The notes beneath the pieces were generated by a model. The model was not told the DNA's origin. It worked only from the letters and a program-made list of their open reading frames with translations, and did not search any database. The position numbers were made by a program, and so were the translations under genes. From Ulva prolifera (Eukaryota; Chlorophyta; Ulvophyceae; Ulvales; Ulvaceae): DNA of 64,000 bases. Of this stretch, positions 1-64,000 are shown in pieces (position 1 is the stretch's first letter; the number at the start of each line of letters is the position of its first letter). Where the stretch lies: assembly GCA_023078555.1 (NCBI GenBank), contig CM041196.1, positions 9,132,985-9,196,984 of the forward strand, in the 5' to 3' direction.

Positions 1-193
1 CCGGCAACTCACCTCAGCCTCCCGGAGTGCCTGGCGGCGGCTGTTTGCGTGTTGCAGCACACCACACCATTGAGTGGCTGCCGGTGTGTTTCTCGGAGAC
101 GTCCGGCTAACAATCGCCACAACGCCTGTTGAGAATGCTTGACATATTCTCTCTTCAATGCCATGGAAGTTTGAGTAACGAAGGTGCCGAATA

Positions 194-239
194 AGGGCAG
201 CAGCCCCCAGGCTGAACCAGGGTAGCAGCCCCCAGGCTG
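194..239. repeat. Two-copy 21-bp direct repeat
   Basis: Two copies of a 21-bp unit ending in cagcccccaggctg lie at about 194-214 and 219-239, with one difference and 4 bp between them. It is a local duplication of no known role. Confidence 0.6.
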
Positions 240-329
240 CATCCCATCACCGCGTCCGACGCAGGCTGATGGCGTGCAGGCGACGACATGGCTTGGGAGG
301 ACTCGGCGGAGGGGCGCCACATGCTTGAC

Positions 330-479
330 CTGTACGACCGCCAGCGACGGGGCTTCCTGCAGCAGAGCTGCCTCTTCGTCGAGGCCCTCTTCATCATTGG
401 TGCCGGCTGCTTGCCATGCTGCTGTCACGTGTTGAAGGGATGAGCCGTCATTCAAGCCCGCGTCATCCAGCCATGCCAA
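330..479 (-). CDS. Possible single exon of an unidentified minus-strand gene
   Basis: Read on the minus strand from 479, this stretch gives an open, fairly acidic peptide that begins MAWLDDAGLNDG and ends SLAVVQ just before a usable donor (cag followed by gtcaagc). Beyond the donor the same frame stays open to the left edge but becomes cysteine- and proline-rich, so a splice is more likely than read-through. No domain is recognised. No matching exon was found on either side, so this could be the edge of a gene lying mostly left of the window, or chance. The call is weak. Confidence 0.2.
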
Positions 480-3400
480 GTTGTTTGGTCGTTTAGGCTA
501 GACGACGGGCCTGTGAGCCTCCAACAGATGCATGTGGCGTGGCGACTGTGTCGTTGTTTCAGGAGGCCACGGGCGAGCTGCCATGGCAGCCATATGCTCT
601 GGCTGTCACAGATTCTATGCTGCTTGAGTTCGTCCACTCTGTCTTTTTGGATTTGTACGGGATACAGCAATGCAGGGATTCCGTTTTGAGGACACGGGGC
701 GTGTTTGCTGGGATCAGGCTGCCTGTCAATCTGCGGCTAGAGCCAGCGTTCTGCATCAGGTGGCAATGGATTAAAAATATGTTGATGTCTGCCTAGTCGT
801 GGGGTATGTGAATGCCGGGTGCAGCAGACTCTTCATATTAACGGCCCTGGCTGTCAAACACAGTCTGGGTGCAAGTCCTTGTGGTGCCGAGCAGGGACGT
901 GTGACACCGGCCATCCATTGAACGCTCTGCCTCTGCGATGGCCAGATTTCTTGTAATTGTTTACTCTTTTCTCACACTCATGTTTGACCAGCGTGACCGG
1001 AGGTCATTGTCCGTCATACAGCGTCCACTGGAGTGTGCTGCTGTTGTACAGCTTCACGCCAGCACCTTTTCTGCCCTGGGCTCTGGTTGGCCACCACCTG
1101 AGAGTCCCCGGCTGGTTCGGTCCCGGGTATGGCCGCACATTGGGCTTGCCCCCCACTCCATCCCATCCCGACCTGCTTGTGCGCAGGCGCTTGTGGACCC
1201 AGTACCATCGCTGGCTCGTGCGCTGTGGCATTGCCTGCCGGATTGCACGCTGTCCCCTATCATTGCTTGTCCTGCAAAATTCGGCCGTCGCAGTATTGTC
1301 CTGGACAGCTTGTCCAGCATCAACCCTGAAACACAGCTGGCCCCTGACCCAGTGTGTGTCCTCACAAAGGCTGTCCTCCTGTTGCGCCCCAGCGGTGTAG
1401 CGGACGTCTCAGTTGCAACACCTCCCCAAGGCAGCAATGACATGCAGCTCTGAGAGGGGAACTGTATTGGCAAAGACTGTGGACACTGTGAACACACGGC
1501 ATATGTGGTCCCATTAACTCGGAGTTGTCAATGTCCAATTGGATACGGCTCAGTAAATTCAGATTTACTTTACTTCACTGTGTCTACATGTGCACTGCAG
1601 TCTACCATGGTGGGTGTGGCACAATTGGTGTGGTAATCTGCCAGGTTTATAAATGTTTAGGTCCTCTCAGCCCCAGCTTGGACAACAGTCCACTGACCAT
1701 GGGAGTCTGTATTCGGGCATTGGCACTGAGATGTGTATTTCGGGGATGTCCGAAATTCTGACTCGGTGCTGATCCTTCTGGCGCAGAGGACCGAGAGCAA
1801 TGCATATGCAGGCGTGCAGGCGCATGAGGTGTTTTTGGAAGCCAGTAATCACGACGGGGCGCAGCGCGCAGCATAGACGAAACGTAAGTGAGATGAATAC
1901 GGCTGGAACACGATAAAGCGCCTCCGAGAATGTGATGTTGAGTGATAACGGTTAACTTTACGGGTTTCACGGCCTTCACTCTAGAACTGGATCATGTCCA
2001 CGTACACTGCTGCACATGTACATGGGATCTCAAAGGACACACGCCTGCATGCACGCGATCGCACGACATTCAGACCAACTGCATTTTATCTGACATAGCC
2101 AAGGTCGGAGTTCGAGAAATGCACTAGCTGCTGATCATCAGTTCATGAACTCCCCTGCAGACGAGGCGGGGAATAGCTGCAGCCGCCCGCAACAATTTGT
2201 ATCGATACATCATGGATGCATTGGGTCTCCACACGGAAACTGCACTGCTGATGGCAGGATCATAATGCTAGTCTTCCCCATGCCAGCTGCTGTGCGGGGT
2301 GGGGGGTGGTGCACCTAGCTATAGCCTGGGTGCTGTCCACGCGTACGGTTCATGATCAGCTGACGAGTCGTTTCTACTCATGGCCGATGCTCCAGCACTT
2401 CCAGATGAGGACTCATGAGGATCCAGTCACTGCACTGCACCGACCTGCGCGGTCCAAGCAGGTGACTTGGACAAGATGCCTATACTCTACCAAGCATGCG
2501 AGACCTGGCCACCCATGGGTGACGGCATGTTCGCCGTTGTCGACGACAGTCCGGACAGAATTGCTCCGAAGGATGATGTGGTACCAAGCACCAGGAGTTG
2601 CATGCAGCATTGCATACAGAAACCCGATTTCGACCGCGCAGCTTAACTCCCGACGAGAATGCTGCGGCTGTCCAAGCTTGACGGCTTGTGCTCGAAATCG
2701 GTGCTCAGATGCTCCTCGACCTGCTCCTCCGACGAGTCTGACTCATGCACGCTGTCCTGCAAGAACCTGTCCGTAGTTTAAGAGCTGTCCTCTATCGATG
2801 TTGTAGAGCGGGTAGAGCGGTAAAGCGTGACGGGAGTTGAAAGCAACCATCATGAACGCGGCCGCACAGATGCGTCTTGCGTTGGCTGCATGCTTTCAAT
2901 GCATGCCCATGCGGACCGTTTCATATCCGCCACACCGGCCGGGCAATGATCAACGTAAATGTACTCTGTCAGACCTGTTCGAAAGTGACGAGTTGCCCCC
3001 TTGAGAACGACCGCATGCGCGTGTCTGGCGTTCTTTGAGATTTTAGGCCTGCCAGAGCACTATATAGTTTACTCGACACCAATCGCCTGCTCTATAAAGC
3101 ATTGACCATTTTTACTTGTGTAGCCATCACTTTTCCCTGACTCTTCTGGGTTCGAAAGCTCTGGGGAGTGTCCTCAGCGAGACCGTCGACAGCATACAGC
3201 TTTACAATTGATGCTCTCAGGAAGGCAGCAGGCATAGCTGTTTAAGCTTTATCCAATGCTTTAATTCTTGTGCCAGCGATGAGTAACGCTGTGGCGAACT
3301 GACAGGCTGAGCGTTGCAGTCGCTAAATTGTCCACCGCTTCTCGGCAAGCAATCTCAAACTCAACTTCAGCATTCAGCGAAAAAGGTGCGCAGTTTCTTG

Positions 3401-5032
3401 CCTGGTTTGGGGCATTCCGTGCACGCTGCTGCAGCTGGCCGAATTATTAGTGTGCGCGGCTGTAGGACGTCTGGCCTGCATACTGTAGTTTCACGACGAT
3501 CTGCGTGCCGATTCCCCGTATTGTCAATTTCATGGAAGCGAAAATTTCGCCTGCAGGCGCGAGCTCATAGGCGTCCGTGCTTACATCTGAGTTCCCCTCT
3601 CCTTGTGGCCTTGTCTGACGTCGTGAGAACGAAATCCAGTGCCATGGTCATTATACCATTTGCGATTCTTCAAAACGGCTTTCCCTTGACAGACGTGCCG
3701 AAAAATCGAGCCGGTGTGCTTCGCATGTGAAGCAGCAACGCTGGCACCCCTCCGGCGGGAAAGTCCTTGGCTCATCTCGCATTGCATCAGTCGTTAGTAT
3801 TGTCGATGGTGTTAGGGACTGCTTTAACATGGATTACGTCTTCTCTGAACTTGTTGACATGTCCGGCTGGACACGTCCGTCTGTTGTCGTCGTACAGTTG
3901 GCGTTCCAACCATGCTTCCGCTCGTGCGCTATGTCTCTGACGCCCTCTCAGCTATGACACTCTGCTGCTGCGCAGCCACTTCTTCGCAAGCCCGCTTATC
4001 TGCTATGGAAGCTGCTAGTTGACGTTGTCTCCGCGGGGCCTCATGCACCAGCAGAATTTCCAAGCTTTGACTACATCTTCTTTTATCTACGACAGTGTCA
4101 ATACGTGTTGACGCCTTCGTGACCATGTCAGTCGTTGCGATGTTTCACGTACACGACTGGGCCATGTCCGCGTAAGGCAGGACTCGACTGTTCTTTCGGT
4201 GTAAGAAGGCATTTCAGCTTCCTTGCACGGGTATCTCTTGTATCCTTACAAGTGCATTTTGTCGGTTTTTTGTTGCTCAGAGACTGTTGCTTCGATTGAG
4301 TGCTCTTGGCACGATGGTTCTGCGTGTACCTCGGGCCTGCAAACCACGTCGGCCATTTGCAATTTGCATTCTTTGTGCCTCTGTGTGGCTTTTGTTATTC
4401 TGGCTTCAGAAAACAGAGATTTCGCCTGGTGTTGCATGTCACAGCTGTTTCCGCCTGATCGCAAAAATGCCTGTGTGCAGTCACGTGTGGCCACGAAAAC
4501 GTTTTATGTTGGCGTTTAACCTCGTCGTCCCGCGTTTACCAAACCAAAACACATTGTTTCAACCGTCATGGTTACTGGCTGCCGCGGCACCGGTAGCAAC
4601 CACTGGTAACCACATTCGCAGTGATATCCCAAGATCTTGTTCCAACTCATCAAGACGCTTGCCACGCAGCTTCGACATACACGATGGTTCATGTTTATTG
4701 GTGTGGCCGCGTGTTGAGATCTCCTTGTATTAAGAAAGACGACCCACGCTTATACCACTTGTCTTGCAAGATCGCACACAAGTATCCTGGACTGCCTGCG
4801 CTTGTAGAATTTCCGCTTGTTTGATCATCCCAACACCGCGCCAGCCCAGCCGTGCCAGTTGTCAAGAGCATTGACAGCACAATGCGTCAACACCGGTTCC
4901 CCTCGAACTCGGGAATTCTGTCTTTACAACTTCAACGGCAGTCGCTTACGTTGTGTGTGAATGCAGGATTGCAGCCTGGGCAGGTCATTCGCAGCTGCTG
5001 ATTTGAAGTGTCAAGCCCGGGCTCCCGAGTCC
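480..5032. other. Region with no assignable gene
   Basis: Open frames here are short, overlap on both strands and show no domain. The longest is a plus-strand frame at 938-1453 (171 codons), with an equally long minus-strand frame across it, which is what chance gives in balanced DNA. A SINE fragment lies at 1499-1575. From about 2800 to 4950 the base composition is mixed and I see no exon that could join the RNA-binding protein gene downstream. The promoter and 5' untranslated region of that gene should lie in the last few hundred bases, but no TATA or initiator element stands out. Confidence 0.5.
1499..1575 (+). mobile_element. 5'-truncated SINE-like fragment (3' end only)
   Basis: This stretch matches the 3' end of the element seen complete at 22922-23181: the block around gagttgtcaatgtccaat, then a variable gactcagtaaattcagat-like block, then a tail of tttac units. 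The tRNA-like head and the middle are absent. Loss of the 5' end with retention of the tail is typical of target-primed reverse transcription, so this is probably a retroposed copy in plus orientation. No clear target-site duplication was found. Confidence 0.6.
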
Positions 5033-7682
5033 ATGGCGCATCGCAATCACCACGCGGATGCGTCGTATGGCGCCGCTGAACTTGACGATACTACTTCTGG
5101 TAGCGGGATCGTTCTCGTTGTCCCTCGAGATGCAGATACGGCCGTCCTGCAGGTGAGTCAACTTCCTTGCTAGGCACTTTCTGTCAAACATCCTGGAAGG
5201 CGGAGTGCATTCGGTCGCAGTAGCAAGGTGCACCAGCGCACCGGTGCTCTAGCGACGTCACTCCCCAGCTCTCCTCTCCGACTGCCGATTCCCGGAACAA
5301 CCGACCTGGTTGGATCTGGTTGTTTCCATGCCATGGTGTCATGTTCCTGTTGCATCGTCAAGCATGCCTCATCTTTCCTTTGGAGGGTGTTTCCCTCAAT
5401 CAGCGGTGCTGTGCAGCTGCTGTGATGTCTGAGTAGTGCCCGTGCAGCTGCTGAGGGGGGCAATCTAAGATCCACATGCTTGCTCTGCAGTCGGAGCTGT
5501 CCAAGCTGCCAGGCCTGGAGGGCATCCATACCGAGTTTGTCCGACACGAGGGCTTCTGCATAGCTCAATTTGACAGCCAGGCTGCTGCGAGGCATGCACA
5601 CGAGACCATCTTGGCTGCCGATAGTCAGGTCTGTCCCCAACACCTGTGCACTTTTTGGCTCTCATGACAGTTGCATACCCTTTTGCGCTCCTGTAACCTG
5701 TTACGTCACTTAGCAAAGCATCTGATGGGGAGCTTGTGCGCCTTGTCACTGGTGCTTGGGATGCTGACTGCGCCATGCATGTGCAGCTCGGACCGTATCT
5801 GGTACAGTGCTACCATGTGGATCACGGGGCCGCCCAGAGCCACAATGTCTGGGGCGGCCCGAGCGACCACCTCCGCCTCCCGGAAACGCTGTATGAAACT
5901 GGGCCGTTGACGCAGAACATGCCGGGCCCGGCCTCCCCGCGGGCGGTGTTCAATGAGCCCGTGTGCCACCCGGCTGAGACTGGGTCGCAGCGGGGGCCTA
6001 GTAGCCTGACGAGCACGATGACACCGCACAGCAACAGCACCACCGTTGGCGGCGGCGGCGGCGCAGGCGGGCCCGCAGGGGGCTTCTGGAGCCCCCCGCT
6101 GTCGATGACGGGCGGTGCCGGGGCCTCGGCGCCCAACAGCTCAGGCGCCCCCGGAAGCTCCTCGCAGCTCGCGCTGCTGGCGCAGCAGCGTCTGGGGCAG
6201 CAGGCGGGCGCCGCGCACCCGCGGTACGACAACACTGCGCAATGCCACCAGCTCGCGCAGATGTTCCAGGGCCTCAGCACATCCCAGGACGAGTACCCGG
6301 GAAGTGGTGGGCATCATGACAGCGGCTCGGGCAACCCCGGCGGAGGCGTCCGTGGCCCGCCGTCCCTCCGCACGACCGCCTTCCCCCCCTCCAGCATGCC
6401 GTTTGACTCAGACGGTGTCCCGTCAGCGGGCAGTGGCGGCAGCAGCAATTGGCATGGCCGCGTGGCGTGCGGAACGCCGTCCGCGTACCCGACTCCGAAC
6501 ATGCAGCACCCTGGCTTGTCTGGCTCAGGGTACTCCGGCCTGCGCGAGGTCGGCAGCGGGGGCGCGGCACATGCCTACGGCTTGCCGCCGCCGCCGTTTG
6601 CCCCACATGGCCAGCGGCTGCCGTCCAGCAACGTCGGCGGGTATCCTCTAGACATTGTCGGCCCGCCGAGCACGGACGAGTTCACGGGGCCGGGGGGGTC
6701 CAATAACGGCGGCCCATACGGGTGGCAGGGGCATATGGCAAATTCGCAAGGGGGTGGCGGCGGCGGTGGCAGCGCAGAGCGGTCGCGGCAGCGGCTGTTT
6801 GTGGTCGTGAGCAAGAGCGCGACGGAGGAGCAGATTGCGAAGCAGTTCAAGAAGTTCGGGGGCATGGAGTACTGCAACCTGAAGCGCGACAAGCGCACGG
6901 GCGCGAGCAAGGGGTACTGCTTTGTGAACTTCTCGACGGTGGAGAGCGCGGCGGCGGCGATGAAGGCCCTCAACGGCATCGAGTTCCCCACAGGCTCCGG
7001 CAAAAACCTGCGGGTGCAGCCCCCTCCGCCCCTCGAGTTGCCGAACCTGCGCAGCCTATGGAACTGCCTCCTGTACTGTATGGGGCCAGGCCCGCAGACC
7101 AAGTTTGCTGGTGAACCATCCCAGCTGCCCTGCTGTGGACAGCCGTATCGCACTAACCGTATCGCACTTTCCGCCACCTGCACATGCATGCTCTCCTCCC
7201 TGGGGTCCAAGTCTGCCCTTTCCAAGAGCACCCTCTGGCGTAGCGGAGCTCCCCTGGGCATGCCAGTGACTTCAGAGCAGCCTCTGCCTGGCTCCAGCGT
7301 GCTGCGCCAATGCATGTGCCGGGGGCGTGCAGGTGGAGTACTCGGAGGTGCTGCCATCGGCGCGGCAGGGCATGCCGCCGACGTCGCGGCCGAGCTCCAC
7401 CAACAGCCACGGCAGTGGCGCGTTCAAGGCCGACAGCTCGATGTACGACAGCCACATGCCGTACCCGCAGCACAAGGCGATGCACGACCCCCGTGCACCG
7501 CGGTCGCAGGAGCACCCCGGCTCACAGGGCCACCAGCAGCGCAGCCCCGAGCGGCAGCCGGGCATGGCGTACGCTGGAAACATCACCGACTTTGTGGCCG
7601 CTCACAACTACGACCCCAACAGTGGCGTCTTTGCTGCGCCCAGCGGCGGAGGTGCGGCTCCACCTGCCGCGCGTCCACGCGT

Positions 7683-7746
<64 letters not shown>

Positions 7747-8833
7747 CGCTGTGCGTGTACTGGATGATGGGCATGGCTGCTGGTGTTCGGGGTCACAGCT
7801 TTCGCTATTTGTGTGTCTCTTCCTAGCTACTTTGGAGCGTCTTTGCCTGGAATGCGAGCGGCTGAGTGCGCACCGATCGCTGTGGGGCTGCCGCGGCGCT
7901 GCGGTGACTGACTGCCTGTGTGCAGGGTACCCGGCCTGCGGGGGCCGGGGCGGTGGCACGTCACGCTCGCGCGGCGAGGCGCCCGTTGCCGGTGACCCGT
8001 GCCGGCTGTTCGTGCACGTGGCCCCCCACCTCCCAGAGCACGCCGTGCGCCACCTCTTCGAGGCCTTCGGCACCGTCCTATCTGTCGCGGCCCTCGAGGA
8101 CGAGAGCTGCTACTGGGTGGTGCGCTTTGAGGACGCGGCTGCTGCGGCGGCGGCCTCGAGCAAGCTCAACGGCGCCAACATCCTGGGCTCCGTGCTGACT
8201 GTGGAGCCCAGCGACATGAACGGCCCGCTGCGGCCCCGTTTCCTCGGCGTGGTGCGCTCAATTCATGCCCAAGCTGCATTGAAGAGTTGTGTTCACGATA
8301 AGCCTTCTTTGCCTTCTGCGGTGCTCAGTGCCGTGCTGCTGTGATGCTGTTGTCTCGAAACGATCGTGTGCGTAGGAAGGGGCGGCAGTGGCTGTGCACC
8401 GTTCGGGGGCAGCGCCTGCGTGCCGGCGTGACGGCGTGACGGCGTTCGCTGTGCATTCGGAATGGATTGCGCAGCCTGCATGTTGACGGGAGGCGTTGCC
8501 GTGCAGAGCTCGATCAGCACTTACAGCAGCCACTACCCCTCAAGCCGCGGGCCCTCGAGCCAGGGCATTTCGAGCACCGGCTCGATGCAGGCCGCGGCCT
8601 TCGGGGGCAAGATGGCGCACTACTACGACGGCGGCGGCTGGGCCGTCGGCTCCGGCGGCTCGCACTTCCCGCCGCACACGCACGCGTCGCCGCCGCGGTT
8701 CATGCCACAGGTCGTCGAGGGCGGCGGCATCCGCGGCTCGTCGGGGCCGCCGGGCGCGCGCAACGGCTCGGGCTCGCTGCCGTCCTCTGGACAGTCCCCC
8801 GTCCCGCAGCCGGGGGGGCACGTGCATTTCTAG
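5033..8833 (+). CDS. RNA-binding protein with three RRM-like domains (ELAV/CELF/RBM45-type layout)
   Basis: Six exons fit in phase: 5033-5152, 5491-5623, 5719-7013, 7333-7651, 7926-8251 and 8507-8833, giving about 839 residues. The first, divergent RRM (about 16-84) spans exons 1-2. A Gly/Ser/Pro-rich linker follows. The second RRM (about 443-520) is clear, with RNP2 LFVVVS and RNP1 KGYCFVNF, and its last strand crosses the exon 3/4 junction. The third (about 645-717) begins RLFVHVAPHLPEH and has a weak RNP1, YWVVRF. The tail is Gly/His/Ser-rich and ends PGGHVHF. It should bind single-stranded RNA, in splicing, decay or translation control. Exon 3's acceptor is uncertain: the pair 5623/5719 keeps frame, while the stronger-looking tag at 5713 does not. 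The exon 5 donor may be at 8248 or 8251. An in-frame upstream ATG lies at 4961. The exact subfamily is not settled. Confidence 0.82.
7681..7746 (+). repeat. (GT)n microsatellite inside an intron of the RRM gene
   Basis: About 66 bp of GT repeat, interrupted twice by GC near its left end, lies 29 bp downstream of the donor at 7652, in the intron 7652-7925. In the transcript it reads as a UG tract, the kind of sequence bound by CELF- and TDP-43-type RRM proteins. A role in autoregulation is only a hypothesis. Confidence 0.9.
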
Positions 8834-11800
8834 CGTGAATTTGTTGTGACAGTGACCCGCGCACGCGGGGGTGGGGTGGGGTGGGGGTGGGTTGACGATT
8901 CTTCATAGGGATGCGTGCTTGACTGGCACTGACTGTTCAGCCCTCCGACAGTGTGCCGCGCTTGGAGCGCGGGGGTCGGGGCTGCGCGTGCGCGCGGCAT
9001 CTTACTTTGGTTTTACTTATGTGGACACGGTGCCTGCATCTGGCTGTCGCCATGGCCGGGCCTGGCAGCAGAGCTGCAGCATGCCCCGCGGTGCCTCCAC
9101 TGCCTCACCGGTGCCATGCATAGCACACCGGTCCGCCACTGCGTGCTCTGTCCGCCTGTGCGAGTGAACGGACGACAGCTCAGCAGTGGTGGTGAGGGCC
9201 ATCGTGACAGTGTAATCGGCGCCGGGGGGGTGAGTGGATTGCATTTTTATATTCATCTGTGTGCCAGTGGGGGGGTGTTCAGGCTCCTGCTGGCGGAGTG
9301 AACTTTGCCACTCAGGGCCGACACGCCTGGGGAGCATATGCCGGCGCCAGAGGCGGCTGCGGCACTGTTCAGGGTGCCCGCTCCCCGGGCGTGTAAGCGT
9401 GCGACGGCACGACTGGGAATGGGGGTCGGGTGGGACCGGAGATATCGTATACAGTGGCTGTGATTGGTGCATGCATGCATGGGTGCCTGCCTTGGGGCTT
9501 GCGGAGTAGGTCCGCAGGGCAGGCACGCGGGTTCTGGAGGTGCCTCGTCTGGCGCCGGCAGCCTGCGCACAGAGCCCATTGGCGTTGCTCCCACTCTGAG
9601 CGCCCACTATTTCCCCTTACATTGTGGCATTATGTGCATGGCGCGGCGTGTGTTTTTTAGCCTGCGACCATGACTAGTCTGACTAGTGTACGGGCGTGTG
9701 CATCTGCAGTTGTAACTGCGTGTTCCGTGGTTGTTCGGAAAATATGGGCGCTGAGTTCTGATGATTTGTCGCGACGTGCAAGGGTCCAGTAGTATAGCGG
9801 CCATGTCACTGGATTGCCACGTGATTCCACTGTTCTGTTTGCTACTACCGGAGCACAGGACTGGACAATGGTTGAACAGAGGTGGCCATCATCAGTGCAC
9901 ACCAGCGTTGCCTGCCTGTTTTGCATCATTGTGACCTGTCTCGCCTGCTCAAACCGGAACATTGACCAACACAGCCTCGGTATTACCTGTTGACCTCCGG
10001 CCCGTAGGCTCCGCTCCTGCCAAGCACGGCATACAGGTGGTCACTCAGTCTATGATGTTTGCGATGATTTTCCCACGCGCGTGGTGATGACATGCTTCTT
10101 CCAGGGGCGTTGCGGAAGTCAAGTGGACCTGTAGTGCACTGCTGTGTGTCCAGCTGACCGTGCCTCGCAACCTTGCCAGGCCTTGTGCCATTGAGGCTCA
10201 CCTGCAGTCATCACCACGACGGCACAGTCATCGCCGGTTCCACATGCAAAGTCCGGACCTGTGATTGTTGACGATGCGCACTGGCCACATGCTTTCTCCG
10301 GGCCTGTGACGACCATATCGCCGAGACTGGATCCAGCTGGATGTTTCCAGTGCCTTGCCCCGCAGAGCCGTTCGCCTGCCGTTGCACATCCTGGTGTAGA
10401 GACTTTTACCTCATGTTATCACGGTTGCAACTGTCACGCTGAACAAGATTTAGTTGTCATTCCTTGCCCAGAGGTGCCGAAGTTCACGATTCACCCAGAC
10501 GGGCATAGCGAATTTCACGGCCGTGAACTGCGCTGCAATGTCTGCAGCGGCTTCATGCATGACCGCAGGCTGCTGACAGTCGGGCAGCCCAGGATCACCC
10601 CAACAGCGCATGCCAGCAGCACTGCAAGCATAAGCAATCGCCTCATGCATCAATCGCCCTCTCTGGACGGTATTGATGTTGGCGCCACGCTTGGATGCGT
10701 CTCAGCTGAGATCTCGGCCAAGATCTGAAGGCGGTACACGAAGGCACATACCGTGTTACTCGAATACATATACAAGAATAGTAGCTGGGACATAGCTGGG
10801 ATATAGCTGGGACAGCCCAGTTACGTTACATGTGAAGCTCTTTATGTGCCTGCGTGCGGCGATGGGTAGCTACGTGAGCGGCAGCTGGCAGCGCGCAAGT
10901 CCCGCGGAGGTCCGAAGTACGACTGCATAACGATTGCAGTGGCTCGATTTTATGCTATGCTGTAGATATGGCATGGCGTGGGGGACATGTCGGGAGGCTG
11001 CCACAAGGCCTTGTCGCTTGTGCGACACGATGGTCCTTGAAGATGCAGAATCTGCATTGCAGACAGAAAGGCAAGAAGCACAGCAGTTGCACAGGAGTTG
11101 CCAAGGCTTTGACGCTGACGCATCTCAGCATGCACGGCGAGATCTGTGAGGTTCCGTCCTCGGTCACAGATCTAGCTTCGCGCAAGCGTCAGGTCACCTC
11201 AGGTGCTCTTGCAGGTTGCACATATGCATGCAGTTGCCACATGACTTAGCTCCTTGGCTTCCGCCATGCAGCAGTCGCCCGATGCAGCAGCAGCAGCAGC
11301 AGCGCACTTCCCAGTCTCGGAACAAAAGGTCTAACCTGTCACCATGGTACCTGTTGTGCACTGAATGACCGTGTGCACACATCCCTTGGTCATGGACAGG
11401 CAGGCAGACATGGAAGCAGGCAGTCTGCTGGGCATAATCTGAGCCCATGGAAGCAACATAGCTTCCCAGTGTATGTCCATGTTTTGCACAGCATTGCTTG
11501 TCTTCACTAACTTGCCTCAATTACTACAGTGCAGTATCCCATGTGATCTCCTATGACCACTGAGTCCTCTGTTCAAACGCCCTCCTCTGTCAATAAAGAG
11601 TCAGTACATGCCTAGTCAGGTGAGACCTGACTGTCATTAGTACTCCTTACAAAGGGAACCAGTGCAACATGTGCGGACGCAGAGACTGGCAGCAACACAA
11701 GCATCAGCTCATGTTACTAGCAGCTGCAGACTCTTGCAGAAGCCATCAAATTGCTGAAGCCACCCATTGCGATAGCAAGCTGTCTCAGTTCAGCATCTTG

Positions 11801-12535
11801 GCTGCTGCAGGCACACTGTCTGTACCAGCAGCAGCAGGAGCAGCACCGCCATCCCCAAGCTTTCAACCAGCATCAGCAAATGCTTGCTTTGGCCAGGGAG
11901 AAGCTGAGCTGTGACCAATCAGCACAGCCTTGCAGCATTCTAGCCGTGCTGGAGTCAGCCACGAGAGCCATGGCGCACAGTCTGCTGTTTCTGTGCCATG
12001 GGAGCCAGCACTGCCAACAAGAAATGGACCCAGCAGCCGTTTGGCACCACGAAACACAGTCTGAGACAATCTCCCAGTGAGGTGCATGCCTCTGCAAAGA
12101 GGCATCCCCTGCTGCCACTCCATGGCAAGACGTACGGTCATCCCACAACATCCCACAACGCTTTCTCCCCACATGGCTACTATCAGCTGCTATAGCCGCG
12201 TATCCAGGGCACCTCCCACACTCACCACCATGCGGTCATCCCTCATTCTCATTCAAGCTACTGAAATAATATGGCCAAACAATTGTGCCTACAAATCTTC
12301 TATTCAGGTATCTAGCTACGAGCGCAATGCGATACGCAGGCACAGCCATGGCAGGATGAAAAACCGCCGCATACAGCACAGAGACTCTGCAGCAGCGATC
12401 GGATGCATATGTGAAACATGGGTTTCTCAATCCTGTCCCATCCGCTGACAGCCATCGCCGGTACAAACACTCTCGATCGGTTATGGAGTGGCTATGAACA
12501 GCCGTCTCAAAAGGAATGCTGGCCAGGCCCCTTGA
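8834..12535. other. 3' flank of the RRM gene and region with no confident gene
   Basis: Just after the RRM gene stop there is a G-rich run (about 8866-8890), then sequence without long conserved-looking frames. At 10789-10820 there are three short atagctggg-like tandem units, and at 11289-11301 a short CAG run. Many overlapping frames of 60-110 codons occur on both strands with no recognisable domains. One cysteine-bearing frame (10261-10728) is listed separately. The convergent RLK1 gene ends at 12536 on the other strand, so its 3' untranslated region must lie in the last part of this interval. Confidence 0.5.
10261..10728 (+). CDS. Hypothetical 155-codon frame, doubtful
   Basis: The frame starts ATG and ends at tga. 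Its middle carries Cys and His residues (CYHGCNCH, then LRCNVCSGFMHD) that loosely suggest a small zinc-binding fold, with a stretch FTIHPDGHSEFHGREL before the last pair. I do not recognise a family. Codon use is not as GC-biased as in the confirmed genes nearby, and no flanking exons were found. It may be a decayed transposon-derived fragment or chance. Confidence 0.15.
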   Translation: MIVDDAHWPHAFSGPVTTISPRLDPAGCFQCLAPQSRSPAVAHPGVETFTSCYHGCNCHAEQDLVVIPCPEVPKFTIHPDGHSEFHGRELRCNVCSGFMHDRRLLTVGQPRITPTAHASSTASISNRLMHQSPSLDGIDVGATLGCVSAEISAKI

Positions 12536-14097
12536 CTACTTGAAGAGGCGCAGGAGGCGGTTGCGGCGGCCGCGGGGGGCCTGCTTGCCGGCCTCCGCCT
12601 CTGCCCCCCGCTGCGAATTCGTCGCACCCGCCGCCCGCTGCGAAGCCTGCACCCGCACCCGGGAGAATGGCCCCCGAGACTTGGTGCGCTGCCCCCCAGC
12701 CGCCGCAGCAGGTGCGGTCGGCCCTCCCTTGCCGGAGCCTGTGCTGCCGCTGGTACCGTGCAGTGTGCTTGCTGCCGTGGTGTCCGGGGGAGCGCGCTTT
12801 GACACTGTGCGTTTGGGGGAGGCGCGCCGCCGCAGGCTCCTCCGCATCGTCGTCTGCGCAGAGTCGCCGGCGGACTCGGCAGGCGGCCGCTGGTCGCGGC
12901 GCTGTGCTGAATCGCATGCATGAACCGCGCCACCACGCTTCACCTTTGCAGCGCACGCCGGCACCACCGCCGGCGCCACTTCCGGGGCCGCGGGTGCCGG
13001 CGGACGGGCCACGACTGCCGGGGCCGGCGGCACCGCCGCGCGGGCCGCCGGAGCCGGCGCCGGTGCCGGAGGAGGCACCAGCTTGGCCATGTGAGGCGGC
13101 GCCGGGGCCGGCGCCGCGGCGCGCGCCGACGCCGGGGCGCGCCGCGGCCGGGGCGGGACTGACTGCGGCGGCTCGGGCGGCACACGCAGACGGAGCTGCG
13201 TGACCTTCCCACCTCCGCGGGGGGACGGGCGCGTGTGCCGGCTCTGAACCGTGGTGCGGCTGGTGGGGCCGACGGAGTGGGGCTTCTCCGGGGTGTAGCC
13301 GTACCGAGGGCTCCTCGGCACGGCGCGACCGGTCGACTGCGGCTGCATGCTGCGCGCGCTGAGCTTCGAGAAGCCCGCTGTGCTGCCGTTTTCGCTGGGG
13401 CCGCCGGCTGCGGCAGAGGCGTAGCCGCGGTCGTCGGCGTCCAGGGCGGCGCGGCGGTCGTCGGAGGGCCGCTGGCGCCGCCGGAAGCCACTGGTGCGGC
13501 GGATGCCCTCGACGCAGGCGACATCCACGGTGTCCCCTGTAGCGATGTCAATCGTTGCACGTACGTTCGGTTTCAAACGTACAGGAGTCGTCCATATGTC
13601 AGGCGGCATGGCTGCAGGGCCTGCGCTGTGGTTGCCTCAATGTAGACCAATGGTTGACAATTTGTTGCGATGGCAACGAGATGGGGGAATGTGTTTACAT
13701 GATATACTGATGCCATGTTTGACATGTGAGTACAAGCCGAGCGACACCAGAGTGCTGTCAGCAGAGGCCTCTGACACACTCCGTCAATAGGTTGGTGGGG
13801 GAGAGCGCACAGCACGAGAACAGGGCTTGGGTGCGCCACGAGTCGGTGCTGGACGGCCCAGAGTCATGCAGCAGGTCCCCGTGGCAGGCAAACGATGCCG
13901 CCCCGCCGGCTGCAGTCATTAGCATGCTCGGCACATGCAGCGCCACGCTTCCGCTGGACCCCGCCCGTCCATCCCCCGCCCCATGGCCACCCGCCGCCGC
14001 CTTCGCCCCCAACGGCGACGCAGCGGGAGCCGCGTCGGCCGCGGCCGCCAGCGGCGGCTCCGACGTGCACAGCACGGTGCACATCACGTTGCTCCGC

Positions 14098-14128
<31 letters not shown>

Positions 14129-17100
14129 GCGGGGGCGGCGGCGCGTCCGCCGCCACGGCGTCCACACTGTGGCCGATGCTGCGCGCCCGGCGCCGCTCCC
14201 CAGCACGTGCGGCGCCGCAGGCGGCCGCCGGCAGGCGGCTGGAGCCGCCGTGCTGCCCGGCCCCACGCGGGGACATGCTGGCGATGTCACAGGCCGTGCG
14301 GAAGAGGTCAAACTCGGCACCGGAGGACACAGACGAAGACACCGGCGAGTCTGGCAGCATGGCCGGGAGGGCGACGCGGGAGAAGAGGGCAGTGGAGTTG
14401 ATGGTGCCCGGGGTGGCAGACATCAGCATGCGGGTCGAGACAGCCTGGTAGGCCTGGTAGGCCACAGGGTCGGCGTCCATGAGGCGGGAGGTGACGTTGG
14501 CGCCCAGCACGGAGCTGTCCTACACAGCACGCGATCCCCTGTGGCTACCAGTGCGGAGTACGCGCTCGCTACCGGCAGCGTGTAAAGTAAAGTAAAATCT
14601 GAATGTACTGAGCCGAATCCTATTGGACATTGACAACTCCGAGTGAACGGGACCATGTGAGTGCTCTGAGGCAGCTCCACACTGCGGTGCATGCATGCGT
14701 GTCCACGCGCGGCATTGCCGACAATGAGTTTGCAGCGCAGCGGCCCCGGCACGGCATGGACACCACATCAGCATTGCATCGCTCAGCTCGCAGCACAGGG
14801 CCAGCTACACCTCCAGGTCCGGCTCCTACGCTACACCTCCAGGCCGGGCTCGGCAGCCCGAGCATGGTGATGGGTGTGGCCACTGAGTCGTGCAGCGGTC
14901 ACATGGCCTGATTGCCAGAGACAGCCAGACAGTCAACAGTGAGGTTGCCACACACTGGCGCACAGGGGGCAGGTGCCTCTGCAGGGCCTACAGGGTAGCA
15001 GGTGGGGTGGGGTGGGAAGAGAGTTCCGCGCACCTGTACGAGGCCATCAGAGTCGATGTACCGGCCGCGGCTCAGCTCCCGCTGCATATCCTGCAGAAGC
15101 GTGCGCACTTGCGAAAAGGTCGGCCGCTCCGCCGCGTCCGCCGACAGGCACGCCTTCATCGTCAGGGTGTACGTCAGCGGCGCCGCGCGCGACAGCGACG
15201 GGAAGTCAGGGTTCCACCGGAACTCCGTGCGGCTGCGGCGGCGGCGGTGGGAGGCGGTCGCGGCCGCGGCGGTGTCTGAGGCGGCGTCCCGGCACAGCGC
15301 GCACCCGTTCGGCCGCTCGCACCGGCACGTAGTGTCCCTGCACGGCCCATGCATTCGCCCCCGCGCACATGCATGCGTGCTCCGTGCGAGCCGCAGCCGG
15401 GAAGAACATGCAGAGCGTAGGACGAAGCCTGTCAGCAACCATCGTGCGACAGAGCCCAAACAGACATCGCCACGGCCTTGCCATGCTGAGCCGTTGCCGG
15501 AGCAGGCGCGAACACACACACGACAACAGCAGGCGCACTCCCACAAATCAGGGTGCGCCACAGCTGTCCCGTATGTTCAGATCTGCCTCGAGAAGCTGTT
15601 AAATGTGTGCTGAGGGTGTGGAACTGTGTAGGTGCATCGCTGCTTGCGGTTGCATGTCTGGTGCTGTTCGCAGTCGGTGCTCTGCCGACGTCTGGCCTGG
15701 GTCATTATTCGTATTGCTGTCCCAGATGGCTGAATGGAATCGCAGCTGGCCTCTCGCAGCCTCGGTTCAGGAACGCACTTGATGATGTAGACGGACTTGC
15801 CGGCCATGAGCTCCCACATGATGACGCCGAAGGAGTAGACGTCGCTCGCGCGGTGCAGCCGGTGCTCCCGCACCACCTCCGGCGCGACGAAGAACGGCGT
15901 GCCCTGCCGCACGTTGGACATGTGGCTGCGGCCAGCCTGCATGCGCGCCGCCATGCCGAAGTCCGCGATCTTGGCCGTCACGCGGCCCCGCCGCAGCGCC
16001 GTCTCCGCCGTCGGCGCGTCCGCCACGTCAAACTGCACGTGCGGCGGGCCCTGTCAGCGGGCTGCTGTGGCTCAGCATGTGGTCGTCGGGCCACCGTTCC
16101 CGTCCTTCGCACTCGCGGACACGGAAGGGTCTGGCGCAAAGATCGCAGGGGCGACGGTGTCAGCTTGGAACGGCGGGGCGCACCTTGAGGAGGACATTGG
16201 AGGGGTTGAGGTCGCCGTGGCAGATGCGCTTCGCATGCATGTAGGCCATGCCGGCGGCGATGTCCTGCATCACGCGCACGAGGTGCTCCCAGCGCTGCCC
16301 CAGGAAGCCCGGCGCAAACACACCCTTCGCGATCAGCGCCCGCAGCGTACCGCCATTGCAGAATTCCTGCATGAATGCGCGCCATGCGTGTTTTGTGCGC
16401 ATTGCAGCGGACCCAAGGGGCGCGAGATGTCTGCACGGTGTCTGTGCGGAGCAGCGGCCACACATCTCATCGGCAGGTACGGTCCCAGCAGCACGGCCCT
16501 CGTTATAGCCGCAGTCGCCCCTGACCAGCGCAGCATGACCCAGTGCAGCACAGCATTGCGGCATGGCACAGGACACAGCCCGCCAAAGCACAGCAGGGCA
16601 CGGCATGGCGCAGCGTAGCACACGGCCCGCTAAAGCACAGCAGGGCCGACCTGCACGAGGTAGAACTTGAAGACGGCGAGCTCGTTGGAGGCCCCGGAGT
16701 TGTCCACGGAGCGGATGTCGTGGCTGTAGGTGGCAACGACGTTGCTGTGGCTGAGGTTGCTCGCGATCGCTGCCTCGCTCGCGATCGACGCCGTCTGCTG
16801 CTGCTCGGGCTCGCTCTGGAAGAGGATCGTCTTGATGGCCACCGGCAGGCCTCGCCACAGGCCTGCATGCATGGCGCTGCACCTCAGCCCTTGTGCCCCC
16901 GACTCACCACAGGCCGGCTGCCGCGGCACCCATGCCGACATTGTCTGGAGGACTGCAGACGTGCAGCATGGAACGGCATCCAGCATCGGAAGGAGTTCAG
17001 GGCCTCGCAGGCAGGGAACGAGGGGAGCGAGAGGATCCACGCAATTCCACTCATTCATCACACTGCAAACACCATCTCCAGGCAGGCCAGGGAGGGGGGG

Positions 17101-17970
17101 GGGGGGGGGGGCGCGCCATGGTAGACGATGCCGTAGCCGCCACGGCCGAGCACCGAGAATATCTGGAGCTCGTCCTCCTGCAGGTCCTTGCGCAGCTGCC
17201 CCTGCAGGGACACGACGGCGGACGCGACGCTCTCACGTACGCTCGCCACTGTCAGCTCCGCGGCCGACGCGTACCCGTCCTCCGTGGACGCGCGCGAGCC
17301 GCGGCCGCCGCCGAGGCTGCCGCTGCGCGTCACCGAGCCTCCGCTCACCGCGTCCGTGTCGCTGCCCGCGGGGCGGGACGCGGCAGTGCGTGGGGGCCGC
17401 GGCCGGCCGGACGAGCGGCGGTCGCTGTCCGCCGGGGGGAACACGCGCACGCGGCGGATCGGGTTGGACGACGTCGCGGACGTGTGCATGAGCGTCGAGT
17501 CGCTGGTGCCGCACTCGATCAGGTCGAGGATTGGGTGGCTACGGGGCGCTCCGACGTAGCCGCGGTGCACGGCGGGCTGCGAGATTGTGCTGGAGACCCC
17601 AGACAGCGGCTCCTCGGATGACGGGGCGGCCTGGCGGCTCCGCTGCGGCACGAGGAATGCCGCCGTGGCGGGCTGCGGTGTCCCCCGCGGCGAGACAAAG
17701 GGGGAGACGCGGGGAGAGACACGGGGCGAGCGGGCCTTGGGGGCGAGGCAGGCGCGTGCTGGGTGCTGCGTGCTGTGCGCCTGGCATATGTTGAGCAGGT
17801 GGCACAGCGTGAGGCATGCATGGAGGCAGGTGGTGCGGAAGAGGGCCGCGGCGGCAGCGAGGGCGGTGCAGAGGAGCGCGGCTATGGGTGCGGCCTCGGC
17901 TGGGGCTGCTGACGGCGGCGTGCCGGCGCGGAGGGGCGGTTCGGCTGCGGCTGGTGGCCGGGGCGCTGGG
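12536..17970 (-). CDS. RLK1: membrane receptor-like kinase, TKL type, catalytic residues intact (5' end unresolved)
   Basis: Eight minus-strand exons fit in phase: 17970-17117, 16862-16651, 16366-16184, 16032-15779, 15337-15034, 14519-13778 and 13536-12536, with at least one more expected upstream. The first listed exon holds a hydrophobic segment (AAPIAALLCTALAAAAALF), probably the membrane helix, a Ser-rich juxtamembrane part and the glycine loop GRGGYGIVYHG. Then come VAIK, the catalytic loop CHGDLNPSN (HGD in place of HRD), ADFG, GTPFFVAPEV and SDVYSFGVIMWEL. Helix I has AERPTF. The tail of about 580 residues has a long proline run and a basic end, RRNRLLRLFK. It should phosphorylate Ser/Thr (or Tyr) at a membrane. 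The ectodomain and signal peptide seen in RLK2 and RLK3 were not found upstream of 17970. The first donor is GC, not GT. The 13778/13536 junction is chosen by phase only. Confidence 0.78.
14582..14658 (-). mobile_element. 5'-truncated SINE-like fragment in an RLK1 intron
   Basis: It carries the tail (gtaaagtaaa in plus orientation) and the block attggacattgacaactcc shared with the complete copy at 22922-23181, then stops shortly after gggaccat. It lies in the RLK1 intron 15033-14520 and is in the same orientation as that gene. Confidence 0.6.
17094..17117 (-). other. Unusual GC splice donor followed by a C18 tract in RLK1
   Basis: On the coding strand the exon ends TACCATG and the intron begins gcgcg followed by 18 C. 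In RLK2 and RLK3 the intron at exactly this residue and phase begins gtatgc and gtgcgc. So the RLK1 donor looks like a gtgcgc site with its T changed to C. Either it is used as a GC-AG intron, or splicing here is weakened and a short proline-rich extension with an early stop would result. Confidence 0.55.
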
Positions 17971-20787
17971 CTGCACAGATAAAGGAGGTCAGTGCATGCA
18001 CCTGGGCGTGTGGCTATGTTGCAGGGGGATGTGGCCGTGGGAGCCGCTGCCACATGTATGTGGGGATGACGAGAAGGTGTGTGGAAGGTGAAACAGTGAC
18101 GCACGCAGCTGTGCCATTGGGTGCTATTTCGTGTCACACAGCACTGAGCAGATTCTCGGGACAGGAATGCGGACAAGTTCAGTCTGAGCCCAATTGGTGC
18201 ACTCAGGAGGTCGGTGTTACACAATCGTGCACGCATGTAGGTAAATGGATGGATACGCAGGCACAGTTGGTGCCAACTGTGCAGTAGACTGTCAGGAGGC
18301 GCTGGGGCTGCAACTTGCTGAGCTGGTGCTTCTAGGCACAACAGTGCAAGATGCTCGGGCGTGCCACGGGCTCAGTGGTGCTGCGGAATGCGCCTTCTGC
18401 CTGGATGTTGTCAGACCTGGACGTCGTTGGGCACGAGCGATATACTCGCAAGGTACTCGCGCTCGTGGATGCGGCTGCCACTTCAGTCGCTGTTCACATA
18501 ACATCACGATGCGTCCCTGGCAAGTTACCGACACTGCAAGCATCGGCGAGCATGCTGGGAAGGGCTGGTGTGCCTGTTTGGACGCCGTTGCGATGCTCGC
18601 TGCACCGTGCGAGGCCCAGGTGCACATCGCATCACACAGCAGGCAACGTGTCAGTGTCAGTGTCTAAACCACGTAGCAGTCGGAAGTCGTAGGGAAGGAG
18701 ACCACGGCATCATCATAGTGTGAGGCTGTGAGACGTCTGCCATGCTCGCCCGGACCGATACCCGACGCGCGAGTCGGCGCAGGTCTGTTAGGAAATTCAG
18801 GCATCGAAGTTGACCAATGTTTGCTGACTGCGCTCATCTGCAGCGCTTATGAAAGCAAGGACTGCCGCAGGTACGTTGGCCAGCGCTGCAACGAGGTCAA
18901 CGCCTGTGCGCGCCTCAACCTGGTTGATCGATTGACCGAGCCAGAAGTATTACGCCAAGATCTATTAGGAGAGCGCTCTGAACAGATCATTCATGCATAT
19001 GCTCATGCCCTTGCAAGACAACCGCATCACGCACAGCCCGCAGATTGGGTAATACGACAGACTTGGCACTACCTCGGAAGGCTGCAAAAGATGTCAATAT
19101 GGCAACAGATGTATATAAATGTAGTGCAGGTGTGACGTTTGTTCGGCTGAGTCATGGGACTGTGTGCGTTCATGCCTCAGATGTCTGGGCATGCTTCATG
19201 TATTGCCCAGCTCGAGACCACTTGGTACATCAGCACCTTACCGATATGCAGGCAGGAGCGCAGCTGCAAAACCAGCCAAGAAAACACGAATGTACTGGCT
19301 TCCACTGCTTGCGAAGCATCGCGTCCGGAAGTCAAGCGCGCATATTCATGGACACTACCACGCATCGCAGCCGCGCACCACCGCCACTACGGCCTGGGCC
19401 CTACAAGACTCTGTTTTGTAGGGGTTGGATATAACGATTCCAGAGTATTACACATCAGCCATGGCAGCTTGATGCATGCCAAACGAAACAGGTAGGTGTA
19501 CATGCAACACCTATCAGCTGAGTAATGCCAGCATGTTGAGTCATGATCGTCGAACGGGCAAGCAGTGCGCGACGTAGATGGCGACGATATCCAGGCAAAA
19601 GCTCATATTTCATCTATTATTGAGATATGAACAAAGATAGCTATATGGTCGGTGGCGCGGGCGTCCAATGCAGACTTTGCAGCGAGAACAGTGATGAAGA
19701 CCAGGTGCACGCAGTGGCGACATAGAAGGCTATAACATGATTGCATCGGCATCAATACGCAATAAATCAGAATCGTCTTCATTTTCTGGGCACAAATCCA
19801 CCCATCGAAGCTGATCAGAAATGTTCTCCGCGAGTCATAGCCATCTGAGTGGCCGCGAGTAAAGACATCGCAACACGAGTCGCTGCACACCTTTCTGATA
19901 CTTTATTTGTCTCATCACTGTGAGTGTGGCCAAGTGGCTGAATGCCTTTCGGGCTCTTCTCCTCGGTGTCCCAGGTATACGCACGGCCGAAGCTGCCGTT
20001 GCGAGTCTCCGCAACCTGCCCCCGGCGAGTCTTCATGCCAGATTGGGCTGATAGTGAAGGAAAAATTACCTCTTCACATGGTATATGCTCATCATGGGGA
20101 TGCAGTCTGGCTGGCCTTCAGGTGCTGGCCTGCTGAACATCATAATTATCCAGGCCGCGTGCGTATAGCCCACAGATCCCGTACACAGCCGCGGGGAAGC
20201 CGAGGCGAGACATCATGATATGCAAATGAACTTAAGCAATGACATCGTTGCCACTTGAGTTGACCACGGGCGCTCAGGTGCACGAGAGCGAGCACGCCGA
20301 GCGCCAGTGCTGTTCATGACGCGCGGTTGTGGCGTAGGTGCGATTGGCGTATGGTCTTCCATGTTTGATTGCTAACCCGAGTCGTGCGTGCCATGTCGAA
20401 CATCAGCACGTCCAGACCGACGCAATTGAGTAGTACTTACGACGGCCGTGAATTTATGAGCAAATCTCGGGATGAAATGATGTACGCGCGCTAGTAAAGC
20501 ACCCCCATCACGGCTGTATGTATGTACCGTTATTGATATCGATCTCAGACCACACGTGCCTGTGAATGCACGCGGATACGCCGACTGGCGTGCATGGTCA
20601 GCGATGGCGTAGTTGCTGTCCGGTGCGCACAGTGGGTGCCCAGCCTAGGAGCGGTACACGGGCTCGGGCTCGGGCTGTGCGCCGGCCGCAGGTGTGTGGC
20701 AGAAGACAAAGACGGATCACCACGCAGAGATTAATTCGTGTGGGACTCGTGTATGTGGCAGTTTTGTCTGCACCCTCCTTCTTGTAT

Positions 20788-20963
20788 AGCTGATGCATGC
20801 CTCGAGTTGGCTGTGGTGACTTAATTAAGTGGCTATTGGGTTGAGTGCATTTGATCACAATGCTATGCAGTATTATAATACTGCATAGCATTGTGATCAA
20901 ATGCACTCAACCCAATAGCCACTTAATTAAGTCACCACAGCCAACTCGAGGCATGCATCAGCT
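20788..20963. repeat. Perfect 176-bp palindrome with no spacer
   Basis: The 88 bases 20788-20875 are the exact reverse complement of 20876-20963, with the axis inside tattataata. Pairing fails at the next base out on each side (20787 against 20964). Both arms therefore encode the same peptide start on opposite strands. It could be a fold-back element, a replication or repair product, or a library or assembly fold-back artefact. Confidence 0.95.
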
Positions 20964-21840
20964 CAAGGCAGATCTCCTTGAATCACTGCCCCTGGCAACG
21001 CTGATTCTTCATATGGAAGGTCACCGGTCTCGGTCTCGCGTCCGCACGGTCTCGCGTCCGCACACAAGCAGGCCCCCTCACTATAGTGTGACACTAGCAA
21101 CACTCCACAGCTAGCTCACTGATTTCATGGCAGAGCTGCTGTACGTACGATTCGGGAGCTGAGAGATGTCGAGAGAGATGCTTGAGATACCCGGCCATTC
21201 ACTCTTCAGTGTCACATTGTGAACAAGCACTTTTCAGTGAAGTTTCATTTGGAGTCCACCAGCCAGTCAGAGCCCTATGCATATGCCATATGCACTGCAT
21301 ACGGCCATACGCATGCACATATGTGCACTTGCAACATGTTGCACCTGGCAAAAGCAGGCAGCATCTGCTGAAGCTGTGAAAGCATGCTGGCACTCCACTT
21401 CTGCAGCTGCACCTGCACCTGCACTTGGAGATGCATTCTTACATGCATTCATGCTCTGCGCCGGTTGAGTGTGGCGTTGTGCAAGGGGAATGCTCTTGTG
21501 CTCCGTGCAGGGCTTCAATCTTTGGCTGGCATCACCGGTAGGGCTGTGGTACGTGCTCGTGCCCGGCCTAGTGCCATGACTGCGTGAGTGGATATGCGTG
21601 TGAATTCCTAGCGATGGCTCGCTGCCCGGCCTCTGTCCTTTGTAACTACATGCATTCATCACATTGTCACAGATGATTTGCATGCATATGCATCAGATTC
21701 GCCATCAACACACCTGCAGTCATGTATACAGACCACCATGGCCATGTATATAGGCCAGCCTGACCTGTTGGTGGCCTAACATTTTTTGCAGTATACACAT
21801 GCCCCGTGTTCTTTTGTTGTGTTAGCTAGTAGCTAGTGGG

Positions 21841-22264
21841 TTACAAAAGAGTGAACGGGAGAAGACAAACACCACAACGTTAACCGAATCTCATCCGCAT
21901 CAACAGCAACACATACACACGCGACCACACCACAACCGCACCCACACCTCAGTCCGGCAGGATCGCGTGATAGCTATAGCTAACTAGTTTGTTCCCGTCC
22001 ACTCTTCTGTAAACAAGCGCACACGTGCCGTGTGCCGTGCCATCGGAACCATAAAGCGCAGGATCAGATTTGTTTAAAATTTTGGTGTTTGTCTTCTTCG
22101 TTCACTCTTCTGTAAACAAGCGCAGGATGACGTGCAGCTGGCACGCAGCGTGACCGTCGGTGACCCCTGTGTTACAGAATCGTGCCGGGATTCGCTTGTG
22201 TGTGTGCACACACACATTCTCCACGGTTACGAAAGAGTGAACGGGCGCAGACGACCACACCACA
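21841..22264. repeat. Cluster of a dispersed repeat in direct and inverted copies
   Basis: Four copies of one unit occur: 21841-21913 (+), 21993-22021 (-), 22083-22123 (-) and 22226-22264 (+). The core in plus orientation is TTACAAAAGAGTGAACGGG, followed by gaagacaaacacca and, in the fuller copies, accgaatctcat. The two minus copies share cactcttctgtaaacaagcg. The inverted pair 21841/22012 brackets about 130 bp, as terminal inverted repeats would, so a small non-autonomous DNA element (MITE) is one option. No coding capacity is seen. Confidence 0.55.
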
Positions 22265-22528
22265 TGAATCTTCTCCGCAGCGTGCCCTGTACGTCGATCG
22301 TGGCGCAAGCGCGCTCTTATGCATGCATGCATGCAGACCAGTCAGCATCAGCTGATGCAGGGATGCCGCGGCCGCATGCCGCAAGTCCAAGCTCAGCCAT
22401 GACATCGATGTTCACAGCTCGGAAATTTGTCATTCGGCTGCGCGAAGCTGCTCTGGTCAGTAGACGACCGCCGTGGCGCCGTGCCATTGCTCCGTGGAGC
22501 AGATCCGCTTTATATATGTATCTGCGAG

Positions 22529-22575
22529 GTTACAAAAGGGAGGAAATAAATACTGAAACCGAATCTAGAGATCTC
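22529..22575 (+). repeat. Diverged copy of the TTACAAAAG repeat
   Basis: It begins gttacaaaaggg and continues to accgaatctagag, matching the start and the accgaatct block of the family at 21841-22264, with several changes between. Confidence 0.4.
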
Positions 22576-22921
22576 ACTATGTATCTGCGAGCTATCAGCA
22601 GAGCGCCAGCGACGAGCACCCCTCATGATCACGGTTCCGGCAACAGCTCAAAACATCTCTGCAGACGTGTATACATATCACATACACGAGGAGATACATG
22701 AGCAGATACACGAAGTCTGCTGGAAATCTGACTGCAGTAGTCCACGGCTGCGGTGGAAACGTCACGCAGTGCGCGCCCGCTGCGCGTGCCCGTATATCTC
22801 GAGATATGCATCATTCGCGCATGTGTCCGACCAAGAATTCATGGAAGCTTCTTCAGCCACGTGTGCACAGCGGCCTGACGTACTCACTATCCGGCAACCC
22901 GATAGTGCACAAGGCATGTAC

Positions 22922-23181
22922 AGGTAAAGTAAAAAGTAAATCTGAATTTACTGAGTCGTATCCTATTGGACATTGACAACTCCGAACTAACGGGACCACA
23001 TATGCTGAAGGGGTAAACCACCTGGAAACCCCCTTCAGACGACCGTACGCAACTCACAGGGCCTCCTCCTGTGCTAAGCGAGGTGGTCACGTACGGCCGA
23101 TTCCCCAAAGCGCACGCAGAATCGAACCCTCGACCTCCTGAAACGGAGGGGGTAGCTTTTAATCCGTCCTCAACCCATTGG
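22922..23181 (-). mobile_element. Full-length SINE-like element with tRNA-like head
   Basis: Read on the minus strand it starts with a tRNA-like head: an A-box-like tgtccaatgggttgagga, a hairpin cctcc/ggagg, and a B box, gggttcgattc. A unique body of about 150 bp follows, then the 3' block gagttgtcaatgtccaat and a tail of tttac units. Box spacing and order are as in RNA polymerase III promoters. A 7-bp match, acaggta, lies at both ends (22920-22926 and 23182-23188) and may be the target-site duplication. Another long copy is at 43155-43403, and 3' fragments are at 1499 and 14582. Such elements depend on a LINE partner, which is not present here. Confidence 0.65.
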
Positions 23182-23290
23182 ACAGGTATGACGTGTGTGG
23201 ATCCCGGGCACGGCGCGTAAGCCTCGTAGCCGAGTCGCACTACATTCGAATGTATATCATCATATCGTACGATATGAAGATATACATATT

Positions 23291-23340
23291 ATATATCGAT
23301 TCCTACGTTGCCTAGGTAGGCAACGTAGGTATCGATATAT
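23291..23340. repeat. 50-bp hairpin-forming inverted repeat
   Basis: The arms atatatcgat and cctacgttgccta are mirrored around a 2-bp centre, with one T:T mismatch. A 16-bp palindrome catatcgtacgatatg lies just to the left, near 23263. Confidence 0.85.
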
Positions 23341-24307
23341 ACGTTTATAACTTACCAATTCACCGATCACGTTGTACCACTTAGAAAGCATAATAATCAG
23401 CGACCTGTATCTTTTCATCGAGCCTCGAGCATTGTGTGTCAAGCAGCAGCCGCGCTGCACCTCTGGCCACGCTGGTTGCAGCGGTCCGCCACGGATGCGC
23501 CCGCTTCAGAGCCAGCTGACGCATCACAGAAATTTGCACTTTTACATTTTTAGCGTGTCAGGCATCACGTGCATCAGGTTTAAGCATCACGCTTCAAGCG
23601 TCAAATAATGTGAGGCCCCACGTCGAGGCCCCCTTTGGGGCTCGACTTGCGACGTCGTACGCTGCCGCGCCAGTTGCAACGTTAACGTTCAGCTGTTTGC
23701 CTTATTTGTTTTCTTTGTTTACCTGTTTGCCTGTTTGCCTGTTTGCCTTTTACCCGCAAACTCTGTTGTGACACTGATCTCGAGGTACTGCATGCATGGG
23801 CACAGCGTGAGTGAAACTCTTGCGCGATCACATCGAAACAGCGTGTACGTGTGCCGAGATGCAGGCAACCCGATTAGATTCTGGAAGATGTGATGTCGGC
23901 GGCATTCTAGTACATGCAAATGCCCATTGACCTTGACAAGGGAGGCGCATCAACAGAAATATCAATATTGCATTAGGCAATCTGGCTCGCGATATAACTT
24001 GTATACTAGTTGGACTAGTGTACAGTGTACGGTGTTACATAAGACTCTTATGACTCTTATGATAAGAGTGAACAGGCTTGGGCCAACACAGTAAAAGAGT
24101 CTCTTCCGATACACACACTCTCTGACTGGGGACTGATCTCTGATCGAGAGGCTGCTCAAGACAGGTACATGTACCTGTGCGCTTTGCAGAGGCTTTATAT
24201 GGCAAACGTTTAATTAACTATGAACCGACATCGCTGGAAGAGGCCGGCTTCGAATGGCAACATGTGAACTGACGTCGACATCGCTTCAAGCCGGCAAGTG
24301 ATTGCAA

Positions 24308-24366
24308 TTACAAAATAGTGAACGGGAGAAGACAAGCACCAAGACCGAATCTCATTGCAACGGCAT
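24308..24366 (+). repeat. Copy of the TTACAAAAG repeat
   Basis: It carries ttacaaaatagtgaacggg, gaagacaagcacc and accgaatctcat in the same order as the copy at 21841-21913. Confidence 0.55.
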
Positions 24367-26039
24367 CACATGTGTACAGTGCATAATACATGTACAACGG
24401 TGGGGAGGCATCACATTGTGCACAGTGCAAAAGTCAGCATCATAGCAGTGCTCATACAGATGTGTGCCACACACAACACACACATCTCACCTCTCGCAGA
24501 GCCACTGACACAACCACACGGCAGCAGCGTCACACACATGCAACAGACATGTGTGCAGATGCAAGAGCAGGAGGCTATAGGAGTCAGCAACATACGCGAA
24601 AGCCGTGTGCCCCCTGCCTCAGGGCAGACATTCCGGACCTGCAGCACTTGCTAAGTGCGCCCTGTGGCATGCCGTGTCTGTGCATTATCGCATTGTCGCG
24701 TGCCTCTCGGCCGAGACTCTCGAGACAGCATGGCCTGATGAAATGTGTTACAAGGACAAAGCCGGAGGGGCCGGTGGCACCGCCAGGACAACGAGGAAGC
24801 ACACGAACAGCCCGAAGTATGCGCGGCAGGAGAGTGACATCCACGTCGAATCCGCCGATACTCAGAGCCCAGTCACAGCAAGCACCCGCACACCTGAGGA
24901 ATTAACGTGTCCCCAATACCCCTGGTGGAACAGCACTTCGCACCACAGACACCGGCATGCATCTTGCGAGTTGACTCCCGGACTGCTGCATTAGCCTGAT
25001 CTGTGCAAGATTAGAGTAGGGTCAAATATATGCTCAGCAAAACATTGTGGTAAGGTAGCAAAGGTATTTGCTGTGTTGCCAGGGACGCAACAGGCATGGC
25101 CATGGGCCCCGGGGCACAAGCTGGGGCTGCTCAGCTGTGCCACATGGCGAATGGAAGAATCCCTGAGTAGAGGAGCAGATCCTTGGTAGACATCGTGTTG
25201 GACTTGGATGGCAGCAGCAATGATCTGGGGAATGCCGTGTTTCCGCCTGCAGCTGTATTGGCTTGAGATCTGCGAGAAGTACGGCATCAGTAATGGCCCG
25301 CAGGCCAACCGTTACTGACGGCAGCGACACAAATCGCAGATCTATATACTGTGTTGACTGCGCTGTGGCGATGTACGGGCTTGCCGGCACTGGCAGATGC
25401 AGAGCGTTCGACGTAGGCGCAGGCTGGTGCAGTGGCACGCTTGTGGTGCGTAGCCAGCTGCCTTGAAGCAGATCCGGCGAGTTGTTCAGTACAGTAGAGT
25501 ACATCGATGGCCGGTGAGTCACCACTGGTGATGGGGATGCGGTGAGGACTAGGCCATGCCGGTTGTGCACATGTCGTCAGGAGAACGCGCGTGAAGCAGC
25601 GCCAGCACAAGGACGAATGCAATGCTTGCTAGGTACTAGCGCATGTCATCCTTATGCTTTCGCTTGCGCTGTTGTGCGCAGATGACATGTCTCATGGGCA
25701 GAACCGAGATACCCTGCGTTGACGGTGTGTTGGTGTTGGTTCAGATGCGATTCTTTTGTAATGGTTGTCTTCTCTCGTCCATTATTTTGCACAACTTTTA
25801 TGCGTTGACACATGCGTTCTATTCGCGGCCGCGGTGACCCGTGTTACAAAGACAACTGCACAGGCGGACAGGCAGGTGGTAGTGGCCGCGCAGGAACACA
25901 GCAAGATCTGACCACACCGGTACCATATGCATGCGCACTGCTGCCACCCAGCAGCACCAACCCGCGCGCCCGCGGTGATGCGTTGTCACAATGCGCCAGC
26001 ATTCCAGCTGCAACGTCATCACCACCGACCGCCGTCCAA

Positions 26040-26057
26040 TCACCCATATATGGGTGA
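26040..26057. repeat. 18-bp perfect palindrome
   Basis: The sequence tcacccatatatgggtga is its own reverse complement. Confidence 0.9.
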
Positions 26058-26204
26058 TATATACCGCCCCTCAATCCCATGGCGACCAATGTGCCAATGC
26101 TACTAATTCGATGATGGCCGCTCGCATCCATCTGCGTCCAGACCATAGCCGCGCCCTTCGCGTTCGCAGCGGGAGCACCGCGCGCGAGATCTGAAGAGTT
26201 TACA

Positions 26205-26228
26205 CGATCGAGCTCGCGAGCTCGATCG
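26205..26228. repeat. 24-bp perfect palindrome
   Basis: Two 12-bp halves, cgatcgagctcg and cgagctcgatcg, meet without a spacer. Confidence 0.9.
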
Positions 26229-26512
26229 AGGCGCACGTTCGTGCTGTGCATCACATTTTGGACCTGCACGCTGTTCCCGAGGAGCTGCCTGCCGCATCGT
26301 CATTGTCCTCTCAACATGCATGAGGTGCATTGTCAGATGTGATGCACAGCACGGAGTGTCTCGGCAGTGCCGAGTCGGCACAGCGTGTTGCAGGCGCAGC
26401 GATGAATTAAACCGCGCCATACAATGTCACGTGGGCCGTCATCGTCAGCACCGCACGCAGAATAAGCAGCCGCGACCTGCCCCGCCACGCACCTCATGTG
26501 ACGCCTGCAAGA

Positions 26513-26546
26513 GAGGCGTGAATACACATGTGCGTATTCACGCCTC
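26513..26546. repeat. Hairpin with 13-bp arms and 8-base loop
   Basis: The arms gaggcgtgaatac and gtattcacgcctc flank acatgtgc. Confidence 0.9.
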
Positions 26547-27263
26547 GCATGCGTATGCGAAGCGTTCTGCCCACGTATATCTGTATGCATGATTACGGTG
26601 GCCAATTCCAGTGGGAACCATACCATTGCGTGCAGTTGAAGCCCTTTGCCGCATGTGCGGCCTTCGTCTATATCTGTCCGAGCCTTGTCTGACAGAGATC
26701 TGCATCTCGGTTTGGACTGCGGTGCTGGTACAGCCACGTCATGAACGCATGCAGCTGTATGGATCAGATCCGGATGGGCGGCTGGGCTGCAATGTGGTCG
26801 GAGGGTCGGTCATCCCGGAGCGTCACCCTAGCGCAGCTGGCCGTGGCTACCGACGCGTCGCGACGCTGAAGCTGCATGCGGCATATAAGCTATGATGTCC
26901 CGCGGCCTGCCGTATGCATGCATGCTTCGACTCGCCGCAGGTGTGCACGAAGGCTGTTCGACACGTGTCATGACGGGAGTACCTGTGATGAGGCGACATG
27001 CATCAAGATTCACCTTCTGGCGTCAGATTGCCGCGGCGTAACAGAACGCCCTCGCAAGAGAGCTCTGGAACAGCTCGCTGGTGACCTGGAGCAGCAGGGC
27101 ACAAGGTTGCGCACAGGAGGGGTCTTTGCTCAGACGTGCCTTCACGTGAAATCTCACATCGTGCTTTCGAAGTAGCGTACACAGGCCCATTAGCCCTGCC
27201 TTGCGCGCCCATCCCATGCCCAAACACGGTGCACACCAGACAGTGGCCGAGTAGTGTCAACGT

Positions 27264-30200
27264 ATGCATCTGCTGCAGCTTTGCTCACTTCTGTGTCTTC
27301 AACAGCTTGCTGGAGCTTGGCCCAGGGCCGCGTTCCCATGGCGAGTGCCCCGACCCGCAGAGATGCAGCACCAGCCATGCGTTTCCGTCGAGAAGCCCGA
27401 ACTGCTCTCAGAGATGGTCTCTGGCCAGCTTCTGGAGGCAAACATGGTCGTTGTCTGCCTCGGCAGGGCTTCAGACAAGTGCGATCCCTTGCTCAGGCAC
27501 TGTGCAGTTTCGTCCTGGCGCTGCTCGTCTTGAGACGAAGCCGCAGCGTCTGCTAGTCCTCAAACATCGATGTGGGCATTTCCATCGGGGTTCGAGGTCT
27601 GTCTGTGGATACCGGCAAGTGTGGTTCCGTACGAGACGGTTTTGTTGATATTTTTTTTGCTCAGCCCTAGGTGGTCAGGGCAGCTCGTTCCGTGGCGCTG
27701 AGACGCGGCCTCTTGCGCCGGAGCCCCAGCCGCGCTATCCTTACAAGCGTGGTACCAATTCCAGTGATGCAGACCCTCCGCGTGCATGCTAGTGCCGCAG
27801 TCAGTGCTGCGCGTAAGCTTGAAGTACTGCGTGTCCTACCCCCCGCGCGGCAATATTCCACATCTCGACGCCAGTAACACGCAGCCGTCCATCATAACAT
27901 AAATGTCTTTGTATACTCTCACGGGCGCCCTCATTGCATCGCCGAGAGCGACCAATCGTGGCAAATCGCTGCACGCCACACCGAGTGGATCCCTGCGTCT
28001 GACCGTGCATCGCCCCTGCCCGCCTGAGCAGGCATCTTTCCGCTCGCAATTCTTTATCATCACCCAGTAATGCGCTTTGAGTGCGCGTGAACGCCATGCT
28101 AGCGCGATTCTGCGGCCCCGCGATACACCTCGCCTCGATAGCCTCGATGCGCGATCTGCTGCCAGCCTCGCGCTTGACCCGCCCTCCGAGAGTCGACCTC
28201 CGGTATTTCCGGCATCTGGTGGATCCCGTGCGCGCTGCTCAACTCCTCCACACTGCGCAGGCCGGCAACACTGTCCACGCGCAGCCCCGTGGTGGTTCCT
28301 GTGAACACCTCCCTGAGGCTGGACTGCCGTGGCGGAGCCCTCACAGTCCCCCCCGCCACCGACCTCACCGAAGCCGCCATCATCCTCTCAGGCGCCGGCT
28401 CTGTGTTGACGATGCATGACTGCCGCATCATTGTGGCCGCAGGCGCCGCAGGCGCCGCAGCGGCCCCGTTTGTTGCCGGCAGCGGTGGTGCCTCGCTCAT
28501 CCTCAGCGACTGCACAGTCACAGCTGCCGGCGCCTCACAGGTGTGCCCTCAGGCCATGTCACTGTTCCCCCACCTGTGCCGTGCGGTGTGTGGCTGGGCT
28601 CACGCCCGGCCAGCCACGGCACGTGAGCTGCCTGTGCGTTGCCATCGTCGAGCATCCAGTGTCACTTATCGGAGGGTTCTGAAGCTGACGCTACACAGCG
28701 TACATTAATTATTGGAGGCTTCCTGACTGGCTAACATGGTGCACCTCATCGCCTCGATGCTGTGTGTGGCTCGCCTCGGCTGTGGCAGCAGGCACTCCCG
28801 GGGCCCTAAGGGTGGCCTAGGGGCACACCGCCGAGGGCCCCGACGGCCGCTGCAATAGGGCGGACTGCGCCACACCAATGCATGTCCCTGCGGACATGTC
28901 TCAGCAACCACGCAGCATGCGCCGCTGCTGCAATTGCTGTGCGTGCCGACACGTGATCACAGTCAATGCTGCGACTCCGGCACCACGCCGGCACCGCGCC
29001 TGCGGCAGCCTGCATCCCCCATGTGCTCCAGTGGTGCGCAGGACCCGGTGCAGCGCACTGCTGGCCACAGCAGCAGCTTCCCCGGCCTGTCGAGCACGCG
29101 CCACCGGTCCAGGACGCCTGTGGGACTGGCGGCCCGCTGCTGCCGTGCGCCTGGCGCTCCTGCCCGCACGGGTGCGAAGCGCTGCTGCTGTGCAGGGGGA
29201 GGTCACGCCGACTACGACCGTCGTCGATTTCGGGGCGCGGGGGCAGCCCGTGCTGCGCGCTGTGGGCCCCGGCCAGCACGCAGCACAGCGCGCGGAGGAG
29301 GGTTGGTCGGGGGCCGCGGTGGGCGGAGGACGCCGCCGCGGCGCCGGCGGCGTGGTGGACAGGGGCTGCGGCGGCGCAGCCGCGTGTGAGGGGGTCTCTG
29401 GTGTGGCAGGTGCGCTGGCCATGTGCCTTCGAGGCAGCCCGATAGGCAGTCAGCGCAGTCAAGTCTACTTTTCGAGTTGTACTGAGGATCCTGATGATCG
29501 CTGCCCCGCGTACTGAGAGCATACGTGCAATGGCAAGAAGCGTTTGCTGTGGTTCCACGTGCACGTTCGCGCTCCACGACACAGGCCGCTGCTGTCACGG
29601 CCACGGCACCCGCAGCAGAGCCCTGTTGTGCGGAATGTAGTTAGTGTTTTGCCAGACACGCCATCTGGCAGGGCCTGAACTACTGCATCTTGCCGCATAA
29701 ATCACCCCGTCTCGTGCATCGCATGTCCGCTGCAGGCCCATTAGCAGTCACGAGCGATCTGCTGCTCGCCCGGCGCTACACCTTGGAATGCTCGGTTCTA
29801 CGATTAGCCGTCCTCCGGATTTCGATGTCACACAACGTGGAGGAGCTCCTGTGTCCTGTCTCGGGCAGAGCGCCTATGCCCAGAGCTCCAGGGTCCGATC
29901 TGCTACCCTGCAGCATTGCTGAACGGATCTGCCCTCCAGATCCCTGCCAGAATCTTAACCTCCTTAGCCCTGAGACTGCCACAACATGCTGAGGCACCAT
30001 GCAGCTGCTGTTGGGGTCAGAAAACCCTGACCCCAGCCTGCTTCCTAAGATACACGTGGCCCCTGATCTGTGGTGTGCCAGGTTAGGGGCAGTTGGCATG
30101 TAGATCACAACTGCCCCTGGGGCAAGATTGCAATTAGATGGTGCTGCAGTTCTGAAAGTCTTGGTCTGTGCTAAACAACCCAATCTGCCTCTCAACACAT

Positions 30201-33200
30201 GGGTATGGCTTGCAAGGGTCTCCCGCCTATATGATATACCTCTGGGCCTGCTTGCATGCATGCTGATCAGCATCATCAAATCAGGAGCATGTGCTGCCAC
30301 CGGTTCTCCGGTGCAATGAGATGTTTTGGGAGTGCATGTTGTGGCGTGAGCAGGTGCTACCTGGTGTCCACATGTGCACACTGTGCAGAAGTATGGCCAT
30401 CACCGCCAATGCACTGCGCTCATGCATTGAAAGTATGCACACTCCTTGCCAAAATACTCGGTGCCAGTCACTGAGTTCACCCCTGGATTATGGTAGCCCT
30501 GGCTCTTGTGGCAACACAATTTACAGCTGTGCTTGTCCTTGGAATGATTGAACACACTGTCTGCTTTCTGCTTTTTGCATGTTGGAGATTTGTGTTTGCA
30601 GTCATGATGCCTGGTGCCAGCTGTTGCCCTTGGGGAATGTGTGTGGTCATGCCTGCCCTGCCACAGAGCTGCGCCAGAGTGTCAATCCGGTGCCGCCGCG
30701 GTGGACAGCTGCCACACACTAGCTGAGCTTCATGAATGCTGAGGTGCCACTGGGTGTATGATTTTCAGGTCTCCAACTGCTGTGGCTGTTGTTTGAGCAT
30801 TGTTGGCTGCAAAGGCTGAGGTGCCACTGGGTGTATTATTTTCAGGTCTCCAACTGCTGTGGCTGTTGTTTGAGCATTGTTGGCTGCAAAGGCAGCATGT
30901 GTGCTGTCAAACCTGCTTCACTTGAGCCTCCGCCAGCCAGATGTACATGCTGACCATTGCAGCACCTCCTGCCTTGACAGGTAAGTACGCATGCATTCTT
31001 TTCTGTGTCACCAGGGGAAATGTGAGGTCCTGGAGAGTGCAGAGCAGCTGCATGCAGTGCAAAGCACCTGGGCATGTGACATGTGGTTACTGTATGTGGT
31101 TACCATATGTGGCATATGTGGTTACTGGAGCAGATTTGCATCCCTTCGCTATAAAATAGAAACGGTAAAGTAAACAAAATCGAAAACGTATGTCAACTTC
31201 GGTGCAAAATAACAACGTTATTTAGGTAAAGTGCCGTCTTGGCCGGCAGAGACTTTTGCCCCATTTGTCGTGTGCAGCGATCTGTGCAGTCTATGGTCTG
31301 ACACAATGCATCAAATATTTATTGACGTGTGTTGCAAATTCAATGTGCGACGGTACTGTGGCATGTGTTGGAACTGTTGTTCTCAGGGCATGGTGTTACA
31401 GGCCTTGCTACGCCCCGTGGCTACGGGTGCATCAGGTTTCCGATATGCATGGAATCCATGCCGCACGGCTAGGGGTTCAGCGCGGTGCGGATTTGCCCGG
31501 AGCCGTCCTGAAAACGTCAAGTCCCCACGTCCCAGCGTATCATACGTTGATTTCCTGCGTTAAATAACGCGTACTCAGCGTACTTTATCGAAAGAAACGC
31601 GTAGGAATGCAACTCTGTACTGGAGATGTCTGAAGAGGACATGCCTCATTACATCCAACGTCACATTACTTTGCATCATGCCCCACACAGCAAACCTGTC
31701 GTGCCCGTGTGTGGTAATGATCAGCAGCAATGATCAGAAGTGGCCGCACCCGTTCCACACACAGCTGCAGAGCACCGTTTTTGTCGGAGCATCATATCTG
31801 TGCACAGCTGCAGCATTCCTCTGCGCTCCACCATGCATCAGCAACATGCATCAGCAAAGCCACGAGTCACACCCTCTGCCCTCTGCAGGCGTGGCTGCCC
31901 CTCACACCCACGGCAGTCTGCACGGGGCCCCCCCGTGGCACCTGCCAGAGTCTCCCGGCGGCTCCCCTCACAACTGGCTGCGCCCGAGCAGGCGGGGGCT
32001 GAGGGATGCCGCGGGGCAGCCTGGCACCGCCGCGGCCGCACACTCTGCCCAGGTGCCCATGCCGTCCCCGGGCGGCAGCAGCGACGCGAGTGCAACATGG
32101 ATCATGCCCATCTTTGCAGTTCTGTGCGTGGGTGCGCCTCCCCCAATCCCCCCCCCCCCGCGTCCCAAACTGCATGGGTACCCCTGTGTGCGGTGGTGCC
32201 AAACAGTTCAAATACATGACGTAGTGCGCATGCTCACGCACAGCTACTCTACACCCGATCAGGTTGCTGTGCGGAGAAAGGGGGCGACTCACGTATGTAT
32301 ATCTGTCTGCGGAGGAAGCAATTTTCTTTCTGTGCTGGTTGTGCTGTTCACAAAAAGTCGGCACGTAGGAACTGCCACCAGCACACCGCCTCCTGCAGCT
32401 GCCGGCATGCCCAGTCACGATATCGTCACGTGATCACGATGCTCATGACAGCGTGCGGTTCGCCGCAGGCATCATCGTCCTATCCACGTGCCTGTGGTGC
32501 ATATGCTGCTGCCGCAACCATGCCGCACGGAGAGAGGTGCTGTCTCCGGGCAAGGCGCTTTGGCCGAGCCGCAGGCAGGCGCTCAGCTTCGTGTTTCACT
32601 CGATGTCAAACCAGTCCGCGCCGTCCGGGCCCCCCTCCACCCCCCGCTCCGGGCCCCCCTCTGGGCCTGTGCACTCCTGGGCCGCCGCCAGCCCCAGTGC
32701 TCTGCCGCGGCCATACGCGCTGCCGCCGATCATCTTCCGCTCGGTCGACCACATCCCGGCGCGCCTGTACGCGCACGCGAGCCCACCCGTGCCGGAGGAC
32801 TCGCAGCCGTGGCGGCTGCTGCAGCGGTCGCACCGCACCCTGACGCCGGGCGACGTGGAGCCGCCGCTGCGCCGCAGCCACAGCGCCGGCGCGGACCTGT
32901 CCTCCTGTGACACGCCGCCCCGGCCACGCGCCGCAGAGGCCGCGCCGGCGCGTTCGTTCAGCGCCGCACTCACCGCGGCGCCGCCGCCGGTGGAGCGATC
33001 GGCGGCACATGCCGGCAACGCCGCCGCAGCGGTGACGCCGCGGCTGCATGACCGTGAGAGGAGGGAGAGTCCGCCGCCGGGGGAGGCCACCCGGCAGCAT
33101 GACGTGGTGGCGGCGGAGCGGATCAACGAGGAGGTCCGCAAGATGGGGCGTACGCTGTCGCGCGAGAGCGGCGAGCAGTCACACTTCACGGTGCAGTCGA

Positions 33201-36200
33201 TGCTCGGCCGCGGCGCGTTTGGCACCGTGTATCGCGGTATGCCCTGCTCACAGCGCACTAGCCTGTGGGCATCAACGATGGCACCTACTTGCTCACCCAT
33301 CTGCCTCTCACGCCGATGTGTCGGATGGGAACAGGGGTAAAAACTGGTATCGGGGGGTTCCTTCCGCAGCTCAATTTCAAGCACAACCCAAGATTCTGAG
33401 GCACATCTGTACTGCGAGATGTGGATACCTGATCACCCGGGTGTCACTGTGGATGCATCCGCGTCAGTTGCCCGAGCATGTGCACAGGGTGGGTGAGCTG
33501 CAGGGGTGTGGCGCGGCCTGGCGGTGGCCATCAAGATTGTGTTGTTCCAGAGCGGCGCGGAGGACGCGCAGGTGGCGCAGGTGGCGTCAGAGGCGGCGAT
33601 CGCGAGCAACCTCAGCCACAGCAACGTCGTCGCCACCTACAGCCACGACATCCACTATGTTGATGACTCCTGCCCTAATGAGCTCGGCATCTTCAAGTTC
33701 TACCTCATCCAAGTGCGTGTGCTGCCTGTTTCTGGGGCGTCGCTGACGGTTTCTGGGGATCTGTTGGTAGAGGAAAAACACATTTCTGTCATTGACTAGC
33801 CGCAGACGAAAGCGGAGTTTTTCTTGAAGCTCGCCAATGGTCCTCGTGTGCGACTTGCATGTGGTGGCACTGATGGATGGCAGGGGCTCATTGCACACGG
33901 CCACGAGCCTGATGCTCACGCGCGTGGCTACAGGAGTTCTGCAACGGCGGCAGCCTCGCCGGGGTGCTCGCGGACGGCATCCTGAACCGCATGCCGATGG
34001 CGCAGCGCTGGGCCTGCATCACGCGGCTGCTCATCGACATCGCGAGTGGCATGGCGTACATGCATGCAAAGAGCATCTGCCATGGCGACCTCAGCCCCTC
34101 CAACATCCTCCTCAAGGTGCGTGTACCCCCCCCCCCCCCCCCCCTTGCGCCGAGAGCACCTGGGGCTGATCAGTCTACTTCAAAAGGCCTTGAGGGTGGG
34201 CACGTGTTTGTCAGGCATGATGTAGGTGCTGTCCTGCTGGCCATCGCTGCAGGCGTGTGGGCCGGGACAATCACATGCACTGCCGGATGTGACTGCCGCT
34301 AGCAGCTGCTACGGGCGGCTCTGGTCCATGCCACCCGCTGCTTGCTACTTGCTGCGTGCTGCGCGAGCGTCGCTGCATCCTTCTGTGCGTGAGTGGCTGG
34401 CCCAGCAGCGGCAACTGTGGCATGTGATCCTTCCTGGCCATTTCAATCGCCGCCGTCTATCCTCCTACACCGGCGCGCGACGCATGCAGTACAACGACTC
34501 GCCGCACCTGCTGACGCCATCTGACGCCGTCGCGGCACGCGCCGCGTCAGCCAAAGTCACCGACTTTGGCATGGCGCAGCGCATGCAGAGCGGCGTGAGC
34601 CACGCGAGCAACGTGAAGCACGGCACGCCGCTGTACGTCGCGCCCGAGGTGCACCGCGATGGCCGGCTGCACCGCAGCAGCGACGTCTACGCGTTCGGCG
34701 TCATCATGTGGGAGCTCATGACCGGCCGGCCGATCCACATGGACCAGCTGCAGTGCGCCCCGCACCTCCACCGTTCCAGCGTGGTCGCGCGCCTGCCCTG
34801 CGCCCCCCTCTTCCGCACCGGGCTGCGGTGGAGTCACTGCTGGCATTCCACACATTGCAGCATGTGTTGCGCACATCGGTGCCGGTTTGCATGCAAGCAC
34901 CGTTTGTGTGCTGTGCCTGCGTGTTCCAGCATTCATCTCAAGGTGAAGTACCCGACAGTGCGGTGTTCGTCCGCGGATCCAGGTGGCTTGGGGTGCCGCA
35001 GTCCCAGATCAGCTGCGCTGCGGCGGCGCCAGCGTTGCCGCAGCTGTCCGTGAGAACCCGCGCAGGGTTTCGGCCGGGCCCAGGCCTGCGAGCCGGGGCC
35101 GTGGCCATGCAGGTTGGACCTCTGTTGAGGCACAGCTGCACTGCGACGCACAGAGCACACTGTTTGCCCGCATGCATCTGCTTTGCGCTGTGCTTTCAAG
35201 TGCCGTTGCTTGACGCGAGGGGATGGGTGGCTACAGGCAGGGCACCGCGAGCAGCCACTGGCCGTTCACAGACGGCAGCGCGCCGGCCGCCGCGGCGCCA
35301 CACCCGCCGGCCCCGCCGTGGGCCCCCGCGACGGCCCGCTCCTTTCCCAACCTCCCGCCCAGCGTGCCGATGACATATACGCTGACGATGAAGGCGTGCC
35401 TGAGCGAGCGGCCGGAGGAACGGCCGCGCTTCAAGCAGGTCGCGACGCTGCTGTCCGACACCGCGGCGGAGGTGGCGAGCGGGGAGTATGTCAACTCTGA
35501 TGGAACCCCCACCGTGCGCCCCTGCTGCCTCGCAATGCCCCCGTTTCAAGGCTCCTGTTTCAGTGTTGTGTGAAAAAGCGTATGTAAGTAAAAATGTACT
35601 AATGCAGTGGCGGACAGGCGTGAGGTCAAGACCCATCCCCACATCACATCACATCACATCACGCAACAGGCTCATCATCTTCACTCAAATATCTTTAAAG
35701 CACCATGCTTTCATGCATCATGCACACAGCAATTCAGCCCAACGCACACATGGCTCACTCCAACACCCCCCATGCCCATGTGCATTGGCCGGCGGGATGT
35801 ACAGCGGGGCTGGGTGTGTTGCTAGAGCGCAAGGGGGGTGGGGGGTGCGCAATATCAGCCTCAGCCTCTGGGGGGATCACCCCTTGTGGATATGTGGTGG
35901 ATGTACGGCATCGGATCAGTCACACCATTCATATTCACTGGTGCCTATCAGGAGTGTGACCTGATAGGCACCAGATTCCATTACGCATCATCAGAGTCCA
36001 TCAGAGTCGAACTCAGAGTCCAAGGCAGTGAGATGTGTCGAAGCGATAGAATTAGGAGTGTTCTGGCTATGTTTGAAGCGTGTTGCCAATTGTCAAAGGT
36101 GGTTAGCATGGCAAGCGACCTGGCTGAGGGTATGCATGGCACTCATGTGATGACCCTGCAGGGGCATGACCCTGCAGGTGCTATGTCCATACCATGAGAG

Positions 36201-37425
36201 CAGGCGAGAGGGGCGATCCCCACCATGGCATTTCCGATCCCCACTATGGCATGATCCCCACTATGGCATGATCCCCACTATGGCATGATCCCCACTATGG
36301 CATGATCCCCACTATGACATTTCCGAGAGTGCTTCAACAGCAGCCCTCACTGATTGCTTGAGGGCGTCATCTGTCATCTGACCATGGGTTCATGGCAGGC
36401 ATGTTGGGAAACACCAGTCACCAGTCGAATTACACTAAGATCTCTCCGAACTGCAGACAATTCTGTGCCAGGCATGGCCATCACTTGCTGCATTTGGCAG
36501 TGCCAGCGCCAGTGTCAGGCTATGCTAGTGGGTGCGACCTCATCGAATTCTTTGAGCCGCAAGAGCAGCAGTCCAGCATGCCTGCTGTCACAGGCCAGCG
36601 GCAGCCTGGCACCTGCTAGTGGCCCATCATGAGGTGTAGGTGTTGGCAGTTGTGAACAGTGCGAACAGTGTTGGTGAACAGTGTTGGTGTGCGCACAGTG
36701 CGAACGAACAGAACGGTGCGAAGAACACACCAACACACACCAACACTGCTGTTCACTGCTGTCGTTGCACTGGTGTACTGGTGTCCTTTTTTTTTCCCCA
36801 TGCTTGAGTCTGAGCAGTGCCACGCAAGCGGCACTAGCACTCATCACCAGCCCTGCACTCAGATGTTGATGACTAAGGTGTTCATCAGGGCTGCCCACCC
36901 CCCCTGTGTGGCCTCTCGGTATGAACAAGTGAGTGCTCAGGGTGAGTGCTCAGGGAAATCTGGCTGATAAATGTGAGGCCTTTTGGAAGCCTGGTCATGG
37001 CATCTCCATCATGTGAGCATGGGCATGGAGCATGGAGCGTGGAGCATGAGCATGGAGCATGGAGCATGGAGACATGGCAATGTGTCTCCACATGGCCACA
37101 TGGCGGGTCTGGGTTTGCTTGCTGCACCAGTTGATGTTACACTGTTCTGGGTAAGCTGTGACTGCTCTGACATACCGCACAAGCATATGCCTGCATGCAT
37201 GCTAGGCCCCTGTGCATGTGATTCCACAAAATTATTAGTGAAGCAACACGGGACTGTTGTCTATGACAAGTCCTTCTGATCACTCTGGATCACTCTGGAT
37301 CACCATGTGCCAAAACCTGGTACATGACCAACTGCCGGCCTCAGTACACACCTTGCAGAGGGGTGGCAGAAATCAAGAAATCAACAAATCCCCGCCCCCC
37401 TCCCCATGCAACTCCAGATCACTCA

Positions 37426-37475
<50 letters not shown>

Positions 37476-40251
37476 TATCGCATAGCACACAAACTCAATA
37501 CAACACCAACAAGCGGACAGGGTAAAGCCCTCTGGATCGAGCCAGGTCGGCCGAGGTCAGCCGATCCGGCACGGGGGGCGCACACCCCGGGCGCCCGGGG
37601 TGTGCGCGTGGGCATGCATGCTCTTCTTGCCTCATCTACTTGCCCCTGTGCACGTGCCTGTGCTGTGGCAATGCGCGTCGAGGGGTGTGGGGGTTGTGGG
37701 GGTTGTGTGGCAATCCAGTGATATGACGTATCACTGGTTGCCCCAGCTTGCAGGTTGCCACAGCTTGTAGGCAGACCGTTGCCGAGCAACCCCCAGGCAG
37801 TCATGTGGGCCACCAGTGTGGGCTTGACCAGCCCACATGCACCCCCTATCCTGTGACATCCCGGCCACAGCATCACACCGCTCGCTGCACGCATGCAACA
37901 AAAGCACAGCTGGCCAGCACGTGTGGGCAACAGGGCTGATTCACGAATGATGCCAGAGACATCATTCCTTTTTTCTGCTGCATGGTGCAGTGCAAGTGGG
38001 TTCCCTGGATTACGCCGTAACCCAGTCACATCACCCGGCCACAGTGCAAAAGTGCAAGGGGGGTCTCCCACCCTGTGAGCACAACACCACATGTCCCATT
38101 CCGTTCTCACAGTGGCAGCCATGCATGCAGAGCAGTGCACACTTCCACCCCCTGGGCGCCGACCCCCTCCCCTCGGACCACACCGCCGCAGTCACTGACT
38201 CCAACCCAATCCCGAGCTCCCTCCAAGGCTCCTTCATGGACTCAGCCAGCGAGCCCGCCACCGGCCGCTCCGCCTCGTCCCCCCACGCGGCGAGCTCCGT
38301 GTCCGTGCCGTGGACAATCCCGGAGGCCTCAGCGGAGGGCTGCTCCCTCGCAGTCTTTGGCCGCGCGTGGCCGTCCATGGAGACGTCAGCGAGCATCCGG
38401 CTCGCGCTCGACGCGGACAGCGAGGCCGAGCACCCCCCGGCGCCGATGTACACGTCCTCCGAGGAGACGGGGCCGGGGCGGTCTGCGAGCCCGTCGCCGC
38501 GGAGCGTGCCGCGGCGGTCGCCGCGGCGGCTGCAGCGGCGGTCGCCGCGCATGCCGCCGCCGCGTCGCTGCGAGGAGGTTGCGGCGAACCCGAGTCCCCG
38601 GACCCGCGCACGCGTCGACAGCACGCCGCCGCCGCCGCAGCCGCCAAAGAGTCCGACGTCCGGGAGAGGGGGCAGCGCGCCGGCCAGCCTCCGGAGCAGC
38701 CAGCCGCACAGCCGCATCGAAACCCCCTGCAGCCACTCCGCCATCGCATCTGACCACGCGACCATCCATCGGCTGCCGGTCGTGCCGCCGCCAGCCGAGG
38801 CCCCCGAGGACACGGCGAGTGTCGTGCGCGACCTGGCGCAGAAGCTCGCGGAGCTCAACCAGCAGGCGGATGGCCCCGAGCGAGACAGCACGAGCAGCTG
38901 CAGCGTGCAGTCGACGGCACCGATGCGCAGCTTCCACAGCGAGCCGCCGCGTGCCGCCGCCTCGGAGCTCCGAGCACAGCGCAGCGCGGCGAGCGGCGGC
39001 GCCGCCGCGCCGGAGCTCCGAGCACAGCGCAGCGCGGCGAGCGGCGGCGCCGCCGCGCCGGCGGCCCCCGCCCGCACCACCGCTGCCTGCACGCCGGTGC
39101 GGCCGCCGCCGTTCTTCCTGCCTCCGCGGCCACGCGTGGCGTGCGCGGCGGCGCCGCAGAACATCGGCGACACGTCGGCGATCCTGCAACGGACGCGCCG
39201 CCCGGCGCTCGGGTTCACGCGGCGGAATCCCAGCGCGGACAGCATGCTGGGCCCGGAGACGTCGCTTGACAGCATGCGGGCGTCGATCGAGTCCCGCTCG
39301 CAGCGCTCCATCGCCGCGGGCTCCGGCAGCCTCATGTCGTCGGCGACCATCGGCATGACCATCCCCGCACGGCGCAGCGCCGAGTCCGTCGCCTCTCTCA
39401 ACGACCTCGTCGCGGCTGCGTGGGCAGTGGGTGACCCCCCCCCACAGGCGGTGTCCGGCGACCTCTCTGGTGGCACTGGAAGCCTCGAGAGCAGCATGGT
39501 GGAGGCTGCGAAGCGCCTCACGGCCGATAGCAACTCTGGCGCCGCGGTGAGTGTTTCGGTACGAGGCCGGCGGCCGATCAGCTTGCCGCACGCAGGGCCC
39601 GTGCTGCGGCGGGCGGTGGGGGGGCCGGATCCCGGGGCATGCATGCAAAGCGAGGCGGGAGCGGTACCCCCGCTGGAGCTGCGGGGCGGCGAACCGCGCA
39701 ACGCGCTCGCGTCGGACACTGCGCGGCTCGCGTGGGGCGGAGACAGGGGGGCCTCTGTGCAGCCGTACGTCCCACCGGCTCTGCTTGAAAACGCCGCGCT
39801 GGCGCAGCTTACACAGCGCATGCCGAGAAAGCCCGGCCTGGCGGCAGCCGACGCGCAGGTGCCGCCCCCGCGCAGCCGGGACGGCGAGCCCGGCAGCGTG
39901 ATGCTGTCGGCTGCGGCCGTGAGCGCGTCCATCAGCTCCGTGAGCGCCTCGGGCACCTCCTGGCACGTCAGCGGCGCCGGGTCGATGGTCTCCGGCGACC
40001 TCTCGCCGCACGGGCGCGTGAACGTCAGGCCAGCACAGGCGCCCCGTGCGCCGCCGGTGGCCACGCCGCCGCCGGACGACCTCGCCACCGCCTCCCTCGA
40101 GCTCCCCTCCCAGCTGTGGGACCTTCTGAGTTCTGAGAGCAGCATGGCGGACACGGTCGGCAGCGCGCCACGCAGCGCAGCCACAGCACGCAGCACGGGA
40201 CGCGGCAACATCAAAGCATGCAAGCGGCACCTGCCCGGGCGGCTGACATAA
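27264..40251 (+). CDS. RLK2: receptor-like TKL kinase with signal peptide, ectodomain, membrane helix and long disordered tail
   Basis: Ten exons keep phase throughout: 27264-27478, 28261-28540, 29196-29409, 31889-32131, 32469-33236, 33504-33712, 33934-34116, 34490-34752, 35237-35513 and 38131-40251, about 1,590 residues. A signal-like start (MHLLQLCSLLCLQQLAGAW) leads into a small ectodomain (to about 300) of short strand-like repeats. The membrane helix (about 304-326) is split by a phase-1 intron, as in RLK3, and is followed by CCCRNHAARR. Kinase landmarks are GRGAFGTVYRG (about 563-574), VAIK (lysine near 583), CHGDLSPSN (Asp near 695), DFG (near 729), VAPE and ERPRF. The tail, 885 to the end, is Ser/Pro/Arg-rich with a perfect 16-residue duplication. 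It should be an active membrane kinase. The kinase exons are firm. Exon 3 and the first intron are supported only by phase and weak likeness to RLK3. Confidence 0.8.
30738..30891. repeat. 77-bp tandem duplication in an RLK2 intron
   Basis: Two copies, 30738-30814 and 30815-30891, start gctgaggtgccactgggtg and differ at one visible base. They lie in the intron 29410-31888. Confidence 0.85.
34126..34144 (+). repeat. C19 tract just downstream of an RLK2 splice donor
   Basis: The donor at 34117 reads gtgcgtgta and is followed at once by 19 C. Similar tracts follow donors in RLK1 (17111-17094) and RLK3 (47426-47450). Confidence 0.9.
35938..35974. repeat. Hairpin with 14-bp arms in the last RLK2 intron
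   Basis: The arms ctggtgcctatcag and ctgataggcaccag flank the nine bases gagtgtgac. Confidence 0.9.
36215..36320. repeat. 17-bp minisatellite, six units
   Basis: The unit gatccccactatggcat repeats five times without gaps from 36236. A first, slightly different unit at 36215 is separated from these by ttcc. It lies in the intron 35514-38130 of RLK2. A second, less regular minisatellite built on catggag lies near 37017-37075. Confidence 0.9.
37426..37473 (+). repeat. G48 homopolymer in the last RLK2 intron
   Basis: There are 48 uninterrupted G on the coding strand of RLK2. The run is long enough to form quadruplexes, and its length is easily misread by sequencing. Confidence 0.9.
38965..39060 (+). 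repeat. Perfect 48-bp tandem duplication inside the RLK2 tail exon
   Basis: Copies 38965-39012 and 39013-39060 are identical and encode ELRAQRSAASGGAAAP twice, in frame. Identity at every third position points to a recent event. Confidence 0.95.
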
Positions 40252-41950
40252 CCCATGCGGTGCAACAGAAGAAGAGCCATGAGGGCGGTGTGCCTGAGGG
40301 CGGCAGTGGCCACAGCGTGCCCAGCGTGGCCTCTGCCGCCGGTCCTGCCGCTGCTGATCGTGTGCATCCAAATGTATTGTGACAGCCCGCCTGCCGGCGC
40401 CCCATGTGTGAGGGCAGGCCAACAACTCCAATTGACGCTTAGCCCATCGTGATGGCGTGACGCACAAAGCCGCACCTGGCATTGATCGGGTACGTGGTGT
40501 TCCAGGGTGTGCCGCTGCGTGCTGTGTGCTGTGTGCTGTGTGCACGTGCGCATGTGCCGCACCGTCGCCGCCGGGCGTGCACGATGCTGCATGCACGGCA
40601 GAACTCGTGTGCGTGCAGTTGTGTACAGGCCCAGTGTGCCCTATGAAAGTATCTGTGCCCTATGAAAGTATCTGCACCACAGAAGCCTGCCGCTGGCGGG
40701 CTGAGCTCTGCCTGCTGGCGCACTTCTACCACGCCTCCTCAGCGGAGACGGGCGTGTCCTCCAAGGGCTCTGCTGTGGCGTCGGCGGAAATATATGCCAT
40801 GATGTATGTTTGTGAATGGGACCTTGGCCCTGAGGTCCCGATCATCCCGTTTGGATTGTGTGTGCTGCCGCGGCGGCTGCGGCTGCTCTCGTGATCATCA
40901 TGCGTGATCAACATCAGGCGGGGCGGTGTTATGTGTGTGTGTATGTGACAAGTGATCGGCTTGGAGGGCAGGGGGAGAGTGGTCCGGTGGTGGTTTCCCC
41001 TGCCGCGATCTCTGCTCCTCGTGCAGCGGATACGGACGTTGGCTTTGCAGGCTTCCCCATGCCACGTATTGGGGAATGCACCGTGTCAACAACAAGGTCA
41101 TGTGCACAGCGTGTATGCATGCACCCTGAAGACAGTATGTTGGCGGGGATGGATGCGGACGCAGACGGGGGGTTTCATGCGTAACAGCGTGGCTGATCTG
41201 TATGGTATGCTGCGTGTGGGTTAGAGCCTGTTAAATTGCCACCATTGCACGGTGTTTCGAATTCCCATTGTTCCTGACTTCCCTGAGTATGTTTCTGTTT
41301 TTGACGTTAACGTCAGACCATGTGTAACACTGTGTACAGCCCCGCATGCCGTAGCTGTTTGCAGCCCCCCGCAGGACGGGGCTCAGCCGCTGTTGCAGCC
41401 TGTCAACTGTTGGCGGTGGCCCCCTGCGGTCAATGCCAGGCACCTTGCGCCTTGTGTGAATCTTCGTGGCTTCATCCACAATACTAGGAGCTTGGTGTGC
41501 TGCCATGCAATGGCCGAGCTCGTGTGATGAGGACTCAGACACCTCCCAGCCCACTGGCTGCAGAGTCAGACTGCAACTAGTCCTCGGTGCAAGGTACAAC
41601 ACATCGATGTACCTCGACAAAGTCGGACTCGTGCACACTACATACACAATGCCAGACCACACCGTTCAAGTACTCTTGCTACGACCACTGACAATATTCA
41701 TGGCATTAATGGCACACCAACAGAGCACCCGCAGCAAGGCCACCAGCTGCAGATCTTAGTTGCCAGGGGGAGGGTTCCGCATGTGCCACCCGTGACCTTG
41801 TAGGACACCTTCACCACTATCTCTTTGCAAAATCTTGGGATCTGTGCAAATCGCATGCACGCATGCAGTCTCAGTGTTCTTGCAGCCTCACGACCTCCCA
41901 CGGCCTCGTGCGACCACCGAACCTGGAATAAGCTCTGGCAGGCCCATAGC

Positions 41951-42529
<579 letters not shown>

Positions 42530-42847
42530 GGTCGCTCCCACACCTGCATGGAGTTATGCAAGCAGTGGGACCTTCTTGTTGTCACCCGAGTTGAAACGCA
42601 AGCAAAGCCCGGCGCAGGGGCAGTGGAGGCCACCCACGTGGCGTGCTCAGCTAGCGGATAAGTGCATGCAATCAGCTGCAAGAGTGAGCTGGTCGGTGGC
42701 CGAGTGGCATGTGCATGATGCGTGCCACCGCTTCCACGACGGCGTCCTTCGCTCCCCGCATGGCTAGAGCCGGCACCTCCCGCCGCGGCGTGCGCTGAGA
42801 GGCTGCATGCAGCTACAGTCAAGACTCCCCTTAGCAGTCGTTTTAAT

Positions 42848-42875
42848 CCCCCCCCCCCCCCCCCCCCCCCCCCCC
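42848..42875 (+). repeat. C28 homopolymer
   Basis: There are 28 uninterrupted C in intergenic DNA, between the GT tract and the SINE at 43155. Confidence 0.9.
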
Positions 42876-43154
42876 ACGGTATATTACTAATATTACTACT
42901 TAGTAAGTAGTATAAATACATTACAATGATTTGGCCTGGCTTGGCAGGAAAGGGATCACGATGGACTGTCTACAGCTGCGGGGTATACAGGCCATGCAAT
43001 GGCCGTGGCGATGCGACACGTATGGCAAATATCAATGCCTGCTTCAGGGTGCGGCTACGTGAATCCACATTTCATTTCCTCTACATATGATCAAATTGTA
43101 ATAGTCCACCTGTAGCCACCACGTCACATGCATATGGCGACGGTGCTATGTTAA

Positions 43155-43403
43155 AGTAAAGTAAATCTAAATTTACTGAGCCGTATCCTGCTGGACATTG
43201 ACAACTCCGCGTTCACGAGACCACATATGCCGAAGGAGTAAACCACCCGGAACCCCCCATCAGATGACCGTACGCATCTCACAGGGCCTCCTCCTGTGCT
43301 AAGCGAGGTGGTCACGTACGGCCGTTTCGATACCCTAAAGCGCACGCAGAATCGAACCCATGACCTCCTGAAACGGAGGGGGTAGCTTTTAATCCGTCCT
43401 CAA
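43155..43403 (-). mobile_element. SINE-like element, second long copy, interrupted in its tRNA-like head
   Basis: It aligns with 22922-23181 over nearly its whole length, including the tail of gtaaa units, the body and the B box (cagaatcgaaccc in plus orientation). It stops at ccgtcctcaa, where the other copy continues cccattggacagg. The next bases begin the LTR of a copia element, so the retrotransposon probably inserted into this SINE. The rest of the head was not found further downstream. Confidence 0.65.
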
Positions 43404-43561
43404 TGTCAGGAATATAGTGACTGGCCATGCATGCCCTCGACATACGTATACAGCGGACTAGCCCAACGGCAGTGGCTGGTTCACTGCCTTATATCGATCG
43501 ATGATATCTCAGTCACTACCCTTTGTCAATATCTCTGCTCGCTCTACCTCACATCTCAACA
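43404..43561 (+). mobile_element. Short LTR of a Ty1/copia element
   Basis: This 158-bp stretch starts TGTCAGGAATATAGTGAC and ends CTCAACA, so it has the TG...CA ends of an LTR, and its first bases resemble other copia LTR starts. It is followed directly by a primer-binding site and then by a gag frame, as a 5' LTR should be. No second LTR was found in the window. Confidence 0.65.
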
Positions 43562-43574
43562 GGTTATGGGTCCA
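43562..43574 (+). promoter_or_regulatory. Copia-type primer-binding site for initiator tRNA-Met anticodon region
   Basis: GGTTATGGGTCCA touches the LTR end without a gap. Apart from one base it equals GGTTATGGGCCCA, the primer site of Drosophila copia, which pairs with the anticodon stem-loop of initiator tRNA-Met after cleavage (half-tRNA priming). The match contains the complement of the CAU anticodon. Confidence 0.65.
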
Positions 43575-43729
43575 TAGCGCTTCCATAGCGCTGCATTGGG
43601 TCCGTGACGGCTTGACGACAGTTAGTGTCAAGACTATGCTTGTCTCACGTAAAGTTTATGATAAATACGACTGATCTTATTGTGGATTGGTCTGTGCCTC
43701 ATCTGCCTGGTCTCATCGACTGTTTCGCC

Positions 43730-44194
43730 ATGGCTTCTCCCGCCGTGACCGAGCTCGAGAAGCTCAAACCGCGATGGGATAATTGCAACGTCACTGTATA
43801 CGACGGAACTAATTTTAGAGAATTCCAGGACTCTTTAGAGCATGCATTCGTCATTCGTTCGGCGGACTGGCTCATACATGGGTCGGAGCCGGGAGATGCA
43901 CGGTTTCAGAAGATCGGTATTAGCATCATCCGCTCGTCTATTGCCACGAATCTGAAGCATCTTATTCCATCATCATGTCAGCAATGCCATTTGGCATTCA
44001 AGCATGTCGAGACGCATCACAAACAGTGGCTCGCCGCCAACTTCGGGAAAATTCGCAGGCAGCTCAACGAAATCGTTCAGAGCGTCGACGAATCGTCATC
44101 TGACTATCTCACTCGTGTTCAGAGCATTCACGAACAGTACCTTAGTGCTGGGGGCAAGCTGGAAGAAGTGGAGCTCAGAGCCGGTTCAGCGTAG
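43730..44194 (+). pseudogene. Truncated Ty1/copia gag
   Basis: The frame starts MASPAVTELEKLKPRWDN and gives 154 residues before a stop. It has the copia gag layout: YDGTNFREFQDSLEHAF near the start, a tryptophan-containing helical middle (HHKQWLAANFGKIRRQL), and the SSSDYLTRV...YLSAGGKLEEVEL segment that precedes the zinc knuckle in intact proteins. The knuckle, protease, integrase and reverse transcriptase are absent. The likeness ends near 44180, where a fold-back sequence begins, so the stop belongs to foreign DNA. An upstream in-frame ATG exists at 43625, but the later start fits the usual leader length. Confidence 0.75.
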
Positions 44195-44254
44195 AGCCAT
44201 ACTCATACATAGTAAATAATTTATTATAGTATGGCTCTAAATTTACTATGTATG
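44192..44254. repeat. Interleaved inverted repeats (A B A' B' order) at the gag breakpoint
   Basis: A is tagagccatact at 44192-44203 and its complement is at 44228-44239. B is catacatagtaaat at 44204-44217 and its complement is at 44241-44254. The order A, B, A', B' means the two stems cross. Short acaaccgt repeats in both orientations follow at about 44268-44300. Confidence 0.85.
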
Positions 44255-45899
44255 ATAGATACTACGTAGCTACGGTTGTACTACAACCGTACTACAACCG
44301 TGCCCGCACTTCGATATATCATCGATGACCTGCAAACATCGTACGCGTATCTGTGATGATTTGAGTCAGTTCAGAATTTGGTGTGAGACAGCCAGAGAGG
44401 GCTACACCTGCACAATTGTTGTGACATACTCAGAGTCTGGATGCACTGCATCCAGAGTATCTAGAGATATGGCATGGCTGCAGCTGTTGTGCACGATCAT
44501 GCATATATACAAGAAACATGCGATGAGGTTGCAGCTGACTTCTAGACTCATGCTGTGGCGCGGGGATGCTGTGGATATATGGGACAGTGCTGCACTTACA
44601 AATGTTAACTCCAGTCCCAGAGGCAGATAGCGTGCTTTGTGCTCAAGCAGCAGCGAATGGCAGCGGTGCCGCACCGCTGCCATGGGCGGTGCGTCGTGTG
44701 AAGCCGGCGGTGCGTCGTGTGAAGCCGGGACGCGTTGATAGGGCGTGTGGATTACGAATGCAGCGAACACAGCACAGCACGCTAGGTATGTGCTGAAGTT
44801 GACGCCTTGAGCGTCTTCAGGGCAATCAGGGCCCCAAGTTTGCGGTAAAGTTGATGTGCGCGCTGCCGTCGTATATACTGTCAAGATCTCAGCTGCCAGC
44901 CCGGGACAGTGCACGTGGCCCCGGAAAACTTACAGAAGAGTGAAGGAGAACAGACAAACACAGCACGGGAACGTCATCAGAATCAACAGCCACACACGGA
45001 ACGCGAAATCTGAGTGTCTGCGAGTGATCTGCGTGTGGATTGCCTGTGTAGACCGTCCAGAGTCCTTCGATCAACGCCTGGGCCAGCTTGGCGCTGCTGC
45101 GGATCTTGAAGCCACATTTCTACGAGCTGCTAACAAAGCTGTACCGCCGTTAACGCGTTGTGATGCGTGTCTGCAAGTATGTCGTCACTGCATGGAAGGG
45201 CGGGGATGCTGACGCCTTCCGCCCGGCCGTCATTTCAAGCCGGCAGTCAGCACAGCTGGCTTTAGTTTCAATGTACGCTTCGCGAACCGCGTCGCAGACG
45301 GCTCAAGGGCGCAAACCTGCCGACGCGTCGGTGCGAAGGCTGTCGGACACAGTCACGGCGGCGGCTGGCAGCGTCCCCGTGTTCGGCCGTGACACACTGC
45401 AAGATGAGTACATGGACTTGGATGCACCGCAATGCGCGCAAATTGGCCTACCTGACAAGCTTGCTACTTGGGCCAACCTGCGGTGTAGAATACTGGCTGC
45501 TGCAACTCTGTTCTGCAGTGCTGCGGTGTCAGTCAGGCGTGCAGCGGTGTCGGAAGACAATTCCCTCGGGGGATCGATTCGATCCCGTCGAGAATGACAT
45601 GTGCATGATTTCGCCTCGCCCCGCCATCACTCCGCGTGCCCTTTGCGTCGCAGCTGCCACCACCCTCGCCAGATGGAACGGGCAATACCGATGATCAGCA
45701 CAACATTCGCACAGAACGCTGTGGAATTTCGTCAGGCACAATTGCGCCAGCTGATGCGAGACTCAGCCATGTTGCCTTCCCTGCCAGGATGCGCTACGTC
45801 CGTCTCGAAAGCCACCGACGTCAGAACAGGCGTGAGAGCTCTGACGCTCGGCTGATTTACTTCTTACATCACGGATGAAGTAGATGATGCGATGCTCGT
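44255..45899. other. Interval upstream of RLK3 with no confident gene
   Basis: A copy of the TTACAAAAG repeat lies at about 44929-45000 (ttacagaagagtgaagg, cagacaaacacagc, then aatcaacagc). Near 44690-44735 a 20-bp unit containing gcgtcgtgtgaagccgg is doubled. A 145-codon plus frame at 45160-45597 has no recognisable domain. The RLK3 promoter should be in the last part but cannot be placed. Confidence 0.45.
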
Positions 45900-48800
45900 A
45901 TGTCCCGTGCGTGCGATAGAATGACTGTCACCGCAGTGGCCGTGCTCTTGCTCGTCTTGGCCGCTGTTCAAACGACCGCACAGGAGTGTATACGAGCCAG
46001 AACCGCTGTTGACGTCCTGGACATCGTGAGGAAGACCAGTGGCCATGCTCTAATCTGTCTTGAAGGCCAAGAGGACAGGTATGCCGTTTGTGAAGCCAAC
46101 AACGTGCCCACCCAGCGCTTCGGCGTGGGGTGCACTGTATGCGCTGAGCGATGCCAAAAGTGCCGTGATTCGACATTCTGCTGGTTGTACGTAGATATTC
46201 AGTAAGCGCGAGTAACTTCTCCCCACCGCAGCGATATCTTGTTATGCTGGCGGGGCCTCAAACCACATGCACTCACGCTCATGTTAGGCAAAGAGTAGCA
46301 AATTGCTTCAAAGAGCGTATCTGCACATGCTGTGATGTGTCTTAGCCTGCATGAATCCCCATCGGCGGACAAGCGCGTGGCGAGGTGAGCTTTCGCCGAT
46401 CGCTGCAGGACAGAATTGACGCGATCGGCATCACACCGCCGTGAAGTACAGCGTATTACTTTCCTGAGCGTATGTGCTTGGCACTAGCCTCAGCACAAAG
46501 GCAGTCCCTGCGATGTTGCGTGAACACGTCGCTGTGTGTGTGTGTGTGAGTGGTTCAGCCGTGCAGAGTATCTTTCTGGACGTCCAGCCAGTTCATCATC
46601 CCGGACAACGGCAACGTAACAATACAATGCGGCAGGCGGTTTATCTACACATACAGTTCCGAGGGGCCGATGGTCCTGGGCCGCGGGTCGGTGGTCGGCT
46701 TTCAGAACTGCAACGTGCACACCTACAAGGACGACGAGGCAGCCGTGGAGGCTGGCGATGAACCATACCCGCTCCTCTCAGTATTCGGCAATGTCGAGGG
46801 ATCGGTCGCGCAAGTCTCGCAGTCCACCGTCTTCTTCCCCAGGGAGGTACGACTGAACTACACACCTCTCCTACATTCCTCCCCACGCCTGGCAACCTAA
46901 CCCAGACATCACAATCCACAGTTCACCAGCGAACGATGTGCCATGACTCACATCTCGATCACTCCACTGCATGCTTGTTGATTCCCACTGCCACCATGCA
47001 GCAGTGCTAGCATCGCAACGCTGACCCTCCTGCAGTTCATGCAAGCCCTGGACCCAGCTGTGCTGCAAGAGCAGGTCGGAAACACAACCAGCGTCACTCT
47101 CCAGCTCGGGCCGCCATCAGACGAGGGCGCAGCCACAGCAGTCACCTTCCAGCGGGCCAACCTCCGCCCGGGCCCGAGGGCCGTCGCCAACATCCGGTTT
47201 GCCTTCACCGACGTCACCGCGTGGCACGCCGACTCGTTCGTGACTGCAAACGACGCAATCCAGGAAGCCCGCGTGCTGCTCGTGACGCACCAGCTCGCCA
47301 TCGACTGGTGCTGCGCCAAGCCGGTACCGCTGCGGGTGCCCCCCGCGTCCCAGAGCGGAGGATCATCCGCCAACGGGGCCCGCACCGCCGGCATCGCAGC
47401 CGCGGCAGTCGCCGGCATCGGTGTGCCCCCCCCCCCCCCCCCCCCCCCCCTCCCTCCCCCTGGCTCTACCGTTCTACCACCTGAGCAGGCGCAGCCGGGC
47501 ATTTGATCGGCAGACGTCCCAGCTGTGCAGTACCGGGCGTACCTTGTGCACACCACCCCCGCGCCACATCTTGTGGCCGAGTCCCCTGTGCCCGCCACTG
47601 TGGCAGTGTTCCATCACCAACCTGCGTGGCGTGGCATGCATGCTGGTCATGCATCACAGGGATCTGCGTGGCGGCAGCATCGCGCGGGGCCCCGATGCGC
47701 TGCGGAACACGGCCTTGGAGCGGTGTCTGCGACTGGCAGGCCTGCAGGGCGTGCTTGCCGTGCGACTGGGGTCTGTGTCATCAGTACTCGTAGGTACGCA
47801 GGACAGCATGCAGTCCCTGGGCAGTCCTCGCCGCTGCACCAGATGCCGCAGCGCGAGGTGAACTCGCCCCCGCTTTCTCAGCCGCACCTGACCCGCCGCC
47901 TGCGCTACAGTGCTCCTCGCCGCCGCCATCTGCTGCGGCGCCCGCCGCCGCTGCGCCAACCCTGACCTGCGCAAGCGCGGCCCACTCTCCGACTTCAAGC
48001 CGCACACACTCAACGGCGGCCGCGGCTGGCCCGACGCCGGCGCCGCCGTCGCGCGCGAACGCGCCTCCAGCATCGTCGGCCCGTCCCCCTCAGCCACCCT
48101 CGTGAAGGCCTCCGAGTCCCTGTCGTTCACCGCCGCGGACGGCGTGTCCGCGGCTGCGGCCGCAGTCGACCCGGCCGGTGCCGCCGGCTCAATGGCGCTG
48201 CTCAGCAGCTTGTCACACCCCGGCCCCCCCTCCAGCGACGTCGCAGCGTCGGCAGACCTCGGCGGTGGTCGCCCGCCGTGGCCGGCATCGGCGGACCTCG
48301 GCGCGCACAGCATGGCCAGCACGCTCGCAGCGTCCGCCGCGCCGCGGAGCGTGCCGGGGTCGGCGGGGGGGCTCACGGGGGTCGCGTCGGTGGACGCGGC
48401 GAGCAGCAGCATTGCGAGCCTGGGGGTGCCGGCGTCGGCTGAGCACCGGCCGGGCGCGGCGAATGGGGGCTCCTTCGGATCCGATGAGCTCAAGATCTTT
48501 GATGTGCTGTACCGCAGCAGGGACTCTGCGGTGTATCAGGGTGCGCGCTGGCCTCCCCCGGCTCGACTGTGTTGATACGGTGTTCCGGAAGGTGAGCAGT
48601 TATGCATGCTGTTGCATTGCAATGCGTAGCGATGTGCGGGGCCGCAGGAGAGTGCGCCGGATGCTCCATGCTGTCACCACGCGTCGCTTGATGGCTGCCC
48701 TTTCCGCGTCCGAGGCAGAGCGTCTGTTGTGCAAGGACAACGGCACAGAGGCACACGGCACCGCCGGGACCGCTCACCAGTCACCGCATGACCATGCAGC

Positions 48801-51800
48801 GGCCACACTTCTGAGCGCTCCTGGGGGGGCATCGCTGCATTCACTCCGTGCCCAACTCCCGTGTGGATATCTGCTGCAGGCCTGTGGCGCGGCACGTCGG
48901 TGGCCGTGAGCGTCGTCAGCATGCGCCTCGGGCCGCGCAGCTGCCAGCGGGTCCTCGGCACCGAGCGCATCGTCGCTGTGAACCTCGACCACCCGAACGT
49001 CGTGACGACGTATGTCTACGACTCGGTGGAGCCGGCGGACGTCGGCGGCGGCGGCGGCGGAGGCGGCGGCGGCGGCCGCAGCTCGACGCGCGCCTACGCA
49101 GTACAAGAGCTCTGCAACGGCGGCAGCCTGCGCAACGCGCTGCTGCGCGGCGTGCTCGCGCCCGGCACGCTGCGGCCGCGCTGGCCGAGCGTTCTGCGCA
49201 TCCTGTGCGGCGTCGCGGCGGGGATGGACTACATGCATGCGCTGCGCGTCTTCCACGGCGCGCTGATGCCCGCCAACGTGCTGTTCAAGGTACTCTGCTT
49301 TACTGGCAGCGACCCACATACATGTGCCCCATGCATTCAGAGGCCGGCAGAAGACCCAGCACGTGTGTGCCCGGTCTTTTCAGCATTACACGTTGCTCTC
49401 GTTGTCACCAGTAGACACACCCGGCTGTTGTGACACACATGCATCGACACCGTGCGGGTGCGGATCAAGCAACACACCAGAGGACTCACGCATCATCCCC
49501 CACCCCTTGCAGTTCCCGGAGGGCCAGTCGCGCTCGATCTTTGCGGCGCTGGAGTCCAGCACGGCCGTGGCCAAGGTGTCAGGGTACACCGCCGCGCTGC
49601 GCAAGCACCGCCTCGCCGGCGACGGCGACGCCTCCGCCGCCTTCTACACCGCCCCCGAGGCCCCCCAGTGGCCGCGCCTCTCCTCCGCCGCTGACGTCTT
49701 TGCCTTCGGCGTCATCATGTGGGAGCTCATGCAGGGCTGCCTCGCGTACTCCCAGCCGTGCGCTGCGCCTCCGCCTGCTGCGTGCTGTGTGCTGTGTGTT
49801 GCGTGGTGAGCCTGTCTGCCTGCATGCGCATGGGCGCGCTGCCGTGTACAGCCGGCTGGATGAACGCGACTGCCAGCGCCGCGAGGGTGGCGGACGATCC
49901 ACCGAACTTGACTTGCAATAGTGTCTCGGGTGGTGGCGTCAGGTGTCAGGTGCAGTGCTAGCAAAAGTGTCCTCAGGCGGCGGCATGTGCAGGCGCGCCC
50001 CGCAACCGGGCGTGAACCATGCGTACGCGGCGGTGCAGGGCCGCGGCGCAATGGCCGGAGGCGAACCACCCCCCGGCCTCGGCGGGCTGCCCGGCTTCGA
50101 CACCTCCGATAGCGACCTCAGCCACCACCCTGAATACCCATCCCTGCCGGCGGCGGTGCCCCTCACATACACGCTCGTCATGCGTGCGTGCCTGAGCCAG
50201 GACCCGGCGGAGCGCCCGGCGTTTGGGCACCTCGTGTCTATGCTGGAGGACCTCAAGACCGAGGTCGAATCGGGCTCGTACGTCGACTCGACTGGCGGCA
50301 TGCAGGTGGGTTGCCTGCGCCACAGACCCCGCCCCCTGAGGTGTTTCGATCACTGTTGCGTATATCCTGTCGCATCGATTCTTGCATTTAGATTCCTCAG
50401 GGTTGTCACTGCATGGTTGCACTGATGTGTAGTAGCTTGGTGCTGGATGCCGCTGTTGTGCGGACTACTCGCGCCTGCTAGCGAGTATGGTAGCAGTACA
50501 CCCGGATTCTCTGTGAAGCAATACCACATTCCAGGTGATCCATCCTGGATCTGGATATCGTGCACTGGCGCGGCGTACTGACGAGCTGGAAGTGTGCAGC
50601 CAAGCAGCATGATCGAGCGGACGCACCAGTCGCGCAGCGTGCAGACGACGCGCACGATGCTGCAGCAGGTCGCAGCCGCCTCGCACGGCCTAGCGCTGCC
50701 GCCGCCAAACCTCTCCGCCTCACCCTCCCTCTCCGTTGACGTTGCCATACCAGAGGAGGGAGAGGGCGATGCCTCGGAGTCCACCTCCTCAGGGTCTGTG
50801 TCTGCCTCCGTCTCGGTCCCCGGGCCGCCGTCGACGGGGACAACATCCACGCGCACGCCGCGCGAGGCCGACGTCGCAGCCACTGCGGCCGCGGCCGCAG
50901 CCGCGGCCGCTGCGGCTTCGCCGCCGCAGCACCGCCCGACATCGGTGGACATCGGCCCGCTCGGGTTTGCGTCTGTGGACGAGTTTGAGCAGCAGCGCGC
51001 GACGCGGCCGAGCACCGCGGCGGCGGCCTCCCCGGCTGACCGCGGCGGCTGGCGTACCCGCAGCGGGGGCACGCCGCTACCGCCGCCGGCCGACGTGCGG
51101 CTGGCGTCTGCGATCGGCTCGGCCATGCATGCGCGCGAGCAGGTCCACACCGGGCAGCTGGCGCGCGGCAGCCTCACCCGCGACGCTGCGGGCGACATCA
51201 TCCTGCAGCCGCCGCTCGGGTCCAGCCGCGTCATTGACTCCGGCTCGTCCGACGCGCCGAGTGAGCTGATGCAGGATGTGCGCTCCCGCACCGCCCACGC
51301 CGTCGCGCGCGCCGCCAGCAGTGCCGCTCTCAGCAGCATCGGCGGCACCTCCTCCGACGCGGCCGCGTCCGTCACCGACAGCGCCCTGGCCTCTGCCGAG
51401 CCCCGGTCCTCGCGCAGCCCGGGAGACCCCTGGGCGCGCGGCTCCGACGCGACCGGACCCTCCACCACCCCCCCCCTCTCCCCTGCTGGCCCTCAGGCAT
51501 CGTCCCCCGGCTCGGCACCGCTTCCGACGGACGCCTCTGCAGTCGTATCGCCGGATTCATCGAGGCCGTACACAGACCCTACGCGGGTGATGCGTCTAGC
51601 CCATAGCCATGATCCGACCGAGGTGCTCCCAAGTGCGCTCGCCCTGGGAAGTCCAACGGTGCCGTCCCTGGCGTCGAGGAACCTGCTCCCGGCGTCGGAG
51701 ATTGACAGCGCGGCGGACCGCGAGCGCAGCGACACCGCGAGGACTCTCGGCGCGAGCCGCGAGCTCGAGGCCGAGTTCGCGGCGCTGACTACGGAGTTCC

Positions 51801-53943
51801 CGGTGAGCTTCGACACCGGTGTGCTGTCGCCGCGCGGCGAGCCGTCGGACACCGTCACGATGGCGGACGTGCTGAGCCCGCCGCTGTCTGGCGGTCCCTC
51901 ATCGACGGGCAGCGGCGGCATTGCGCAGTCCTCCCGCAGCCTCCGCGCATGGACCTCTGCAGTCCCTCTGTCGCCCACCGAAGCCCTGCCTCTCCGCAAC
52001 CTGAAACACCTCTCGCGGTCGCTGTCACAGTCCCTGGAGTTAGAGCTGCCGAGGCTATCCGGCGCTCCCGCACGCGCAGGGTTCGTGTCGCCGGATGCGC
52101 CGCGGATACCCCCCCCGGACAGCCCCGCCAGGCAGCCACCACCCGTCTGCGACGCCTACGCCACGCCGGTGCCCCCGACTGTGATGCCGCCAGGGGTCGC
52201 GCAGCCGGCGTCGCCGCCACGGGCAGAGGCCGCGTTGCCAATGTCACCGCAGCCACCTTCCCCGGCGCATGTGCCGTGGCAGCCCCCGCCAGCGCCAGAC
52301 CTGCAGCCGCTGCCCCTGCAGCGCACGTCGCCTGTTCCCCAGGCGGCGCCGGCGGCCCTGCCGGCACCGCTCAACTCATGGAGTCGCGAAGCCTTCAACT
52401 TTGTCCGGCCACCCCTTATCCGGCAGCCCGCTAGCGGCCGCCCCGTCTCCACCGTCTCACCGACCCAGCGCTCCCCCGGGGCGCACCCTGCCTTCCCAGT
52501 GTCCCCCGCGTACCACAGCGCCACTGCGATTGCTTCGCTCGCGCCGTTCGGCCAGCCGCCGTCGCCGCCGTCCCCCGGCCACCCCCTTCCTCAGCCGAAC
52601 CATCACGCCCGCAGCCCGCCGCGGCGCCGCGCCGATTCGCGCTCTCCCAGCGCATCCCCGCGAAACTATACCTCCTCTCACTCTACAACGACGTCCCCCC
52701 GGTGCGGCCAGCCGCCTGCCTCCCACACTCCCTCCCCACGCTCCCCGCACCTCCGCGGCGCCACCTCCTCGACATTTACCCGCGCCTCCAACCCCACCAG
52801 CTTGTCCCCCTCTCTCGCGCCTTCCGGAGACACCGGCAACGCAGAACTCTCCGACCCCTCCCAAGGCGGGTGGTCCTCTCGCCTTGACTTCACCCCCCTG
52901 TCACTCCTCGATGCCGGGGATCCCGCAGCGCTCGTCGCTGTGTCCGACCCGGAGTTCATGCCTCCCCCCGTTTCTACTGCCGCAGCCCTACTCCCCCCGT
53001 CGCAGGTGCCTGGCCCCTCTAGCCACCCTGACGCCCCGACACCCCCCGGTGGCCGTGCCGCTCCGAGGTCCCTCGGCAACCCGCCACCGCCGCTGCTGCA
53101 GGACACCCTGAGGCAGCCGCGCTCCACTGGAACCTCGCCACGTGGCTATCGGAAGCCGAACCGCCACAAGTGGTCGTGCGTGAGCCCTGCCACCGCCCCT
53201 GCAAACTCTGACAGCCTCCCGCTGCTGCCGAGTGCGCCTCAGCCCGCCCCTCCCGGAACCTCTCCCCGACTCTCCCCCAGTCTGTGCGCCTCACCCATTG
53301 CCCCTACTCTTCCATCACAGCAGAGCACTGCTCATGGCATGAAGTAGTAACATGCATGCATGAAGGCCATGCATCCGTGCAGCGTACAGCGTCTCAAGCA
53401 TGCCCATGCACGCACGTCGTTGGTGTGCGCAGCAGTGCAATGCGTTGCAAGCATGGCCCTCATGCATATTGTTACACTTGTCGAGGGCGTTGAGGTGTCG
53501 TGGGCCATTTCCGGCAGAGCGCTCATGCATGTGCTTGAGATTGAGTGTGAAGTGGGTGTGGGGCGGTGCACCTTGTTTCTTGCATGGCGCTGTGGACGCC
53601 TCGAGAACGCCCGTGTGAGGAAACAGGCGTAACAGCTGCGTATGTACCTACAGGCGGCGGAAGACGGCCGTTACCCCGGATGCCGCTACCATCCACACCG
53701 GGGCGTGAAGCCACACCCACTGGGCGCGGCTCAGTGCCGAGTAGCTTCAGCAGAGGCTCAATCGCGGCGGTCGGGGCCGGGATGACGGTGGAGGCAGGGG
53801 GCCTGGCGCCGGTGCCGGAGGTTGCCGTGCACGCCGCCTCTGATGGCCAGGCCGCCGTGGCCTCCGCGCCCTCCACCCCTGGCTCCGATGCGTCCCCCGT
53901 CCTCGTGCCCTACTCCCTCGGCAAGCGCAGCTTCATGTTCTAG
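45900..53943 (+). CDS. RLK3: receptor-like TKL pseudokinase with signal peptide and very long disordered tail
   Basis: Exons in phase: 45900-46078, 46588-46846, 47036-47420, 47911-48540, 48880-49289, 49513-49757, 49993-50305, 50600 to about 53240, and 53645-53943. A secretion signal (VTAVAVLLLVLAAVQTTAQ) is followed by a strand-rich ectodomain and a membrane helix (about 262-284) split by a phase-1 intron, ending CCGARRR. The kinase fold is clear: LDHPNVV, MDYMHA, TAPEAP, DVFAFGVIMWELM, AERPAF. Catalysis is not possible in the usual way. The glycine loop is YRSRDSAVY. VAIK is VAVS (Ser near 495). HGD is HGA (Ala near 612). DFG is GYT (near 646). The intron between the N-lobe and ELCNGG, present in RLK1 and RLK2, is absent, and a Gly run sits nearby. 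It may act as a scaffold or co-receptor. The start may be 45921. The last junction is unresolved: one exon could instead end at the stop at 53347. Confidence 0.82.
47426..47450 (+). repeat. C25 tract just downstream of an RLK3 splice donor
   Basis: The donor at 47421 reads gtgtg and runs straight into 25 C, in the intron that splits the membrane helix. Confidence 0.9.
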
Positions 53944-56659
53944 CGCCCTGCGGTGCTTCCGCGCTCACCTCAGGCGCTCCCCGCAGCTGCCTCCCGCCTG
54001 ATGGCCATTGAACACTGTTCACGCTGAGACTGGATGTGGCTGTGGTGGACATTCCCCCGGGAGCTCGCCATTCGCCCGGGGCGTCTGACTGGACGCTGGC
54101 CGCCGTGGTCTGGTGAGGTGATGCATGTAAGCCAGATGTGGCACATGCATGGAAGCGCGTCTGCTGTGCCGAGGTGCGGTGAGGGGAGGATGCACATCGC
54201 CGTGGCGGAGCGCCGCTCAGCCGTTTTCACCGGCGAATGGCTGCCATCATGAGGGGCCCTTTGCTGCGCGGTCACCATGCGATCATGCGCGTTGGGCTTG
54301 GCTGGCCTCTTCTGTCGCTGCTTGTGCACGGCTCGCGTGGTGCTGCCGGTGAGTGTGCAGAGTCGCATGTATGCGGCAAGAAACAGTTGCCACGAGCTGC
54401 TGGAGCTGTACTGCGGTAGGCATGCCTGCCTGCCTACTACTTACTTGACAGACTAGTGCTTGAATATTGCGTGTGTGTAGATGGGAACAGCAAGGAGGGT
54501 GGTGTAGGGGGTGCCAATGGTGGGAGGACGTGCGGGGGAAGGTGGGGGTGGGGGTCTTTGGATTGCATGACTGACACATTGCGGTGTCGGCCGAGGCTGC
54601 CCGTTGGGTAAGCTGGGCTACGACTGATTTGCAAAACCTTTTGCGAAACAAAACGGGGGGATTTTTTTTTCTGCGTGGAGGAGTTGTGGGTGGTGCGCCT
54701 GCGTGAGAGGCGTGTTTGTTGTGGCCGCTGATGTGTCACAAGGTCGCAGTCAGAGAGGCGGGTCGCAGCGCGGGTGCGCACAGTCTATCGCACTGTAACA
54801 CAGCGCAACGCAATCGCATCCACACACCCTCGAGATATAGGGCAATCTCAAAGGCCCCCCAGCCGCTCTGCCACAATCACCCCAAAACTCTGTGCCCTTG
54901 CGCATGCACATGCATGCACACAGCAAAGCCCATCACATGCATGCACACAGCAACGCCCATCAGTGCCGGAAGGATCCACTTTGACCCCCTCCTGCCAACA
55001 GGGTGGTGGAGTTGCCTCCTGACTGCCACGCCTCAGCACTGCCGAGTCGGCAGTAGAAACCATGTGGCCCCTGAACCCCTCCCTGTGTCACAAGTGAAGC
55101 CCCATCCAGGACGTATCTCCCAGCCCTTCACGGAGGAATGGTGGCAACAACAACCCATCATCTATCGCCTGTGCGGTTCCCGCGGTGCTAGTTGCCCATA
55201 CGTCCTGGTCCATGTAAGTTACAGGTGGTCAGCAGACGTCTGCAGTCACTGACCAGCTGGTACCAGCTGATCAGATCGTCGTTTGCGTCATGAGTTCGGC
55301 CGGGCGGGGGTTAATTGCGTGGCAGTGCTGAGTGCTGGAGGGCGGACGAGCTTCACATCGGAGCGGCAAGTGAAGGCGAGGCGAAACCTTCGCAGTACCC
55401 CAGAGTCTGAAGGCCAGACACAGGTGACATGTTTATTCACATGTTACGACGTCTGGATGACTTTGCAGACTTGTTGTCGGCAGCTACGGGGTGTGTGATT
55501 AGTAAGATCGGGGTGAAGCAAATCTATGCGACGCTATAGCGCGCTAGTGCCTGGCACAAGTTTGGACACTCTGCGCTCCTGCTCAAACTGGCCCAATGCA
55601 GAGCCGTCGCGACACTTCTTCTGCATGGTCGTGTTTGCGCAGACGAGTCATTGCTCGGTGAACAGATCTAGACAGCGGTGGCAGCAACACATGCGCAGCA
55701 CCGAGGCAGCAGCCTGCAACATAAAGAACGCCTACACAACTTTTCTTGGTAGCCTGTATTGCTCTTACAGGTGTCTGCTTGGTGTCTACTTGCGTGCTGT
55801 GTGCTCACCCGGCGTTCGCTGCGATGCTTGCCCTCCCAACGTGGGAGCTGAAGCTACGCATTCTACGTGCATAACGTGGGATTTTCTGTCACTGGGGTGG
55901 AGGGGCCTTGTTCCACATATGCACATTCCGCACGCACAGATGCCAGGTGCAGTATCTGTGGCTGCACCACGCTCGGCACACCTCCATGGCGCCACGAGCT
56001 TGTCAGGGCAGTCAAAATTACCACAAGTGCTGTCCATGTATGCGTGCCCGCTGTGGCGGAGCCTGCATGCCAAGGGGTCTGACGGTGACGGTCATGTACA
56101 AGCAGTCCGTGACGTGACTGCGAGCAGATCATCGTTCGCGTGGTATTACTGTGGCATCATGATATCTTAGCTGGCATGGTGTGAGCGCAGATGGCTGTGC
56201 AACGTGTCGCAGATGGCTGGCTGATCCTCAGGACAGCAACGACAGGACCGGTGATTTCAAAACGGCCGTGTCGTCGGCAAGCGCATATGACACAGGAGCT
56301 CCGACATGCTCATCTGCACTCATGCTACATCGTGATGGAACATTGTCTGGAAATTTGAATCAAGCCCATACGGTCTGTTTCACTTGCCAGCCTGTCTATC
56401 ATCTGCACTCCCACACAGTTGGACATCAACACAGAATGGCCCGTTTCACCAGATTTTTCAAGATACCATTTGTTGCAAGTCCCGTTTTTCCTTGCTGGTG
56501 ACCATGTCTCATGCACATGTGTGAACTCCAAATTTCAATGATTCAGCCTGTGCCAGGTCCCCTTACAGACCTTGCCATGGCCCCGCTTCGTACACTTAAA
56601 TTGTGGTCCTCCACGGCCTGGTATGCAGCGCAAACGGCGCTACAGCAGGCAATCCACTT

Positions 56660-56738
56660 GGAGTGATAGCTGGTGCATGTGCATTGGAGGAGAAGCATGG
56701 CGCTTCTCCTCCAATGCACATGCACCAGCTATCACTCC
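56660..56738. repeat. Hairpin with perfect 37-bp arms and 5-base loop
   Basis: The arm 56660-56696 is the exact reverse complement of 56702-56738, with loop atggc. Pairing stops at the next base out on each side. Confidence 0.95.
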
Positions 56739-57900
56739 GAGATGGAAGTGTTACATGTGTAGCTACTGAGTCATGGTGGACACATTCACCTGTCTTGTTC
56801 AAAAGCTGCAGTGGCTGACCAATTGCGGTAGCCTGTTACACCACAGTACAGCCTGCAGTGGTCAGGCATGGTGGGATCCTGAAGAGCAGAGCGAGAAAGA
56901 GCTGCAGCAGAGCGAGAAAGAGCTGCTGAAGAGCATCAAGGCTAGAAGCGCATGCAGCACCGTAATGCACGCATCAAGGCAGCTCCTTTCGTCTTCCTAA
57001 ACTTGTGCTGGGTAAGTGCGTATACACAGAACTTGTGGACACCCCAAACAGCTGGAGGAGGTTCGTTGATTTCTCACGATAGTGAAGGTCGGGGTTCTCA
57101 AGTGATAGGTGCAAAAACAAAGCTAATCTGGCAGCTAGCATGGACCTGGTCCTACTGAAGTCAAAATGGTGGCTCCTTGGCAAATCCTGGCCAATGTGAC
57201 AGGACAGTGCTGGGTGTTGTTTGTGACTTCAGCGCCAATGCACGAGAGGACCTAGCACACGTGAATCAGAGAGTCCAAGGCATGCCAATGGCAATATCTG
57301 ATGAACACACTGTTCAGGATTTCGACGATGGCTGCATCTTGTCGCCCCGTCGACAGTGGGGCGTATGTGAAAGACAGTTCCGTAGTGCACTTCCAGTTGA
57401 CTGTTGCAAGACATCACAGCTACAGCTGCACAAAACACTCCACCGCTGACACGTGATATATGACAAAGAGACCATTGGCCGGAGAACTGGTCAGATCTAT
57501 GCAGACTACAGCCGACACAAAAAGATCCAAAATCGACAGACAGCTGGGCTATGACACCTGAGCAAGATGATGGGCTCCCATCATCTGCAGACATGAGCTT
57601 CGCTGCAATATTTGAGTCACAGATGGGTGATACATGTTATCGGAAAGCACGTCTTCGCAACACAGAAATCCGATGTCAAATGCTCGTCAGAGGGATCGCA
57701 GATCTGGGTCTTTGACAGCAACACTAGCTTGCTTGTGGTGACACACAACTTGTCTTCACGATTGTAATTGCGATAGTCCGAGGTCCTGCCATTTGTTGGA
57801 CTGCTTTTCTAACGCTTCTGTCTCCTCTTGCAGGTCATCGTTGTCCTCGGGTGGCGGAGAAACAGTGTCGGGCAGAGGCATGCCTACATAACAGTTCAGG

Positions 57901-58128
57901 ATGTTTATATGCAGTATTTGTCGCCAAGATGTGCACTGTAACTACTTGCATTTCGTTCATCATACCGTCGTCCGGAAGTGTGTCAGATGCCCAGTCTGCT
58001 TTGACTATGTCACACAAATGCGGACGCGTAATCAGCCTATAGTCTATCGTCTTCGACATTTGAGTAGTTTGTCTCTGACGCTACCAGATGCTAGGGCAGC
58101 CGAACGGATTGCTGCTCAGTGTTGTTGA
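57901..58128 (+). CDS. Small cysteine/histidine-rich frame, doubtful
   Basis: The 75-codon frame begins MFICSICRQDVHCNYLHFVH and goes on with KCVRCPVCFDY. The spacing of the CxxC pairs and histidines looks like a small zinc-binding domain. The first half is far more suggestive than the second, so it may be one exon whose donor lies near 58020, or a decayed transposon-derived finger. No family is recognised and no partner exon was found. Confidence 0.25.
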   Translation: MFICSICRQDVHCNYLHFVHHTVVRKCVRCPVCFDYVTQMRTRNQPIVYRLRHLSSLSLTLPDARAAERIAAQCC

Positions 58129-58698
58129 TCCGCTTGCAAAACTGTGGGACCTAACTCGGCGACGGGCCATTCCACAAACACGTGTCGAGTACTCAATTAG
58201 AATCTCTCTTTCGGGCAACAGATCAGTACCGGCCAAGGTCTTGTGCGAAGGCATGGCATACAGCCACACAGCTGTGATCGTGGCTAAGGAACGCCAGGCG
58301 GAGCGCTGCAGTTCTTCATGAACCTCAGCCGCTGTGCCACTGCCTGAGTACGCACTGAACATTGTTTGCGTAGGCGAAAAGTGTAGTGCTTGTTCAGAAT
58401 TGTGCACCCATGCCGCATAGATGCGGACTTGTGAGCAGGACAGCACCGCGCACGCGTGCTGTCCTCACGCACGGCCCCCTTGTCTGAAAATCCTTCTCGA
58501 TTGTTCATTTACTCGTTCTAGAGTGCTGCAGTAGCATGAACCGCCTGCTATGCGTACCAGTGATCACGCCTGGCCGTTTTCAGCCAGTGTCTCCGCTAGC
58601 AGCTCGCCTAATCAGCACGCGAGCCGATGATCAGACTGGTCCCGGAAGTCGGTGTATCCTTCAAAGTTCCCCCTAGATTCCTTTTGAAGTAGGACAGA

Positions 58699-61600
58699 AT
58701 GATTGACCGCTGGATCAGCGACATGATCCTCGCTATCCTGCGGCGATTTGTGGACATCGACTGGGAAAACCTGCAGATCGGATGGTGGAGCGGTGCGCAG
58801 GCACTTAGGCGTCATTTCCTTCGCACACCAGCAGGAGCAGCCCATGCTCCGGCTCCAAATGCTTCCATTGTGCGCAGGATTCACTCTGGACGACATCTGT
58901 GTCAGGCAGGACATCTTTGCCAGTCTGGGACTGCCTCTGGAGCTCCACGAGGGCAAAATCCGACGCCTACACATCTCTGGTGACTGGACGTACTCCTCTG
59001 GTCTCCGACCTCGAGTAGAACTCTCTGGCATCCGCATCATTGCTCGTGTGGCCACTCCGAGTGGCCCACCAGCAACACCATCCAGCCCAGGCCCAGTCTC
59101 AACAGCCTCACAAAAGCCATCCAGCTCTGTGTTACGAAGCCTTCTCCGCAGGCTGTGTGCAGTCCTGACTGACATCGAGGTCATTCTCGTCGATGCTGTC
59201 TCGAGCAGCCGGCGCCCAGCCTCAGCTGGCCTGAGCATTCGCAGCTTCTCCACGGAAGACCCAGCGGCCACCTCTCGTTTCCCCGCGGCCGCTCCACCAC
59301 CTGCATCCACCGCTCCATGCAGCCATTTCACCGTCGACTTTGGTGGCGCCTTTCTTGTGCCTGCGGTGGCGCCAGAGACACCGGCGTGGCAGCGTCCAGG
59401 CTGGCAGGGTCTCCCAGGGCCCGCTGCAGCTGGTCTGCATTCTCAGGCGATCACCAGCATCGATGCAGCTCAGGAGTGGCTAGTAGTGCATCCCTGCTCC
59501 GTCCTGGTGCGCTCGCCTACCTGCCCCTGCTGCTTTCTTCATCCTCCCCCGTGGGCACCTCTGCAGCTGCTTGACGCCATAGTGTGGCACGTGTGAACCG
59601 CAGCTGCGCCCCTCTGCATGCAAATGGGCTGATTTCACTGACAGGCATGCATTGTGCCCTCATTGGCAGTGCATGCTGGAGAGCTTGGCACATTTTATTG
59701 CAGGAGTGGCTGCGATATCGTTGCATGTCCAGCTCCTGTCTCGAGATATGTCGCTGCGGGTGTTTGCAGCCGAACAGCCGCCCCTCACAACCATCGTAAA
59801 TCGGGACCAGCCCGATCCCATAGTCTGCAGACTGCAGCGTCATCGTGCCGCATGCAGGGCACGGTTGAGACGTCTGTCGCAGACGGCGGCGGCGCTCTGT
59901 GCGCGGCAGTGCAGGCCGTGCTGCCAAATATCGCGCTGCAGCTGTCCGCCTGGCAGGCCGCAGATGCGGCGCGAGTGCTCGCCACCGCCGCCGCCGCCGC
60001 CGAGCGCGCGCGCTTCGCGGCCCTCCGCCCGCCAGAGCTCAGCGTGCTCGTGCGCCGCGGCAGCGCCGCAGCACGGCACGCGCCGCAGGCGCGGCGCAGC
60101 GCGCTGCGCGCGGCGTGGCGTTTTGCTGTGCTCGCGGTGCGCGCGCAGCTGCGCGGCTACCGCGATCGGGCCTCCTCGGCACGGCGGTCGCTTGACCGCC
60201 ATCGCGTGTACGTCGCCGCCTGTGCCATCCTCGTCGTCGCGAGGCAAGGCCTTGAAGCCACCAAGCCCGGCGCCTCTCTGCTGACGCCAACTACCGACGC
60301 CCTTGCGGCGAGCCTGATGCACTGGCTCAGCTCCAATCGGCCCAACACGGCTGAGTCCAATTCCGCTGCAGAGTCGGTGCTTTCGCGCGGCGGTGGCTGG
60401 TGCGGCAGCCAACGCGCATGCGCCCCTCAGCCACCCGGTGGCAACGGCGTGGACTCTGCTGACCTGGCATGGTTGCATGATGTCACCGCCGTCAGCGCGG
60501 GCGCCACAGACACCCTGTTGGCTCTCGCCAGCCTCGCCCTCCGCGCCGCCGATGACCCCGCGTATTCCTCCGTCACGCTGCGCAGTGAGTCGACAGAGGG
60601 TGCGGGCAAGAGCGAGCAGCCGGTGCGCGGCTCCGTGTTTTCCCGTGTCGTCGAGCTGGCAGTGCCGGACGATGGCGGCGACTCACGCACCGTGGACGCA
60701 AACCTTCTGGAAGATTCTGTCTGGCAGTATGGACTGGAGGAGGGGGATGAGGCGGATCCGCATGGCTGGAACAGCGGGGCAGCGGCCGATGCGGAGGCGC
60801 CGCAGGGTCATGACATGCCAGGGTTTCCGGAAAAGAGGGCGGCCATGTCGGTCGCGGAGCTTGTTCAGGTGCGGGCCTTTCGAGTGTGCTGTGTGCTGTG
60901 TGCTATGAGTACAATGCCGTGTGGGCTGACTGTTGTGCTACCTGGGGCAGGATGGTTGAAAGATATCACTGGTTGATGTTGACCGGTAGTAGCGACCATC
61001 ATTCTCATGCTCCTTACACGATTTGCTTGCACTGGTGTGCATTTCCGGGGCTGTGCAGCATCTCTGGTTGGTTTGGAGGCTGTCGTAGCTGTGTGATCGT
61101 TCATAATTTGTGCATTCCCCTGAGTGTGCCGCAGATGCCGCAAGCGGTCCTGATTACTAGAATGGGGGTTGTCCTAGAGACCATCCGGCGGTCCTTCGCA
61201 GCGTTCGCCTATACCTATGGTATGCGCTTCTGTTTTTTCATGCTCGGCCTCGCTATGCAGGTCGCCGGCGCCGCCGCGACATGCATTGCAGCGTGCGACC
61301 TGCCCAACCTGCACACATGCGCAGCACTCCTGGCCAGCCGGCTGACGGCGCCGACCTCCGACGGCCCCGCTGCCGTGATGCTGCCGCTGCCGCCGCCCCC
61401 GGGGCCCCTTCCCGCTTCGCAGTCTCGCTCTTCCTTTCAGACCCCCCTTACGAGCCCGATGCATCCCGCGGCGGCCGCGCCACCTCAGCCACCCGCGCCT
61501 CTCGTGCAGCTCCGGGTTCAGGTCCGGGTGCGCAAGGCGATGATCGCCGTCCTCGCCGAGGCGCTGCCTGAGGGCGCCAGTCCGGTCCCAGCCCCCAGCC

Positions 61601-64000
61601 TCAGCGAGGGGTCTGAGCACAATGTGCATGAAGTACCTGTCCCGCCTGAACAGCTGGGGCAGGCATATGGATCAAGGGGTTCCTGTGGAGCGCTGGAGGC
61701 GCCACCTGCTGGCGGGCCGCTGGGCGCGGCTCCTGCCGGCGGATCCATGCATGGTGTGCTGCGCATGTACTCTATGTTCAGCACACAGAGTATGCTGTCA
61801 TTGGTCCCCGTGGGCCATGATGTGTTTGACTGTCGACAGCACGTCCTTGCTCTGGCCCAGAGGCGACAGGGGCTGCAGCTGGCTGCACCTGTGATAGCAT
61901 GGCATCTAGGATGTGTGTCTGTTGGTCTCGAATGACAGATGCCGCTGGGTGCCGCTTTGAAATCTAAACGCTTCGTGGCTGCATGCACGCCTTGCTCTAT
62001 TGAACAGCTGCCGCTGGGGGCGAGATTGAGGTTGTGTGCCCCCATGGCCAGCAAAACGAAGTCATGCTTCTTTCTTGCACACAGCGCCCCCATAGCCACA
62101 TCGCGCATCTACTGCCACTCCTCCTGACACACTGCCACGGCTTTATACGTCAGCCCGGACGCGCGCACCGCGTATGCCCCCGTCATGCCCGCAGTGATGG
62201 GCGCCTGTGCATGTGCAGACCCGGCCGCGGCCAAGCCTCGCCTCACGCACCTGAATGTCCGCACACCTTTTGCGGACCCGGCACAGGTGCCGGACTCGAT
62301 GCCCCCCTCCTCCACCACCGCCGTATCCCCCCGCGCCTCCCACGACGGCTCCACAGCCTCCCGCCATGAGCTGAGCGCCACCGGCTCCGCATCCTACGGT
62401 ACCCCCGTAGCCACCCCGTCGGTCGGCCAGTCCTGGATGTCCGCCAACTCGACCTTCGTGACTCCAAACTCCCTCGCTTCGGCGGTGTCCGGCGCATCTT
62501 TCATGTCTGCCGCGGACACCCTCCCCGGCCACAGTCTCCACCACAGCGTCGCCGCCAACCCTGAGGCGAGCTCTGCCTTTCTTCCCTCAGCCGTGCTGCC
62601 GCACACGCCGCGCCTCGGGCCCCCTCCTGGCAGTCCCCCAGCCTGGCAGGGGCCGAGGGAGGCCGAGCCTGCGGTGGTGATCGAGGTGGATGACTTCAGC
62701 GTGCACAGCGTGCACAGCGCTGCTGGTGGGCCAGGGGGCAGCGTGACTGTGCACATTCAGGATGTCGCAGCGTGGGAGGCCGGGGCGGTGCGCGACGGAG
62801 AGGAGCACGCTGGGGGCAGCCCGGCTCGCGGCCCCACCGGGGTCTTCAGCCGGCCCCGCGGCCCGCAGATCCTCCACAGCGCGGCGGCGGCTGCGGCCAC
62901 CACCGCTGGCGGGGCGTGGCCGCCCTCGTCGGCCCGCGGCCCCGGCAGCGTCGCCATGCACCCGCGCTGCGGTCCCGGCGTGCTGCCGCTCACCCCGAGC
63001 ATCGTCGGCTCGGACCGCGGCCACTCGGCTGCCCTCCCCGGGCAGCCGGCCACGCCGTCGCCGTTCCGGTTGCCGCAGATCCGCTCCCGGCCAGGTTCCG
63101 GAACGCTCCCGCGCAACGACAGCTTGCCACGTTCGGCGCGCCGCTCCAGCCACCTCAGCCGCTGTTCGTCCCTCTCTTTACTACACGTCCAGTCTCGGCC
63201 TTCTCCGTTCACCTCCTCAGCGCCGTTCGACGCTCCACAGTATGGCCCTCCGCCGCTCGTGTCCATCACATCACGCGTGGCGCCCATGCGTACTGATGTC
63301 GACGTGACCCCGCTGACCGTCACCGTCACGCCCCGGCTGATTCAGTTCGCTGTCAGCTGCGGAAAGCCGTTTGAGAAGCTGCTGCCTGCGGCGCCGCCGG
63401 CGACGGCGCTGCAGCTGCCCGCGGCAAGCGCACTGGTGGCGGCCGCTGACGCTGCTGTCGACGCTGCACTGCCGGCACAGACGCTATCGCTGCGTATGCA
63501 CGGGGTAGCTGTGGGTGTACTTCTGCCGTCCCCAGGCGAGACCACCGACTCGCAATCCGAGGTTGTTGCGACTGTGTCGGTGGATGAAGTCAGATGCGAG
63601 CTCGGCTCCATCTCTGACCCGCACCGGATCTCACGGCTGCTTGAGGATCTGCGGACTGCTCATGCATTTGAAGAGGAGCGCGAAGCGCCCAGCGGCGGCC
63701 AGAGACGGCGTGCCGCACTGCCGCTGGGGGTTGACTCCGCTGCGGCAGGGGGGCTGGCGGGGGAGCTCTGGCAGCATGCAGGGGCCGCCAGCGCTGTCCG
63801 GCTGCCGGCTGCGGCGCTCGCGGCGGCGCTGACGGTGCCAATGCATGCGAGGGTGGCTGAGGTGGCTCTGGGGATGCATGAGCGCTGGTCCGGGTCGGGC
63901 TACGAGGAGGCGGGGGACTGGGACATGCCGGACGGCATGCATGACGCGGCTGACGCAGCGCCGCTGCTGACTATCGCTGCTGCGGACGCCACCGTATGCA
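58699..64000 (+). CDS. VPS13-family bridge-like lipid-transfer protein, N-terminal part (runs off the window)
   Basis: The first exons are firm: 58699-58792, 58878-59408, 59704-59795 and 59858-60868, all matching in phase. The protein starts MIDRWISDMILAILRRFVD, and the first 90 residues have the chorein N-terminal pattern: an amphipathic start, LQIGWWSG (like the family's LKIGIWSG), LGLPLELHEGKIRRLHI, and a strand ending VELSGIRIIARV. Exon 4 holds the basic, Trp-containing helical part (AWRFAVLAVRAQLRGYRDR) usual after the first repeats. Another exon starts at 61135 and ends about 61570-61680. From 62219 one frame stays open, without a stop, to base 64000: first a Ser/Pro-rich insert, then strand-rich sequence (DVDVTPLTVTVTPRLIQF). 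Such proteins form hydrophobic grooves that carry phospholipids between membranes at contact sites. The complete family members exceed 3,000 residues, so most of the gene lies beyond the window. Confidence 0.82.

Follow-up and report, generated by a model that had tools for sequence, protein, structure and literature searches.

RLK3, a probable receptor pseudokinase of the green alga Ulva prolifera with a kinase domain under purifying selection

Within a 64,000-nucleotide stretch of the Ulva prolifera genome (here, the window), the gene RLK3 encodes a protein whose kinase domain has lost its catalytic motifs, has selectively retained the residues of the fold, and is under purifying selection. 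The sequence evidence supports the view that RLK3 is functional and not decaying. We consider it likely that RLK3 is a single-pass receptor pseudokinase, with a kinase domain that is folded but noncatalytic, and that it signals by contact with active HGD members of its family. A kept, noncatalytic role had been proposed in a first-pass annotation, and it is now supported because neutral evolution of the RLK3 branch was rejected and because the losses are concentrated at catalytic sites.

Gene structure and receptor layout of RLK3

In a model read from the sequence, RLK3 is an intact gene of eight exons (45900-53347) encoding 1,729 amino acids:

45900..46078, + strand: exon 1, with the start codon and a hydrophobic stretch like a signal peptide; open, with a GT donor and phase 2 out
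46567..46846, + strand: exon 2, first half of the ectodomain (gene model and ectodomain profile)
47036..47420, + strand: exon 3, second half of the ectodomain and start of the membrane segment (gene model and profile)
47911..48540, + strand: exon 4, remainder of the membrane segment, juxtamembrane region and glycine loop (gene model)
48880..49289, + strand: exon 5, a single exon that runs from beta3 to the catalytic loop (gene model)
49513..49757, + strand: exon 6, activation segment, APE and F helix (gene model; donor set by likeness to RLK1 and RLK2)
49993..50305, + strand: exon 7, end of the kinase fold, with AERP (gene model)
50600..53347, + strand: exon 8, Ser/Pro/Ala-rich tail of ~915 amino acids and stop codon (gene model)

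All seven introns are GT-AG, their phases (2, 0, 1, 1, 0, 2, 0) join in frame, and every exon is open. The first-pass annotation had described open exons with matching phases, as borne out here, but had wrongly ended the gene at 50305, before its last exon. An alternative ATG lies at 45921, and exon 6 has an alternative donor at 49745 that leaves the phase unchanged. The probability that all eight exons would be open by base composition alone is ~10^-12, to which exon 8 alone contributes 3e-6. Third-position GC is 0.85 to 0.95 in the three kinase-core exons, compared with a GC content of 0.55 to 0.68 in the RLK3 introns. Elsewhere in the window, an open reading frame at 43616-44194 resembles a retroelement gag gene by eye; a Pfam search with it gave no match.

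The encoded protein begins with a signal-peptide-like stretch, followed by an ectodomain, a single hydrophobic membrane segment, the kinase fold, and an extended Ser/Pro tail. All elements of a receptor architecture (putative signal peptide, ectodomain, single membrane segment) are thus present within a single gene model. The signal peptide and the membrane segment, AGIAAAAVAGIVLLAAAICC, which spans the intron between exons 3 and 4, were judged by eye from the sequence. The profile of exon 2 is common to four other loci over most of the exon length and partly matches C1:9161162, ~5 kb upstream of the RLK2 kinase exons; that of exon 3 is common to seven other loci. By these profile matches, the predicted ectodomain is of a type common to some family relatives, active ones among them. 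The Ser/Pro tail had no match among the family relatives that were fetched.

Catalytic motifs lost and fold residues kept

The RLK3 kinase fold is recognized as PF07714 (E = 9.7e-19; 68.1 bits against a cutoff of 23.1). We compared it with a family alignment of 35 genes from the U. prolifera genome, 4 of which have degenerate catalytic motifs (RLK3, C2_4462123, C6_7952421, and C5_2431509); among the 31 close family members in the genome, 3 are degenerate. The family is non-RD, with HGD in 28/28 active rows, and RLK3 itself lacks the Asp. Two active relatives lie in the window:

15043..17174, - strand: kinase exons of the RLK1-type active relative; VAIK, HGD and DFG present
33179..35504, + strand: kinase exons of the RLK2-type active relative; VAIK, HGD and DFG present

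The corresponding sites of RLK3 are as follows:

48510..48540, + strand: glycine loop YRSRDSAVYQG, three family Gly replaced by Y, S and S (direct reading and family alignment; G in 22/22, 22/22 and 21/22 active rows holding the exon)
48900..48911, + strand: VAVS in place of VAIK (direct reading; K in 22/22 active rows holding the exon)
49254..49262, + strand: HGA in place of HGD (direct reading; D in 28/28 active rows)
49582..49590, + strand: GYT in place of DFG (direct reading; DFG in 28/28 active rows)
49633..49641, + strand: SAA in place of the P+1 motif GTP (G, T and P each in 28/28 active rows)
49651..49659, + strand: APE retained (direct reading and family alignment)

Direct reading thus confirmed the altered glycine loop and the three lost signatures of the first-pass annotation at all four sites, and the noncatalytic landmarks that it had listed as kept include APE and the AERP of exon 7; the loss of the P+1 motif comes in addition to those three signatures. 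All three of the VAIK Lys, the HRD Asp, and the DFG Asp are missing, where the absence of at least one is taken as one mark of a receptor pseudokinase. The codons at the Lys, HxD Asp, DFG Asp, and DFG Gly positions each differ by two bases from the usual codons, so these losses are beyond single sequencing errors. RLK3 keeps the alphaC Glu and the catalytic-loop Asn; among the residues that we take to form the spines, the C-spine V/A/L and the R-spine His are retained and the R-spine Phe is replaced by Tyr. Overall, RLK3 has kept 1 of 9 catalytic invariants, compared with 55 of 66 other family invariants (Fisher p = 3.4e-5). By the same test, catalytic-specific loss was also significant for C6_7952421 (p = 0.012) but not for C2_4462123 (p = 0.34) or C5_2431509 (p = 0.68).

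Selection on RLK3 and its place in the family

The kinase domain of RLK3 is under purifying selection. An omega of 1 on the RLK3 branch was rejected in all five codon-model variants (2dlnL, 29.7 to 54.7): the statistic was 36.3 with C2_4462123 as the sister of RLK3, 51.4 and 54.7 without C2_4462123, 29.7 with the catalytic columns masked, and 36.8 with C6_7952421 added, compared with a largest value of 3.55 in 12 null simulations. The comparison of synonymous and nonsynonymous change proposed in the first-pass annotation therefore favored retention, in a model that has one omega for all sites and on a branch that may cover time before the losses. Estimates of omega on this branch (0.08 to 0.12) are unreliable because change at synonymous sites is close to saturation.

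With catalytic columns masked, RLK3 paired with C2_4462123 (93/91), both on long branches, in a family tree whose bootstrap is not fully settled. The RLK3 protein branch (1.16, against a median of 0.4) fits faster change. Clades of RLK3 with RLK1 (p-AU = 0.006) and of RLK3 with RLK1 and RLK2 (p-AU = 0.0096) were rejected, and one of RLK3 with RLK2 alone was not (p-AU = 0.123). A clade of RLK3 with C2_4462123 and C6_7952421 was likewise neither rejected (p-AU = 0.459) nor demonstrated; for RLK3 with C6_7952421 alone, p-AU was 0.284. Two kinase-domain introns, one after LxK (phase 0) and one between exons 6 and 7 (phase 2), are common to RLK3, RLK1, and RLK2. The RLK3 intron after VYxG matches one in RLK2, and RLK1 has GC and no GT at the same base; an intron between the VAIK and HxD exons is present in RLK1 and RLK2 and absent from RLK3. 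The narrower proposal of the first-pass annotation, a partnership with RLK1 or RLK2, gained no support. Kinship in any event says little about pairing, and all 28 active rows are candidate partners.

Outside the genome, a search with part of exon 6 against genome contigs gave 298 pattern matches, with none confirmed; one with the family profile A1 against viral contigs gave 19, with none confirmed; and a distant blastn search with exon 5 against plasmids gave no match. Since these collections were bacterial, archaeal, plasmid, and viral, the misses are uninformative on algal orthologues. Within the genome, light-harvesting proteins agree with a green alga: 38 light-harvesting matches were obtained, and one LHC protein matched LHCII-type chains of green plants and algae, although its top rows were a multi-domain LHCI set (9vfj). 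The RuBisCO large subunit gave no match.

Proposed role and comparison with known systems

RLK3 lacks residues for the use of ATP and yet appears to have been kept in shape; therefore, it probably signals by protein contact. The ectodomain would meet a ligand or another receptor outside the cell. We infer that the kinase domain folds and that, by its sequence, it should neither hold Mg-ATP nor transfer phosphate, because it has no beta3 Lys, catalytic Asp, DFG Asp, glycine loop, or P+1 motif. RLK3 would pair with active HGD family members and, once paired, would either position the alphaC helix of its partner or compete for that partner. There are precedents for signaling of both kinds: in excerpts of the sources, a variant of EFR that is kinase-dead can still raise the activity of BAK1 (PMC11259431), and BIR2 competes for BAK1 (PMC10868138).

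The competing arm of this contact model corresponds to RLK3 as a decoy or dominant-negative receptor, in which the function would lie with the ectodomain or a heterodimer, and the kinase domain would persist only as a folded plug that keeps active partners blocked; we hold this to be a plausible, if tentative, account. It agrees with an ectodomain type found at other family loci and with the loss of the substrate-side P+1 motif besides the ATP-side residues, and BIR2 provides a plant precedent (PMC10868138, in part). However, it would by itself leave unexplained a Ser/Pro tail that has stayed open for ~915 codons, and sequence cannot tell it from allosteric activation. That RLK3 is instead a recent, early-stage pseudogene, which lost activity lately and whose frame is still unbroken, is very unlikely. 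The protein branch is long, and an unbroken kinase frame would by itself be compatible with such decay, given that, when 268 codons were simulated under neutrality, the probability of no stop was 0.53, 0.25, 0.07, and 0.03 at 5, 10, 20, and 30 percent replacement; but neutral decay would strike invariants alike, whereas RLK3 has lost 8/9 catalytic invariants against 11/66 others, and the branch test rejects an omega of 1. A still-active RLK3 with an unusual mechanism is hardly credible: the alphaC Glu and catalytic-loop Asn are retained, and unusual active kinases such as WNK and CASK (PMC4718504, in part) and ILK1 (PMC9403797, in part) exist, but the glycine loop, beta3 Lys, HxD Asp, DFG Asp and Gly, and P+1 motif are all lost, and an intact glycine loop and VAIK are described, in the excerpt of PMC4718504, as the best predictors of activity.

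Known systems nearest to RLK3 include the plant receptor-like pseudokinases BIR2, CRN, GHR1, and ZmDRIK1, which, in excerpts of PMC10868138 and PMC7158045, have a receptor layout and a kinase fold without catalytic residues, as does RLK3. According to the same excerpts, the VAIK Lys is Ala in ZmDRIK1, its DFG reads DLE, and it did not bind nucleotide, and the pocket of BIR2 is occluded by its glycine loop; the alphaC Glu, as described in part, is replaced in ZmDRIK1 and is kept in RLK3. The pair of EFR and BAK1 provides the model that we propose for RLK3: EFR belongs to the non-RD receptor kinases and can activate its partner without catalysis (PMC11259431, in part), although EFR is an active kinase and the catalytic motifs of RLK3 are degenerate. 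The four plant pseudokinases are land-plant proteins, whereas RLK3 is algal, has its own ectodomain type, and belongs to a family whose active rows are all HGD. The family profile A1 matched, in its best 60 of 367 chains, one EGFR row and then MLK, B-raf, CTR1, and ULK chains, with no plant RLK among the matches listed; for RLK3 alone, Src-family chains came first and the plant RLK SOBIR1 came 27th in the best 60 of 419. The animal proteins ERBB3, ROR, PTK7, and RYK are single-pass receptors with degenerate kinase domains that act through partners. They resemble RLK3 in layout and differ in belonging to the animal tyrosine-kinase group and in their ectodomains; the likeness would be one of convergence.

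Receptor pseudokinases are thus already known, and what is new is RLK3 as a member within a green-algal HGD (non-RD) family of receptor-type kinases. Table rows in an excerpt of a review credit chlorophytes, e.g., Chlamydomonas and Ulva, with 1 to 4 receptor-like kinases (PMC10868138), compared with the 31 close members of one family in this genome, a family that may or may not belong to the receptor-like kinase class of that review. It is possible, though we think it rather unlikely, that RLK3 and C2_4462123, perhaps together with C6_7952421, make up a single old receptor-pseudokinase lineage within a green-algal receptor-kinase expansion, kept as dedicated noncatalytic coreceptors of HGD members in a system that arose apart from that of land plants. 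If RLK3 does signal, green algae may have evolved noncatalytic receptor signaling in another branch of the kinases and would be a place to study it.

The RLK3 gene and its ectodomain

The gene model for RLK3, the putative receptor pseudokinase, comprises eight exons encoding a predicted protein of 1,729 amino acids. The first-pass annotation had described every exon as open with matching phases, and the model bears this out: all seven introns are GT-AG, with phases 2, 0, 1, 1, 0, 2, 0. The same annotation had ended the gene at 50305, which is one exon short.

Exons of RLK3 in the gene model
45900-46078, plus strand: exon 1, open
46567-46846, plus strand: exon 2, open
47036-47420, plus strand: exon 3, open
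47911-48540, plus strand: exon 4, open
48880-49289, plus strand: exon 5, open
49513-49757, plus strand: exon 6, open; donor set by likeness to RLK1 and RLK2
49993-50305, plus strand: exon 7, open
50600-53347, plus strand: exon 8 (last), open; Ser/Pro/Ala-rich tail

The probability that all eight exons are open by base composition alone is ~10^-12, to which the last exon contributes 3e-6. This single exon holds the tail of ~915 aa, for which no match was found in the fetched DNA of relatives. RLK1 and RLK2, the active relatives in the window, carry the same phase-2 intron after exon 6, and the alternative exon 6 donor at 49745 leaves the phase unchanged. The intron after LxK agrees across all three genes. 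At the intron after VYxG, RLK3 agrees with RLK2; RLK1 (minus strand) has GC, not GT, at that donor site at the end of its glycine-loop exon, so its intron there may be of the GC-AG kind or start from a different donor. RLK3 lacks the VAIK-HxD intron, its exon 5 (48880-49289) being uninterrupted, and two kinase-family loci elsewhere in the genome, C6_7952421 and the outlying C5_3544454 (named by contig and position), likewise read through. An ORF at 43616-44194 (plus strand) resembles a retroelement gag by eye, with no Pfam match.

In profile comparisons, exons 2 and 3 matched exons upstream of other family loci. Among loci with enough fetched upstream DNA, which are only some of the family, the first half of the ectodomain had near full-length matches at four others and a partial one at a fifth (C1:9161162, ~5 kb upstream of the RLK2 kinase exons), and the second half matched seven others. 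A Pfam search found no family covering the region. Weak ectodomain matches at C6:4691547-4691780 (E 7e-5) and C2:5368026-5368175 (E 0.002), with no kinase among the matches listed nearby, are possibly receptor pieces without a kinase.

Catalytic losses within the kinase family

The window (C1 9132985-9196984) lies in a genome of 88.9 Mb and 44 contigs, in which the chlorophyll a/b-binding family has 38 matches; for one of these proteins the matches include LHCII-type chains from green plants and algae. The genome is probably that of a green alga. Exon profiles run over fetched DNA gave 36 kinase clusters, of which 35 rows were retained, one cluster being dropped because it was a lone weak match in the window; these family counts are lower bounds (at least), since the genome search scored best candidates only. 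Four of the 35 rows are degenerate at the catalytic motifs, namely, RLK3 and the three below.

Other degenerate family rows
C2_4462123: VAIS, HGQ, DVG
C6_7952421: beta3 Lys not clear, HGS, GFL
C5_2431509: VQ, NGD (Asp kept), NFG

Setting aside three outlying rows with intact motifs leaves 28 active rows, which form a 31-row clade (support, 98/99) with RLK3, C2_4462123, and C6_7952421. Three degenerate rows of 31 is consistent with the 10 to 20 percent pseudokinases quoted for eukaryote kinomes in a passage of PMC7158045. C2_4462123 and C6_7952421 are also preceded by what looks, by eye, like a hydrophobic stretch with basic residues after it, but the DNA fetched at these two loci gave no ectodomain match. 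Related receptor-type kinases are clustered at C2:4.29-4.64 Mb and C1:9.58-9.60 Mb; table rows of one review give 1 to 4 receptor-like kinases per chlorophyte (PMC10868138).

The assignment of kinase residues as catalytic or spine is textbook knowledge. A review concurs that the glycine loop, Lys, both Asp residues, and Asn are catalytic (PMC4718504). Measured against the 28 active rows (22 of which have the glycine-loop and VAIK exons in fetched DNA), RLK3 has lost the three loop glycines (to Y, S, and S), the beta3 Lys (to S), and the HxD Asp (to A); DFG is wholly replaced by GYT, and the P+1 motif GTP reads SAA. The losses first reported by comparison with RLK1 and RLK2 hold against the wider family, as does the retention of APE and the AERP Arg, alongside the alphaC Glu, catalytic-loop Asn, and F-helix Asp. 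The C-spine V/A/L is kept, and the R-spine Phe is Tyr. In the 75 columns where active rows reach 95 percent conservation or more, treated as independent, RLK3 keeps 1 of 9 catalytic versus 55 of 66 other columns (Fisher p = 3.4e-5), a contrast weakened because P+1 columns count as "others."

HRD reads HGD, a non-RD form, in 28/28 active rows, RLK1 (15043-17174, minus strand) and RLK2 (33179-35504, plus strand) included. For human kinases, PMC4718504 reports Arg-to-Gly at HRD as common in pseudokinases (19 of ~50) and rare in active kinases (8 of ~500).

Descent and selection on the kinase domain

With catalytic columns masked, RLK3 paired with C2_4462123 (support, 93/91; bootstrap not fully settled), although the lengths of the two branches (1.16 and 1.26, against a median of 0.4) make long-branch attraction possible. 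The tests neither reject nor establish that RLK3, C2_4462123, and C6_7952421 share one origin (p-AU 0.459). Clades of RLK3 with RLK1 and RLK2 (p-AU 0.0096) or with RLK1 alone (p-AU 0.006) were rejected; that with RLK2 alone was not (p-AU 0.123).

The kinase domain of RLK3 has been under selection. The first-pass annotation had proposed comparing synonymous and non-synonymous change, and we did so among within-genome relatives, for the kinase domain only (ectodomain and tail lie outside), with a codon model written for this analysis that fits omega per branch over 9 to 10 taxa (8 without C2_4462123). Neutrality was rejected throughout (2dlnL 29.7-54.7): omega = 1 gave a 2dlnL of 36.3 on the RLK3 branch, 51.4 and 54.7 when C2_4462123 was left out, 29.7 after masking of the catalytic columns, and 36.8 once C6_7952421 was included, versus 0.07 to 3.55 in 12 null simulations. 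It was also rejected on the branches of C2_4462123 (43.9) and C6_7952421 (62.7) and for the RLK3-C2_4462123 pair (116.9); if the forebear of the pair was already non-catalytic, then the whole path between them postdates the loss. We used the rejections and not the omega values: with synonymous sites close to saturation (lengths above 10 on some foreground branches), the estimates are unreliable. The omega of RLK3 does not differ from the background (p 0.47). The control branch, RLK1, had a higher omega of 0.30, and omega = 1 was rejected there too (2dlnL 7.4). GC at third positions is 0.85-0.95 in the three kinase-core exons of RLK3 versus 0.55-0.68 in its introns.

Proposed function and precedents

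The best 60 of the 367 chains for the family profile are one EGFR row, followed by MLK, B-raf, CTR1, and ULK; membership of RLK3 in RLK/Pelle is not shown. The titles and abstract openings listed in literature searches on algal receptor kinases and pseudokinases yielded no report of an algal receptor pseudokinase, which is weak evidence.

The analysis establishes the catalytic losses, the retention of fold residues, and the selection; we infer folding, failure to bind ATP, pairing, and the direction of effect. The mechanism that we favour is contact signalling: RLK3 would pair with active HGD members by virtue of their similar ectodomains and kinase folds, and would act on them by allostery or competition. 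EFR (PMC11259431) and BIR2 (PMC10868138) serve as precedents for such signalling. Judged by its sequence, RLK3 is like the known receptor pseudokinases and would work as they do.
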